Source of the DNA: Spinacia oleracea | Taxonomy: Eukaryota; Streptophyta; Magnoliopsida; Caryophyllales; Amaranthaceae | DNA: 64,000 nucleotides | Direction: 5' to 3' | NCBI RefSeq assembly: GCF_020520425.1 | Contig: NC_079488.1 | Coordinates: forward strand, 4,255,747-4,319,746 | Part shown: positions 1-64,000 of the stretch, piece by piece | How the letters are laid out: each line of letters begins with the position of its first letter | How positions within the stretch are numbered: the first letter of the stretch is position 1 | Notes under the pieces: model-generated | What the model was told of the DNA's origin: nothing | The model's database searches: none | What the model saw: only the letters and a program-made list of their open reading frames with translations | Made by a program: the position numbers and the translations under genes

Positions 1-855
1 TCTTGCTCCAACTGTTGGACTAGCATCAACTGCATCACCAGGATCATCATCACCTGCAAACCTTTTCAAACCAAGTGCATTATTTGAAAAAATTCTAGAA
101 TAAGAATGAGGCAACTTAGCATTAGAGGCAATCACTGAACAAGACACTTCTTGCATTGGACTTTTCATCACATGAGACAAGCTAAAGGTCACCTTGTCAT
201 CCCCTACTGTCAAGGTTAGCTTCCCTTTCTTGACATCAATAACTGCCCCTGCAGTATGAAGGAATGGCCTACCTAAGATTATTGGAATCTGATTGTCCTC
301 TGCTATGTCAAGCACAACAAAGTCTACGGGAATATAGAATTTACCTACTCTCACGGGGACGTCTTCTAAAACACCTAAGGGGTATTTAATAGAATGGTCG
401 GCCATTTGAAGAGTAATGGTGATACATTTTAATTCTCCCATGTTTAACTTTTTGTAAATAGAGAGGGGAATGACGGACACACTGGCACCTAAATCACATA
501 GGGCCTTATCAATGAATAAAGCACCTATATGACAAGGGATGGAGAAACTACCGGGGTCCTTTAGTTTAGGAGGAGACTTGTTTTGTAACATAACACTACA
601 CTCCTCAGTTAAAGCCACTCTCTCTACACCACCAAGATCCCTTTTCTTAGTGATTAATTCCTTTAAATACTTTGCATACATAGGAATCTGAGATATTAAA
701 TCAGTGAAAGGAATCGTTACCTCGAGATTCTTGACCATAGCCAAGAACTTATCGAACTGTTGATTAACCTTTGTTTTCTGCATTCGGTGAGGAAATGGTA
801 GTGTAGGTGCAAAAGGGGGAGAATCAGTAACCTTCTCCTTGCCGCTTTCCTTCTT
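1..855 (-). pseudogene. Retropepsin-like aspartic protease region of the gypsy element, partial
   Basis: The frame stays open from just after the TAA at 856-858 to the window edge (285 codons). It contains an aspartic-protease fold with active-site motif LCDLGAS (catalytic Asp codon at 493-495) and a downstream ILGRPFL motif near 295-275, which closes the retropepsin flap/dimer region in this family. DLGAS instead of DTGAS is known for plant gypsy elements of this group. The reverse transcriptase, RNase H and integrase parts should lie left of the window. It sits behind two stop codons, so it could be made only by readthrough or internal initiation. Confidence 0.8.
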
Positions 856-1632
856 TTATATTTCATTCTCAACACCCGGGGTTTCAACCCCTACATCCAC
901 AGTCTTAATTTCAACATATGCCTCTTCACCAGACTGATGATCACCCTTTGACTTATATTGTCGATGTGGAAATGGCAATCGAGGAACAAAAGGGCGAGAA
1001 TCATCAATAACCTTCTCCTTGACTCTTTCCTTAGTCCTTCTAGCCTCCTCTCTCCCCTTTTCAATATCTATAAAATCAGTAGGTACCAAGGGGGCATCAT
1101 ATGTAGTACCACTCCGAAGAACTATGGCACAAGCACTCTCTCTAGTGTGATCTTGAGATGAAGTAGATTGCCCTGGAAGTTTTCCCGGTTGCGTTTTTGA
1201 CAAAGTATCAGCGAGTTGAGCAACTTGGTTCTCCAACATTCTATTTTGATTCTTCAACTCCTTTATGCTTTCATCGTGGTTCTTTTGAGCAATCTCTGAG
1301 GTCTTCTGCATATTCGCTATGAGCTTATACAAATCACTCATGTTAGGCTCTAGAGTGGCATTGCTCTGCGGAGGTTGTTGCTGATAGCCTTGGTGCGGGG
1401 GTCTATTAAACCCCGGGGGAGCATTATGTGAGGCTCCTTGTGGAAATGGAGGCCTAGCAGCATGTGCCTGAGGTGGATGGAACTGTGGTTGTGACCATTG
1501 TTGCTGCGGTTGAGGATTTTGAGCATTGTTGCTTCGATATGAGAAATTTGGATGATTCCTCCAACCTGGATTGTACGAGTTGGAATATGGGTCATCGGGT
1601 TGCCTCTGTTGAAAAGCATTCACGTGCTCCAT
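856..1632 (-). pseudogene. Gag C-terminal / pre-protease linker of the gypsy element
   Basis: This 258-codon segment is in the same frame as gag and begins directly after its TGA stop, at an ATG that immediately follows. The N-terminal half is low-complexity (Pro, Gln, Asn, His rich), typical of the linker after the gag zinc knuckle. A short coiled-coil-like stretch around ELKNQNRMLENQVAQLADTL follows, then a charged region. It ends at an in-frame TAA (856-858), and coding potential continues beyond that stop in the same frame. It is a broken piece of one gag-pol frame, not an independent gene. Confidence 0.75.
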
Positions 1633-2688
1633 TCACGTGGTATCTTGCAGACTATAAGAGCACTCATGACCAAAGTGACCTTGGATTCCACATACTTCGC
1701 AGTAAGAAGTTGTCACTGGAGCTACACTAGACATAGCATTGATACTCATTGGGGGAGTACCAGACTGAGGGGACTTCAAAGCATCGATCTTTATGTTCAA
1801 GGCTGCCACTTGTGATGACAATAGGGCATAAGCATCGACATCAATCTTTCCCTTCTTAGATGTAGTTCTGGTGGTGCTGTAATGATTAGCAGCAAGATTG
1901 GCAAGGAAATCATAACCTGCATCCACTTCTTTGTCAAGAAAAACACCTCTAGAAGCAGAATCAACCGTGTTCTTTGTTTCATCTTGTAAACCATGGTAGA
2001 AAATCTGAACCAAGAACCATTTTTCAATATTATGATGCGGGCACGACCGCTGCAAAGCCTTGAATCTATCCCAGGCTTCTCTAAGTGACTCTCCCGGTTC
2101 TTGCGTAAATGTAGTCAACTTGTGCCTTATTTCAGCCGTCTTGGTGGGTGGAAAGAATTCTTCCAGAAAGGCTTGTGAAATAGCACCCCACTCTGTCTCC
2201 TTGACATCGTTCAACCATATTTGAGCCTTATCACGAAGGCTAAAACCAAACAACATTACTTTCAATTGGTCTTGAGTGACCCCTTGATGCTTGACAATGC
2301 CACATAGTTGGTTGAACCTCTGCAGATGGTTGGTGGGTTCCTCAGATGGATGGCCACCATATTGATTTTGTGAGACCATGGAGATTAGAGCTGGCTTGAT
2401 CTCAAAGTTGACTGCTTCGATAGTTGGCATCGTAAGCCCAGTCGGAACACTGCTTGAGGAAGGAACCCCATATGATTTCAAGGATTTAGACATCGTGTGA
2501 CTCGGTGGAGTTTGTGAGTCTTGAACCCCTGACTGCTTCTTCTTTTGTTGTTTCTTTTTGAGTTGTCGAAGAGTCTTACCAAGATCGGGATCGGGTGGAA
2601 CTAAGGTACCCGTTCTAGCAGACCTGGGCATAAACAACAGACAAGAAAACGCAGTGAAATTTGCCTCAATTGGAACTAAAAGTTCCAA
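1633..2688 (-). pseudogene. gag: Gag (capsid/nucleocapsid) of the gypsy element
   Basis: 351-residue ORF. The retrotransposon gag domain occupies roughly residues 100-260 and includes the typical capsid segment around RFNQLCGIVKHQG. A CX2CX4HX4C zinc knuckle, expected to bind element RNA, lies at residues 330-343. The first ATG is at 2688, but the family start is more likely the internal Met at residue 20 (about 2631), just before a basic, lysine-rich stretch. Reading ends eight residues after the knuckle at an in-frame TGA (1633-1635). The downstream reading frame continues without a shift, so this is a point nonsense mutation or, less likely, a readthrough site. Confidence 0.85.
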
Positions 2689-2744
2689 TGAGACAATGGA
2701 AACAGTTCAAATAATCAAACTAAAGCTAATAGAATCTAGTTGTC

Positions 2745-2762
2745 TCCCCGGCAACGGCGCCA
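2745..2762 (-). promoter_or_regulatory. Primer-binding site for tRNA-Asp
   Basis: The plus strand reads as the last 18 nucleotides of tRNA-Asp including CCA, so the element's sense strand is exactly complementary to the primer's 3' end. The complementarity stops at tRNA position 59, one base short of the m1A58 site, as in a normal reverse-transcription product. A 6-nt spacer (2763-2768) separates it from the LTR end at 2769. Confidence 0.85.
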
Positions 2763-2768
2763 AAAACT

Positions 2769-3180
2769 TGATGAACTAAAAAGTGATACCGCAAGTGCAC
2801 GGTGTCTGTTGTTAGCAGATACTTAGCAAATACGGGTCGATCCCACAGGGAGACAAGTTCTATTAGTTTTTGCCCAATTATACGAACTATTTCAATAACG
2901 AAAGTTGATTTTGGATATTATTAACTACTGAAGCTAAAGCAATAATGTAAATGTGAAATTATCAATGAATTAAAAGGTCTAGGGCGACTGTTCGGTTCAC
3001 CATGCTTATACCAATCCAAGAACACAAATCAATCCAGAAATGAATAAACTAAGCCGAGTCATTAAAGTACATGTTAATCCTACGGTCGGGTCTTAACACT
3101 TTCAATTCAACATATGCAGTACGGTCGCTAACTTAATCAGAATTGCCAATTGTACTAAGCCTCTAAAAATACGATCTTTT
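2769..3180 (-). repeat. Partial second LTR copy (probable R-U5)
   Basis: About 412 bp nearly identical (roughly ten differences by eye) to 3259-3667, the U5-side part of the full LTR. It begins with the same TGATGA end next to the PBS and stops abruptly at 3180, where tRNA sequence starts. In sense orientation this leaves only the 3' part of an LTR directly before the PBS, the part a genomic RNA carries at its 5' end (R-U5). That the break marks the transcription start is inference. Confidence 0.8.
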
Positions 3181-3252
3181 GTTGTAGTATAGTGGTAAGT
3201 ATTCCCGCCTGTCACGCGGGTGACCCGGGTTCGTTCCCCGGCAACGGCGCCA
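3181..3252 (+). tRNA. tRNA-Asp(GTC) copy with CCA, retrotranscribed primer remnant
   Basis: 72 bases match plant tRNA-Asp from nucleotide 4 to the terminal CCA: D arm, anticodon stem CCCGC/GCGGG with anticodon GTC at 3211-3213, T stem CCGGG/CCCGG, acceptor 3' strand and CCA. The first three tRNA bases are missing. The T loop reads TTCGTTC where TTCGATC is expected, so position 58 (base 3234) is T instead of A. Nuclear tRNA genes do not encode CCA, and the copy runs straight into the LTR spacer exactly as a primer tRNA would. It is therefore best read as a DNA copy of the reverse-transcription primer, not a chromosomal tRNA gene. The altered B box and broken acceptor stem make function unlikely. 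Confidence 0.85.
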
Positions 3253-3258
3253 AAAACT

Positions 3259-4797
3259 TGATGAACTAAAAAGTGATACCGCAAGTGCACGGTGTCTTTT
3301 GTTAGCATATACTTAGCAAATACGGGTCGATCCCACAGGGAGACAAGTTCTATTAGTTTTTGCCCAATTATACGAACTATTTCAATAACGAAAGTTGATT
3401 TTGGATATTATTAACTACTGAAGCTAAAGCAATAATGTAAATGTGAAATTATCAATGAATTAAAAGGTCTAGGGCGTCTGTTCGGTTCACCATGCTTATA
3501 CCAATCCAAGAACACAAATCAATCCAGAAATGAATAAACTAAGCCGAGTAATTAAAGTACATTAATCCTACGGTCGGGTCTTAACACTTTCAATTCAACA
3601 TATGCAGTACGGTCGCTAACATAATCAGAATTGCCAATTGCACTAAGCCTCTAAAAATACGATCTTTCGATTCTAATTCCTATTAGCTAGATAATCAATT
3701 AATGAAATTGGCCGATAACATGAATCAACAATTAAAACAAATCAATCGGAATACTCAAGCAATAATCTATAAATTAACAAACTTTATGCATAATAATCAT
3801 GGTATAAACATGGCTTCCCTTACTTAGCCCTAGAATACGACTACTCGCTCATAATTGAATTAACAAACATGATAGAAATAATAAACATGAATTTCATAAT
3901 CAAAGGAAAAATTAAACTAAGGAACGAAAACAATAATAACAAATTAAAGCAAAAAAAAAACGATTCTTGAATTACCTCTAGATTGATGAATTGAAAATTG
4001 AAAAGCTAGGGTTCAACAATGGAATATGGAAGAATAGAAAAACTCACGTCAAAGAGTTTCTAGGAATTGAGAACGTAAAAGAAAATAAAAGCATAAGGGA
4101 ATACATTAATTCCCTTGAGGTGTTTTAGTGTTTCCTAAATTCTAAACAAAAAAAGAAAAATAATAATAATTACATAAGTTATCATTTAATTGAACGATCA
4201 CGAGAAACGACGCAACGAACCCACATAGAAGTAGCTGGGCGGAGAAACCAGCGGGCCCGCTGGTGGGTCGCTGGTTTTCGCGCCCAAGGGGAAGATTGGG
4301 CCATCATTTTGGGCTTTGGGCGAAGCGGATAGTCGAGCCATCTTGTTTATGTTATAACTCTTGTTCTACAATGCTTATAAGGACGTGTGACCTGTCGTTG
4401 GAAAGCTCTTGAAGTCTACTTTCTAGGCCAATAAAAATCGTCTCATTCCAACATGTAGAACTTGAGATATCATCAAAAGAGTGAACGCTTGTCCGTTTTG
4501 ATGCTTAGAAAAATAGCGTTTAGCTTCGTTGTTGACTCCAAATTATCCCTAGAGATATGCAATGATCCTCGAGTCAACATTCCATCCATTCATCATGCAA
4601 ATCAACTCATAACACTCCGAAAGCATCCAAATGACCGTAAAATCACCTGAAACATTAAGAAAACACAAACGGAGCGTAATAGAGTACGACAACGATAACT
4701 TATGCAAATGTGATCCTAAATGCAACTAAAATGATATAAATGCCTAATAATGCAACCTAAATGCGCCTAAAATACCTTATACAAATATGACTCATCA
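3259..4797 (-). repeat. Full 5' LTR of the gypsy element
   Basis: 1,539 bp bounded by TGATGA (3259) and TCATCA (4792-4797), perfect inverted ends for this LTR family. The U5 half is duplicated at 2769-3180. No convincing TATA box is visible about 30 bp upstream (minus strand) of the point matching base 3180; only a TTATCTA-like stretch near 3686-3696. No ORF in it is believable. Confidence 0.8.
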
Positions 4798-4802
4798 CTC
4801 AC

Positions 4803-5922
4803 ATAAAAGTTAACAACTCGTAATTCGTAAAAGGAATAATACTAATAGCCGATATAATGAATGTGAATATAAACCTGAAAATAGGATTCAAGTTTCCTTT
4901 TCAGAGTCGCATATTCTCTCTTCAATTGCTGGAAAGTCCTCATGCAGCTGCTCACACCATGCAAAAGCAATAGGCAACAAAAGTTAGGAAGCGGATTGAA
5001 TGAGACAACAGACATAAGAAGATTAGGAAAAAAAAATCAAAACACAATGACATAATATGTTCTTTGTACATATATGATAATATGTCATTTCATTTTATTT
5101 TCCCAAACAAAATATATGCTACGTGGGAGGCAGTCATGGCACAACTACACTACATTATACATCTATACTCCGTAAAAAGCAATATAGTGGTATGGGATTT
5201 TAGAGATTATCACAAAAAAAGAAGATAAAACATATCTTTTGTGATTAATCTTTATTTTATTTTATTAATATTAATTGTGCAAAGATAACGTGTATAATCT
5301 CATGGTTCAACGAGATAAGACTCAATTGTTAAAACTTGAAGTGGATGGTTCAAATCTTATACTTACTTTACATAAATCTTCATTATACGTTCTAGAATAA
5401 GAATTGTTTATAATTTTATATCTATTGTTTAATTTTAAATTAAGTATGAATTGGGTTATCATGTTAACCAATTTCAACCCTACATTTCCCTTCATGGGCT
5501 ATTGGGCTACATTGATAAAGTACCCTTAGGATTTTGTCAATCCGAAATCGCAACAATTTGGTGGGAATTGGAGATTGAATAAATGATCGACTTTAGTGCG
5601 GTCAATAATTTAGCTATAATTACAAGCTATCATTTCATGCAATATTGAGGGCCCGATAGCACGACATAACATGCCTTACGTGTTAGCATAAAAGACAAAC
5701 ACGAGTAAGATGTGACACGACTTTTTCTTGATCCGTTCTAAACACGAAATATTAGGGCATATAATATCTTTAAAATTACTAAAAGGGTTTGTTAGCATGG
5801 CACGACCTGACCCGACGCATAAGATGAGTGTGTGTACAAGCCTCATTTATGAAAGACGTACAGACACAAGTTGGCCTGGTATGCAATAAATTTTCCTTGA
5901 CATGGTTCATTGGGTGCACGAG
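4803..5922. other. Intergenic, no confident gene
   Basis: AT-rich sequence. On the minus strand a roughly 70-nt stretch (about 4945-4876) reads as a possible exon (FQQLKREYATLKRKLE, coiled-coil-like) preceded by AG and followed by GT, but no neighbouring exons were found. Bases about 5385-5650 resemble 9465-9600 (shared words such as CTATCATTTCATGCAATATT), so the CACTA element that follows sits between diverged direct repeats. Confidence 0.4.
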
Positions 5923-6059
5923 CACTACAACATATTAGATCAAAGAGGGCAAAAGAAATCGCCCTCTTAGATGTAAAACTCGCCCTTCTAGGCTACCAGG
6001 GCGATTTTTAAATCGCCCTCCCATCGCCCTGTTAGCCTCGTCCTATTAGCTTTGCAGGG

Positions 6060-6300
6060 CAAACAAAAAATTTCGCCCTCTTTGAATGGAATCAAAGAGG
6101 GCAACATTTTTCGCCCTCCTAGAATATAATCAAAGAGGGCAACATTTTTCGCCCTCCTAGATTGAAATCAAATAGGGCGACATTTTTCGCCCTCCTAGAA
6201 TGAAATCAAAGAGGGCAATGTTTTTCGCCCTCTTTGATTGATAAATGAAAGGCAAGTGCGTTTTTCGCCCTCTTTGATTGATTTTGTGAAATGCAGATAC
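6060..6300. repeat. GAGGGC...GCCCTC subterminal tandem repeats
   Basis: About five to six units of roughly 35-60 bp, each pairing AAAGAGGGC with TTTTTCGCCCTC, so that every unit is itself a small inverted repeat. Related motifs recur at the other end of the CACTA element (about 9045-9215). Their density at both ends supports a transposase-binding role (inference). Confidence 0.75.
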
Positions 6301-6372
6301 TTTTTCCCTCTTTGATTGTTTGCTTTTTATATTTCTATTTTTTTTTAAATGTTAGCCAATACATCAAATAAT

Positions 6373-6446
6373 TTACCTACGTGGGATTCGAACCCACATC
6401 TTTGTGCATAATTTGCACAATGCTCTCCCATTTGAGCGAATAGGTT
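6373..6446 (-). other. tRNA-like sequence inside the CACTA element
   Basis: The minus strand has a good T arm (GTGGG TTCGAAT CCCAC), a D-arm pair GCTC/GAGC and a nearly complete acceptor stem. The anticodon arm is wrong: TTGTGCA/TGCACAA pairs over seven bases leaving five loop bases, so no anticodon can be assigned. It is more likely a tRNA-derived relic, for example a SINE head, than a working tRNA. Confidence 0.35.
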
Positions 6447-6736
6447 AGTGCTACTTTGAGAAAAACTTAGTCAATGCAATCATCCTATTGAAGGAATGCT
6501 TATAGTAAACAAAACTAGTTAATAACAAAATATATCGAAATTACAAGAATAATATAGCAGGATATATATGACATTGAGATATCTGTAGAATCCTGCTGCC
6601 AACTGCCAAGGAAATTCAAATTATGTAACTAGCACCAACTTAATTCAATTCATTCAATCAGAAAAGTCTATTCTCGACTATATATGTCAATTCTCAAACA
6701 CAAACAATTCAATGCTAAAACCCAAAGCTCTTGTTA

Positions 6737-7762
<1,026 letters not shown>

Positions 7763-9235
7763 TTAGTTGATATCATCCAATACAAAATTAGTTAATATGT
7801 CTGATATTTTCAGTTACACAAGTCTACAAGCTCAAGTAATATGCTTCTACTTGTTATAATTTAAATGATAAATCACATAAAGAAGAAAATATCAAAATCT
7901 ATGAATTTGTATTGCACTTTGTTATATTAATTTCACTCCTTTTCTAAATACACAAGCATGACAAACCTCTCAATTTGGCATTTCTAATCTCTTACAAACA
8001 ATTTGCTACAAGCTCAAGAAGTAAATCATACATAACCACCAAAAAATGAATTCAAATTCCAAGTTCATTGTCAAACATTCCCCCCACAGGACCCAAAGTA
8101 ATAGTTAAAAAGTGAATTGATAGCCAAAGATTTCCTAACTATCCTTAGTATTGACAGAATACAAGCTATATGCTTCCGCTTAGTCACACATGAATGCAAT
8201 GTAACATCAAAATCATATAGAAATACACCAAAAAACTCAATCCAGATTGATATTAAAACAAATATGTAATAGGATATTAATTCGATCACATTCAATTATA
8301 GATGAAACTCTTTAAAAATTCAACATTCATACAAACACAAAATATATTCTCTTGTATTCAGACAATAAGGCACAATTAAAAGCATAAATTCACAAAAAAA
8401 TCTGATTAATAAAACTTTAGAGAAAGAAGAGAGAAATTATTACTCAAAGTTGCAATTATGAGTTATCCAACCTGAAATCACCTGCAAACACAAAACCAAA
8501 AAATCAAGTTCAATAATCTATCGTCAATTGCAAAGACGACAATCAGAAGAAAATGTACCAGCAGAAACTATAATTTGTTGAAATAAACCAATAAAAGCAC
8601 ATAATATTCAACAAAACCTTTCGTATATGTTTCAATTATAAAAAGACATTGAGATCTAAGAGAAAAATAACACAAAATTAATGAAAAAAACAATCAAACA
8701 AAATAGAATATACCTATAAGTCGGAATTTGACCTAATTATTCAACAGAATCGAGGAAATCATTAAGCTTACAAACTGAGCAACGAAAGAATTGAGCAATT
8801 CGACCAATTTTCGATTAAATTAGGGTTTACTGGATAATTTGTGAGGGTTTTTGGTTGGAGATTTAGCGGAGAGAGAGAGAGCAATTTGAGTAGAGCTATG
8901 AATCAAATAGTTTGAGCTCTATAAAGGATTTTGGGGGAAAACGAATTAAATATTTTGGGTGAATTGATAGTTGTGGTAAAAACAAAGTATGCTCGAGTAG
9001 AGCAAAATTTCAGCGGCCGTCTCCTTACTTTCTGCGGAGTATCAAAGAGGGCGAAATTTTAGCGATCGTCTTCTTATTTTTATCAAGGAGGGCGAATACT
9101 AAAATATCGCCCTATTTGGTTAGGTATTAAAAGGCGATATCAACTCGTCCTATTTGATTACATATTCAAAGGCGAAATTAAGTCGCCCTCCTTGTTTTAA
9201 TATTCTCGCCCTGTTTGCTCTTTATTTTTGTAGTG

Positions 9236-9789
9236 GAGACATGGTGCCTACACAACCTGACACGTGCCTAATATGGTTAAGGACTAAAAGTGTTGGATAG
9301 ACACAAGCCGACCTAGTACGAACCATATTTTTCTTGACATGGTTTGTTGGGTGCACGAGGTATGTGTGCCTACACAACCTGACAAGTGCCTAATATGATA
9401 TTAAGGACGAAAAGTGTTAAAATAAAATAATGAAGGATTAGATAATTAGGTGAATGTCTTTAGATAATCATTTTCTACTTTCTATAATAAGAATTGTTTC
9501 TATTTTTATATCTTGTTGACCAATTGAAGCCTAAATTTCCCTATATTGGCTTTAAATTGTTGATTTTTCAGACTATCATTTCATGCAATATTTAGTACTA
9601 CTGAGTACTGACCTATTAAATTATATGTCGTGTGATCAAGATAAGTTGAATGGATGCTCATACACTCCTCGCATTCAATTTCAACAATACTCCTGCCTCT
9701 TGTCCTTCATCTACCATGTGCTTCTAACTAGGTACAAATAAATGATTGAAGATATGAAGAAAATAAATTAAAATTGTTAAAAGGAAAAG
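9236..9789. other. Intergenic, repeat remnants only
   Basis: Bases 9305-9420 contain a direct repeat of sequence flanking the CACTA insertion (TTGACATGGTT..TTGGGTGCACGAG occurs near 5897-5922 and 9338-9361; CTACACAACCTGAC occurs near 9248 and 9371). No gene is seen. Confidence 0.5.
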
Positions 9790-10081
9790 TGTTAAGATCT
9801 GACCCGTGAAATATTACGTGTGAGAGTTTTACGTTGATAAAATATGAGATAGATAATTAATTTATGAAGTTAAATGGATACTCCTCTTATTGGCATATGA
9901 TTTTAAGGTGGAACCTAATTTAGACTTGTTAAGTGGTCTCTCTTTATATACGAAGGGTGCGGCCTATACCCATATTAACATGGTATCAAAGCTGACCTTC
10001 CTGATCCGTTATCAAAATCCAAGAAGGGAGGGCACAGTGAATTGAAGAATGCAAGATGAAGATAAATTGAAGATCATGGAG

Positions 10082-10381
10082 CAGGGCCGTCTATAAGGAG
10101 GTCTAATAGGACCTCCAGCACAGGGCCCCAAAAAAATTAGTAGTAACTTACATAGCCTAATTATTGGTTATGTAGTAAATCATGCAAATAGAAGATACTT
10201 AATTGATTTGTGGATCAATGGTACAACCTTCTCTTAATATTTCATAGGTTGCGAGATTGAATCTCAATATGTACATTTTTTTTGTTTTTTAGTGTTACTA
10301 TCATTTTATTAAGAAAATGGCCTACACATTAAAATAAAATAAAATAAGAACAGGGCCTCTGAATTCCCAAAGACGGTCTTG
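10082..10381. mobile_element. hAT-type MITE
   Basis: 300 bp with inverted ends CAGGGCCGTCT (10082) and AGACGGTCTTG (to 10381), flanked by the 8-bp direct repeat TCATGGAG (10074-10081 and 10382-10389). The 8-bp duplication and CAGGG ends fit the hAT superfamily. No transposase; inserted in the TRIM interior. Confidence 0.85.
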
Positions 10382-10435
10382 TCATGGAGTGTGATATAAA
10401 GACACTTTACCCCATTAAACATCACATGCCCCATA

Positions 10436-10603
10436 CCCACTGCTTGTTGGTTCAGTGGTGATTGAGGCTGAACTTGGTAGGGAGAACTCGTGTTCGATCC
10501 CCCGCAACGGAAATTGGGAGGGGACTGGAACCTAACCACCCAGAACTCGCCCCGAATCCGGATTAGCCCTAAGGGTGAACCAGGTGCTAACACAAAAAAA
10601 AAG
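10436..10603 (+). mobile_element. tRNA-derived SINE
   Basis: The head carries pol III promoter boxes: TGGTTCAGTGG (A box, about 10447-10457) and GTTCGATCC (B box, about 10492-10500). The body ends in an oligo-A tail (10593-10602). It is flanked by near-identical 17-bp repeats (10419-10435 and 10604-10620, ACATC.CATGCCCCATA). A second copy lies in reverse at 11543-11717. Confidence 0.85.
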
Positions 10604-10800
10604 ACATCGCATGCCCCATAGTTATACAGAAAAAGAACTCACGTGTGACTGTGTAAGGGAAAGTGTTAATTAATATTTGACCAATTAGGGTGAACCGGGT
10701 ACTAACACAAAAAAAAAAAACATCGCATGCCCCATAGTCATACAGAAAAAGAACTCACGTGTGACTGTGTAAGGAAAAGTGTTAATTAATATTTGACCAA
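10573..10800 (+). repeat. Tandem duplication of SINE tail and flank
   Basis: Sequence from the SINE tail (AGGGTGAACC.GGT.CTAACAC) through AAGTGTTAATTAATATTTGACCAATTA occurs twice in a row, about 10573-10685 and 10686-10800, with few differences. Each copy carries the A-run and the ACATCGCATGCCCCATAG target sequence. Confidence 0.75.
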
Positions 10801-10939
10801 TTAAGTGATTAACTACTTTATAAGGTTAAGAGGCTACTCTTCTAATCATTATATAGTATTAAGGTATAACCTCATTTAATCTTATAAAATAGACTATTTC
10901 TCTTGATAACGAATGCGATCCAGACCCTCGTAATCTTTT

Positions 10940-12070
10940 GTGACTTTTGAGCCCAGAGGACCCTATTTCAAGAAAACAACAATGGCGCCAAATAACTATG
11001 TCGAAGGACCCTTACACATATGCTTCCTAGCAAAAGCCAAGTACGTGAGTCCAAAATTCACAAAATACAGAGCATTCATTGAACCAATTGTCCAAATTAT
11101 GGGAGGATATGATTTAACTTTTGACCAAATGTACACCATCATATCATTTAGTGTTAATCATTAGGTCATGGACCTATTTTTTATGAATATATTAGTAACG
11201 AATTGTGAAGTGTTTCATAAAATAAATATTCCTTATTAAATACTTCATTTGTTCTTATTTAAATAACACAATTAATATTTTAGCACCATTCATATATTTT
11301 TCTTTGACCGGATTGTTACTTATGCGTAAGGTAAAATATAGTCATGTGAGATCTTGTTAGAATCGTTTTAGTAAATATTTTTAGAGTATCAACTTTTTAT
11401 AATTTTTTGTCTTATAAAATTAAAGATATTAAAGATAAAATGTGCATTGACAAGCGTGACTAAAAAATTGTGTCAATTAAATAAGAACGGAGGAAGCATG
11501 ATTCTTAGGTCTAGTCTTAGCCCCAGTAGAGTACTCTTAGACCCCTTTTTTTTTTTGTGTGTGTTAGCACCCGGTTCACCCTTAGGGCTAATCCGGATTA
11601 GGGGCGAGTTCTGGGTGGTTAGGTTCCAGTCCCCTCCAATTTTTTTTCCGGGGGATCGAACACGAGTTCTCCCCACCAAGTTCAGCCTCAATCACCACTG
11701 AACCAACAAACAATTGATACTCTTAGACTATAATAGTAACAGAATAATGTTTTTTTGTAATTGTTGCATTTTTATTTGGTACCAAAAACATAATTTGGTA
11801 AAAGTAGGGTGGTTGTATTTTGTCATTTGGTACCAAACAATATAGTTATGTACTAACAAGTAGGGTGGCATCCTCCATCAGGGCCATTCGAGGCCAGACC
11901 CCTGATAATTTTTTTGAAATTATTAATTATACAAACTAAATATACATATAAAATGTTGGTGTTATATTGATTGATGCATTTATATTTAGTAACAGGTTGT
12001 AGTTTCAAACTTTTGCCCCTCATAATTTGTTAGCCAAGATCCGCTACTTCTTACAAGTCAACGTAGTTGC
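10940..12070. other. Intergenic with one short ORF; SINE inside
   Basis: A 74-codon ORF at 10940-11164 (+) has no recognisable domain, neighbours or introns, and I do not call it a gene. The rest is AT-rich sequence around a SINE copy. Confidence 0.4.
11543..11717 (-). mobile_element. tRNA-derived SINE, second copy, reversed
   Basis: Same SINE as at 10436, read on the minus strand: B-box complement GGATCGAAC near 11652 and A-box complement CCACTGAACCA near 11695. The oligo-T at 11546-11556 is the complement of its A tail. Flanked by the 11-bp direct repeat TACTCTTAGAC (11532-11542 and 11718-11728). Confidence 0.85.
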
Positions 12071-12079
12071 ATTTTCATT

Positions 12080-12591
12080 GAGCGATTTCCTTAAATAATG
12101 CTTGAAGATTCGTAAATTCCCAAAACGCTACTTTTTCACTTATTCCCACTCTATCTTCCACGTCAGCAAGAAAGCCGGTCTAATTTTTTTTATAAAATCA
12201 ACAATAAACCGCTATCTGAAACATCGGTTTAAAGGGGTAAACCGCTATCTGAAATAGTGACTTATGTATTTAATGAACTGCCATTTCAGGTAGCGGTTAA
12301 CATAACACAACAAAATCAAATCAGAAGAAGTTAGAGAGCTCTTGAAAAACCGCGCGGTTTTGTTTTAAAGCAAACCGCCATTTGAGTTAGCGGTTTTTAC
12401 CATTGAACAACCAATTCAAATGACGATTTGTTTTTTTTTTAAAAATCGTCATTTCAATTGGCGGTTCTAAGCTGAACCGGGATTTTTTTTTTCTTTCCAT
12501 GCTGACGTAGACGGTATGGAGAGAAATAAGTTAAAAAGTGACGTATTTTGGGAATTATTGGATTTTTAAGCAATATTGAAGGAAATCTCTC
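12080..12591. mobile_element. Mutator-like MITE
   Basis: Long terminal inverted repeats of about 85 bp (both begin GAG.GATTTCCTT and reach CGTCAGCA) are flanked by the 9-bp direct repeat ATTTTCATT (12071-12079 and 12592-12600), diagnostic of Mutator-like elements. The interior has several copies of a CCGCTATCTGAAA / TTTGAGTTAGCGG motif in both orientations, so the single strand can form a compound hairpin. Confidence 0.88.
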
Positions 12592-12737
12592 ATTTTCATT
12601 TAGTACAGAATAACATAGTTTGTTACTTACAAAGCAAAGGTAAATATTTTTTAGGTTGGTCAAAGTCATTTAATGAGATGAAGTTACAATTTAGCAAAGG
12701 AGTATATATCACAACTTTGGTGTCTCAATTTAGGGTG

Positions 12738-12905
12738 TGTAAAGGGCTGTCAAAAACTGACCTGCTCCAAACGATTTCTGACAGAAATGGAAGTGACCCG
12801 AAAAAAAAAATTCACACATTTAATCCGCATAAGTATAATGACCCCATACAATTACATTATCTGATTATACCCGACCCGTAACAGACCGATAACCCTATTT
12901 AATAG
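12738..12905 (+). repeat. Dispersed repeat, copy 1
   Basis: Shares many words with 29195-29360 in the same order: AAAAACTGACC, CGATTTCTGACA, TTAATCCGCATAAG, ATTATACCCGA, CGACCCGTAAC. Family unknown to me; no coding capacity. Confidence 0.6.
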
Positions 12906-13633
12906 CCCTACCGGTGTGTTATCTTCATACTCTTTGCTTCCGGTGACATTTCTAGAACATTTTTTGAATAAAATATTGATTCCATCCATATTTCGTGAAT
13001 ATGTATGTTTAGGATCGGAATGAGTGTGATAAACTCGTGCTAGGATGAAGCTAAATTTGAATAACGTTGCATGGCATACGTTTTGGAAAGCAAGGACAAT
13101 ATAACTGTGTGATGTGTAAACATTGGATTATAACTTTGCTCAAATTTACAAATTAAATAAACTAATAATTTTGACCACGTACCCTTATCAATCTACCTTA
13201 ATTTAGTATTTTTAATGTTGCATTAGTCCTTATTTAAATAATCTACCTTAATTTAGTATTCTTAATGTTTCATTAGTCCCTTATAACATAGGCTAGGTAT
13301 ATTGTGTCCGCACGTGAGGCGACTAAAGACAAAATACATCTAGGGACGGATTTTTGAGCACTTTTACAAGAGGATCAGTATGAAAAGTTAAGCAATACAA
13401 TATGCAATTGAAACAATTATATATACACAAACATTAGGGAGTTGTAACTAAAAATACACTATAAAATTTTCTGCACAAAGTTAGGAGGAGAGATAATCGA
13501 CTTCACAAGACCAAAAAAAGTTATACCTTATACCATATGACAATAATGAGTGTAAACCCTTATTTGATTTATAAAGTTTACACCTTTCTCCTCTAATCTG
13601 AAACACTTGATACCTGTGATATTTCATGGGTTA
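12906..13633. other. Intergenic, no gene seen
   Basis: AT-rich. It contains a short tandem duplication (ATCTACCTTAATTTAGTATT...TTAATGTT.CATTAGTCC at about 13191-13227 and 13242-13279). Nothing else supportable. Confidence 0.4.
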
Positions 13634-13818
13634 GTTTTTTTTTTTTTTAATAGGTAAAAGAAGGGACCTGCTAAACCAACACTTAACACAGGTATATCAG
13701 CTCAGCTAAACAGGTATTCGCTTGAGCAACTTCCAAATATTTCACAGCTGATGGGGCTCGACCCTGTGAATCTGTGACCTTCAAGTCACAAGGTAAACTC
13801 TCCACCTACTTATGTTGA
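13634..13818 (-). mobile_element. tRNA-derived SINE-like element
   Basis: Oligo-T near the left end (A tail on the minus strand) and a B-box-like GGTCGAGCC on the minus strand near 13750. Flanked by the near-identical 11-bp repeat TTCATGRGTTA (13623-13633 and 13819-13829). The sequence differs from the SINE at 10436, so it is another family. Confidence 0.6.
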
Positions 13819-14111
13819 TTCATGAGTTAAAAGTATGATGCACGGGCACAATAAAAATATAACTTTAACCGTTTCCAACATGTGCCGGACACGACGAAAC
13901 GTGTTTTCACACTTATCATCGTATGGTAGTAGTTGGTACCAACCTTTGAGGAATGTGCATTTAAAATAATTTTCCAAGCAATGAGATTGTGGTCGGTAAA
14001 TGTACAACGAGATGATACAGATTGTCATTGTATACGTCAACAAATCAACCGTAACATTTTTTTTATCATTCTTACTCCATATGGAGATTGGAGACATGGA
14101 GTACTATTTTC

Positions 14112-14435
14112 TAGACCTGATCAAAAGGCGGGTCAGGTCGAGGGTATAAAAAGCTGTTCATTATATAGGGCTAGACCTGGTCAAATTTCGGGTCAATATT
14201 TTGTGCACAAAATCCGCTATTACGGGTCAAAAATAGCGGGCTTTTAGGGCTATTTTCGGTATGGGCTAAATTTATAACTAAAATTGTTATTTTACATTGC
14301 CCAAAGCCTGTAATTTTTTAAAAAAAAGTTCACGTCGGGCCCAAAACCCGGGCCGGAACATTCTGCTCAAAACCCGGCAATTTTCGGATCGGGTTGGGCC
14401 CGGATAGCGGGCTGGGCCATCGTTGATCAGCTCTA
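14112..14435. mobile_element. Possible hAT-type MITE rich in CGGGTC/GGGCC
   Basis: Inverted ends TAGACCTGATCAA (14112) and TTGATCAGCTCTA (to 14435). Flanking 8-mers (CTATTTTC and CTTTTTTT) match only partly. The end sequence is repeated internally near 14171 (TAGACCTGGTCAA). Class assignment is tentative. Confidence 0.45.
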
Positions 14436-15743
14436 CTTTTTTTTTATTTTTTTTTTATTTTTTTTTGACTAAACGGAGTACTACATTATTGAACTATTTC
14501 TATGTGGTATGTTGCTAAAGCAACTTCCCTTCCCCTTAAATAAGAATAAATAACAATATTGTTATACAACGTACGAATTTTCGCCTTAACAATAAACTGC
14601 ATGAATCATACCAACATTTCTTTTAGGAACACTATATAAAAATGTTACGTTATGTTACGTTACTATATATATGTATATCCATCATTCTTACATACAATTA
14701 AACTCGATCTTCAGATTAATTTTATGTACCATGGATATAGTAGTTCATGACATTGACATCCATGATTACTATTTTTACTATGATTTAAGGTTCATTATTT
14801 TAGTACCAATTAACATGTTTCTAAGACCTCATTTCTCCCTCTTTTTCTCAGATTACACTACCTCGTTTAATAGCTTCATGCAAGTGTTTTTGCTAGCACT
14901 TGCCTCCTTTGTTTTCCTCTTTACGTCCCTTAATTTCAAGGTCCCTCGTTCTCGTTATCGTTATCGTTATTATTGCTATCGTTTGGTTAGGGATGGCGGT
15001 GGCCTCCTCCTTATTCGTGTTGGGTATGGTGAACGATCCGTCCTCGTTACATTTGCATTCATTTTTTCTCTTTTTTGTCCGACTTTGGGTTTCTTGTACT
15101 TACACCCATGGATCGTTTTATCTTCCCTCTGCCCTTCCCTTTTGAACTTGTTTCACCGTCTTTTCTTGCGCTTTCGTGCTGCTTTCTCTACCTTTCTAGC
15201 TTAAGGCTTTGTTTTATTCAACTTATTCTTATTGCTTATTAAATTATATCAGAAAAACAGACTATATCAGATAGAAAAAACAAAAAACACTCACAAAAAA
15301 TATCCAGAAAAGATCAGACCAGACCAGTCCAGACAAAAAACTAGAAAAATCAAACCAGATCAGGTAATTAAAAAGAACAAGGCCTAAAATATCCTCAACA
15401 TGGCCGTCTATTCACAACAAGAAGCTAATTATCCGGGTCTTGGAATAACTATACATGATACATATCGTAGAGTTAGGAAGTAGTTCATGTACATTTTCCA
15501 ATTTAGTATGAACTTTTTGAGCCCTTTGTGCTATTGTGTAGATATTGCACCATCATTGTTAATTACTTTATTAGTAATTATGTACTACCTTCGTTCCTGA
15601 AAGTTTTTTACGCATTGTAATGTATGCCCAAAGTATGAAAACTTTGATTGTAAATTCTCTTTATTATATACATCAAAATGTTATCATGTAAGATATTGTT
15701 AGATTGATCTCGATATGTATTTTCAGAATATCAATATTTTATA
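14436..15743. other. Intergenic with an uncertain ORF
   Basis: An open frame of 177 codons (14671-15204, +) is hydrophobic and TTC/TTT rich and has no domain I recognise; a second overlapping frame (14900-15145) is equally open, so neither is called. Bases about 15250-15365 contain AGACCAGACC-type repeats, related in reverse orientation to those in the MLP2 intron (34160-34440). Confidence 0.35.
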
Positions 15744-16028
15744 CTCCCTCCGTCCCAGATTAGTTGTTACACTTTCCTTTTTCGTCCGTCCCAGATTAGT
15801 TGTTACACTTCTAAATTAGGAATGACCTCATAATTATTATATTGTCTCTCTCTTCCCACTAAATATTTTTTTGTCCCCACACCCTCTCTCATTCAATTAA
15901 AAAAATACCCCACTAACTCCTATCACATCTACTTTTTAAATAAAATAACAATTGATAACCAAACAACCACTTATCACCTAAAACTTTGTGCAAAAGCAAG
16001 TGTAATGACTATTCTAGGACGGAGAGAG
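15744..16028. mobile_element. Stowaway-type MITE
   Basis: Ends CTCCCTCCGTCCCAG and CTAGGACGGAGAGAG are inverted and flanked by TA on both sides (15742-15743, 16029-16030). The internal repeat TTAGTTGTTACACTT occurs twice at the left. A related partial copy lies at 20158. No coding sequence. Confidence 0.85.
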
Positions 16029-16030
16029 TA

Positions 16031-16979
16031 ATTTTTTCGCAACGGAAATTAGATTGGTTAAATATTACATTGTAGTTCATGCAAATATTAAGTTTAAAGA
16101 ATTTTAATGAACGGAGGTAACGTAGTACAGAGTATAAGCAACTCTTGAGTATAATCCTTTGACATTTACAATACTTATATATCAACTTTGACCATAATTT
16201 TACTTTAAGACACGAAAACGAATATAATTATGTAAAATATTGTTGGATTAAGCTTAATGTATAATTTTAATGTAACAATTTTTTATTACTTTCAGAAGTA
16301 CAAAACTTAAGATATAAATAATCAAAGTGATGTTATAGCAAATGTAAAATTCAAACTGTTGTAGAGAAAGTATTGCTCCATTTCGATTTTCTAGATACTC
16401 GTAATATGTGTAAAAAAAAATAAAAAAAATAAATGTATGGCTTAATACTATCCCAATTTCAAAATGATATTTACACTTTCTGTTTTAGTTTTTTTTTCAT
16501 ATTGTGTTTTATACTAATATTTGGACATGAACTTTTATATTTTATCCAACCATAATTATATTTTTCCACACAATTTCTTTTACTTATTCATTTTTTTTAC
16601 CCCAATTTACTTTTTTACACATTTTTCTTACTTTATCCATATTTATTATATTCACTCACTTTTTACACATTCTTTCTCTTTTGTCTCAATATTTATGCAA
16701 AAACTATAAAAATTATTTTGAAACGAATGTAGTAATATTTGCCCTATTGTTACAAGCATGACTCACGAGGCTACAATAAAAAATTAAAAAAATTGTAAAC
16801 AAATAAGGGGCGAACACAATTACGGAGCATATGATTTTCTTCTTCATTTTTTCCTTTTTATTTTCTTAATTAATATAATATTTATTCACCATCAAAAATA
16901 TATATAATATTTTATTCATTATCAAAAAAAAATATAATATTTTATTCTATTATAGGGGTGGTATTGTCGGCAAACCTAC
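16031..16979. other. Upstream region of MLP gene 1, no gene
   Basis: Very AT-rich (A/T runs, oligopyrimidine stretch at 16520-16710). No credible ORF. The last part serves as promoter for MLP gene 1. Confidence 0.5.
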
Positions 16980-16987
16980 TATAAATA
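16980..16987 (+). promoter_or_regulatory. TATA box of MLP gene 1
   Basis: TATAAATA followed by GGGTACCTC, about 130 bp upstream of the ATG. The identical arrangement TATAAATAGGGTACCTC precedes MLP gene 2, so this core promoter is shared by descent. Confidence 0.75.
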
Positions 16988-17115
16988 GGGTACCTCACAT
17001 ATCAACTTTGTATCTCAAAATCTAAAAGCCACATTATAATTTTATAATTTTATAATTTTATAATTTTATAATTTATAATTTTAGAGTGTTTAATTATTAT
17101 TTTTAATATTCAAGT

Positions 17116-18849
17116 ATGGGAGTGACAGGGAAGCTTGAAGTAGAAGTTGATATCAAGTGTCATGGAGATATATTCCATGAATTGTTTGGGCAGAAACCAC
17201 ACAATGTTCCCGGTATTACCCCTGATAAGATTCATACTTGTGATGTTCATGAGGGTGAATTCGGCAAGCCTGGCTCTATCATTTCATGGGACTATACCCT
17301 TGGTAATACATACAATTAACCCTCCATCCTTAATTAATTAACTTGATTAATCACATTATTATTGTTTGTATCAATAATATCATAATTTGATCATATATGC
17401 ATGTTTTATGTATACTTCATTACTTTGTATATACTACGTACGCAAAATCAGGTATGGAAATGGTTGGGATTTGGATCAGGTGGAGCATATATCACACTTA
17501 TCTATTCGCTCCACCCGGTCTATCAGTCACCAGCTTTACTCATCATCTGCATTATGTCATCATCATACATCATTTTGACTTTTCACACTCTCTATTTACT
17601 AACTTTGATCATATTTACGTAAAGATATATTTTTTTAATTGTTATTGGTTTAATCTCAATAGTTCTTATGTTCTTTAAATATTGCACAGTGATTGACTTT
17701 ACACTCTTCAATACATGACTTTGACCCTTAATATATCAAATAAAAATTTGTGTATTAAAAAGGACAAAAGTGATCAATAACCTTAAAATTTATGAGAGCT
17801 ACTCTATTTTAATCTACTCCGTACTACATAATAATTCTCATGGTCCCGAAAAATAGTTATGTGTAGTTGGGTACGGAGTATTGTATTTTTTTGGGGTCAA
17901 GAAATAGAAAGAAATTAGTTACCGGCTCGGGCGATGTTTCGGATTTTTATTGTTTTTATTATTTGGTTTTTGCCCGGTTAATGATTGCTTTCCTTGCAAA
18001 AACTTTATGTATTTTTCTATTTAATTGTTGTCAATATTATAGATATCCTCTAAATATATGAGGGTTTTCAGAATAGTTCCTTAAATCAAATACTTTATTT
18101 TTGCAAGTCTAACTTGATTGGTACTTCGTATAAAACTTTGTATTTTCTAATTCACTTATAAACATAGGAAAATTCTTTAAGCATCAATTATTATAAATTG
18201 AATAACAAAAATATAGTATATTTCTAGAAAACACACAATTGATTAGCTAAAGAAATACAGAGTAGTACAACAATTAACTTTTTTTTTACGTATGATCTGA
18301 TTAATTAAGAAAGACAAAGTATTTTTTTTAATAATAGATTATTATTCAAATATATATTGGGCATTAAAGTTTTAATACTTATAAGAATGACTTTTATCTT
18401 TTTTCATTACTTTAGAGTTTTGAGTAATGCATGTGTGCGCGTGCATGACATGAAACACCCTAAAAGAAATACGTAACAAACAAAAAGAAACGGAGGGGGT
18501 ACCACCTAAAAAACGGAAAAATAGGTGAAACAGTTATTGAGTCCCACTAATTCAATTTCCTCCAATTTTTTACAACCCTCTATGATTTTCTTTAACTCTT
18601 TCATCCTCCTCTATTTATTACCATTGAACTTTGTCAATTTTGTGAATTAATGGGAGGAAAAATTAAGTGAATTAATGGAAGAGAAGGAAGCATGAGAAGG
18701 GAAGAGGTGTTAAATAGATGAAATTGTGGAAGAAAAGAAAATATCATAGTCATTACCGTTACTGTGGTTCTTCACATTAACGATTTCATCTAATTTTCAT
18801 TTTTAGGTGGTAAAAAACAAGTTTTAGTTTTTAGGTGGTAAAAAAAGAA

Positions 18850-18924
<75 letters not shown>

Positions 18925-19954
18925 CAGATCACTGTTACCTGATTCGCTAGTACGGAGTATGTGACCGGGTACGGGTTCACGGTTTGCTACCTAATTTGCT
19001 AAATTAGACAAAAAATGTACAATTTTCATGTTATAATTCGCTTTTTTCGATTCGCGGTTTGTGGGATGATTGAAGAATTAGATAACACTGAGTCAGTTCA
19101 ACCCGATAAACTGGAAGTTGCCAGTTTCGTCGAACTAAATAAAACAGAATTGTCTTCATACACACCTTCAGTGGCGGAGCCAGGAATGTTTTTTTGGAGT
19201 GTCGGCAGTGGCGTTCCCAGGATTTTTAGAGTGTTGTGTCCGGTGATCTTCCACAACACACAATATATTACTAAAAAAATGTATCATCCTAAAATTAATC
19301 AATATTCATATTATAATCGTGCAAAATTATACAATTATAGATGTGTGGTAAAAACTGAAAAGAATTACTTAATTTAAGGTGTTTAAATTCAAAACCCTAA
19401 GTGACCAGTTATTTATAAAGACTGGTCTAATAGGATTATCCCCCTATATTTTTTCCAGAACTCTAAGAGATCAGTTTTTTGGAAAGGGTGGTCTCTTATG
19501 ATTATCTCTATAGTATGCCACGTCTTACTATAACCTAAGAGATCGGTGTTATATAATAACAGGTCTCTTAGATTTCAGCTATAAGTATTGTTTCCAATTT
19601 TTTTGGGGGGTCGGTGGACCCCATACACCTATCTGGCTCCGCCACTGCACACCTTATATATATTATTCTCGATAATTGCATGCAGATGGGAAGAAATGTG
19701 TAGCAAAGGAGATAGTAGAAGCCATAGATGAAGAGAACAAATCAGTGAGATTCAAAGTCATAGAAGGAGATCTACTTAAGGAATTCAAGAGTTTAACCAT
19801 AAGTATTCATGTGGTTCCTAAACCTGAAGTTACTGCAGTTATGTGGGTTGCTGAGTTTGAAAAGATTGCTGATGATGGGCCCTACCCATCCAAAATTATG
19901 GACTTCTGTATTCATGTTACCAGAGACATTGAGGCCCATCACCTCAAAGAATAA
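17116..19954 (+). CDS. MLP-like protein (Bet v 1 / major latex protein family), gene 1
   Basis: Two exons: 17116-17302 (ATG to CTTG|GTAATA) and 19686-19954 (GCATGCAG|ATGGG to TAA), giving 151 residues, the usual MLP length. Exon 1 begins MGVTGKLEVEVDIKCHGDIF and has the family words HELFGQKPHN, IHTCDVHEGEFGKPGS and ISWDYTL; exon 2 has DGKKCVAKEIVEAID, FKVIEGDLL and ends DIEAHHLKE. The family forms a curved beta-sheet and helix fold with a hydrophobic ligand cavity, is cytosolic, and is linked to defence and stress; the ligand is unknown here. The phase-1 intron position is the same as in gene 2. The intron is 2.4 kb, swollen by an AAT microsatellite and a hAT MITE. No stop or frameshift is seen. 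Confidence 0.93.
18850..18924 (+). repeat. (AAT)n microsatellite in MLP1 intron
   Basis: About 25 uninterrupted AAT/ATA units. Likely length-polymorphic. It lies beside a small region with inverted words TACCACCTAAAAA (about 18500) and TTTTTAGGTGGTA (about 18800-18842), possibly a MITE. Confidence 0.9.
19169..19647. mobile_element. hAT-type MITE in MLP1 intron
   Basis: Inverted ends CAGTGGCGGAGCCAGG (19169) and CTGGCTCCGCCACTG (to 19647), flanked by the 8-bp repeat CACACCTT (19161-19168, 19648-19655). A second start-like motif CAGTGGCGTTCCCAGG lies inside at about 19206. The right end is about 40 bp before the exon 2 acceptor, so it displaces the normal branch-point region. Confidence 0.9.
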
Positions 19955-20157
19955 TCAATTCGATTCTTCTCCATCTGGATTATCGGGTGCGCTTGCGTAC
20001 GGTCAGTTCGATGTGCTTGTGAAAGTATATGTTTATGAATTATTACTAGTCATATGTATGTTGTCTAGTATGCATTATTGTGCTAAATGTTGTGGACCTG
20101 TATATGTGATTTCTATTTGATGTTGAAATAAAGGAGTATTCATGTTTTTCTGTTTTA
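19955..20157 (+). promoter_or_regulatory. 3' UTR of MLP gene 1 with polyadenylation signal
   Basis: AATAAA at 20127-20132, about 175 bp after the stop. The stretch TTCGATTCTTCTCCATCTGG...GGTGCGCTTGCGTACGG...TATGTTTATGAATTATTAC is a landmark because diverged copies occur at 27090-27320 and 28165-28375 without the coding part. Confidence 0.65.
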
Positions 20158-20430
20158 CTCCCTCCGTTCCAGATTAGTTGTTACATTTTTTTTTTCGTCC
20201 GTCTCATATTCGTTGTTACACTTCTAAATAAGAATGACCCTATAATTATTATATTGTCTCTCTTTTCCCACTGGTTTTTTTTGTCCCCACACCCCTCTTT
20301 CATTCAATTGAAAAATACATCACTAACTCCTATAGTCCTATTACATCTACTTTTTCAATAAAAGAACAATTGATAATCAAACAACCATTTATCACCTAAA
20401 ACTTTGTGCAAAAGTAAGTGGGACAAGTTG
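20158..20430. mobile_element. Stowaway-type MITE, right end lost
   Basis: Begins CTCCCTCCGTTCCAG and follows the same sequence as the MITE at 15744 up to ACTTTGTGCAAAAGTAAGTG. The right terminal inverted repeat is not visible. Confidence 0.7.
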
Positions 20431-20560
20431 AGTATAAGTATTGCAATATTTATTATTGTTTTTTTTAAAAAAAATAACTATCTTAAAAAGCACCACTTTA
20501 TCAAATAATACTTTTTTTTGTAAAGAAATTTCAACGAGTAAGCTTCATCTACAAGAAATG

Positions 20561-20652
20561 AATGGGCCCTACCCATCTAAAACTATGGACTTCTGTATTC
20601 ATGTTATGAGACATTGAGGCCCATCGTCTCAAAGAATAATAAATTCGATTCC
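20561..20652 (+). pseudogene. MLP exon 2 remnant
   Basis: Matches the last ~90 bp of MLP exon 2 (GGGCCCTACCCATC, TATGGACTTCTGTATTC, GAGGCCCATC, CTCAAAGAATAAT) with a small deletion after CATGTTA. Its 3' UTR continues only after the 6.4-kb insertion, at about 27085. It is the tail of a third MLP copy. Confidence 0.85.
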
Positions 20653-20904
20653 CCAAATTTTTGGCTGCATAGCTATGCATGCAAAATTGCATGCATATGA
20701 GTTTCAACTGCTTCGTTTTAGCAGTTTCAGCCTTCCTTTTTTAGTGTATTATTCTGTTTCCTTTTCTTCTTCTTTTTTTCAAATTTTTAATTTAAATTTT
20801 TTTTCTTCTAAAGATTGTATAACGCTTTTTTTCCCCAAAAAAATCTCATTATTTGAGTAAGCTGCAAGCACAATAAGGAACAAACAAATGGATATTTAAA
20901 GTAA

Positions 20905-21880
20905 CTTAATGAACATTCATGTTCAAAAAATGAACATATCATCTATTTTTTTATATGCTTCTTCTATTTTAGTTCTAAATTTTCTGCTTCTTTCCTTTCG
21001 GCTTCCACTTTTTCGTTAGACCGGTCGTTTTTCTCTTTCAATCTACTTCCTTATTTGCAGATTCTTTTCTTGTTGTTTTTGCGTTCAATTTTTGCAGCCT
21101 CTCTTAATACCACATCTTTCATTTCTGAATCGGTTTCTTTTTTTTCTTTTGTTGGCGCATTCATATTAACCTTTTCCTTCCTGCATGAAAATCATAATGT
21201 TGTTAGTTGAACATTGTTCTGTATAAATTGAACATAAGACTTGAGAAACTGAACATCCCACAAAGTGTTCTTATTCATGAACATATGATAGTTTATAAGT
21301 TGAATTTAGTTGAATATGATTCCTTATAAATTGAACACGAGACTTGAGAAACTGAACATCACACAAAATTGTTCTTATTTTCATCTTTTATAAATTGAAC
21401 ATCATCTTTTATAAGTTGAACATGATGAGTTATAAAATGAACATGACAATATTTAGAAAGTGCCAATTTTGATATTTTAGTAAAGAATAATGAACAACTG
21501 CTTATTACTGTTGCTACTTGCCTTTTTAGTTGAACATGATTCTGTACATAATTCTTTATAAGTTGAACATGAGACTGAGAAATTGAACATCACACAAAAA
21601 TATTGAACATATATTAGTTTTATAAGTTGAATGTAGTTGAACATGATTTTGTATAAGTTGAACATAAAATTTGAAAAATTGAACATCACCCAAAAGTGTT
21701 CTTATTTGTGAACATCATCTTTTATAAATTAAACATCATCTTTTATAAGTTGAACATAATGAGTTATAAACTGAACATGACAATATTTAGAAGGTGCCAA
21801 TTTTGATATTTTAGTAAAGAATAATGAACACCTACTTATAAAATCTGAACATGATCTTTTAGTAAAGAATAATGCACATT
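20905..21880 (+). repeat. TTGAACAT minisatellite array, left half
   Basis: Dozens of imperfect units of the type TTATAAGTTGAACATGA / GAGAAACTGAACATCACAC, roughly 15-35 bp apart. It resumes at 25860-26240 after the CACTA insertion, so it was one array. Confidence 0.8.
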
Positions 21881-23153
21881 AGTTTTAAAGAATGCTTTTG
21901 GCTCGTTGTTTGAAGGTATACTGATTTTTTTATTTTTTATTTTATTACACTACTACAAAAGTTGGAATAAGTAACGCTAAAAAGAGTACGCTTAAGTGTG
22001 TTAAGCGTTTCATAGGATAATAGAGTACGGTTTTCTCTAATAACAGTTCTATGGGAGAAAGAATAGAGAACGGTTACGACACTTAACCGTTTCATATTTT
22101 TTACCATAATAAAGAATAATTTTATTTAATATATACATGTGTAGTAGGAGTAAGAATCAAAAACATATAAAGCTGTGTTTTAAATCTTTGATACAGGCGT
22201 ACTATATTCTCATTAAAAAAAAAAAAAAACTAATGCAGCAGCAGACTAAATAAATCAAACCGTAAAATCAAAAACCTCGCGCAAACCAAAATCTCAAGCA
22301 AAAGTGCAAAACCAAAACCTTAACATTCTACCCTATCCTTTCTAACAAAACCCCAGAATCCAATCTCCTGGAAAACTTAGACCATAATCACGCACCACTA
22401 CCAGATCACCGCTGCACCACCAGATCACCGCCGCACTACTGTACCGCATTATTGTTCGTTGGCCCCCCTCTCCCTCTCCCTCTACTCAAAATCCCCAATT
22501 CGTCTAGCGCTTTTCGGCGACTTTTAGGGTTTTGCGCAAAAATTGAATCACACAGCATCGAATGGCCGGAGCTAGATCTTTGTTCTTTGGCTCCCCTCTC
22601 CTTCTCTCTCCTTTGTATGTTCACCGGCCTCTTCTGTTTTTCCTTACTATACTCGATTTGTAAAGGTCATTTTTTGTTCAATTACCTTCTCTTTGGAATT
22701 GAATTTGAATATTGGATGATTGTAGAAATAAAAATTTCGAACGCTTTGAATTTTTGTGCCACTTGAATTTTAACAATGGTGCAGTGTGATAATTAGGTTT
22801 TCGTTCCCTCAAAACAAATTTCGTTGACAGATTGTTGTTTATTTAATTATGTTTTTTTTTGTTGGAAATCATCTAGGTTTGATATAAATTCCGCAAGTTT
22901 GTGGTTCCATTAGGATTTTTTCTATGGGTTATTCGCTACTTGTATATCTGAAATTGTAAATTTAAGGTAGGTAAGTCATTTAAGTTAATTTTCATTTTCT
23001 GATTTCTATGTTATGAAACCATAATTTCGTCCAAGGTTATTTGATTTTGTAAAAAGTGACGAGTACTTCTTAGTTTCCAATTGTTCTCTGCAATTTGTGT
23101 TTAAACTTGATTAATTAGTTTACTGAAGACTTTTGTGGGTTTGTTTCCTTTAG

Positions 23154-23719
23154 GGCTGTTTTATATATCAAGAAAGAATTCAACTTGCAGAGTGCACCAA
23201 CTTTGGAAGGCTTAATTGTGACTATGGCACTAGTTGGAGCAACTCTGATCACAACATGTTGCGGACCGATTTCAGATCGTGTTGGTCGTCGCCCTATGAT
23301 GATTATCTCATCTCTCTGTTACTTTGTTAGTTCCTAAATAATTTTGGGGTCTCCTAATAATTATGTTATACTCTTTCACCTTCTATTGGATGGTTGCGGA
23401 AATTGGTAGTAGTCACTCTTGTTCCTCTTTATATACCAGAGACAGCTCCAACTGAAATAAGGGGTTCATTGAACACACTTCCTCAGTTCACTGGTTCTGG
23501 TGGAATGTTTGCCGCGAACTGTATGGTTTTTGGAATGTCACTAATAGGAAAACCTAGTTGGAGATTGATACTTGGGGTTATTTTAGTTTCATCCAGTATT
23601 CACTATATATTAACTGTATTCTTCTTGCCCGAGTCTCCTCGTTGGCTTGTTAGTAAAGGAAGAATGAATGAGGCCAAAAGGGTTCTTCAACAATTGCGAG
23701 GCAGGGATGATGTCGATGG
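23154..23719 (+). pseudogene. Tonoplast monosaccharide transporter (MSSP/TMT type) fragment, captured
   Basis: The first part (23154-23335, after a TTTAG acceptor) encodes the segment from AVLYIKKEFNLQSAP through CGPISDRVGRRPMMI, the sugar-porter D-R/K-x-GRR loop between membrane segments 2 and 3, then runs into a stop. The second part (about 23397-23719) resumes with VTLVPLYIPETAPTEIRG and reaches LPESPRWLVSKGRM and LRGRDDVDG before a GTGAGT donor. PESPRWL is the sugar-porter signature before the central loop. About 80 bp of coding sequence between the parts is missing, as are most membrane segments, so it is not functional. The family loads hexose/sucrose into the vacuole. Confidence 0.85.
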
Positions 23720-24909
23720 TGAGTCCTCTGCTACTTCTATAGTTCCATTGGAAAATTTTGCTTGTACAACTTAAGCCCCTTAAAACATTTCTGCAATTTT
23801 ATGGGGAATGACATTTACTGCATTGTTTTTTACTTCCTGTTCGAGGAAAACAAGCATGATAGCAAAAGATAAATTTAATTAGGCTAACAGTTGAGAGTTC
23901 AGTGAACTATATATGCTTAACTTCTGAGCGAAAATGGATGTGCATGTTAATGTTAGACAGACCAAAACAGATAGTAGGATGGTCATTATGAAGTAAAGGG
24001 AGTATGATTGTTTGGAAATTGATTTTGTGGGTTTCATTCTTCCTTTCAGAGATGATAACCAACATTGAGTAGAGTTTGAAGAGAGAAAAGTAACTATAAT
24101 GAAGTAAACATGGATTTGAAAACATGATGCATCTATCTTTTGTTGATATTGCAATTCGGTCAAGCTGCAAACCAATAACTCCATCCCACTCACTGTCATT
24201 TTCTGTCTCATCTAAACCAGGGAAGATTGTTTCTCCTTTCTTTCCGTCTTGAAGTCTTATCTCATCTAATTGTTAGTGAGTATGATTTAGACTCACATCT
24301 GTCTAAACTTTTACTTAGTGTTAGTTCTTCAGGTTGGATTATGATGACTATGTAATACTTTGATCTAAGAGCTTTTTATTAAAACCTACTTATATTTTCT
24401 CGTCTTCTCCTTAAAAAAAGTCTTGAAAATGAAAGCAATGTTTGGAAATTGATCTTAAATAGATAGTTGATTGAAAATTGAAAGGTAAAGCAATGTGATG
24501 TAATTTACATTTTCTTTGATAGTTTGATGGGTATTATAAAGTTGTTATGTGGGCTAGCTTTGCTATCACCTCTTAGTTTTTTCTGATAAATCTGACAGGT
24601 TTGAGACATCAAATCCCTGTACTTGTTCCATAAGCAGCCTGCTTGATACTAATTCATGTCACTATTTCAGCAATCATGATAGCTAGGTTTAATCGTATAG
24701 TCAACAGTCTTAACACGAAAAAATACTGGCAATTTGAGACTTAAATCCTTAAGAGATAACCCGTGATGTTGTTTGTCTGGACTTCTGTCTGCACCTCCCT
24801 GCAATCCTGTTGCTGTTTTTGTATTGCTTGCCGCATGTTCTTTGTTAAATACTATTTCTTCTTGCTATCATGTTCATTTAGTACTCTTACATTTTAACTT
24901 GTATTGTAG

Positions 24910-25044
24910 TATTTTAACAAAGCTCCCACGTATTCTCAAACTACGATTGACGAGCTAAGGGAGAGGTGGATCTCATACGTTATCGAATATCACCAATCAA
25001 ATAACGATGAAGATGAAGATTATGATGACGATGATCTAGTGTGA
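24910..25044 (+). pseudogene. Putative captured C-terminal exon, unknown protein
   Basis: After a TTGTAG acceptor the frame encodes 44 residues (FNKAPTYSQTTIDELRERW early, then an acidic tail DEDEDYDDDDLV) and ends in TGA. The regular codon structure and acidic C-terminus look like a real terminal exon, but I do not recognise the protein. It lies in the CACTA interior and may be spliced with other cargo. Confidence 0.45.
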
Positions 25045-25859
25045 CTTAAGCTAGCTCAGGGAGATGGTTACCTCAGTTCAGTCCGGCAGATGAACTGCCA
25101 AGTCTACCACCAGTAGACAATTCCAACAATATGGTCCTTGTTCTTGCTGCAGAAGCTGCCATTGTTTTTGCTACACCATCCCTAGTTGCTGCTGCAATCC
25201 CCAGTACGTTGCTGCTGCTACAGAAGCTTCAGCTCTTGAATATTTTTTTTATTTATATTGGATTTTGTTTTTGCCGTACCTTAGTGTAGATCGTTTATAT
25301 TTTATCAATGAATAATAAGATTTTGTTATTGAATGAACACTATTATGTTGTTATTGAATGAAAGTATTTTTGGAAAGATCGTGTGGATATCATTTTTATT
25401 TTATCTATTTAAATCTGGTTTACATATAGGACTTAGAATCGTAATATCCCTAGGGTAGAATATAGAACGGTTGTCTAAGAAAACTGCTTTCTATCTTAAT
25501 TTAAACGGGAAGTATATAGTACGCCTATGTACGGAAGATGTTCTGTATCTCAATATTTAACAGGAAGAATAGAGGATGGTTATGTACGGAAGGCGCACTT
25601 TATTATAGAGTATAGGAGACGGTTATGTACGGTAACCGTTCTATATTCCTTCCTCATTTTCTGATTTTAGGAAGGGAATAGAGGACGTTTATCTCTTATC
25701 ACTGTACTTTATGACTAGGTATATAATACGCTTCGTTTACCCGTTTTATAAACTTTATAGCGCGCTGAGTTGAAGAACGCCTCTAAGGCGTCCTATAAAG
25801 TGTATTTCAACAGTACTCTATACCCTTTTTTGTAGTAGTGTTAATGTCGATGCTTGCCT

Positions 25860-26240
25860 TTTAGTTGAACATGATTCTGTATAAGTTGAACCTAAGACTA
25901 GAGAAACTGGACATCACACAAAGTGTTGAAGATGTCATAGTTTTATAGGTTAAATTTAGTTGTACATAATTCTTAATAAGTTGAACATGAGATTTGAGAA
26001 AGTGAACATCACACAAAAGTATTGAACATATATTAGTTTTATAAGTTAAATTTCGTTGAACAACATCACACCAAAGTGTTGAACATATCAGTTTTATAAG
26101 TTGAATTTAGTTGAACATGATTCTTTATAAGTTTAACACGAGAGTTGAAAAACTGAACATCACACAAAAGTGTTATTATTTGTGAACATCATCTTTTATA
26201 AGTTGAACATGATAAATTATAAACTGAACATAACAAATTC
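25860..26240 (+). repeat. TTGAACAT minisatellite array, right half
   Basis: Continuation of the array at 20905-21880 (ATAAGTTGAACATGA and GAACATCACACAAAAGT units), separated from it by the CACTA insertion. An (AAC)n run follows at about 26290-26315. Confidence 0.75.
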
Positions 26241-27084
26241 AGAATTAATATTCAGCAATAACTACCACAAGCACCACGAATAACAATCCCAACAACAACA
26301 ACAACAACAACAACACAATATGAAGTTACCAAATGTAGTTCATTCTACAATTCCGAACATCGAACTTTATAAATCAAACATGAACGGTGATAGATCTAAA
26401 ATCGCAGCATAAAATTGTTGTTTAAAAAAAATGAACACCTACATATATTATTTTGAACATCTCCATATATTAATTTGAACATCTCCAACCACGAAATCAA
26501 TTAACGACAATATGTAAATTAAAATCACAATCAAATTTGGTGGCGAAACTACCAAATTATTAAACACGAATTCGCAGCAAAAACCTTGAATAAATGCAAA
26601 TTAAAGATCAATTTCCAAAGAAAACTCACGAATTTCACACAAATATGGATTGGCGTAAAGAGAGGAGAGAGATATGCGACGGATCTGATCAAAAATTCGC
26701 CGAAATCGATCAGAAATTCGACATATTCGACCAGAAAATTGACAGATCTGACCAAAATTTGACATATCCGACCAAAAATTCGATAGATCTGACCATAGAT
26801 TCGACGAATCCGACTAGAAATTCGCCGGAATCGCATGAGTAACCGTCACTGTGGAATCCATCGGAGTCAAATTGGAGGTGTAAAGAGAGATAAATATGTA
26901 GTTTGATGAGAGAGAATGTGGAGGTTTTGATGAAAGAGAAAATGGTGAGAGAAAAATAAAATGGGGTATGATGAGAGAGAAAATGGGAAAAGGTTAGAGG
27001 AGAGATAAAAATGGGTATGTATAATGTAGTGTGTCTTGGCTCATATGCATCTAGAGATAGATGCATAGCTATGCAGCCATTAAT

Positions 27085-27330
27085 TATTAAATTCGATTCT
27101 TCTCGATCTGGATTATCGAGTGCGCTTGCGTACGGTCAGTTCGATATACTTGTAAAAGTATATGTTTATGAATTATTACGACTCATATACTCATATGTAT
27201 GTATTCTAGTACGGAGTAGTTATTATTATGCTAAATATTGTGGACCTATGTATTTTCTATTTGATGTTGAAATAAGGGAGAAATATGTTTTTTTATTCTA
27301 TAAATATTGCAATAATGTTTATTATTATAT
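27085..27330 (+). pseudogene. MLP 3' UTR remnant, continuation of the split copy
   Basis: AAATTCGATTCTTCTCGATC, GTGCGCTTGCGTACGGTC and TATGTTTATGAATTATTACG match the MLP gene 1 3' UTR. With the exon 2 tail at 20561-20652 it forms one MLP remnant cut by the 6.4-kb insertion. Confidence 0.8.
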
Positions 27331-27368
27331 TTTTAATAACTACGTTGAGAAACACTACTTTATCAATA

Positions 27369-27898
27369 GGCAAATTTGTCAAAAAGGATATTTTTATAAC
27401 CCAAATTTTGCGAGAAAGAACTTTATATAATTGTTTTTGTGAAATCACACCTTAATGTAATTTTTTTTTGCGAAAGACAACATGATAAGGAGAGTTTTCG
27501 GTATTGACTGAACTTTTCCGGCCATTGACTTGCACGTGATCAGCACGAGTGGCTTAAGTTTGGCTAAAGACACTTATTTCCCGAGTCTTGAATCTTTAAA
27601 CTTGATTTTTTTTTCGATTTATTTTTTCAACTTTAGGTTTTAAAGGTTAGAATTTTGGAGGAAAATTGGGTGTAGTTAGAAAAATAAAGCCACACGTGCT
27701 TTTCACGTACAAGTCAATGCCCGAAAAAACTCAATCAATGGCGGAAACTTCCATTTGGTTGTCTTTCGCAAAAAAAATTACATTAAGATTTTCTTTCACA
27801 ACAAAATTTACATTAAAGTGTGTTTTCACAAAAAAAATTATATAAGGTCATTTCTCGTAAAATTTGGGTTATAAAAGGTCATTTTTGGCAAATTTGTC
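27369..27898. mobile_element. Mutator-like foldback MITE
   Basis: Long inverted arms of well over 100 bp: GGCAAATTTGTCAAAAAGG...AACCCAAATTTTGCGAGAAA at the left, and its complement near 27860-27898. Flanked by the 9-bp repeat TTATCAATA (27360-27368, 27899-27907). Inner arms also pair (GCCATTGACTTGCACGTG with its complement near 27695-27745). No coding sequence. Confidence 0.88.
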
Positions 27899-28164
27899 TT
27901 ATCAATAACTATATGTTTCTGCGAAGAAATTGCAATGAGAAAATAACGTGGAAGTTTGATATACAAGGTGAACCGTTTCCTTCAACCCGACTGTTGTATT
28001 TGTATTTTCCTATAAAAAGAAACACGTAAACTGTCTCGGGGGGTTCGGGAGAAACTCTCTTAGACGCTCAAGTTAGTTTCTTTTAGAGAGTGAAAGTAAA
28101 GAGAGTGTGTTTATGCATGACTTGACACATGAGTAATGATTGGGTACGTAAATATTTATAGTAA

Positions 28165-28375
28165 TGCGTGAGGGTATTATTGGATGCGCTTGCGATCAAT
28201 TCAATCTACTTGTGAAAGTATATGTTTATGAATTATTACTAGTTATATGTTCGATCGTCTAGTAATTATTATTATGCTAAATGTTGTTGACCTATGTGAT
28301 TTCTATTTGATGTTGAAAAAAAGGAAGTATTATGCTTTTTCTGTTCTATAAATATTGTAATATTTATTATTGATT
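28165..28375 (+). pseudogene. Second stray copy of the MLP 3' UTR
   Basis: TGCGCTTGCG, CTTGTGAAAGTATATG, TTTATGAATTATTACTAG and GTGATTTCTATTTGATGTTG again match the MLP gene 1 3' UTR, without any coding exon. It indicates at least one more ancestral MLP copy or a partial duplication. Confidence 0.75.
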
Positions 28376-28672
28376 TTTTTTTGATGTTCTATAAAACCGT
28401 AAATAGGTAATGTCTCCAATAAAAAATATAAATTTAGATACTTCCCCCGTCCCATAATATAGTATCCGTTTGACATTTTTCACGGGAATTAAGGAATACC
28501 GAAACATTGTCATGGCCTCATTGACCAAAGAGAGGAAGGCATCAAGTAGTATTGGCCTTTGGGCCTTGAAGAAGTATATTCCAAGCCCAACAGGAGAGGC
28601 CCGCAGCTGGTTATGGGCCGACGCAACAAGATGTCAACAAAAAAGAAAACTCTAGAAAATGCTTGTCTATTA

Positions 28673-29103
28673 CTCTCTCCGTTCCTTAATACTCGCACCA
28701 GTTTGACCGGTGCGGAGTTTAAGACATTTGAATTGACTTATTAATTTAATGAGTGTTAGTTGATAGTAGGTTATTTTTTTAATATAGTTAGTGGGAAATG
28801 TGTAAGGGGTGGTGAGTGTGGGGTGTGAATTTTTAAATGGTTTTTTGTAGAGAGTTAGGGGTGTAGGTGGGGTAATAGGTAAGTGTGAGAAATAATATAA
28901 TATTGGTAAAAGTTCCATTTATAGAAGTGGTGCAAGTATTAAGGGACACTTAAAGGGAAGAGAACCTTTAGTAAGATGGACAAGAATAATGGACTGCACA
29001 TCTTCCAGAACACCTCTCAAATAGATTGAGCTTTTGCTCAAATTAGCTCGAAGACCGACGGTCCGAAAAGGAAAGCGGTGCGAATATCAAGGGACGGAGG
29101 GAG
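28673..29103. mobile_element. Stowaway-like MITE
   Basis: Begins CTCTCTCCGTTCCTTAATAC and ends ATCAAGGGACGGAGGGAG, inverted to each other. TA precedes it; TG follows (decayed duplication). An internal copy of the end motif (AAGTATTAAGGGACACTTAAAG, split at about 28935) suggests a rearranged right arm. Confidence 0.65.
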
Positions 29104-29194
29104 TGATCTATTATTGCGGGGAATTGAGTTAGTCGTGTAATCGTGCTAGGGACTAGGGCAGGTAGTAATTATGGGATGGCCAACATGTAGGCCC

Positions 29195-29360
29195 GTAAAA
29201 AACTGACCGATTCAATCGATTTCTGACAAAAAGCGAAGTGGCTCGAAAAAAATATTCACAAATTTAATCCGCATAAGCACAATGACCCCGCACAACTACA
29301 TTATACGATTATACCCGAACTGATTATAATCGACCCGTAACCAATCGATGACCCAATTTG
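29195..29360 (+). repeat. Dispersed repeat, copy 2
   Basis: Pair of 12738-12905 (see there). It includes TTAATCCGCATAAGCACAATG and ATTATACCCGAACTG. No coding capacity. Confidence 0.6.
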
Positions 29361-31198
29361 ATCTGGCCATGCGAGTAAAATTGATGTGAGATATCTATCG
29401 CATACACGCCAAAAGTCTTAACAACTAAGCCAATATCTCATTGATTCAAAAATATATTATTGAGTGTAGAGTTACAACGAGCTACTATAATGTTTGTAAC
29501 TAAATACTACTTGCAATATCTAAAAAATTTCAGGCTAACAGCTAGACCATCAGAGTGAAAATGAAAAATTAGTTTAATTAGCCGAAACAAGCTAATTTGT
29601 TTGACAAATAGTTGTCAAAAGTTGTCATATAATGAATTGACAGGTGAGACCAATTTAAATAGTAAGATAGTTTAGCTGTTGGAGTACAAATTAGCTAAAA
29701 AATGAAATAGGTTGAAATATTATGTGGCACAACAAACTAATTGTCAAATTTGCTTGTCATTGCAGTTGCTTTAGAGCATCAATAATAGACATATTTTACC
29801 CCTTTAAAAAAAAATTGTAGCTCGGGAGCAGGTGAACGGGGCACATGATATTACAAATAAGTGTCATTTATTATGTTTTTCTTTTCGTACCTAAGCTAGT
29901 TTAAGGTTAAGCTATTGTCCAAAAAAAATGTAGCTCTTGGAATATAAGAGGGGTTTGAGGTAGATAAACTATAGTTCCTTGATTTTCCTTAGAGATATAT
30001 TTCATATTATGATAAACTATAGTTCAATTCCTAGATTTTCCTTGAAGATATTTTTCATATATATTATGATAAACTACGGAGTAGGTTGCAATCATGTAGT
30101 TAGTCGTGTTTGGATGAACATGACCAACTACATGTATTATACTCCGTAGTAGTTATAAAAATTATAAAAAAATATGCAGTGAGAAATTTAGGAGTATAAG
30201 TTACACATTTTAGCGTACAAGTACTATTTTTATTCTATAATAATTTGTTTGACATGGTATGGCTAATTGTTTTATGCATTAAAATATTTATTATACTTCA
30301 GTATGACACAAACGATTGTAACATAGTATACACCCGAAGGTTTATACAAACGATCGATATACCCTCTCTATTTCGCTAATTTGTTCTCATCTCCGCTAAA
30401 TGAGAAAACCGGCAAAAAAAGAAATAGACTTTGTTGTACCATACAAACGGTTATGCACTTATGTTTCTTGTAATATTTATACTTACTCGTTACTCCTAGT
30501 ATATTTGAAAGCAATGGCTGATGTTAGTTATGTCTTGGGTGGGTCCGGCTTCCACCGGCGGAAAATTTCCGTTGGATATTTTTAGTGACGGATTCTACTA
30601 AATTTTGTGTATAATTGTATAGTTAATTACATACTGCATTGTTTAATTTTTCTTCTGACCTCCTCGTAAAACTGTTCAACATTCGTCGTTGTTAGAAAGG
30701 AGGGGAAAGAGGTAGAAGGATCGTCCACATGTTTGAGCCTAAAATTACGATCACAGCTCAATATCCAAGTGATCCAACTGTGTAATGTTCAGTAAAACGA
30801 CAGTTCATAAATCATAACTTAAATTCTTGCAGATTTGTGTTTTAACATTTCCTGTAACAATAAGCGATCCAATCTAATTAATGTACCAGATTATAAACCA
30901 AAAAATAAAATAAAAAATCAACCCATAAAAGCATAAAGATATTCTTTAAATGATAAATTAAATACACAAAATAAGACATTTTGCCTTTTGATTTTGGTGA
31001 GCTGGAGTCGTGTATAATCTCTTCCTTTGGTTAACAATAACACAAAAAATTTATTTGCCAAAAAAATACACAAAATAAGAGTTTACTTGATTAGTTCTCA
31101 TGCACGCACGAATATGCTAAAATTGTTATTTGAACGTCTCTTATAAAATATTTAACTGAAATATTTTTCCTCCTCAAGCTACAGTATGATTAATAATT
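29361..31198. other. Intergenic, no gene seen
   Basis: AT-rich, with a local direct duplication at about 29948-30080 (GATAAACTATAGTTC..TTGATTTTCCTT.GAGATAT...). A 61-codon ORF at 30400-30585 has no recognisable features and is not called. Confidence 0.4.
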
Positions 31199-31995
31199 CA
31201 GCGCGTCTCCTGTGAGACCAGTCACACCATCAACTTGATGGTGTGACGAGCGCGAAACCAATAGCGTACATCCCCTAAAATTATATAAAAAAAAAGTAAC
31301 AGATCTAAACTATAGAAGTAACATACCTAAACTAAAAAAGTACCTCCGCTAAAATTAAAAAAAAAAAGTAACATGTCTAAACTATAGAAGTAACATACCT
31401 AAACTAAAAATGTACCTCCCCTAAAACTATTCCGTATAAAAAAAAGTAACATGTCTAAACTATAGAAGTAACATACTTAAACTAAAAAAGTACCTCATCT
31501 AAAATTATAAAAAAAGTAACATGTATAAACTATAGAAGTAACATACCTAAATTAAAAAAAATACCTCCTCTAAAATTAATAAAAAAAAAGGTAACATGTC
31601 TAAACTATAGAAGTAACATACCTAAACTAAGAAGGTATCCCTCCTGAAACTAATCCGTATAAAAAAAGTAACATGTATAAACTATAGAAGTAACATACCT
31701 AAACTAAAAAAAGTACTTCCTCTAAAATTATATAAAAAAAGGTAACATGTCTAAACTATAGAAGTAACATACCTAAACTAAGAAGGTATCTCCCCTAAAA
31801 CTACTCCGTATAAAAAAAAAGTAACATGTATAAACTATAGAAGTAACATACCTAAACTAAAAAAAGTAACTCCTCTAAAATTATAAAAAAAGAAGTAACA
31901 TGTCTAAACTATAGAAGTAACATACCTAAATTCGCAAGTGTGAACTGGTCTCACCGTCAGTTGATGGTGAGGACAGTCTCATATAAGAATTTGGG
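31199..31995. mobile_element. Mutator-like element with internal minisatellite
   Basis: Imperfect inverted ends of about 50 bp sharing TGAGAC and TCACACCATCAACT / TCACCATCAACTGA. Flanked by the near-identical 9-bp repeat TTAATMATT (31190-31198, 31996-32004). The left end contains a perfect 13-bp hairpin, GTCACACCATCAA with its complement (31224-31250). The whole interior is a tandem repeat. No transposase. Confidence 0.75.
31283..31932 (+). repeat. Minisatellite, about 8 units of 75-95 bp
   Basis: Each unit contains AGTAACATGTCTAAACTATA, GAAGTAACATACCTAAACTA and GTACCTCCTCTAAAATTA, with variable A runs and occasional CTACTCCGTATAAA. Units differ by substitutions and A-run length. It fills the element at 31199-31995. 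Confidence 0.85.
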
Positions 31996-32135
31996 TTAAT
32001 CATTTAATACTACGATAGTTTAGCTCGAATCTCAATGTAATAACTTTGTAGAAATTGCAGTAAGTTATTTATTTATTTATTACTCCGTACTCTTTAACGT
32101 ACTCATTTAATTAAGGAAAATTTGATATTTACTAC

Positions 32136-32548
32136 TCTTTCCGTCCTTTTTTATTCTTTTCGTTTGATATCATGCACGTGATTAACAACTAACTAATGTG
32201 GATAAAGATTTATCCTTTTTTTTCCTTTGGAAAATGAAAATTACGTTTATTGATAATATTTTCACTTTTATCCGAAATATGACACTAGGAGTGTAAAATA
32301 TATAATACTCTAATGGGAAATTATGAAAGATTTAGTGCCATAATGAATTTGATTGATTAAAATAATAATCATTTGCACAACTTTTCATAGAATATTAAGG
32401 ACATTTATGTTATGGTAATATACGGAGTAAAAGAAAATATTCCAAACGTAAAAATAAATATGCACACCTAAAATGGAATACGTAAAGAATAAAAAGGTAT
32501 GAAAAAATCCTTTAAACATACAATACTCTGTATCTTATAAAATTTTTA
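32136..32548. mobile_element. Stowaway-like MITE upstream of MLP2, copy A
   Basis: Starts TACTCTTTCCGTCCTTTTTTA and ends with the inverted motif TAAAGAATAAAAAGGTATG. The interior matches, in opposite orientation, the element at 32822-33557 (AATTATGAAAGATTTAGTGCC; ACATTTATGTTATGGT). Ends are approximate. Confidence 0.55.
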
Positions 32549-32810
32549 TTATAATTTACTACCTTGAAATATGTTTTTCTTTTGGAATATAAAACTACCA
32601 CTCTACGATTTTCTCATTTTAAAATTAAGACATATCTTTCGTTTATCGTTTGAATGATTCAAAGCTCATCGTTTTTTAACATCCAACTTCATAAATTCAT
32701 TAATCAAGATCGATTAAGACTATATCGTGTACACATATTGCACGATGCACGAGGGGACAAGGTTCCAATTAAACAATTCTCCTTGCCCTTTCTATATATA
32801 TATTTTCCTA
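32549..32810 (+). repeat. Duplicated MLP2 upstream segment, distal copy
   Basis: About 250 bp from ATTTACTACCTTGAAATATG to GGTTCCAATTAAACAATTCT, repeated at 33556-33808 directly upstream of MLP2. Shared blocks include ATCAAGATCGATTAAGACTA and TATCGTGTA.ACATA. The two copies are separated by a MITE with a nested Helitron. Confidence 0.85.
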
Positions 32811-32821
32811 CGTAAACTGAC

Positions 32822-33557
32822 TTCGGGTCGCTTTTTATTCTTTACATATTCCGTTTTGGGTGTCCTATTTTAATCTTTACGTTTAGAATTTTTTTTTTTT
32901 ATATTGTAACATAAATGTCTTGAATTATGTCCAAAATCGTGCAAGTGATTATTTTAATCAATTAATCAAATTCATAGGGGCACAAAATCTTTCACATTTT
33001 CCCATTAAAACGTTAAATATTTCACACTTTGTCAATGTCGTATTTTGGATAAAAGTGAAAATATTATCAATGAACGTAGTTTGCATTGTTTAAATAAAAA
33101 AATGAGAAACTTTATTAACTTAATCTATACTAATATATTAAAATGCGTTTGTAAGAAAGTATACAATGCCACGTGGCGCCCTCCTCTTTCAATTTGACAC
33201 ATGTCATTACGTGTCATCCAATATTATTCAAAAATTACAAATACAAGATTCGAACCCATGACTTGGTGATTGGAACCACTAATGACTTATCCACTTGGCT
33301 ATGCAAATTTACGTGTTATAATTTGCAAACAATATATAATAAAGTGATACGGAGTAGTAAAGAAAGAAAAATGATTTTAATAAAAATAGGAGTTAATTAT
33401 GATTTGTTTTTATTTTTTTTTTACAGAAAAATAGGCATAGTTACAATTATTCAAGTGATGACTCGACCTTCGGGGCATCGCCCGAGCCCAAAATCTAGTT
33501 AGTTGTTAAATCGCGTGTATGATACCAAACACAAAGAATAAAAGAACGGGGAGGGAG
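32822..33557. mobile_element. Stowaway-like MITE, copy B (inverted), with nested Helitron
   Basis: Right end AACGGGGAGGGAG followed by TA; left part GCTTTTTATTCTTTACATATTC. The interior is the reverse-complement relative of 32136-32548. The Helitron at 33124-33498 interrupts it. The left boundary is approximate. Confidence 0.6.
33124..33498 (+). mobile_element. Non-autonomous Helitron
   Basis: 5' end TCTATACTAATATATTAAAA, 3' end CTAG (33495-33498) preceded by a GC hairpin CGGGGCATCGCCCG about a dozen bases upstream. It sits between A (33123) and T (33499) with no target duplication, as Helitrons do. A sibling with the same ends is at 58921-59151. The 109-codon ORF starting inside it is not a gene. 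Confidence 0.85.
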
Positions 33558-33808
33558 TATAATTTACTACCTTAAAATATATTTTTATTTTGGAATATAA
33601 TCTCCACCACTTTACGATTTTGTCATTTTAAAACTAAATATCTTTTTCGTTTCTCAATCGTTTTAAATGATTCAAAGCTCATTACCCTCTACGTTTTTTA
33701 ACATCCAATTTTGTAAATTAATTAATCAAGATCGATTAAGACTATATCGTGTAAACATAGTACATGATGCACAAGGTGACAAGGTTCCAATTAAACAATT
33801 CTCTCAAT
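33556..33808 (+). repeat. Duplicated MLP2 upstream segment, proximal copy
   Basis: Pair of 32549-32810. This copy lies about 40 bp before the TATA box and so probably belongs to the working MLP2 promoter. Confidence 0.85.
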
Positions 33809-33843
33809 CATGCACGAATTATTCTCCTACCCCTTAATTTCTT

Positions 33844-33853
33844 TATATAAATA
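33844..33853 (+). promoter_or_regulatory. TATA box of MLP gene 2
   Basis: TATATAAATA followed by GGGTACCTCG, about 85 bp upstream of the ATG. Same core as MLP gene 1. Confidence 0.75.
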
Positions 33854-33930
33854 GGGTACCTCGTTAAAAAATATTTTCATCTCAACATCCTAAATTAAAT
33901 ACATTTAGACATTTATATTTGAATTGAAAG

Positions 33931-35080
33931 ATGGGAGTTATAGGGAAGCTAGAAGTTGATGTTGAGATTAAGTCACAAGGTGATCTTTTTCATGAACTGT
34001 TTGGGCAGAAGCCACACCATGTTGCCAATATCACCCCCGATAAAATCCATACTTGTGACGTGCATGAGGGTCATTTTGGAAAGCCTGGCTCTATCATTTG
34101 TTGGGATTATACTATTGGTAATTATTTCCTTTATCCAATCATTAATTAGACATTGTTTTTTTTACCTGATTTGACCTGATTTTCCTAGTTTCTGGTCTGG
34201 TTTGATCTAGTCTAATATGGTCTGGTCTGATCCTTTTCGGTCTGGTCTGAATGTTTTATATGAGTTTTCATTTTCTTTTTCTGGTATTTTTTCGGTATTG
34301 TCTGAATGTTTTTCTGAGTGTTTTTTTTGTTTTTTTATGGTCTGGTCTAGTCTGGTCTGATCTGAATATTTTATGTGAGAGTTTTTTACTTTTTTCGGTC
34401 TGGTATTGTATGATATGATTTTTCTAGTTTGATATGATAAATCATAAGAATAAGGTTTGCTACATCGTGTTTGTTATTTTGTTATATTGCTATGTTGTTT
34501 AAATTACTTTACGTTCTTATTTAGTTACTTATCGATTGTAAATATCTATGCTCCTAAATGGTAATTATATTTACAATTGTTACATAGTTGGTAAGAGAGA
34601 AAATATATGTGTCGTCGTTATGTGTTGGCAATCTATAGTTCACATGTTTTTTTGTTGAATGGTAATTATTTGATTATTACTGAAAATAACTTATTTTTAC
34701 TGACTCAACTTGTTAGTGCTTTTATTGTATGAGATTGCTAATTATAATTAATTTATACTCATGCTCCATTCTATTCGATTTATTTTGTATGAATTTATCT
34801 ATGAATCGCAGATGGGAAGAAATGTGTAGCAAAGGAGATAGTTGAAGAAATAGATGAAGAGAAGCAATATGTGAAGTTCAAAGTCATAGAAGGACATCTC
34901 CTTGAAGAGTTCAAGGGCTTTAGCGTGAGTATTCATGTTATTCCTAGTGGTGAAACAACAATTGTGAAGTGGACTATTGAGTTTGAGAGGTTTGCTGTTG
35001 ATGGGCCCTACCCAACCAAGATTATGGACTTTTGCATTGGTATCACCAAGGATATTGAGGCCCATCATCTCAATGAATAA
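33931..35080 (+). CDS. MLP-like protein (Bet v 1 / major latex protein family), gene 2
   Basis: Exons 33931-34117 (ATG to ATTG|GTAATT) and 34812-35080 (CGCAG|ATGGG to TAA); exon lengths 187 and 269 nt are identical to gene 1. The 151-residue product begins MGVIGKLEVDVEIKSQGDLF, has HELFGQKPHH, CDVHEGHFGKPGS, DGKKCVAKEIVEEID, FKVIEGHLLEEF and ends DIEAHHLNE. It is closely similar to gene 1 but diverged in the middle of exon 2 (SIHVIPSGETTIVKW). The gene is intact. The 694-bp intron carries a TCTGGTCTGGT-rich repeat. Its upstream region is duplicated and carries MITEs, so its regulation may differ from gene 1. Confidence 0.94.
34155..34445 (+). repeat. TGGTCTGGTCT-rich dispersed repeat in MLP2 intron
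   Basis: Many imperfect copies of GGTCTGGTCTGATC, related in reverse orientation to 15250-15365 (AGACCAGACC). Probably a decayed dispersed element; class unknown. Confidence 0.6.
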
Positions 35081-35464
35081 TAAATTAATAATACATGCAT
35101 GCATGATTATTTTTGGTGAATTTTTTTATTTGAGTAAATGTTGTTTGATGGGGAGTAATTTCTACTCTGATCGCTCGGTCTCTTTTTATTCTTTTTATTT
35201 CGGATTTTTTGTGAGACAGTAAAAGGTTAAAGTAGAAAGAACAAAAAAAAGACTGATAGATAGAGTATTTTGTTGTTGAAATAAGTGGGTGGTGGCTTTG
35301 TTATTGTATGCTCGTATTTTGCATCTTATTGTGTGAGAATGAATATTTGTTATTGTGAAAACGTTGTTTACACTAGAGCATTTGACGGCTTTGACTTTTG
35401 GAGATAAGGAACGATTATTTCTTGGAACATCGTAACAGATCAATTTCTTAATAGTTTACTATCG
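35081..35464. other. Downstream of MLP2, no gene
   Basis: Probable 3' UTR (AATAATAAATTAATAA just after the stop), then AT-rich sequence up to the CACTA target site ACC at 35465-35467. Confidence 0.5.
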
Positions 35465-36159
35465 ACCCACTACTACAAAACAGGGAATAGAGTAGTGTTG
35501 AAATACACTTTATAGGACGCCTTAGAGGCGTTCTCTAACTCAACGCGCTATAAAGTTTATAAAACGGGTAAAAGAACCGTTTTATATACCTAGTCATAAA
35601 GTAGAGTGATAAGAGAAAGAGCACATTTAACGCGTTATATTTCACAGCAATGCAATTAAAATACAGATTATACAACTCAGGAGAAAAAATAACAAGAACC
35701 CCAAAGCGCACCCACCTCCACACCACCAACACCAAGAATCACCACCTCTACACCAGCCACCACCATAACAACTTAACAATTTAGATCAATGAATATAACA
35801 TAATAATTGTAAATCAACTACAATAAGCAAACAAAGTAGATATTTCCAACAAAATATACCCCTACTTTTAGCCTCTCCACTCTGTGTGTGATTCTTTTAG
35901 CTCAAGTCTGTCAGTAAAACTCTCAGAAAATCAACACCAAACTCTCAACAACAAAAACAATATAGAAAAAGGAAAACCATGTCCATGGCAATTAACACAA
36001 CTCCATTCATCCTAAATATGGGAGCAATATTAACCTGCCTCGATAGATGCAATAGAAAATGGACCAAATTACAATTTTAAAGTTTAAGCTCACTATATTG
36101 CTTGTCTAAAATTGGGTTTTCTCTGTTTTCTAACCAAACCACCAGTTTGAAAAGAGACT

Positions 36160-36358
36160 TGTTGGAGTTTGTTCCTCCAAAAAGGAATGCTTCAAAAGAA
36201 TGAAAAACCAATTGTCCCACATTGATAAAAAATCCACATACTACCTTCTTTATATATTGCACTACCCTTTAATCATTTGTTTAAGAGTGCTTGAGAGTGG
36301 CATGGGTGGTCACAACACACACGCGCGCGCGCCGGGCCGGGCTCGGGCGAGGGCCTTG
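36160..36358 (+). repeat. Copia-2 5' LTR, first piece
   Basis: Nearly identical to 57123-57324, from TGTTGGAGTTTG to the CGCGCGCG-rich GGGCCGGGCTCGGGCGAGGG stretch and CCTTG. CCTTG (36354-36358) is the target site of the inserted Copia-1. Confidence 0.9.
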
Positions 36359-36482
36359 TGAAGGAAATAATGCCCTTGGTCCAAGTATGCATTCTATGTT
36401 AAGTCTAATAAATGCGGTTCAGTATTAATTAACAAGTTAATAATTCAGTGAGATCAAGTGAGCTGAATGCCTAGCTAGAGGC
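36359..36482 (+). repeat. Copia-1 5' LTR fragment
   Basis: 124 bp matching 51097-51220 with two differences seen by eye. It ends in GAGGC, the probable target site where the inverted relative was inserted. Confidence 0.88.
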
Positions 36483-37910
36483 TGTTAGGTTATGATACAT
36501 ATGATATTACATAAATCATGCGGAAACAACCATTAACCCAGGATTACATATTATTTACACATAATCATATAGCATAATTTAGATGCATACTCTTTGTTGC
36601 GTGCCCTCCCTAGCTGCGCCCGAACCGAACAAGAACAAGTCTTTAGGACTCCAAGTGTCGTCCCTCCGTAGATAGTCCACAGCACGTCCGGATCCGCCTT
36701 AAGATTGACCAACTAGAATCGCCCTTAAGGTACTAGAATTTTCGGCACTTTTGAGCAAGATGTGTGGCTGAATTTTTCTCTCAAAAACTCACTTTGAATA
36801 CTTTGAAACTCGTTATAAATTGTGAACCCAGGCCACATATTTATAGGGTTATGGAAAGGGAATTGGAATCCTATTCAGATACAAATTAATTAAACCTAGA
36901 ATCCTACAAGAACTCTAATTTAATTATTTTATCAAATAGAATTAGGATTTTAATCATTAACCGAACTCTGCACGTTTTAGGAAACGTGCACGAACACAAA
37001 CACTTACGCACACACACACGGCAGCCTCGATGGGCCGCCCATGCGTGCGTGCGAGCAGCAGCCCACGCAGCGAGGCCTGCGCGAGCCACAAGCCCACGCA
37101 AGCACCCGCGCGCGCTGCGCGCACTGTGCGCGCTGCCACGGCCTGCTGGGCCTGGCCTTGCGCTGGGCCTGGCGTGGCTGTTTGTGTGGCGCGCTTGGCT
37201 TGCTGGGCGATGGCCTGGCTTCGTGCTGGGCCCTCGTCCGGCAGGCCTCGTCCGATGCTTATTCGTACGATACGCTTCCGATTAAATTTCCGATTCCGGA
37301 ATTCATTTCCGATACGAACAATATTTAACATTTCCGATTCCGGAATTAATTTCCGTTTCGAACAAATATTTAATATTTCCGTTTCCGGAATTATTTTCCG
37401 ATTCCGGTAATATTTCCGATTCTGACAATATTTCCGTTTCCGGCAATATTTCCGATTCTGGTAATATTTCCATTTCCGATAATATTTTCCGATACGTACC
37501 ATGTTTCCGTTTCCGGCAACATCTACGACTTGGATAATATTTATATTTCCGATACGATCCATATTTCCGTTTCCGGTAATATCATCGTTTCCGGAGTATT
37601 CATTTCTTGCCTGTGACGATCTCAGCTCCCACTGAAACCAAGATCCGTCGATTCCGAATATCCATAGATAGAGTATTTAATGCCATTAAATACTTGATCC
37701 GTTTACGTACTATTTGTGTGACCCTACGGGTTCAGTCAAGAGTAAGCTGTGGATTTAATATCATTAATTCCACTTGAACTGAAGCGGCCTCTAGCTAGGC
37801 ATTCAGCTCACTTGATCTCACTGAATTATTAACTTGTTAATTAATACTGAACCGCATTTATTAGACTTATCATAGAATGCATACTTGGACCAAGGGCATT
37901 ATTTCCTTCA
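36483..37910 (-). repeat. LTR of the inverted Copia-1-family element
   Basis: 1,428 bp, homologous in reverse to 51097-52508 and 60695-62135. On the minus strand it has a TATAAATATG box near 36847-36837, a GC-rich block (37030-37240) and an array of GGAAACGGAAATATT-type units (37290-37600). Long ORFs in the GC-rich block appear in several frames and are not genes. Confidence 0.9.
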
Positions 37911-40136
37911 GTCTCCCACTTGTCCTTAGGGACAAGTGTGCATTTCCTAATTTCTTTGTCGCTCGATGCTTGCTCTTGAACATAAGGTAAGAGTTGTCAT
38001 CCTTATTATGTCCAGAGGTGTTCCTCGGTTTCAGAGTTCAACTGATCAAATAAACAGATAATCATAGCCTATGATTCATCCGAGCACGGCCATGCATTTC
38101 ACAGTTTCTAGCTCTCCGAGTGGCCTTGTACAACTTTTAAGCATCTCATCCCGATTTATGGGAGGACAATCCCAATCTTGCGATCTTGAGATTAGACTTC
38201 GTTTGATAGGTGATTACCTGAGCGTTGCCTTTATAGCCTCCTTTTACGGTGCGACGGTTGGTCAACGTCAAAGCAACCAGTTCTCAAACAAGTAATCTCA
38301 AATCACTCAGGTATTGAGGATTTAGTGTCTAATAATTTTAATGAAATTTACTTATGACAGATTTTCATCTCTTACAGTAAAGTTTCATAGGTCTTGTCCG
38401 ATACTAGTCTTCCCAAAGTAAGTATCTATGCAAATGATTATGACATTGCCATGTCCACATAGTTCAAGAAACAGAACTACTAGTCATCTTGCATTCTAGT
38501 CGTCTAACGTTTTCTATGCGTCCAATTTTATAGAAAACTCCGACTAGGGACCATTTTCAACTTTTGACTTTCAAGTTCACTTGATAGACATTTCTTAGTC
38601 ACAGGACTGGTCCTGACAGTCTATCTTGAATATATTGTCAAATTGAAGGGACTCATCATTTAATACTAAACCAAGATTAAATGGAATATGAAAATACATT
38701 TCATATATGATAAATGTTCAACCCCATTGTTTTACAACCATGGGCCTCAAACCCATCTTTAAAACAGTTCATGGAATTCAAAGCTATGCTTGATTTCCAG
38801 TGCTACAACGTGAGTGTTGCTTCTCACTTGTTGCATAGGTTTAGTTATCATGCTTTGCCAATCTTAATATCCTTTTCATCGAATGTTCTTCGAGATATGA
38901 TGATAAGATCTTTTGAGTTTGTTTATTATGTGATCTAGTCTTTCTTACTTCGATAGTGGTTCTACGCATTTTGCAATGAAGAATCATCAAGTTAGCAGAC
39001 ATGTGATCCACCCAAGTTCAATGAAGAACTCATTAATATAAACAACTCTGTTTTATTGCTTCTTAGGCAATAAGTACTTTTACTTCAACTGTTTAGGTTG
39101 CTAGTGATGCTTTGTTTGGATTTGCTTATCCAAGCAGTTCACAGATATGTGGAAGACTTTCCAGCTATATCTTAGAACATATTTAATTTCCCACGCAACA
39201 ACTCATGGTCTTCAATCCATGTTGCCATTTCAAAACACGGTGCTCTTTAGCTCGTCCTTGTCAATGGTTAACTCCAAAGGGTCTTGCTTGATCCTTTGCC
39301 AGTGTTTATGCGTGTAGCATCAATATTTAGCATATCTTTATTTCCTTGAATCAAGAAGTAATCCTATGTACCTTTTCAGGTACCATAAGTTTTTCTTGAT
39401 CTCAATCTAATTGGTCTTCACTTAGATCAATAGAGATTGGTATATGTTCGTCATGCCTAAAGTCATACGATACGTTTTTGGCGATCCTCATATTATATCA
39501 TACATGATAAATTCTTTTGTAGAATAATTCCCAATTGAATTCTATTCATGTAACTTTAGCTTATTCAATTTCAGTAGATACTGAATCCAGCTAAATTCTT
39601 TGACATATAATATAGGTGAAGAATCTCATTAGATTCTTTGATGTTAACTTAGTAAATGCTTATACATAGTTCAAACATCCTTTACTTAGATTTATTCACA
39701 TGGGTCGAATATCTCCAATGGAGACTTTCGTGTTTGATTTAGTAAATGCCATTACTTAATCCAAAATAATATCATAAGATCTTTGTAAATAGATCTTAAT
39801 ACCCAGTATGTACTAAGTTTCGCCATGGTCCATTATTGATGAATAATTTCAAATCTAAGTCATTAGTATTTGAATGTTATTTCACAATAGAGAGATATGT
39901 GTGTGATACACATAGGACCAATTAAGTTTTAAGTACTCCCACTAAACTTCTTATATATCTATAAGAATCATGTATATTTTATGAAACTAAAATACTTATT
40001 AGTTTCACTAAAATACAGTTCCAATTCCCAATTGCTTGCTTAAATCTGTACTTAGATTTTATAAGCTAGCTTTCCTTTTCAAGCATTTATTTGGATCCAC
40101 AAACTCTATGACATACCATGTACATATTGTATTCCA

Positions 40137-40445
40137 TCATTTGATTGAGGAATACGTTTTGTCATCCAATTGCCATATGTACCAATATGCAATCATTGCT
40201 TGAATTATAGACTTAAGCATTACGATTTTGCATGAGGTTTCAACACAATCCATGCCATGAATTTGCTTGTAACCTTTAGCAACTAATCCAGCTTTGTGTG
40301 TGAACATAATTCCATGTTTGATGGTTTTTATCCTTAAAACAAACTTGCAACCAATAGGTGTGAAACTATTCTTGCAAATCAACAAAATTTCAATTTTGTC
40401 ATCAAAACATTGAGTATGTTTTATGGCCTTTAACCAATTAAACAT
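40137..40445 (-). pseudogene. Copia reverse transcriptase fragment, degenerate
   Basis: 102 codons aligning with the start of the Copia-1 reverse transcriptase: PIGCKFVLRIK for the family's GSKWVFKLK, then AGLVAKGYKQIHGMD, MLKSIIQAMIAYW and WQLDDKTY for WQMDVKIAF. The catalytic motif downstream is lost. It belongs to the inverted element; upstream pieces of the same decayed pol are visible near 40870-40960. Confidence 0.75.
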
Positions 40446-43400
40446 ATAGTCTATATATGGCCTCTAACCATTTTAGGGAATCTGGGTTTCGTCATAGCTT
40501 TCTTACAAGTCACAAACTCATTAATCTACATGATAATAGTTTGACTGCAAGTTGTAGATTTCTTCACTATTTAATAGAAGAATCTCATAGTTTCATTGAC
40601 CTGATCTCTATGTTTCTTCACTATCTAATAGAAGAATCTCATAGTTCCAGTGACTTGAACTCTATGCCTACTAGGGTATAGAACATCAAACAATAGAATA
40701 TCAATAGCCACTTGAAAGTCCTTTGAATATTCTGTTCTCCTTGAAGCACTTGTAAAGTCTTCTAAGAGATATCTATTCTTTAAAGCCACTTCTAAAGTCC
40801 TTAAAGAATAAGTTCGGATTTTCTGAAGCACTTCGAAAAGCCTCCGGAATGTCCGTTTATGTTTGTTGTTCGCCTCGAAAACTTTCGAGGTCTATTTTCT
40901 CCCACTTGTCATTTTGGAAACGAATCTCCAAAAGGACATTATTTCGAGCAAACAAACATTATGTTCTCAAAAATTCGTGGTAGAAACAATACCCTTGTGT
41001 CTCATTTGAATAAATCACAATGAAACATATATCTATACTTGGACCTTAGTTTGTTGAATAACAAACACTAAGCTCCCACTGAGTTTAAGAACTCTTTAGA
41101 TATATTATGAAAAGATATTCTGAAATTACTTTTCAATAGCTTTGACGAATTTGGTTTAGTTTGGTGGTAGTTGAGCATTTTGTTTTAGAAATTATAGGAA
41201 AAGTCTTTATGATTCATCATTGATCGAATCAAGTACTAATTGACTTCGATCATTCCAACGTAGATATGCCATATCTTATGGAGCTAGATTGTGAAATTAC
41301 AACACACAATCATTGATGATCATATTTGGTCTCAAGTAATCATCAACATGATCTAACCTAGATCTTTATGATTTCTTGCCGAGTGGATTTTATACTTCTG
41401 AATCTTTGAACTAGCCAAACAGATTCAACTTATATCACATTTGAGTAAATAAACCTATATTCACTCAAATCCATGTGAAATAATAAAGTCATAAAACCTT
41501 TATTTAGCTTTGAACTCTATCGTCTAGGCGTTCTAACAATAGTTCATATTCTTTGTTACTTTCAACAAGTAAGACTAGCTTGTCTTAAGTTGATCTAGAA
41601 ATCAACCAACTTTCAAAAGTCCATCAAAATAGAGCTTATGAATGTTAACTTGTTGATATGGTCTAAGCAACAATGCCAAAGATTTAATGGAACTCAAATC
41701 AAGGGTTTGATTTGAACCTAGTAAAGTTCTTTAAAGAGTTGTTTGTTTTAATCAAGCATATTGACTCAACCAGTAATTGACCATTTCATTCAAATAAACA
41801 AACAAACAAGCATTGTTTTTGTTCTTCTGAATGTGAGTCTTTCTGTGTTTGAAGCAGAAATTTAGGTATGCTGATTATGGAACAAAATAGCCATTAAGTT
41901 CCAGCCTTTGAAAGGACTTAAAACAAACTAGATGACCCTACAACTAATGTAGCATTGCCATGCTTCATTTTCCACTTGTAGGTCATTAGTGTATCCTAGC
42001 TTCCATTATTTGAGTTATTACCGAAGTAAGAACCTCAAGCGGTATATGATACCAAGGAAGTTTGATTGCTAGGTCACTTCTCTTTAAACATAAATTTATA
42101 GGTAGAAACGGAATCGTAAATTCCTTTCATTTGTTCCTCGTTTTCCTATTTCTTGTACCCTTTCTTATAGTCTTAAGAATTGAATTCTTTAGTGTTGACT
42201 TTTATACTTTGTTAGACATGTCCAATGTCACCAACAAGGTTCTTTACCATTTTAATTTACGTTGAATATTTTGTTTCAACTAGATGATCTTACCAGAAGC
42301 TTCTAAAGTTTTCTAAGTATCGATCTATTCGAATGTCTAGGGACTAGACTCATTCGAGAATTAAATGGACAAAGATATTAGGTTGTTAACCATTGGTAAA
42401 GCTGAGCGTTTAAGCTCAATGCTTTATGATCTCAAAACTACAGTGTATTTTGAATTCACAAGCACCAATTGGTTTGCCATTCGATTTTGATATTCGAAAA
42501 CAACCATAAAAGTCGATATAAGAAACTTACATTTTAAATTGCTCACTTTCTCTCTTTTCCGTGAATCGTTCTTGGATTCACTACCAATCGAGGAAATTTA
42601 CTGTTACCTTTCTAAAAGGATTTATTGCAGTGCAAGATATTAATTATACACAATAATTAAAACATACATTGAAGCATGCAAAGTCTAAACATTTATCATG
42701 AATAATAACTTGAAAATCAAAGCAATCATGCAATTTCAACAAGTTATTAGCATTTTATTCGATTTTATTGTTCCGGCAGGTGTGAATAAAATGATTCCAA
42801 GACCCTAAAACCATTGAAGAATTAAGCACAGTTTGTCGACTCAATTCTAAAACATTTTAGGTAAGCAAAAGCCTTTTGCTAATAGTCTAGAAACTACTCT
42901 TGGTTGATAGGTACGTCTAAGAACTTATTAGGTAAACCTATCGATTTTGCCACGACATAAAAGGACTCCTTACTTATATCGTTGAGTTTCACCAAAACTA
43001 ACATGTACTCACAATTATTTGTGTACCTTGCCCCTTTAGGACCAATAAGTAACACCTCGCTGAGCGAAAACTATTACTAGATTAATGTAAAGGATATCCA
43101 AGCAAGTGTATATTTTGGCATGGCACCTTTTAACTCAATTTTTAAGTTTGGAACTTAAGGCTCTTACTATGTTGGTTAGATTTTAAGTGAACTAAAATCC
43201 TTAATCATGCAACATAATCAAGCTTTTGATCTCATGCATTTTAAGACATATTTAAAACAATAAATAACTTAAAACATGCATAAGATAAATGTGATCTAGT
43301 ATGGCCCGACTTCATCTTGAAGCTTTGACTTCAAAGTCCGTCTTGAAAATCTCCGTGGGAGGCACCATTTTCTTCAAATAGGATAAGTTATAACTAATTA

Positions 43401-43790
43401 CAACTATTTGATGGTACGCATACCATATTTGAATTGAAAAATAACTTTGGTACTTTAGACCAATTACATTCAAATTAATGGTACGCAGACCATATTTTCT
43501 ATCCTATTTGGGCCATACTAGTCACTTCATAACCTGCAAAACAGTACATATACAATATATACCATTCACCCATTCATTATCATGAATGGCCCACATAGCT
43601 GGTTAGTAAAACACATTATGCATCACGTAAATATTTGCAGCAATTAATCAAGGGCACCAATAATCTACCAATTATTCAGTCCTTATTAATTCTAATCAAG
43701 TTGTTTTAACCTTAAGGATTTGTAGACCTAATCAAGAGTTTATGACTAAAAAGCGCTCCCACTTAAACCAACAAATTTATATGCTTTACT

Positions 43791-45140
43791 AATTTTAAAC
43801 ATAAAAATGTATTTCTAGTCCAACCGGAAACATACAAATTTAATTAAAATTTAAAGCTCATATCAATTTATAGTTGAATCCAAAAAGTTTAATTTAATTT
43901 CAGTCGTTATTTAAATTAATTCATGATTTTAATTTTAGTAAAATAATTAGAATAAATAACATTTATTATAATTACAATATTCAAAATTAAAATCCAAGAA
44001 AATAATTTAAATTATTAATTTTAAAATTAATTAAAATTACGTGAACTGAAATTTTCAAATTAAACATTCAAAACGATCTAATCGTAACGCAAACACCCTA
44101 CGCATTGCACGCCCATGGGCCGCTCGCACACAGCCATCGCTGGCCATGTGCGCGCAGCCCATGCGCTCGTCGCATAGCTGCTGCATTTCCATCGCAAGCC
44201 TCCGCACGCATTGGTGCTCGCTGCGCGCGCCAGCGCTCATCGCACGCGAGCTATCGCTCGCAGTGCGCGCGCGACATCGCTCGCTGGGCGCGCGAGCCAT
44301 CGCTCGTTGGGCGCGCGACATCGCTCGCTGGGCGGGCGACATCGCTCGCTGTGCGCGCGAGCAATGCTGGGCGCAGCGCTCGTGGCACGCGAGCTTGCGC
44401 TCGCTGCGCGCGAGGCTGCGCGCTCTTGTGCGAGGCAGCGCGCGTTGTGGCGCAGCTCGCTTGCTGCCCACACGCGACTGCCTTGGCTCGCCCTTCGCCC
44501 ATGCCCATTCGTCCATTGCTCGTGGCACACGACACAAGGCAGGGCTGCTGCCTTGTGCTCGTGCACTACGCCCTTGCTCATTGCATTCGTGCCGCACGGG
44601 CGACGAGCTCCCTTGCTCGTCGTCGCATGCCCGCATTATACAACACCCCTTAAGGGTAACACGAAGCGTCCATTGCTTCGTGCGTGCAAGTTTTATGAAC
44701 GAATCGCATAAAAATTTAAAATTTATATTTAAAATTAATGAAAAATTAATAAATAATATTAATTTCATAATTTTAGGGCGAAAAATCGAAAATTTATTAT
44801 CCAATTGATTTCCGATTGTTATGGATTCAAGTCTAGGTCATAAAAATTTAAAATTTATCATAAATTTACAATTTTTATGGTGGTTTTTAATCATAGGTTT
44901 CTAATTAAATTACAATTAATTATGAAAATCAAATTAATTCTAAATTATTCTAATTTTCAACAAATTAATCATAATTACAAATTAGATTGCATAATTAACA
45001 AGACTAGGCATTCAAACTTGTTAAACATATGCAGTAGGTCAATCAAAAATTCAAGATTTATCAACAAGAATCGCAAAATTTATTTTAGTTTTTCGAATGC
45101 AAAATTTCGTAAATTTAAGATTTACGAAGGTTTTAGTTTT
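43791..45140. other. Junction zone between inverted and direct Copia-1 leaders
   Basis: Two AT-rich flanks surround a GC-rich block (about 44095-44640). Left flank probably belongs to the leader of the inverted element and the right end to the leader of Copia-1 (TTTTTCGAATGCAAAATTT resembles the leader after the LTR at 62135). The exact junction is not identifiable by eye. No LTR or primer-binding site is present where two 5' LTRs would be expected to meet. Confidence 0.5.
44095..44640. repeat. GC-rich tandem repeat block (CATCGCTCGCTGGGCGCGCGA units)
   Basis: Imperfect 20-26-bp units around CATCGCTCGCTGGGCG, GCGCGCGA and GCTCGCTGCGCGCG. Stops are rare in such sequence, so ORFs up to 249 codons occur in at least four frames on both strands; none has a domain. 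Part of the retrotransposon leader. Confidence 0.75.
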
Positions 45141-46245
45141 TAGTAATAAACTCTTGATTAGGTCTACAAATCCTTAAGGTTAAAACAACTTGATTAGAAT
45201 TAATAAGGACTGAATAATTGGTAGATTATTGGTGCCCTTGATTAATTGCTGCAAATGTTTACATGATGCATAATGTGTTTTACTAACCAGCTATGTGGGC
45301 CATTCATGATAATGAATGGGTGAATGGTATATATATATTGTATATGTACTGTTTTGCAGGTTATGAAGTGACTAGTATGGCCCAAATAGGATAGAAAATA
45401 TGGTCTGCGTACCATTAATTTGAATGTAATTGGTCTAAAGTACCAAAGTTATTTTTCAATTCAAATATGGTCTGCGTACCATCAAATAGTTGTAATTAGT
45501 TATAACTTATCCTATTTGAAGAAAATGGTGCCTCCCACGGAGATTTTCAAGACGGACTTTGAAGTCAAAGCTTCAAGATGAAGTCGGGCCATACTAGATC
45601 ACATTTATCTTATGCATGTTTTAAGTTATTTATTGTTTTAAATATGTCTTAAAATGCATGAGATCAAAAGCTTGATTATGTTGCATGATTAAGGATTTTA
45701 GTTCACTTAAAATCTAACCAACATAGTAAGAGCCTTAAGTTCCAAACTTAAAAATTGAGTTAAAAGGTGCCATGCCAAAATATACACTTGCTTGGATATC
45801 CTTTACATCAATCTAGTAATAGTTTTCGCTCAGCGAGGTGTTACTTATTGGTCCTAAAGGGGCAAGGTACACAAATAATTGTGAGTACATGTTAGTTTTG
45901 GTGAAACTCAACGATATAAGTAAGGAGTCCTTTTATGTCGTGGCAAATTCGATAGGTTTACCTAATAAGTTCTTAGACGTACCTATCAACCAAGAATAGT
46001 TTCTAGACTATTAGCAAAAGGCTTTTGCTTACCTAAGATGTTCTAGGATTAAGTCGACAAACTGTGCTTAGTTCTTCAATGATTTTAGGATCTTGGAATC
46101 ATTTTATTCACACCTGCCGGAACACATAACTTGAATAAAATGCTTAATAAACATTGAATTATGCATGTATGCTAGAATTTAAGTTTATTAAGAGAAACTG
46201 TGAATGGTTATTTATTTGTTTACTCTTTTCAATTGTAGTTTTAAT

Positions 46246-49200
46246 ATGGCAAACAACAATCAAAACATCATCATGGGTTCTGAGCTTATGGTCAAGCTGA
46301 ACTTGACAAATTTTCTTGAATGGGAAGCTAAGCTAGTTGAAATAGTCAAACTCAATGGACTTGAGTATGTACTGTCACATCCCATGCCAAGCTACTATGC
46401 CAGAGACATGACCCCTGAGAGATTTTACGCCTGGGATGCGGATCTCAAAAAGGTTATGAGTCTCATGCTGAACAATATCCCTGATGATTGGGCTAAAAGG
46501 TTTGTAGCCTATGAACCTTTTACGCTCATCAAGAATCTGAGGGATATCTGTCGTGGAAGTACGGAGGACAGGGACCTGAACGTCCATGAGTTGATTGAAT
46601 CAATGTCTGGTCTAAAGGTTAGTTCTCCCAACAGGTGTTATAGGATGGAGGTCCAAGAAACACATGTTCAGCTCCTTCGCACTAAACAGAGGGTAGGCGT
46701 CCCACTGAGGTTCCATGTGGATCTTATGTGTTCATATTTTGATCGCCTAAGTCTACTAGGAACACCAATAAGCGAAAGGATGGCAGTCTCTGTCTTGCTC
46801 AATTCACTACACAGTGGGTTTGGTCGCTTCAAGCAACTATACCTAAGTGAACCAAGAGAAGAAACAGTTGCAGAATTTATTCACCTTGTCAGAAAGGCTG
46901 AAATAGTACTGGACTGTGAAGCCAAAGATTTACTCAAGGCTAGAAAGAGACCATTCAAGAAAGGTGGAAAGTCCAAGGGCAATGCTAAATCAAAGCAGGA
47001 CAAGTCCACATCAAGCTGTCTTTATTGTGATGGAATAGGCCATTACAAAAGAGAATGTCCAAAGCTAAAGGAAGATCAGAAGAACGGAACAGTCGTTCCA
47101 TCTTCAGGTATTTTCGTTATAGACTGTATACTTGCTAATTCAACTTCTTGGGTATTAGATACAGGTTGTGGCTCACACTTATGTTCCAATCCACAGGGAC
47201 TAAGAAGAAGTAGAAAGTTAAGCAAGGGTGAAGTCGACCTACGAGTGGGAAATGGAGCACGGATTGCTGCATTAGCCGTAGGAACTTACTATTTGTCGTT
47301 GCCCTCCGGGCTAGTTTTGGAACTGGAAGAATGTTTCCATGTTCCAAGTCTTACTAAAAACATCATTTCAGTTTCTTGCTTAGATGCTAAGGGATTTTCC
47401 TTTTTAATAAAAGACAATAGTTGTTCGTTTTATTTTAAAGAGATGTTTTATGGATCTGCTAGATTAGTCAATGGACTTTATTTATTAGATCACGACAAAC
47501 AAGTATATAACATAAATACCAAAAAGGCCAAAAAGGATGATTCAGATCTCACCTATCTGTGGCATTGTCGATTAGGCCATATAAACTTGAAACGCTTAGA
47601 AAGACTTCAAAAGGAAGGAATTCTAGAGCCATTTGACTTAGAGGATTATGGTAAATGCGAATCATGTTTACTTGGCAAAATGACAAAGCAACCTTTCTCT
47701 AAAGTTGGAGAAAGAGCAAATGAACTATTGGGTTTAATCCATACAGATGTATGTGGACCAATGAGTACAAATGCTAGAGGTGGTTTCAGCTACTTTATCA
47801 CTTTCACTGATGACTTCAATAGGTATGGTTATGTCTACCTAATGAAGCATAAGTCTGAATCCTTTGACAAATTCAAGGAATTTCAGAGTGAAGTAGAGAA
47901 TCAATTAGGCAAGAAGATTAAAGCACTGGGGTCTGATAGAGGCGGTGAATATCTGAGCTATGAATTTGATGACCATCTGAAAGAATGTGGAATTCTATCA
48001 GAATTGACTCCTCCTGGAACACCACAATGGAACGGTGTGTCAGAACGGAGGAACAGAACCTTGCTAGACATGGTCAGGTCAATGATGGGTCAGGCCGAAC
48101 TTCCATTAGAATTATGGGGACATGCACTAAATACAGCTGCACTCACTATAAATAGAGCTCCGTCTAAAGCTGTCGAAAAGACTCCATACGAATTATGGTT
48201 TGGAAAGCCTCCAAATGTGTCTTTTCTTAAGATTTGGGGATGTGAAGTATACGTCAAACGATTAATTTCAGACAAACTTCATCCAAAATCTGACAAATGT
48301 ATCCTTGTGGGCTATCCAAAGGAAACAAAGGGGTATTACTTCTACAATACATCTGAGAACAAAGTGTTTGTTGCTCGAGATGGTGTCTTTTTGGAGAAGG
48401 ATCACATTTCCAAAATGACAAGTGGGAGAAAAGTAGACCTCGAAGAAATTCGAGTCGAACAACAAACTCTAGAGAATGCTCAAGATGACATTCAGGATGA
48501 AACTCAGAGATCTTTAGAAGAATCTGGTGAGAATCATGGTCAATCTAGTAATGTTACCCCGCGTAGATCGCAAAGATATAGATCTCAACCGGAAAGGTAC
48601 TTAGGTATTTTGACGAACGAGAGCTATGACGTTCTATTACTTGAAAGTGATGAACCTGCGACTTACAAACAAGCTATGACGAGCCCTAGCTCCAAGCAAT
48701 GGCAAGAAGCCATGCAATCTGAATTAGACTCCATGTCTGAAAACCAAGTATGGGATTTGGTCGATTTGCCAGATGGCTACCAAGCCATTGGAAGCAAATG
48801 GGTTTTCAAACTGAAAAAGGACAAGGATGGGAAACTTGAAGTTTTCAAAGCTAGATTGGTCGCAAAAGGTTACAGGCAAGTCCACGGTGTGAATTACGAT
48901 GAAATCTTTTCACCAGTTGCAATGCTAAAGTCTATTCGAATAATGTTAGCAATCGCTGCATATTACGATTACGAAATATGGCAGATGGATGTCAAAATTG
49001 CTTTCTTAAACGGCGTTTTAACAAAAACTGTGTTTATGACACAGCCTGAAGGTTTTGAGGATCCAAAGAATGCTAAAAAGGTATGCAAGCTAAAGAAGTC
49101 AATCTACGGATTGAAGCAGGCATCCAGGAGCTGGAATATACGTTTTGATGAAGCAGTCAGTGACTTTGGTTTCATCAAGAACGCGGACGAATCTTGTGTA

Positions 49201-50232
49201 TACAAGAAGGTCAGTGGGAGCAAAATTGCTTTCCTAGTATTATATGTCGACGACATATTTCTTATCGGAAATGACATTCCTATGTTGAACTCTGTCAAGA
49301 TTTGGCTTGGGAAATGTTTTTCGATGAAGGATCTAGGAGAAGCACAGTACATATTGGGCATCAAGATTTACAGAGATAGATCTAAAAAGATGATTGGACT
49401 TAGTCAAAGCACTTATATCAATAAGGTGCTTGATAGGTTCAAGATGGCGGACTCCAAGCGAGGCTACCTACCCATGTCTCATGGAATGACTCTAAGCAAG
49501 ACTCAGTGCCCAAAAACACCTGATGAGCGTAGACGAATGAATGGGATTCCATATGCATCATTGATTGGTTCAATAATGTATGCTATGATATGTACACGCC
49601 CAGATGTTGCGTACGCACTCAGTGCTACGAGCAGATACCAGTCAGACCCAGGAGAGGCGCATTGGACTGCTGCCAAGAATATTCTGAAGTACCTGAAAAG
49701 GCACAAAGATGACTTCCTCGTCTATGGTGGAGATGATGAATTAATTGTTAAAGGCTATACGGACGCAAGTTTCCAAACCGACAAAGATGATTTTAGATCA
49801 CAGTCTGGGTTTGTCTTCTGCCTCAACGGAGGAGCAGTAAGCTGGAAAAGTGCTAAGCAAAGCACCATTGCGGATTCTACAACTGAAGCGGAGTACATTG
49901 CTGCACATGAAGCAGCAAAGGAAGCTATATGGCTAAGGAAGTTCATAGGAGAACTTGGTGTAGTCCCCTCCATTAAAGGACCAATAGCCCTGTATTGTGA
50001 TAATAACGGAGCTATTGCACAGGCAAAAGAGCCTAGACACCACCAGAGAGTCAAGCATGTACTTCGTAGATTTCACCTTCTACGAGAGTTCGTTAAAAGA
50101 AAAGAAGTCGAGATAAGCAAAATTGGAACTGATGACAACATATCAGATCCATTAACTAAACCTCTGCCGCAGGCGAAGCACAACTCGCACACTGCAGATA
50201 TGAGAATCAAGCATATTGGAGAATGGCTTTGA
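46246..50232 (+). CDS. gag-pol: Copia-1 Gag-Pol polyprotein, intact
   Basis: One uninterrupted frame; the first ATG is at 46204, but MANNNQNIIMGSEL (46246) is the likelier start, giving 1,328 residues. Numbering from 46204: gag 15-260; zinc knuckle CLYCDGIGHYKREC at 272-285; aspartic protease WVLDTG with catalytic Asp 319; integrase zinc region HCRLGH to CESC around 453-490; integrase catalytic triad Asp 515, Asp 578, Glu 614 (35-residue spacing); reverse transcriptase with WQMDV (Asp 929) and YVDD (Asp 1016-1017); RNase H with GYTDAS (Asp 1187) and DSTTEAEY. All catalytic residues are present, so the protein could be active. The order protease-integrase-RT-RNase H defines Ty1/copia. A pyrimidine run and TTGTAG just before the start could be a splice acceptor (inference). 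Confidence 0.95.
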   Translation: MANNNQNIIMGSELMVKLNLTNFLEWEAKLVEIVKLNGLEYVLSHPMPSYYARDMTPERFYAWDADLKKVMSLMLNNIPDDWAKRFVAYEPFTLIKNLRDICRGSTEDRDLNVHELIESMSGLKVSSPNRCYRMEVQETHVQLLRTKQRVGVPLRFHVDLMCSYFDRLSLLGTPISERMAVSVLLNSLHSGFGRFKQLYLSEPREETVAEFIHLVRKAEIVLDCEAKDLLKARKRPFKKGGKSKGNAKSKQDKSTSSCLYCDGIGHYKRECPKLKEDQKNGTVVPSSGIFVIDCILANSTSWVLDTGCGSHLCSNPQGLRRSRKLSKGEVDLRVGNGARIAALAVGTYYLSLPSGLVLELEECFHVPSLTKNIISVSCLDAKGFSFLIKDNSCSFYFKEMFYGSARLVNGLYLLDHDKQVYNINTKKAKKDDSDLTYLWHCRLGHINLKRLERLQKEGILEPFDLEDYGKCESCLLGKMTKQPFSKVGERANELLGLIHTDVCGPMSTNARGGFSYFITFTDDFNRYGYVYLMKHKSESFDKFKEFQSEVENQLGKKIKALGSDRGGEYLSYEFDDHLKECGILSELTPPGTPQWNGVSERRNRTLLDMVRSMMGQAELPLELWGHALNTAALTINRAPSKAVEKTPYELWFGKPPNVSFLKIWGCEVYVKRLISDKLHPKSDKCILVGYPKETKGYYFYNTSENKVFVARDGVFLEKDHISKMTSGRKVDLEEIRVEQQTLENAQDDIQDETQRSLEESGENHGQSSNVTPRRSQRYRSQPERYLGILTNESYDVLLLESDEPATYKQAMTSPSSKQWQEAMQSELDSMSENQVWDLVDLPDGYQAIGSKWVFKLKKDKDGKLEVFKARLVAKGYRQVHGVNYDEIFSPVAMLKSIRIMLAIAAYYDYEIWQMDVKIAFLNGVLTKTVFMTQPEGFEDPKNAKKVCKLKKSIYGLKQASRSWNIRFDEAVSDFGFIKNADESCVYKKVSGSKIAFLVLYVDDIFLIGNDIPMLNSVKIWLGKCFSMKDLGEAQYILGIKIYRDRSKKMIGLSQSTYINKVLDRFKMADSKRGYLPMSHGMTLSKTQCPKTPDERRRMNGIPYASLIGSIMYAMICTRPDVAYALSATSRYQSDPGEAHWTAAKNILKYLKRHKDDFLVYGGDDELIVKGYTDASFQTDKDDFRSQSGFVFCLNGGAVSWKSAKQSTIADSTTEAEYIAAHEAAKEAIWLRKFIGELGVVPSIKGPIALYCDNNGAIAQAKEPRHHQRVKHVLRRFHLLREFVKRKEVEISKIGTDDNISDPLTKPLPQAKHNSHTADMRIKHIGEWL

Positions 50233-51079
50233 TGTCTCTGTTTAATGTTTTAAAGTTTTAGAGTTTAAATCTTTGTAAAACATTATTGGTTAATCATTCA
50301 CAATAAATGAAATAAATTCATTTTTCCATTTAATTTATGGTTTATTAAATGATGAGTCCCTTCAATTTGACGATATATTCAAGATAGACTGTCAGGACCA
50401 GTCCTGTGACTAAGAAATGTCTATCAAGTGAACTTGAATGTCAAAGGTTGAAAATGGTCCCTAATCGGAGTTTTCTATAAAATTGGACGCATAGAAAACG
50501 TTAGACGATTAGAATGCAAGATGACTAGTAGTTCTGTTTCTTGAACTATGTGGACATGGCAATGTCATAATCATTTGCATAGATACTTACTTTGGGAAGA
50601 CTAGTATCGGACAAGACCTATGAAACTTTACTGTAAGAGATGAAAATCTGTCATGAGTAAATTTCATTAAATTATTAGACACTAAATCCTCAATACCTGA
50701 GTGATTTGAGATTACTTGTTTGAGAACTGGTTGCTTTGACGTTGACCAACCGTCGCACCGTAAAAGGAGGCTATAAAGGCAACGCTCAGGTAATCACCTA
50801 TCAAACGAAGTCTAATCTCAAGATCGCAAGATTGGGATTGTCCTCCCATAAATCGGGATGAGATGCTTAAAAGTTGTACAAGGCCACTCGGAGAGCTAGA
50901 AACTGTGAAATGCATGGCCGTGCTCGGATGAATCATAGGCTATGATTATCTGTTTATTTGATCAGTTGAACTCTGAAACCGAGGAACACCTCTGGACGTA
51001 ATAAGGATGACAACTCTTACCTTATGTTCAAGAGCAAGCATCGAGCGACAAAGGAATTAGGAAATGCACACTTGTCCCT

Positions 51080-51096
51080 AAGGACAAGTGGGAGAC
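51080..51096 (+). promoter_or_regulatory. Polypurine tract of Copia-1
   Basis: AAGGACAAGTGGGAGAC directly before the 3' LTR; plus-strand DNA synthesis would start here. The same sequence occurs in reverse at 37911-37927 beside the inverted LTR. Confidence 0.75.
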
Positions 51097-52508
51097 TGAA
51101 GGAAATAATGCCCTTGGTCCAAGTATGCATTCTATGTTAAGTCTAATAAATGCGGTTCAGTATTAATTAACAAGTTAATAATTCAGTGAGATCAAGTAAG
51201 CTGAATGCTTAGCTAGAGGCCGCTTCAGTTCAAGTGGAATTAATGATATTAATCCACAGCTTACTCTTGACTGAACCCGTAGGGTCACACAAATAGTACG
51301 TAAACGGATCAAGTATTTAATGGCATTAAATACTCCATCTATGAATATTCGGAACCGACGGATCTTGGTTTCAGTGGGAGCTAAGATCGTCACAGGCAAG
51401 AAATGAATACTCCGGAAACGATGATATTGCCGGAAACGGAAATATGGATCGTATCGGAAATATAAATATTATCCAAGTCGTTGATGTTGCCGGAAACGGA
51501 AACATGGTACGTATCGGAAAATATTATCGGAAATGGAAATATTGCCAGAATCGGAAATATTGCCGGAAACGGAAATATTGTCAGAATCGGAAATATTACC
51601 GGAATCGGAAAATAATTCCGGAAACGGAAATATTAAATATTTGTTCGAAACGGAAATTAATTCCGGAATCGGAAATATTAAATATTGTTCGTATCGGAAA
51701 TGAATTCCGGAATCGGAAAATTTAATCGGAAGCGCATCGTACGAATAAGCATCGGACGAGGCCTGCCGGACGAGGCCCAGCACGAAGCCAGGCCATCGCC
51801 CAGCAAGCCAAGCGCGCCGCACAAACAGCCACGCCAGGCCCAGCGCAAGGCCAGGCCCAGCAAGCTGCGCAGCGCGCACAGCGCGCACAGCACGCGCAGC
51901 GCGCAGCGCGCGCGGGCGCTGCGTGGGCTGCTGCTCGCGCGCACGCATGGGGCCCATCGTGGCAGCCGTGCGTGTGTGTGCAAGTGTTTGTGTTCGTGCA
52001 CGTTTCCTAAAACATGCAGAGTTCGGTTAATGATTAAATTCCTAATTCTATTTGATAAATTAATTAAATTAGAGTTCTTGTAGGATTCTAGGTTTAATTA
52101 ATTTGTATCTGAATAGGATTTCGATTCCCTTTCCATACCCCTATAAATATGAGGCTAGGGCTCACAATTTATAACAAGTTTTCAAAGTATTCAAAAAGTG
52201 AGTTTTTGAGAGAAAATTAAAACACACATCTTGCTCATAAAGTGCCGAAATTTTTTAGTACCTTAAGGGCGATTCTAGTTGGTCAATCTTAAGGCGGATC
52301 CGGACGTGCTGTGGACTATCTACGGAGGGACGACACTTGGAGTCCTAAAGACTTGTTCTTGTTCGGTTCGGGCGCAGCTAGGGAGGGCACGCAACAAAGA
52401 GTATGCATCTAAATTATGCTATATGATTATGTGTAAATAATATGTTGTCCTGGGTTAATGGTTGTTTCCGCATGATCTATGTAATGTCATATGTATCATA
52501 ACCTAACA
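51097..52508 (+). repeat. Copia-1 3' LTR
   Basis: 1,412 bp from TGAAGGAAATAATGCC to ATAACCTAACA. Contains the ACGGAAATATT array (about 51412-51720), a GC-rich block (51755-51960), the TATA box CTATAAATAT (52141-52150) and GGCGGATCCGGACGTGCTGT near 52292. Homologous LTRs: 36483-37910 (reverse) and 60695-62135. Confidence 0.92.
51412..51720 (+). repeat. CCGGAAACGGAAATATT array within the LTR
   Basis: About 15-18 units mixing GGAAACGGAAATATTG, AGAATCGGAAATATT and TTCCGGAATCGG. Same array in the LTRs at 37290-37600 (reverse) and 61010-61360. It lies upstream of the TATA box, in U3, where enhancer arrays are common (role is inference). Confidence 0.8.
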
Positions 52509-52586
52509 CCTTGGGCCTTGGTACTTGGTACTTTAGGGCAGTGATTGGTACTAATAAGCTTGTTCTTATTAGTCATAGTTCCTACA
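52509..52586 (+). repeat. Copia-2 5' LTR, second piece, internally deleted
   Basis: Resumes with CCTTGGGCCTTGGTACTTGG and ends TAGTTCCTACA. Compared with the 3' LTR it lacks about 429 bp (equivalent to 57344-57772), with the short word ACTT at both deletion borders, plus smaller gaps near GTGATTGG. The missing part includes the probable TATA box and transcription start. Confidence 0.85.
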
Positions 52587-52620
52587 ATCTAAAGTCGAAT
52601 TTTTTTTCTTTTCGTGAATT

Positions 52621-55600
52621 ATGGCTGAGAATATTCCTACTGCTGTACCCCTTTCCTCATCCATGCTTTCCCATGCTTTCATTCCTGATATGTCGAAAAT
52701 GCAACATTTTGATGGGAAAAACTATAGGATGTGGTCTGATAAAATGGAATTTTTCTTGGGTCAAATTGGGGTAGATTATACTCTTCTTATTGATGTAGCC
52801 CCTGTTAATTCTATTAGGGATTTCGATAAGGATAATAAGACCTGGCGTGGTATGTTGTTGCATTATATGACTACTTCCCTTTACATGATTCATAGTAAGT
52901 CAAAGAATGCAAAGGATATTTGGGATGCTTTGAAATCTAAGTATGGTACTGATGATTTTGGGACTAAGAAGTATGCTTGTTCTCGTTGGTTAAATTTTCG
53001 TATGACTGATGATAAGCCTGTTTTAGATCAAGTACATGAGTATGAGAATCTATGTGCTGATATTATTGCTGAAGGAATGAAGTTTTGTGATCAGTTTCAA
53101 GCCAATTGTCTTCTTGAAAAACTACCTCCTTCCTGGCAGAATTATGTTCACTCCATGAAGCATAAACAGAAGGATTTCACCCTCCAAGAGTTGGTTTCTG
53201 GGATCAAGATAGAAGAGCAGAATCGCATCCAAACCAAAGGGAAATCTCAGGATCATTCCTCTTCTACTGCTAACCTTGTTGAATCTAAAAATGCAGGTTA
53301 TAATAAAGGTTCGAAAGGCAAAAGTTCTAATCAACTTCATGGGACCGGAGAAGCCAACAACAACTTCAAGGGAAATAGGCAATTCAAGGGAAACTGCTTC
53401 ACTTGTGGTAAGTTCGGGCATATTGCAAAAGATTGTAGACAAGGGCATGGACCGAACAACAAAGCAAAGGAGAATAAAGCTCAAGCCAATCTTGTTGAGG
53501 ATGAAATCATTGCTGCTGTGGTGTCGGAAGTAAACTTGGTGAGCAACGTAACAGAATGGGTGCTTGATACCGGTGCAACTCGTCATATTTGTTCTAGCAA
53601 GGAGATGTTCAAGGAGTACGAAAAAGTTTCTGAAGGAGAATGTGTCTTCATGGGCAACTCAAGCACTGTGAGTGTTCTTGGCAAAGGAAAGGTTTTTCTG
53701 AAATTAACTTCCGGAAAAACCATTGCTTTGCAAAATGTCTTACATGTACCTGATATTCGCAGAAACCTCATTTCTGGTGCATTATTGAACAAAGCTGGCA
53801 TCAAATTAACTTTTGAATCTGATAAACTTGTACTCACCAGAAATGGGGATTTTGTGGGAAAGGGATTTTGTAATGGGGGTTTGTTTGTGCTTGATGTTGT
53901 TTCTGATAATAAAACTCCTACTGCTTCTGTTTATATTGCTGAGTCTGTTTCTTTATGGCATTCTAGACTAGGTCATGTGAATGTTGCATCTGTTAAACGA
54001 CTTAAACAACTTAGTTTAATTCCTGACTTTAGCAATACTTCTTTCGATAAGTGTGAAGTATGTGTGGAGGCTAAACACCCTAAGAAAGCGTTTAACAAAA
54101 GTGTATCTCGTACTCCTTCTTTACTTGAGTTAGTTCATAGTGACTTAGGTGACTTTAAGAATTCAATGAGTAGAGGAGGTAAGCATTACTATATTACTTT
54201 TGTTGATGATTTTTCCCAATTTACTAAGGTTTATTTGTTGAGTACTAAAGATGAGGCTGAAGAAAAGTTTCTTATCTATAAGGCTGAAGTTGAAAACCAA
54301 TTAAACCTTAAGATTAAAAGGCTGAGATCAGATAGAGGTGGAGAGTATGATAGCAATCCCCTTAAGAAATTTTGTGAAACTAATGGTATTATTCATGAGA
54401 CTACAGCTCCTTATACCCCCGAACAAAATGGAATAGCTGAGCGGAAAAATAGAACCCTTAAGGATATGATGAATGCTATGCTTATTAGTTCGGGTATGCC
54501 TACTAACATGTGGGGTGAGGCCATTCTTTCTGCTTGCTATGTGCTTAATCGTGTTCCCCATGAAAAACTAGATAAAACCCCTTTTGAGCTATGGAGAGGT
54601 TTTAAACCAAACCTGAGTTACCTTAAAGTGTGGGGGTGTCTAGGAAAAATAGGACTTCCTGATTTCCAAAGGAGTAAGATTGGGCCTAAGACTGTTGATG
54701 GGATTTTTATTGGTTATGCTTCTAACAGTGCTGCATATAGACTCATTCTTAAGGATGCATCTGGTTTTGGTCCAATTCGTGAGTCAAGGGATGTTGAATT
54801 TTTTGAGCATATTTTTCCTATGAAATTGAATGTGCAAGCAAGTTTACCTGTTCCATCTCCATCTTCTTCTGTTGTGCATCATGACATTGCATCATCTAAT
54901 GTAGAACCTAGAAGGAGTAAGAGAGCTAGAACTGAGTCTAGTTTTGGTCCTGATTTCATAACTGCATTTCTTATTGAAAATGAGTTTCTGAATGAGCATG
55001 AGATAGATGCATTTATTTTAGAAGAAAATCCTAGGACCTATGGGGAGGCTATGAGGTCTGTTGACTCTAGTTTTTGGTTAGAGGCCATAAATAGTGAGAT
55101 AGAGTCTATCATGAGTAACAATACTTGGGTTTTGACTGAACTTCCTAGGGGTTGTAAAGCTTTAGGAAGTAAGTGGATTTTTACAAAGAAAGAGGATACT
55201 AATGGAAATTTGATCAAGTTTAAAGCTAGATTAGTAGTTGGTGGTCATCATCAAAAGAAAGGTCTAGATTTCTTTGATACCTATTCTCCTGTGACAAAGG
55301 TTGCTACCATTAGAGCTTTAATTGCACTTGCATCTATTCATGATCTTATTGTGCATCAAATGGATGTGAAAACTGCTTTTTTGAATGGTGATTTGAAAGA
55401 GGAGATTTACATGAAGCAACCAGAGGGATGTATTGCTCCTGGACAGGAAAACAAGGTATGTAAACTCATTAGATCGTTATACGGTCTAAAACAAGCACCT
55501 AAGCAATGGTATGACAAGTTTCATCAAACTATTATTTCTGATGGTTTTTGTGTTAATGATTCTGATGCTTGTGTGTATTCTAAACTTGACAAGTTTGGTT

Positions 55601-56451
55601 GTGTGATCATATGTCTATATGTGGATGATATGTTAATTTTTGGAACCAATATAGATGTTGTTAATGCAACTAAGGCCTTCTTAAATTCTTGTTTTGAAAT
55701 GAAGGATTTGGGAGAGGCGGATGTTATTCTTGGCATAAAAATTATTAGAACTTCATATGGGCTGTCTTTAAACCAATCTCATTATGTTGAGAAAATTTTA
55801 AAGAAATTTAATCAATTTGATTGTACACCTGCGAAAACCCCATATGATTCTAATATTACTTTGAAGAAAAATAAAGGTGATAGTGTGTCTCAGGAACAAT
55901 ATGCCAAGATCATTGGAAGTGTGATGTTTTTAATGAATTATACTAGACCAGATATTGCATATGCTGTTAGTAGATTGAGTAGGTATACTCATAGTCCTAA
56001 TCGTGATCATTGGAATGCTTTAATAAGACTATTGAGGTACTTGAAAGGCACTATCAATTGGGGCTTGCACTATCATAGGACACCATGTGTTTTAGAAGGA
56101 TATTGCGATGCTGATTGGGTGTCAGATAATGATGAGATTCATTCTACTAGTGGCTATGTTTTCACTCTTGCTAGTGGTGCTATTTCATGGAAATCATCTA
56201 AACAAACTTGTATTGCTAAATCTACAATGGAATCTGAGTTTATTGCTTTAGAATTGGCAGGTCAAGAAGTCGAGTGGCTAAGGAGCCTGTTAGCTGACAT
56301 ACCATTGTGGGGGAAGCCAACTCCATCAGTGTCCATGCATTGTGACTCACAAGCTGCAATTGGGGTAGCGAACAATCAATCCTATAATGGAAAAAGGAGG
56401 CACATTCGCGTGAGGCATGCAATTGTTAGAGATCTGATCAGAATAATGTGA
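52621..56451 (+). pseudogene. gag-pol: Copia-2 Gag-Pol polyprotein, C-terminally frameshifted
   Basis: 1,276 codons. Gag 1-250 ([20 protein letters not shown] near the start); zinc knuckle [14 protein letters not shown] at 259-272; protease WVLDTGA with Asp 316; integrase triad Asp 508, Asp 571, Glu 607; reverse transcriptase [10 protein letters not shown] (Asp 915) and YVDD (Asp 1002-1003); RNase H with [11 protein letters not shown] and KSTMESEF. The frame ends at TGA 56449-56451 in RNase H, but family sequence (SLEYVKSERNIADPLTKG) continues in another frame to TGA 56568-56570, showing a single-base deletion near 56436-56442. About 45 C-terminal residues are lost; the catalytic parts remain. 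The element is more decayed than Copia-1. Confidence 0.92.
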
Positions 56452-57122
56452 TATCACTTGAGTATGTAAAGTCGGAGAGGAATATTGCAGATCCTCTCAC
56501 CAAAGGCCTTTGTAAAAAAATGGTGCATGAGTCAGCACAAGGAATGGGTTTAAAGCCTATTGAGGAGTGAATTGTGATGGATACCCATCTTGGAGAAATC
56601 TAAGTTCAATGGGTCAAACTAAGTCACAAAAGAACTCGCGTTTTGTATACTACTGCCATTCCTATTAATAAAGTGATGTAGTATTTTATCTTACTGTCAA
56701 ATGAGTAAGGATGAGCCAAAGCTCTTAATAAGTTCATAGCCTATTGAGGTGGTTTATGACAGTATAAACCTGATGAACTTACCTATGTGAATGTGGGGGC
56801 TACGCCCAACCCCCTATGAGGTCCCTTGGCTTAGGACCTCTAGAGCGTTCATGAAATACCAGGAACTTGTGGGGCACTGACTATTAAAGTTCGCGAGAAC
56901 ACTACTTGTTTTGAGAAAAGTTTGGTGCGCTGTTGTGTTACTACAATCCCCATGCAGGGTTCAAGGATAAATCCACCTTATATGGCTGTATGACATACTA
57001 GTATGCACTAGGTATCAATTCAAGTCCACAAGACATTGATACTTGCAAAACTAAGTATCCCTTGCCCAGAACATCTTTCATTACCAAAGCCGTCCTTCTT
57101 TTGAATCATGTGGCCGGGGGAA

Positions 57123-57856
57123 TGTTGGAGTTTGTTCCTCCAAAAAGGAATGCTTCAAAAGAATGAAAAACCAATTGTCCCACATTGATAAAAAACCCAC
57201 ATACTACCTTCTTTATATATTGCACTACCCTTTAATCATTTGTTTAAGAGTGCTTGAGTGTGGCATGGGTGGTCACAACACACACGCGCGCGCGCGCCGG
57301 GCCGGGCTCGGGCGAGGGCCTTGGGCCTTGGTACTTGGTACTTGGCGAATGCGGTTCGCGGGCGTGGGGTGGGTTTTGTGGACCGGGTTATTCTTTTTTA
57401 TCAAGGGCGGTTTGATTAAGTAAGTCAGGAAACTTAATCAACCCACTAACTCTGGAAACTGCTCCATTAACCCCACTAGCCGTTTTATGACTGTTGCAGT
57501 TCCCCATTACTCCGGTAACTGCTGCACTAGCCGTTTATGACTGTTACAGTTTCCCAAAAACCTCTCTATAAATTCATCATCTTTTTTCCACAGAAAACAC
57601 ACAGAAAATTTGTTCTTCTCCGAAATAAAAACACAAAACCTCCATTGTTCTGGGCATTGCTTAAGGGTGTTCTCAATCTAGTTCTTCGTCGTACACCGAA
57701 GGATTGGAGTCGTGTATCCCTGGGGGTCGGTTGCTACGAGTCCGCGTGTACTTAGCGGGGCAAATTCGACTTTAGGGCAGTGATTGGTGTCACGCCACGA
57801 CATTGTTACAGATAAGCTTGTTCTAATTATTGTTCTTATTAGTCATAGTTCCTACA
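57123..57856 (+). repeat. Copia-2 3' LTR
   Basis: 734 bp, TGTTGGAG to TTCCTACA. Contains a TATA-like CTCTATAAATTC (about 57562), absent from the deleted 5' LTR. Followed by target repeat AGACT. Confidence 0.9.
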
Positions 57857-58920
57857 AGACTTTCTTGTACCCAATAGCTAGAACAAGCTCTAAAACTATG
57901 GTTTGATAGCCTGAGATTGGACGGTTCTGTTGACGAAAAGGAAAAGAATACTTTGTGTAAGGTATATTCCTTAAAGTAAATCAATCTCACACCCCTTCCC
58001 CAATTCAACATAGTCCCAGATAAAACCCATTCATTGATTTCGTATACCGACAAAAAATAAAATCTAGCATATTGTGCTAATTATCATTAGGCTTCTCAAT
58101 CTACAACTCACGAACATCTTAGTAGGGAAGATAGAAATTCAACGAAAGTAACGAAATCAATCAAACTAATTCCGATGAAAGTAACAAAAAAAAATTGAAG
58201 ATGAGGATCAAAATTACAAACTAAATCAAACCTCTTTTTGGTAAGAAAGATTGAGAAATTTTCATATCTCCAATTTCATTCTAGTAGTATTTTCGCAAGC
58301 TATGCAAACACAAATTCGGCGCCTTCGGCAGCTATCATTGATTGACGACGGTGAGGAGATTACAATAGTCAGATATAAAGAGAACTACTGAACTAGAGAA
58401 GAAGAAATAAAGGTGTGAATGAAAAGAAATGAAGGTGGGGCTAGGGTTTTGTTTAGGAATAAAGGGCAATAATAAGATACTTTTTTTTTCTTTTCATAAT
58501 TAGGTTTCAATTGAGCGACGGCTGTGCCTGTGACGCTACTAGTTCAGTTTTTTTATTATAATTATTTAAACATATTTAAGTCCGGAATACAAAACAGTTA
58601 TCATAGACAAAGCTTTCTATTTTATTAAGTATTTTAAATTTAATTTTTATTATTATTGTTATTGTAAAGAATACAAGACGGTTATGCTAGTAACCGTACT
58701 CTATTCTTTTCTTCACACAACTGTTATATTAGAAATGCGTACTCTATACTTCTATGAAACGCTTAGTAAACTTAAGCGTTCTCTATCCAGCGTTTCTTAT
58801 TCTAACTTTTGTAGTAGTGACCATTTATACGCTATCATGTAACCAATATCGGATTGTATGGATTATTTTTACCCCCCTACCATACGACCTTGAAATCGTA
58901 GGACGCCTTTTGAGGGAGAA

Positions 58921-59151
58921 CTAGTTTTTGGGCCCGGGCGATGCCCCGGGTTACTACATTAATAACATTCACTTTTAGTTATATGTGTTTTTTTTTCAAT
59001 AATAACATGAAACGTGTAATAGCTTAGTGGTAAACTATATTTGATTTTATTTTTAATGTATACGAAGATTACGTGGAGCGAATTACCCATAAGCAGAGCG
59101 CCACGTGTCACGTATACTTTCTCATAGACGCCTTTTAATATGTAGTATAGA
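58921..59151 (-). mobile_element. Non-autonomous Helitron, sibling of 33124-33498
   Basis: On the minus strand: 5' TCTATACTACATATTAAAAG, CACGTGGCG near the start, and 3' hairpin CCGGGGCATCGCCCGG then CTAG. Inserted between A and T without target duplication. 231 bp, no ORF. Confidence 0.85.
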
Positions 59152-60148
59152 TTTGACTAAGGGAATTCAGGACAAGTATCAATTAATTAAGGTTGAGCTA
59201 AACTATTTATCTTATGTATAATAATTAGCCTTAACCAACAACGATCAACTACAGCAGGTGAAAACCTACATATGTGCATAGAACGTGTGAGATTTAACTC
59301 TCTCTTTCCCCCTTCTTTTCCTGTTTGGAAAGATGGAGCTTTTGAAGGATTTGATATGACTAATATTCATATTGCATTTCAAATTCCAAGTGCAAACTAA
59401 CTGCAGACTTATATTTCCAAATACATGGATTTGGGCCAAATTCAAAAGCAATTCTTTTTTAATTCCTAAATATATTATTTGGGTCAGTTCCATAATTTGA
59501 AATGACTACTCCCAAACAGGCTATAAAGTTTTGATCGGTATCCGATTATGCCTGGTCTTAATAATATGAAGCCAAGTGGTTCAGATTCTTGATCCTAAAG
59601 TTTTGATCGGTATCCGATTATGCCTGATCTTAATTTATTCTCTTGTCGAACTACCAAGGCTAACCCAATCAAAATAGAGGCCCTGTAACAACTGACAAGT
59701 TTGCCAATTTTGTAGGGCCCTATAATTTTTGATTGTTTTTCTGCTTGTTAAAATTTTAAAGGCAAATTTTTTTTCCATAAAAATTGATAATGATTATGAA
59801 TAAAAACAATGTAAGATGTGAAGAAAAAATGAGAAAAGTTTTCGGACACTTGCGATGTTGCGTGGAAAGTTGAACAAAGAGAAGTATATGGAATTATGGA
59901 CACAACTACACGTGATGTTGCAATGCTACTCCTATAAACAAATAATCGTGTTATTGAGAACAATTTACCAAACTGTTGCCCATTTTAAACTTATTTCTCA
60001 TTTTGCGTCGGAGGAGCATGAAGATGGAGGAGTGCAGTTTTCGTTATTGTTTTGGGTAGTGTATTTCTTTTCTGGTTTATGTGGCTTTGTACTTTTCTTT
60101 GTGTGTGCTTTTCCTTCTCTTGCAATGCTACTCCTATAAACAAATAAC
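59152..60148. other. Intergenic, no confident gene
   Basis: Contains a direct repeat AAAGTTTTGATCGGTATCCG...ATTATGCCTG (about 59525 and 59597). A 94-codon ORF at 59855-60139 is AT-rich with a hydrophobic tail and has no recognisable family. Its stretch TGCAATGCTACTCCTATAAA occurs twice (about 59920 and 60121), marking a local duplication. Confidence 0.4.
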
Positions 60149-60664
60149 GGACAATGATATAGTGACCTTAAGGGTTGGTAACCCTTTCAATATTGAAATT
60201 TAATTGGTTACAAATGCATTGAAACTTTACATACAACATTTTCTCTCTCCAATTAATTATGCTTATATATTATTTTATGTTATACTCCCTTCGTCCCGGA
60301 ATACTTGACCTGTTTTCCTTATCGGGCCGTCCCTTAATACTTGACCTGTTTCTAAAAATGGAAATATTCTAACAATATTATATTATTTCTCACTTCACCC
60401 CTATTAACCCACCTACCCCCTACTCCATACAAAAAATAATTAAAAATTCAACCCCTACTCTCCCCCAACGTACCCCACCTCTTAACCCACCTCCCACTAA
60501 CTACATTAAAATAATACCCCACTATCAACTACTACCTATTAAATTAAATAAGTCAATTCAAGTCCATTAAACTCTGTGTCGGTCAAACCGGGTCGAGTAT
60601 TCCGGGACGGAGGGAGTATGTATCTAAGGGATTGCCAACCCTTCGGGTCAACCAAACATTTTCC
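60149..60664. mobile_element. Mutator-like MITE with nested Stowaway
   Basis: Inverted ends of about 35 bp (GGACAATG... TGACCTTAAGGGTTGG and the complement of CCAACCCTTCGGGTCA...TTTTCC), flanked by the 9-bp repeat ACAAATAAC (60140-60148, 60665-60673). Confidence 0.85.
60285..60616. mobile_element. Stowaway-type MITE nested in the MULE MITE
   Basis: Ends CTCCCTTCGTCCCGGAATAC and GTATTCCGGGACGGAGGGAG are inverted; TA flanks both sides (60283-60284, 60617-60618). A second start-like motif GGGCCGTCCCTTAATACTTG lies inside. No coding sequence. Confidence 0.9.
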
Positions 60665-60694
60665 ACAAATAACCGTGTTATTGAGAAAAACTAC

Positions 60695-62135
60695 TGAAGG
60701 AAATAATGCCCTTGGTCCAAGTATGCATATAATATTAAGTCTAATAAATGCGGTTCAGTATTAATTAACAAGTTAATAATTCAGTGAGATCAAGTGAGCC
60801 GAATGCCTAGCTAGAGCCCGCTTCAGTTCAAGTGGAATTAATGATATTAATAAACAGCTTACTCTTGACTGAACCCGTAGGGTCACACAAATAGTACGTA
60901 AACGGATCAAGTATTTAATGGAATTAAATACTCCATCTATGGATATTCGGAATCGACGGATCTTGGTTTCAGTGGGAGCTGAGATCGTCAAAGGCAAGAA
61001 ATGAATACTCCGGAAACGATGATATTGCCGGAAACGGAAATATGGATCATATCGGAAATATAAATATTATCCAAGTCGTAGATGTTGCCGGAAATGGAAA
61101 CATGGTACGTATCGGAAAATATTATCGGAAATGGAAATATTGCCGAAATCGAAAATAGTGCCGGAAACGGAAATATTGTCAGAATCGGAAATATTATCGG
61201 AATCGAAAATATTTTTTCGGAAATCGGAAATATTACCGGAAAATGGAAAATATTTTCTGGAAACGGAAATATTAAATATTTGTTCGAAACGGAAATGAAT
61301 TCCGGAATCGAAAATATTAAATATTGTTCGTATCGGAAATGAATTCCGGAATCGGGAATTTAATCGGAAGCGTATCGCACAAATTAGCATCGGTCGAGGC
61401 TCGCTAGACGAAGGCCCAGCACGAAGCCAGGCCATCGCCCAGCAAGCCACACGCATCACCAACACACGCCAAGCCTCGACCAGGCCCAGCGCAAGGCCAG
61501 GCCCAGCCAAGGCCTTGGACGCGCGCGCGGACACAGGCAGCAAGCATGGGCCGAGGCGCTGTGCGCTCAGCGTGGGCCGCAAGGCCTGCACGAGTGTGCG
61601 GTGCTCGTGCGATGCTCGTGTGCGTGCTATACGAATCCTAAAGCTATCAGGATTCGATATATGATTAAATTCCTAATCCTAAAAGATAAATTAATTAAAT
61701 AAGAGTTATACTAGGATTCTAATTTAATTAATTCGTATCCTAGTAGGATTCCAATTCTCTTTCCATACCCCTATAAATATGTGGCCTGGGTTCACAATTT
61801 ATATCGAGATTTGAAGTATTCAAAAGGTAAGATTTTCAAGCAAAAATCAGCCAAACACTTGTAACCCAAATAGCCGAAAATCCTAATAACCTTAAGGGCG
61901 ATTCTAGTTGGTCAAGCTTAAGGCGGATCCGGACGTGCTGTGGACTATCTACGGAGGGACGACACTTGGAGTCCTAAAGAATTGTTCTTGTTCGGTTCGG
62001 GCGCAGCTAGGGAGGGCACGCTACAAAGTGTATGCATCTGAATTATGCTAAATGATTATGTGTAAATAATATGTTTCCTGGATTTATGGTTTTTCCACAT
62101 GATTTATGTTTATTCATATGTATCATAACCTAACA
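60695..62135 (+). repeat. Copia-1-family LTR (Copia-3), 5' LTR of a truncated element
   Basis: 1,441 bp from TGAAGGAAATAATGCC to ATAACCTAACA, with TATA box CTATAAATAT at 61771-61780 and the ACGGAAATATT array. Clearly diverged from 51097-52508. Followed by a primer-binding site and part of a leader, then the element is broken off. Confidence 0.9.
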
Positions 62136-62136
62136 G

Positions 62137-62150
62137 TGGTATCACGAACC
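62137..62150 (+). promoter_or_regulatory. Primer-binding site of Copia-3
   Basis: TGGTATCACGAACC one base after the LTR; its first seven bases match the usual initiator tRNA-Met site TGGTATC, then it diverges. It shows what the intact Copia-1 family has behind its 5' LTR and what Copia-1 has lost. Confidence 0.65.
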
Positions 62151-62475
62151 TCTTATTATTTTCATAATCTAAATTGCATGAACATGGTTAAATTTTACAA
62201 ATTTGCAAAGAATTAAAGGGGTGATTAATTTTCGTAATTAATTGTAAATTGCGTTTATTTAATTATATGTACGCAGTTTTTCGGCAGTTTCTTCGTTACT
62301 CATCCAAATCGAGTGATTTTTGTGTCAATTCCGCATGTAAAAGGCATTCTAAAGTTTTGACAAAAATAATCTTTTTCGACCGAACCCAGAATTCCCAAAT
62401 TCGAAGTCTAACTATGACTTTTCGGAGGTTTTAGTTTTTCGAACGCAAAAGTTTGTAAATTTAAGATGTTAAATT
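62151..62475 (+). other. Leader of Copia-3, truncated
   Basis: GGTTTTAGTTTTTCGAACGC and GTTTGTAAATTTAAGAT resemble the Copia-1 leader near 45080-45135. The element stops near 62475; no gag follows. Confidence 0.6.
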
Positions 62476-64000
62476 AATTAGGAAAATTTCGTATTTACTA
62501 CCTTTTAAATACCCGACTTTTGTAATTACTACCTTATGAAATTTTTATTTTATTTTACTACCTTAAACTTCCTATAATTTTTTGTTTACTACCTCTTAAC
62601 AGTTTCCATCCAAAATTCCGTCACGTGGGACCCACTAACGTCTTTAATTCTAATTTCCCTCTTTGTTTTGAACTTCCTTTCACGATTTCTCTCTCTTCTC
62701 CTTCAATGTTCAATGTATCTTCAACCTCTCAATTTTCTCTCTTCTTCACTTCCTCTCAACCACCTGTTGGTACTTCATCATTAATATTTTCGTTCAAATC
62801 AACTCATCAAATTTCCCCCAAATTTTTTGCTTTGAATTTTTTTTTCTCGAATTGAGTCAAAATTTGACGAAATAGGATTTTAATTCACCCTAATATCTCA
62901 TAATTTCGCTCACAAATCTTCTTTCCAACCTTGAATCTTTCCAATTTTGATTCTTGAGTTTTCCCCCAATTTCAAGGGTTCATACCTTTTATTCGCAAAA
63001 TTGAGCGATTTGCCCCAATTCAATTTTGCTAGGTTTTTCGATTATTTTGGTAATTCTTTTGCAATTTCAGTGTTCCTCAAATATGGATTTCTTGAATTTT
63101 TTTGGGCAATTTCATATTTGCAAGAATCTGAAATTTGGTGATAGATTCTCGAAGGTTTTGGGCAATCTGAAAATTGGTGATAAATTTTTTTGGGCAATTT
63201 CACATTTCTTGAAGGTTTTGGCGGAAAAGCCAAGGTTTAATTCCCAATTTCATCTGTTCAATTGAATTTTTTGCTGTTGGTGGTCTTGTGTAAGAATTGA
63301 AGTGAGTTTTGGTTGAGATCGTTTCGATTTTTTGATGGATTCGCGAAATTTGATCTCATCTTCTTCGACGAATGTCTACGAGCAGTGGTATAGCTCCTTC
63401 TGCAATACATTTGTGCCCTGGTCTGCTGGTCTGTACAATGGTCATGTGATGATCTTTCCTCTGGGCCTCTTATTTGGTGCTGAACTATTTCTCCGCAATA
63501 TCTGGCTTTGTCCAATTGCTCTGCTTGTGTAGCTTTGTCGCCCTCAATTACAAAACACACATTGAATCAGCTGGTTGAACAGATTTCTCGCCCATTTGTT
63601 GTTCATGAGAACAGTACTACAAGCAACTGCAAGCAAGTATTGAAGTTCAACCTTGCCAGACCTCTCTGTTGCTGCTCCTTTTCTTGCTTAATGGAAAACC
63701 AACAATCCAGCATCATCAACTGAGGCGACAGTCTGCTATTATTAATTGGCCTTAGCACCTGTTACTAGGTGTTAGACTCCAATTATTCCAGCTTCAAGTC
63801 GTCCCAGCTGCATACACAAGACTGGGGTGTGATGTGTTTTTTTGGTTTATCTCTCACGTTTGCAGACTGTAGTGAACTGTGGACGCTCGACGACGCTGTG
63901 AAATGGGCCTTCCTACTCTTGCGGCGGGATATCAATAACATAATCATGTTTTTGATAACATGATTATGTTATCAATTCGAAAAATTGTAAGCTAAATTTG
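62476..64000. other. Right end, no assigned gene
   Basis: Starts with four spaced copies of TTTACTACCTT (62490-62600), a motif also found upstream of MLP2 (about 32557, 33566). A G-box CACGTG lies at about 62622, followed by a CT-rich stretch that could be a promoter/5' UTR. A 66-codon ORF (63332-63532, beginning MDSRNLISSSS) and overlapping ORFs have no recognisable domain. If a gene starts here, it continues past the window. Near 63935-63975 a palindrome around AACATAATCATGTT occurs. Confidence 0.35.

Follow-up and report, generated by a model that had tools for sequence, protein, structure and literature searches.

The window, a stretch of 64,000 nt from the spinach assembly (C2:4255747-4319746), contains part of a retroelement whose minus-strand order is LTR-B, spacer, tRNA-Asp copy, LTR-A, spacer, primer-binding site (PBS) and gag. 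Its features are the following:

3259..4797, minus strand: complete LTR (LTR-B) of 1539 nt, which in element sense starts with TGATGAGT and ends with TTCATCA; termini read from the sequence
3253..3258, minus strand: spacer of 6 nt that separates LTR-B from the tRNA copy, identical in sequence to the spacer at 2763-2768
3181..3252, plus strand (tRNA sense): DNA copy of the primer tRNA-Asp(GTC), nt 4 to CCA, from ARAGORN, Rfam and alignment
3235-3252, plus strand: the ordinary 18-nt PBS stretch within the tRNA copy, from the alignment
3234, plus strand: T at canonical position 58, which is A in 33 of 33 tRNA-Asp copies without an LTR spacer
3179..3181, no strand: junction TTG, which we read as a 3-nt microhomology TCG
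2769..3179, minus strand: truncated second LTR copy (LTR-A), equal to the last 411 nt of the LTR, from LTR comparison
2763..2768, minus strand: spacer between LTR-A and the ordinary PBS, from the sequence
2745..2762, minus strand: ordinary 18-nt PBS for tRNA-Asp (nt 59-76) with C as the adjoining base and no read-through, from the sequence
1633..2688, minus strand: gag open frame (Pfam Retrotrans_gag PF03732, 2e-17), with relatives annotated in Spinacia oleracea

The element and its tRNA copy

The LTR has TG...CA ends, the 18-nt PBS is complementary to tRNA-Asp, and the gag domain adjoins the PBS; a gag piece (1633-2640) had 91% identity with a protein of Spinacia oleracea at 99% query coverage, and gag relatives occur in Beta, Chenopodium, Apium and Daucus as well. 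The element is probably a tRNA-Asp-primed retrotransposon of the Ty3/gypsy type, perhaps of a lineage such as Athila, going by PBS and LTR size only. That plant non-chromovirus Ty3/gypsy elements are known to use tRNA-Asp as primer is stated in passages of PMC6317226. Over about 20 kb to the left of the window no second LTR of this family turned up, and seven frames tested there (L018) had no pol domain, so that the element seems truncated or interrupted. A simple search for a TATA box in LTR-B found nothing; a possible transcription start at the truncated end of LTR-A thus gained no support. LTR-A and LTR-B (2769-3179 and 3259-3667) differ by 6 substitutions and one 2-bp indel across 411 nt. 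Transversions account for 5 of these 6 substitutions, which seems unusual for later decay of a plant repeat.

The original prediction had tRNA-Asp, from nt 4 to CCA (3181-3252), running without a break into the LTR spacer, and the sequence, ARAGORN (tRNA-Asp(gtc) at 3178-3252) and the Rfam tRNA profile (match at 3181-3245, 44.5 bits) agreed on this point. The CCA of the copy and the spacer are in register with LTR-B. A T in place of A58, with no other difference from tRNA-Asp, had also been predicted; over nt 4-75 we indeed found a single mismatch to the tRNA-Asp reference, an A>T change at linear position 57 (canonical 58, window position 3234). The ordinary PBS (2745-2762) was borne out as stopping at nt 59, the preceding base being C. 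Over the aligned part, this reference was exact in 24 of the 33 genomic tRNA-Asp copies that are not joined to an LTR spacer.

The junction between the tRNA copy and LTR-A deserves a closer description. The complete LTR reads GATCTT-TCG-ATTC at 3661-3673, the tRNA starts with G-TCG-TTG, and the junction observed in the window is GATCTT-TTG-TTG. It is best read as a join at the TCG common to tRNA nt 2-4 and LTR 3667-3669, with the original C at 3180 having presumably become T by a later CpG>TpG change. The earlier claim that the first three tRNA bases are missing was correct insofar as the copy aligns from nt 4; under the shared TCG, however, the copy probably reaches nt 2, so that nt 1 alone would be absent.

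tRNA-Asp copies across the spinach genome

The source assembly (894 Mb) was searched with an 88-nt query from the window, which carries T58. The DNA of each of the 41 matches was examined, and the window alone matched the query over its full length. Alignment of the tRNA-Asp copies gave A58 in all 33 matches that are not joined to an LTR spacer, with 15 nt downstream viewed, and T58 in none. A full encoded CCA was present in only one of these 33 copies (L016), which has 6 other changes, is without LTR spacer and was counted among the genes. The other 8 of the 41 matches continue past the tRNA 3' end into an LTR spacer; in two of them, L012 and L013, the CCA reads CAA.

A second scan used a pattern of nt 52-76 that accepted any base at position 58 and up to 2 mismatches, and its reversed control gave 0 matches. 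It found 26 places, namely 14 gene-like ones (all A58), the 8 known fusions, one new fusion (L040) and three ordinary PBSs of one family (L044, L052 and L065). Since this pattern recovered all nine joined loci, the excess of T does not stem from the T of the window query. The genome search proposed together with the original prediction thus yielded nine LTR-joined tRNA-Asp copies, seven with T58 (the window, L009, L010, L012, L013, L014 and L017) and two with A58 (L015 and L040). Fusions are rare, amounting to less than 1%: 9 versus the 965 places at which one pattern of the ordinary Asp PBS, requiring C at nt 54 and hence not a sample of all PBSs, was found. Because a 6.1-kb block with 98% identity is common to L012 and L013, these two were merged as one event, giving T58 in 6 of 8 events. 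Against the 33 unjoined copies, Fisher's test gave p = 1.3e-6 by loci and 6e-6 by events.

The T58 events were of varied families and break points, their tRNA 5' ends lying at linear nt 1, 4, 4, 4, 9 and 29. In L010, the complete tRNA from nt 1 to CCA, plus 8 nt, is inserted in gag. One of its junctions has a 6-nt CAGGCT common to the LTR start and gag, and 2-3 gag bases are lost relative to L017. It looks like the product of a reverse transcriptase (RT) that left gag, copied the minus-strand 5' end and the tRNA to the physical end, and returned. The tRNA copies of L012/L013 and L017 are connected to the spacer and a few initial LTR nucleotides beside an ordinary PBS, as if a lengthened plus strand had become linked to a minus strand that stopped shortly beyond the PBS. 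What follows the tRNA in L009 and L010 is limited to the spacer and the initial LTR bases. On the other side of L014, the sequence from about 180 nt away is 67-75% like part of L010. As for the two A58 fusions, L015 has 4 further changes, each C>T or G>A, and L040 covers nt 39-75 with no other change, its LTR being recognised only from the spacer and first bases.

Two simple accounts of the window copy were rejected. A tRNA-gene origin is at odds with its T58, its encoded CCA and its downstream LTR spacer, in which it is unlike the 33 other copies. A unique accident at position 58 is at odds with the same base in seven of the nine joined loci.

Origin of the T at position 58

In our view, with a probability of roughly 0.85, the window preserves as a fossil in the chromosome a faulty plus-strand synthesis, during which RT misread m1A58 of the attached primer. 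As is expected of a plus-strand read-through product, the copy starts at CCA, is joined to the LTR via the spacer and continues past nt 58. Normally, plus-strand strong-stop synthesis extends over the LTR and the terminal 18 nt of the tRNA, which is still linked to the minus strand, halts at the methylated A58 and transfers via pairing at the PBS. Here, RT would have crossed m1A58 by inserting a dA, which appears as T on the tRNA strand, and would have gone on almost to the tRNA 5' end (nt 2 or 4). The extended 3' end, because it was unable to extend at the PBS, would then have moved by the 3-nt TCG match to the minus-strand LTR, and the resulting product would be LTR - tRNA copy - partial LTR - PBS - gag. 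We infer this order of RT steps from the arrangement in the chromosome.

The presence of m1A58 in spinach tRNA-Asp is an assumption of ours. In passages of PMC4787781, the sequence 5'-m1A-U-3' leads to very efficient misincorporation of dATP by RT, that is, to A>T. As tRNA-Asp has U59, the A>T change at position 58 agrees with this published behavior. For HIV-1, m1A58 is described in parts of a recent review (PMC13191261) as the usual stop of plus-strand strong-stop DNA, unmodified tRNA being copied to its 5' end. The proposal that RT read through the primer and left a scar at position 58 was supported by our survey, with T58 in 6 of 8 joined events versus 0 of 33 unjoined copies.

A copy made from an unmethylated primer might also have acquired T58 by later ordinary mutation. 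LTR-A and LTR-B have already diverged by the 6 substitutions in 411 nt and the indel mentioned above, 2 of the 6 being A/T changes, and the A58 fusions indicate that read-through sometimes leaves no scar. What strongly disfavors this explanation is the recurrence of one and the same change at one site in 6 of 8 events. Outside position 58, the 501 sites compared across the 8 events contained 8 substitutions, not counting insertions in L012 and L014, and no identical change recurred; linear position 62 was altered in both L015 and L017, to different bases. At this background rate, the chance of 6 of 8 is about 6e-13 for a site and change named beforehand, and that of 5 of 7 without the window about 9e-11. 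We therefore regard later mutation as extremely improbable.

The primer pool might instead have contained a U58 variant or an edited form of tRNA-Asp that was faithfully copied, which would yield the identical T58 across unrelated families. Such a variant would have to be reconciled with T58 in none of the 33 unjoined tRNA-Asp copies, although the assembly may miss genes, and A58 is part of the pol III B box and nearly invariant. A variant primer is very unlikely, if marginally less so than a later mutation.

The events would not be independent if a single ancestral T58 fusion had spread by transposition. L012 and L013 share their 6.1-kb block, and L010, L012 and L017 come from related families. 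The fusions differ, however, in their tRNA 5' ends and in their partners, which are LTR interior, U5 end, gag and other sequence, and no long match to the other T58 loci was seen in the 1.8 kb that follow the copies of the window, L009 and L014. Descent from one fusion can thus hardly be upheld.

The base beside the ordinary PBS offers another possible source, from which T58 could have been recombined. At the same locus this neighbour is T in L010, L012/L013 and L017, so that in these loci element sequence is a conceivable source of T58. Among the matches listed for the ordinary Asp PBS pattern (100 of 965, all on contig C1), the PBS-adjoining base, position 58, was T in 59, C in 27, G in 14 and A in none. 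In the window, however, the PBS neighbour is C and the fusion has T, and the same holds for L009, near whose fusion a PBS followed by the matching LTR start has C as neighbour. Moreover, nt 57 and the bases further inward are those of the tRNA, so that recombination would have to exchange one single base. We hold such an exchange for very improbable, if a shade less so than later mutation, and retain misreading of m1A58 as the explanation.

The PBS family of L044, L052 and L065, which is related to L014, likewise has T as PBS neighbour. In these loci (around 1508), the Asp PBS is extended by TCGT, and in L044 TTCGT corresponds to nt 54-58 of the tRNA and has T58. This is possibly an inherited over-extension with the same scar, and possibly chance.

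Other primers, known systems and further observations

An initiator-Met pattern matched 12 places, all A58 in the matched letters, of which 11 were viewed (L066-L073, where L073 spans L074-L076). Among these 11, L066 alone is a tRNA copy with CCA beside an LTR, L070 is an ordinary PBS-like sequence, and the others look gene-like. At L066 (1026-1948), a complete initiator-Met tRNA with A58, CCA and one change in 75 lies between inverted LTR arms that are identical in 361 of 427 aligned columns (84.5%), an arrangement that suggests snap-back priming via the copied acceptor stem. An Arg pattern gave two fragments, L086 and L087, both with A58 and each continuing into CCA and an LTR-like sequence common to the two. 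Position 58 lies in an A-U context here too, L086 extends only about 9 nt past position 58, and ARAGORN found no tRNA gene in either. The Lys pattern matched 7 places, all A58 in the matched letters and none followed by CCA, and no fusion was found among them. Read-through patterns had 0 matches in viral contigs (Asp, initiator Met) and 0 in genome contigs (Asp).

Outside tRNA-Asp, T58 was therefore seen in 0 of 3 events (2 Arg, 1 initiator Met), and over all primers in 6 of 11. The A58 in two Asp, two Arg and one initiator-Met copies means that read-through does not always leave a scar; unmethylated primers, correct bypass or a different RT are possible reasons.

The biochemistry of m1A58 bypass is already known. 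In HIV-1 work on tRNA-Lys3, as described in parts of PMC13191261 and PMC1785368, RT likewise continues past position 58 of the attached primer if the m1A58 stop is absent or fails to hold, and the extended strong-stop DNA is poor at strand transfer. That work was done in vitro or in cell culture, whereas the spinach product lies in a plant chromosome and has a base change at position 58. Proviruses from an A58U E. coli tRNA-Lys3 contained no extra tracts of tRNA sequence according to a passage in PMC1785368, with data not shown there. The extent of the m1A58 stop in living cells is disputed even for HIV-1, as passages of PMC1785368, the differing studies cited there and PMC13191261 indicate.

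Primer tRNA sequence is also trapped at LTR junctions in HIV-1 2-LTR circles (PMC5618025). These are unintegrated and tied to defective RNase H activity, and the passages concerned report no change at position 58. Helenus TRIMs are LTR retrotransposons with tRNA-like sequence, plants included, but in the relevant passages of PMC10886601 this sequence lies inside the LTRs, is proposed to act as promoter and lacks complementarity to the PBS. A Helenus-type TRIM was rejected for the window, where the tRNA copy lies outside the LTR, contains the PBS stretch and is the primer with CCA. The m1A signature known from RNA sequencing, in passages of PMC4787781, is the same A>T at m1A followed by U; it arises with laboratory RT on purified RNA, whereas the spinach scar is inherited genomic DNA. 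For chromosomal read-through copies with a change at position 58, we found no description in the open-licence papers searched, from which absence in print does not follow.

Recurrent scars would be natural evidence that the RTs of retrotransposons meet, and sometimes cross, m1A58 in vivo, and the scar would show in vivo the same error as RNA sequencing. The junctions show the behavior of RT after failed strand transfer. How T58 and A58 are proportioned for each primer tRNA and element family could be surveyed in assembled plant genomes. Going further, we would put at somewhat below even odds the idea that primer-tRNA methylation is archived in plant chromosomes in datable form, T or A at position 58 of each fusion showing if RT had encountered m1A58 in the replication event concerned, and that recurrent dA insertion may also have shaped the PBS-adjoining base and given the L044 family its PBS extended to about nt 54-57 with T58.

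Several other features were noted in the window. The region 5939-6260 is an array of 38-bp units containing inverted repeats (GCCCTC...GAGGGC). At 2027-2133 on the plus strand, antisense in gag, a marginal Rfam match to plant snoR71 (40.2 bits, cut-off 40) is probably not a snoRNA gene. ARAGORN reported a tRNA-Asn with anticodon ATT at 6372-6447 on the minus strand, which Rfam did not find at its cut-off and which is probably a degenerate copy. Two long uninterrupted copia-type polyprotein frames (RVT_2, rve) lie on the plus strand at 46204-50232 and 52621-56451. Finally, a repeat of 93-99 bp at 94-98% identity occurs in the window at 36359, 37818, 51094 and 60689, as well as in L012, L018 and L039 and, in L014, some 300 nt inside the LTR region.
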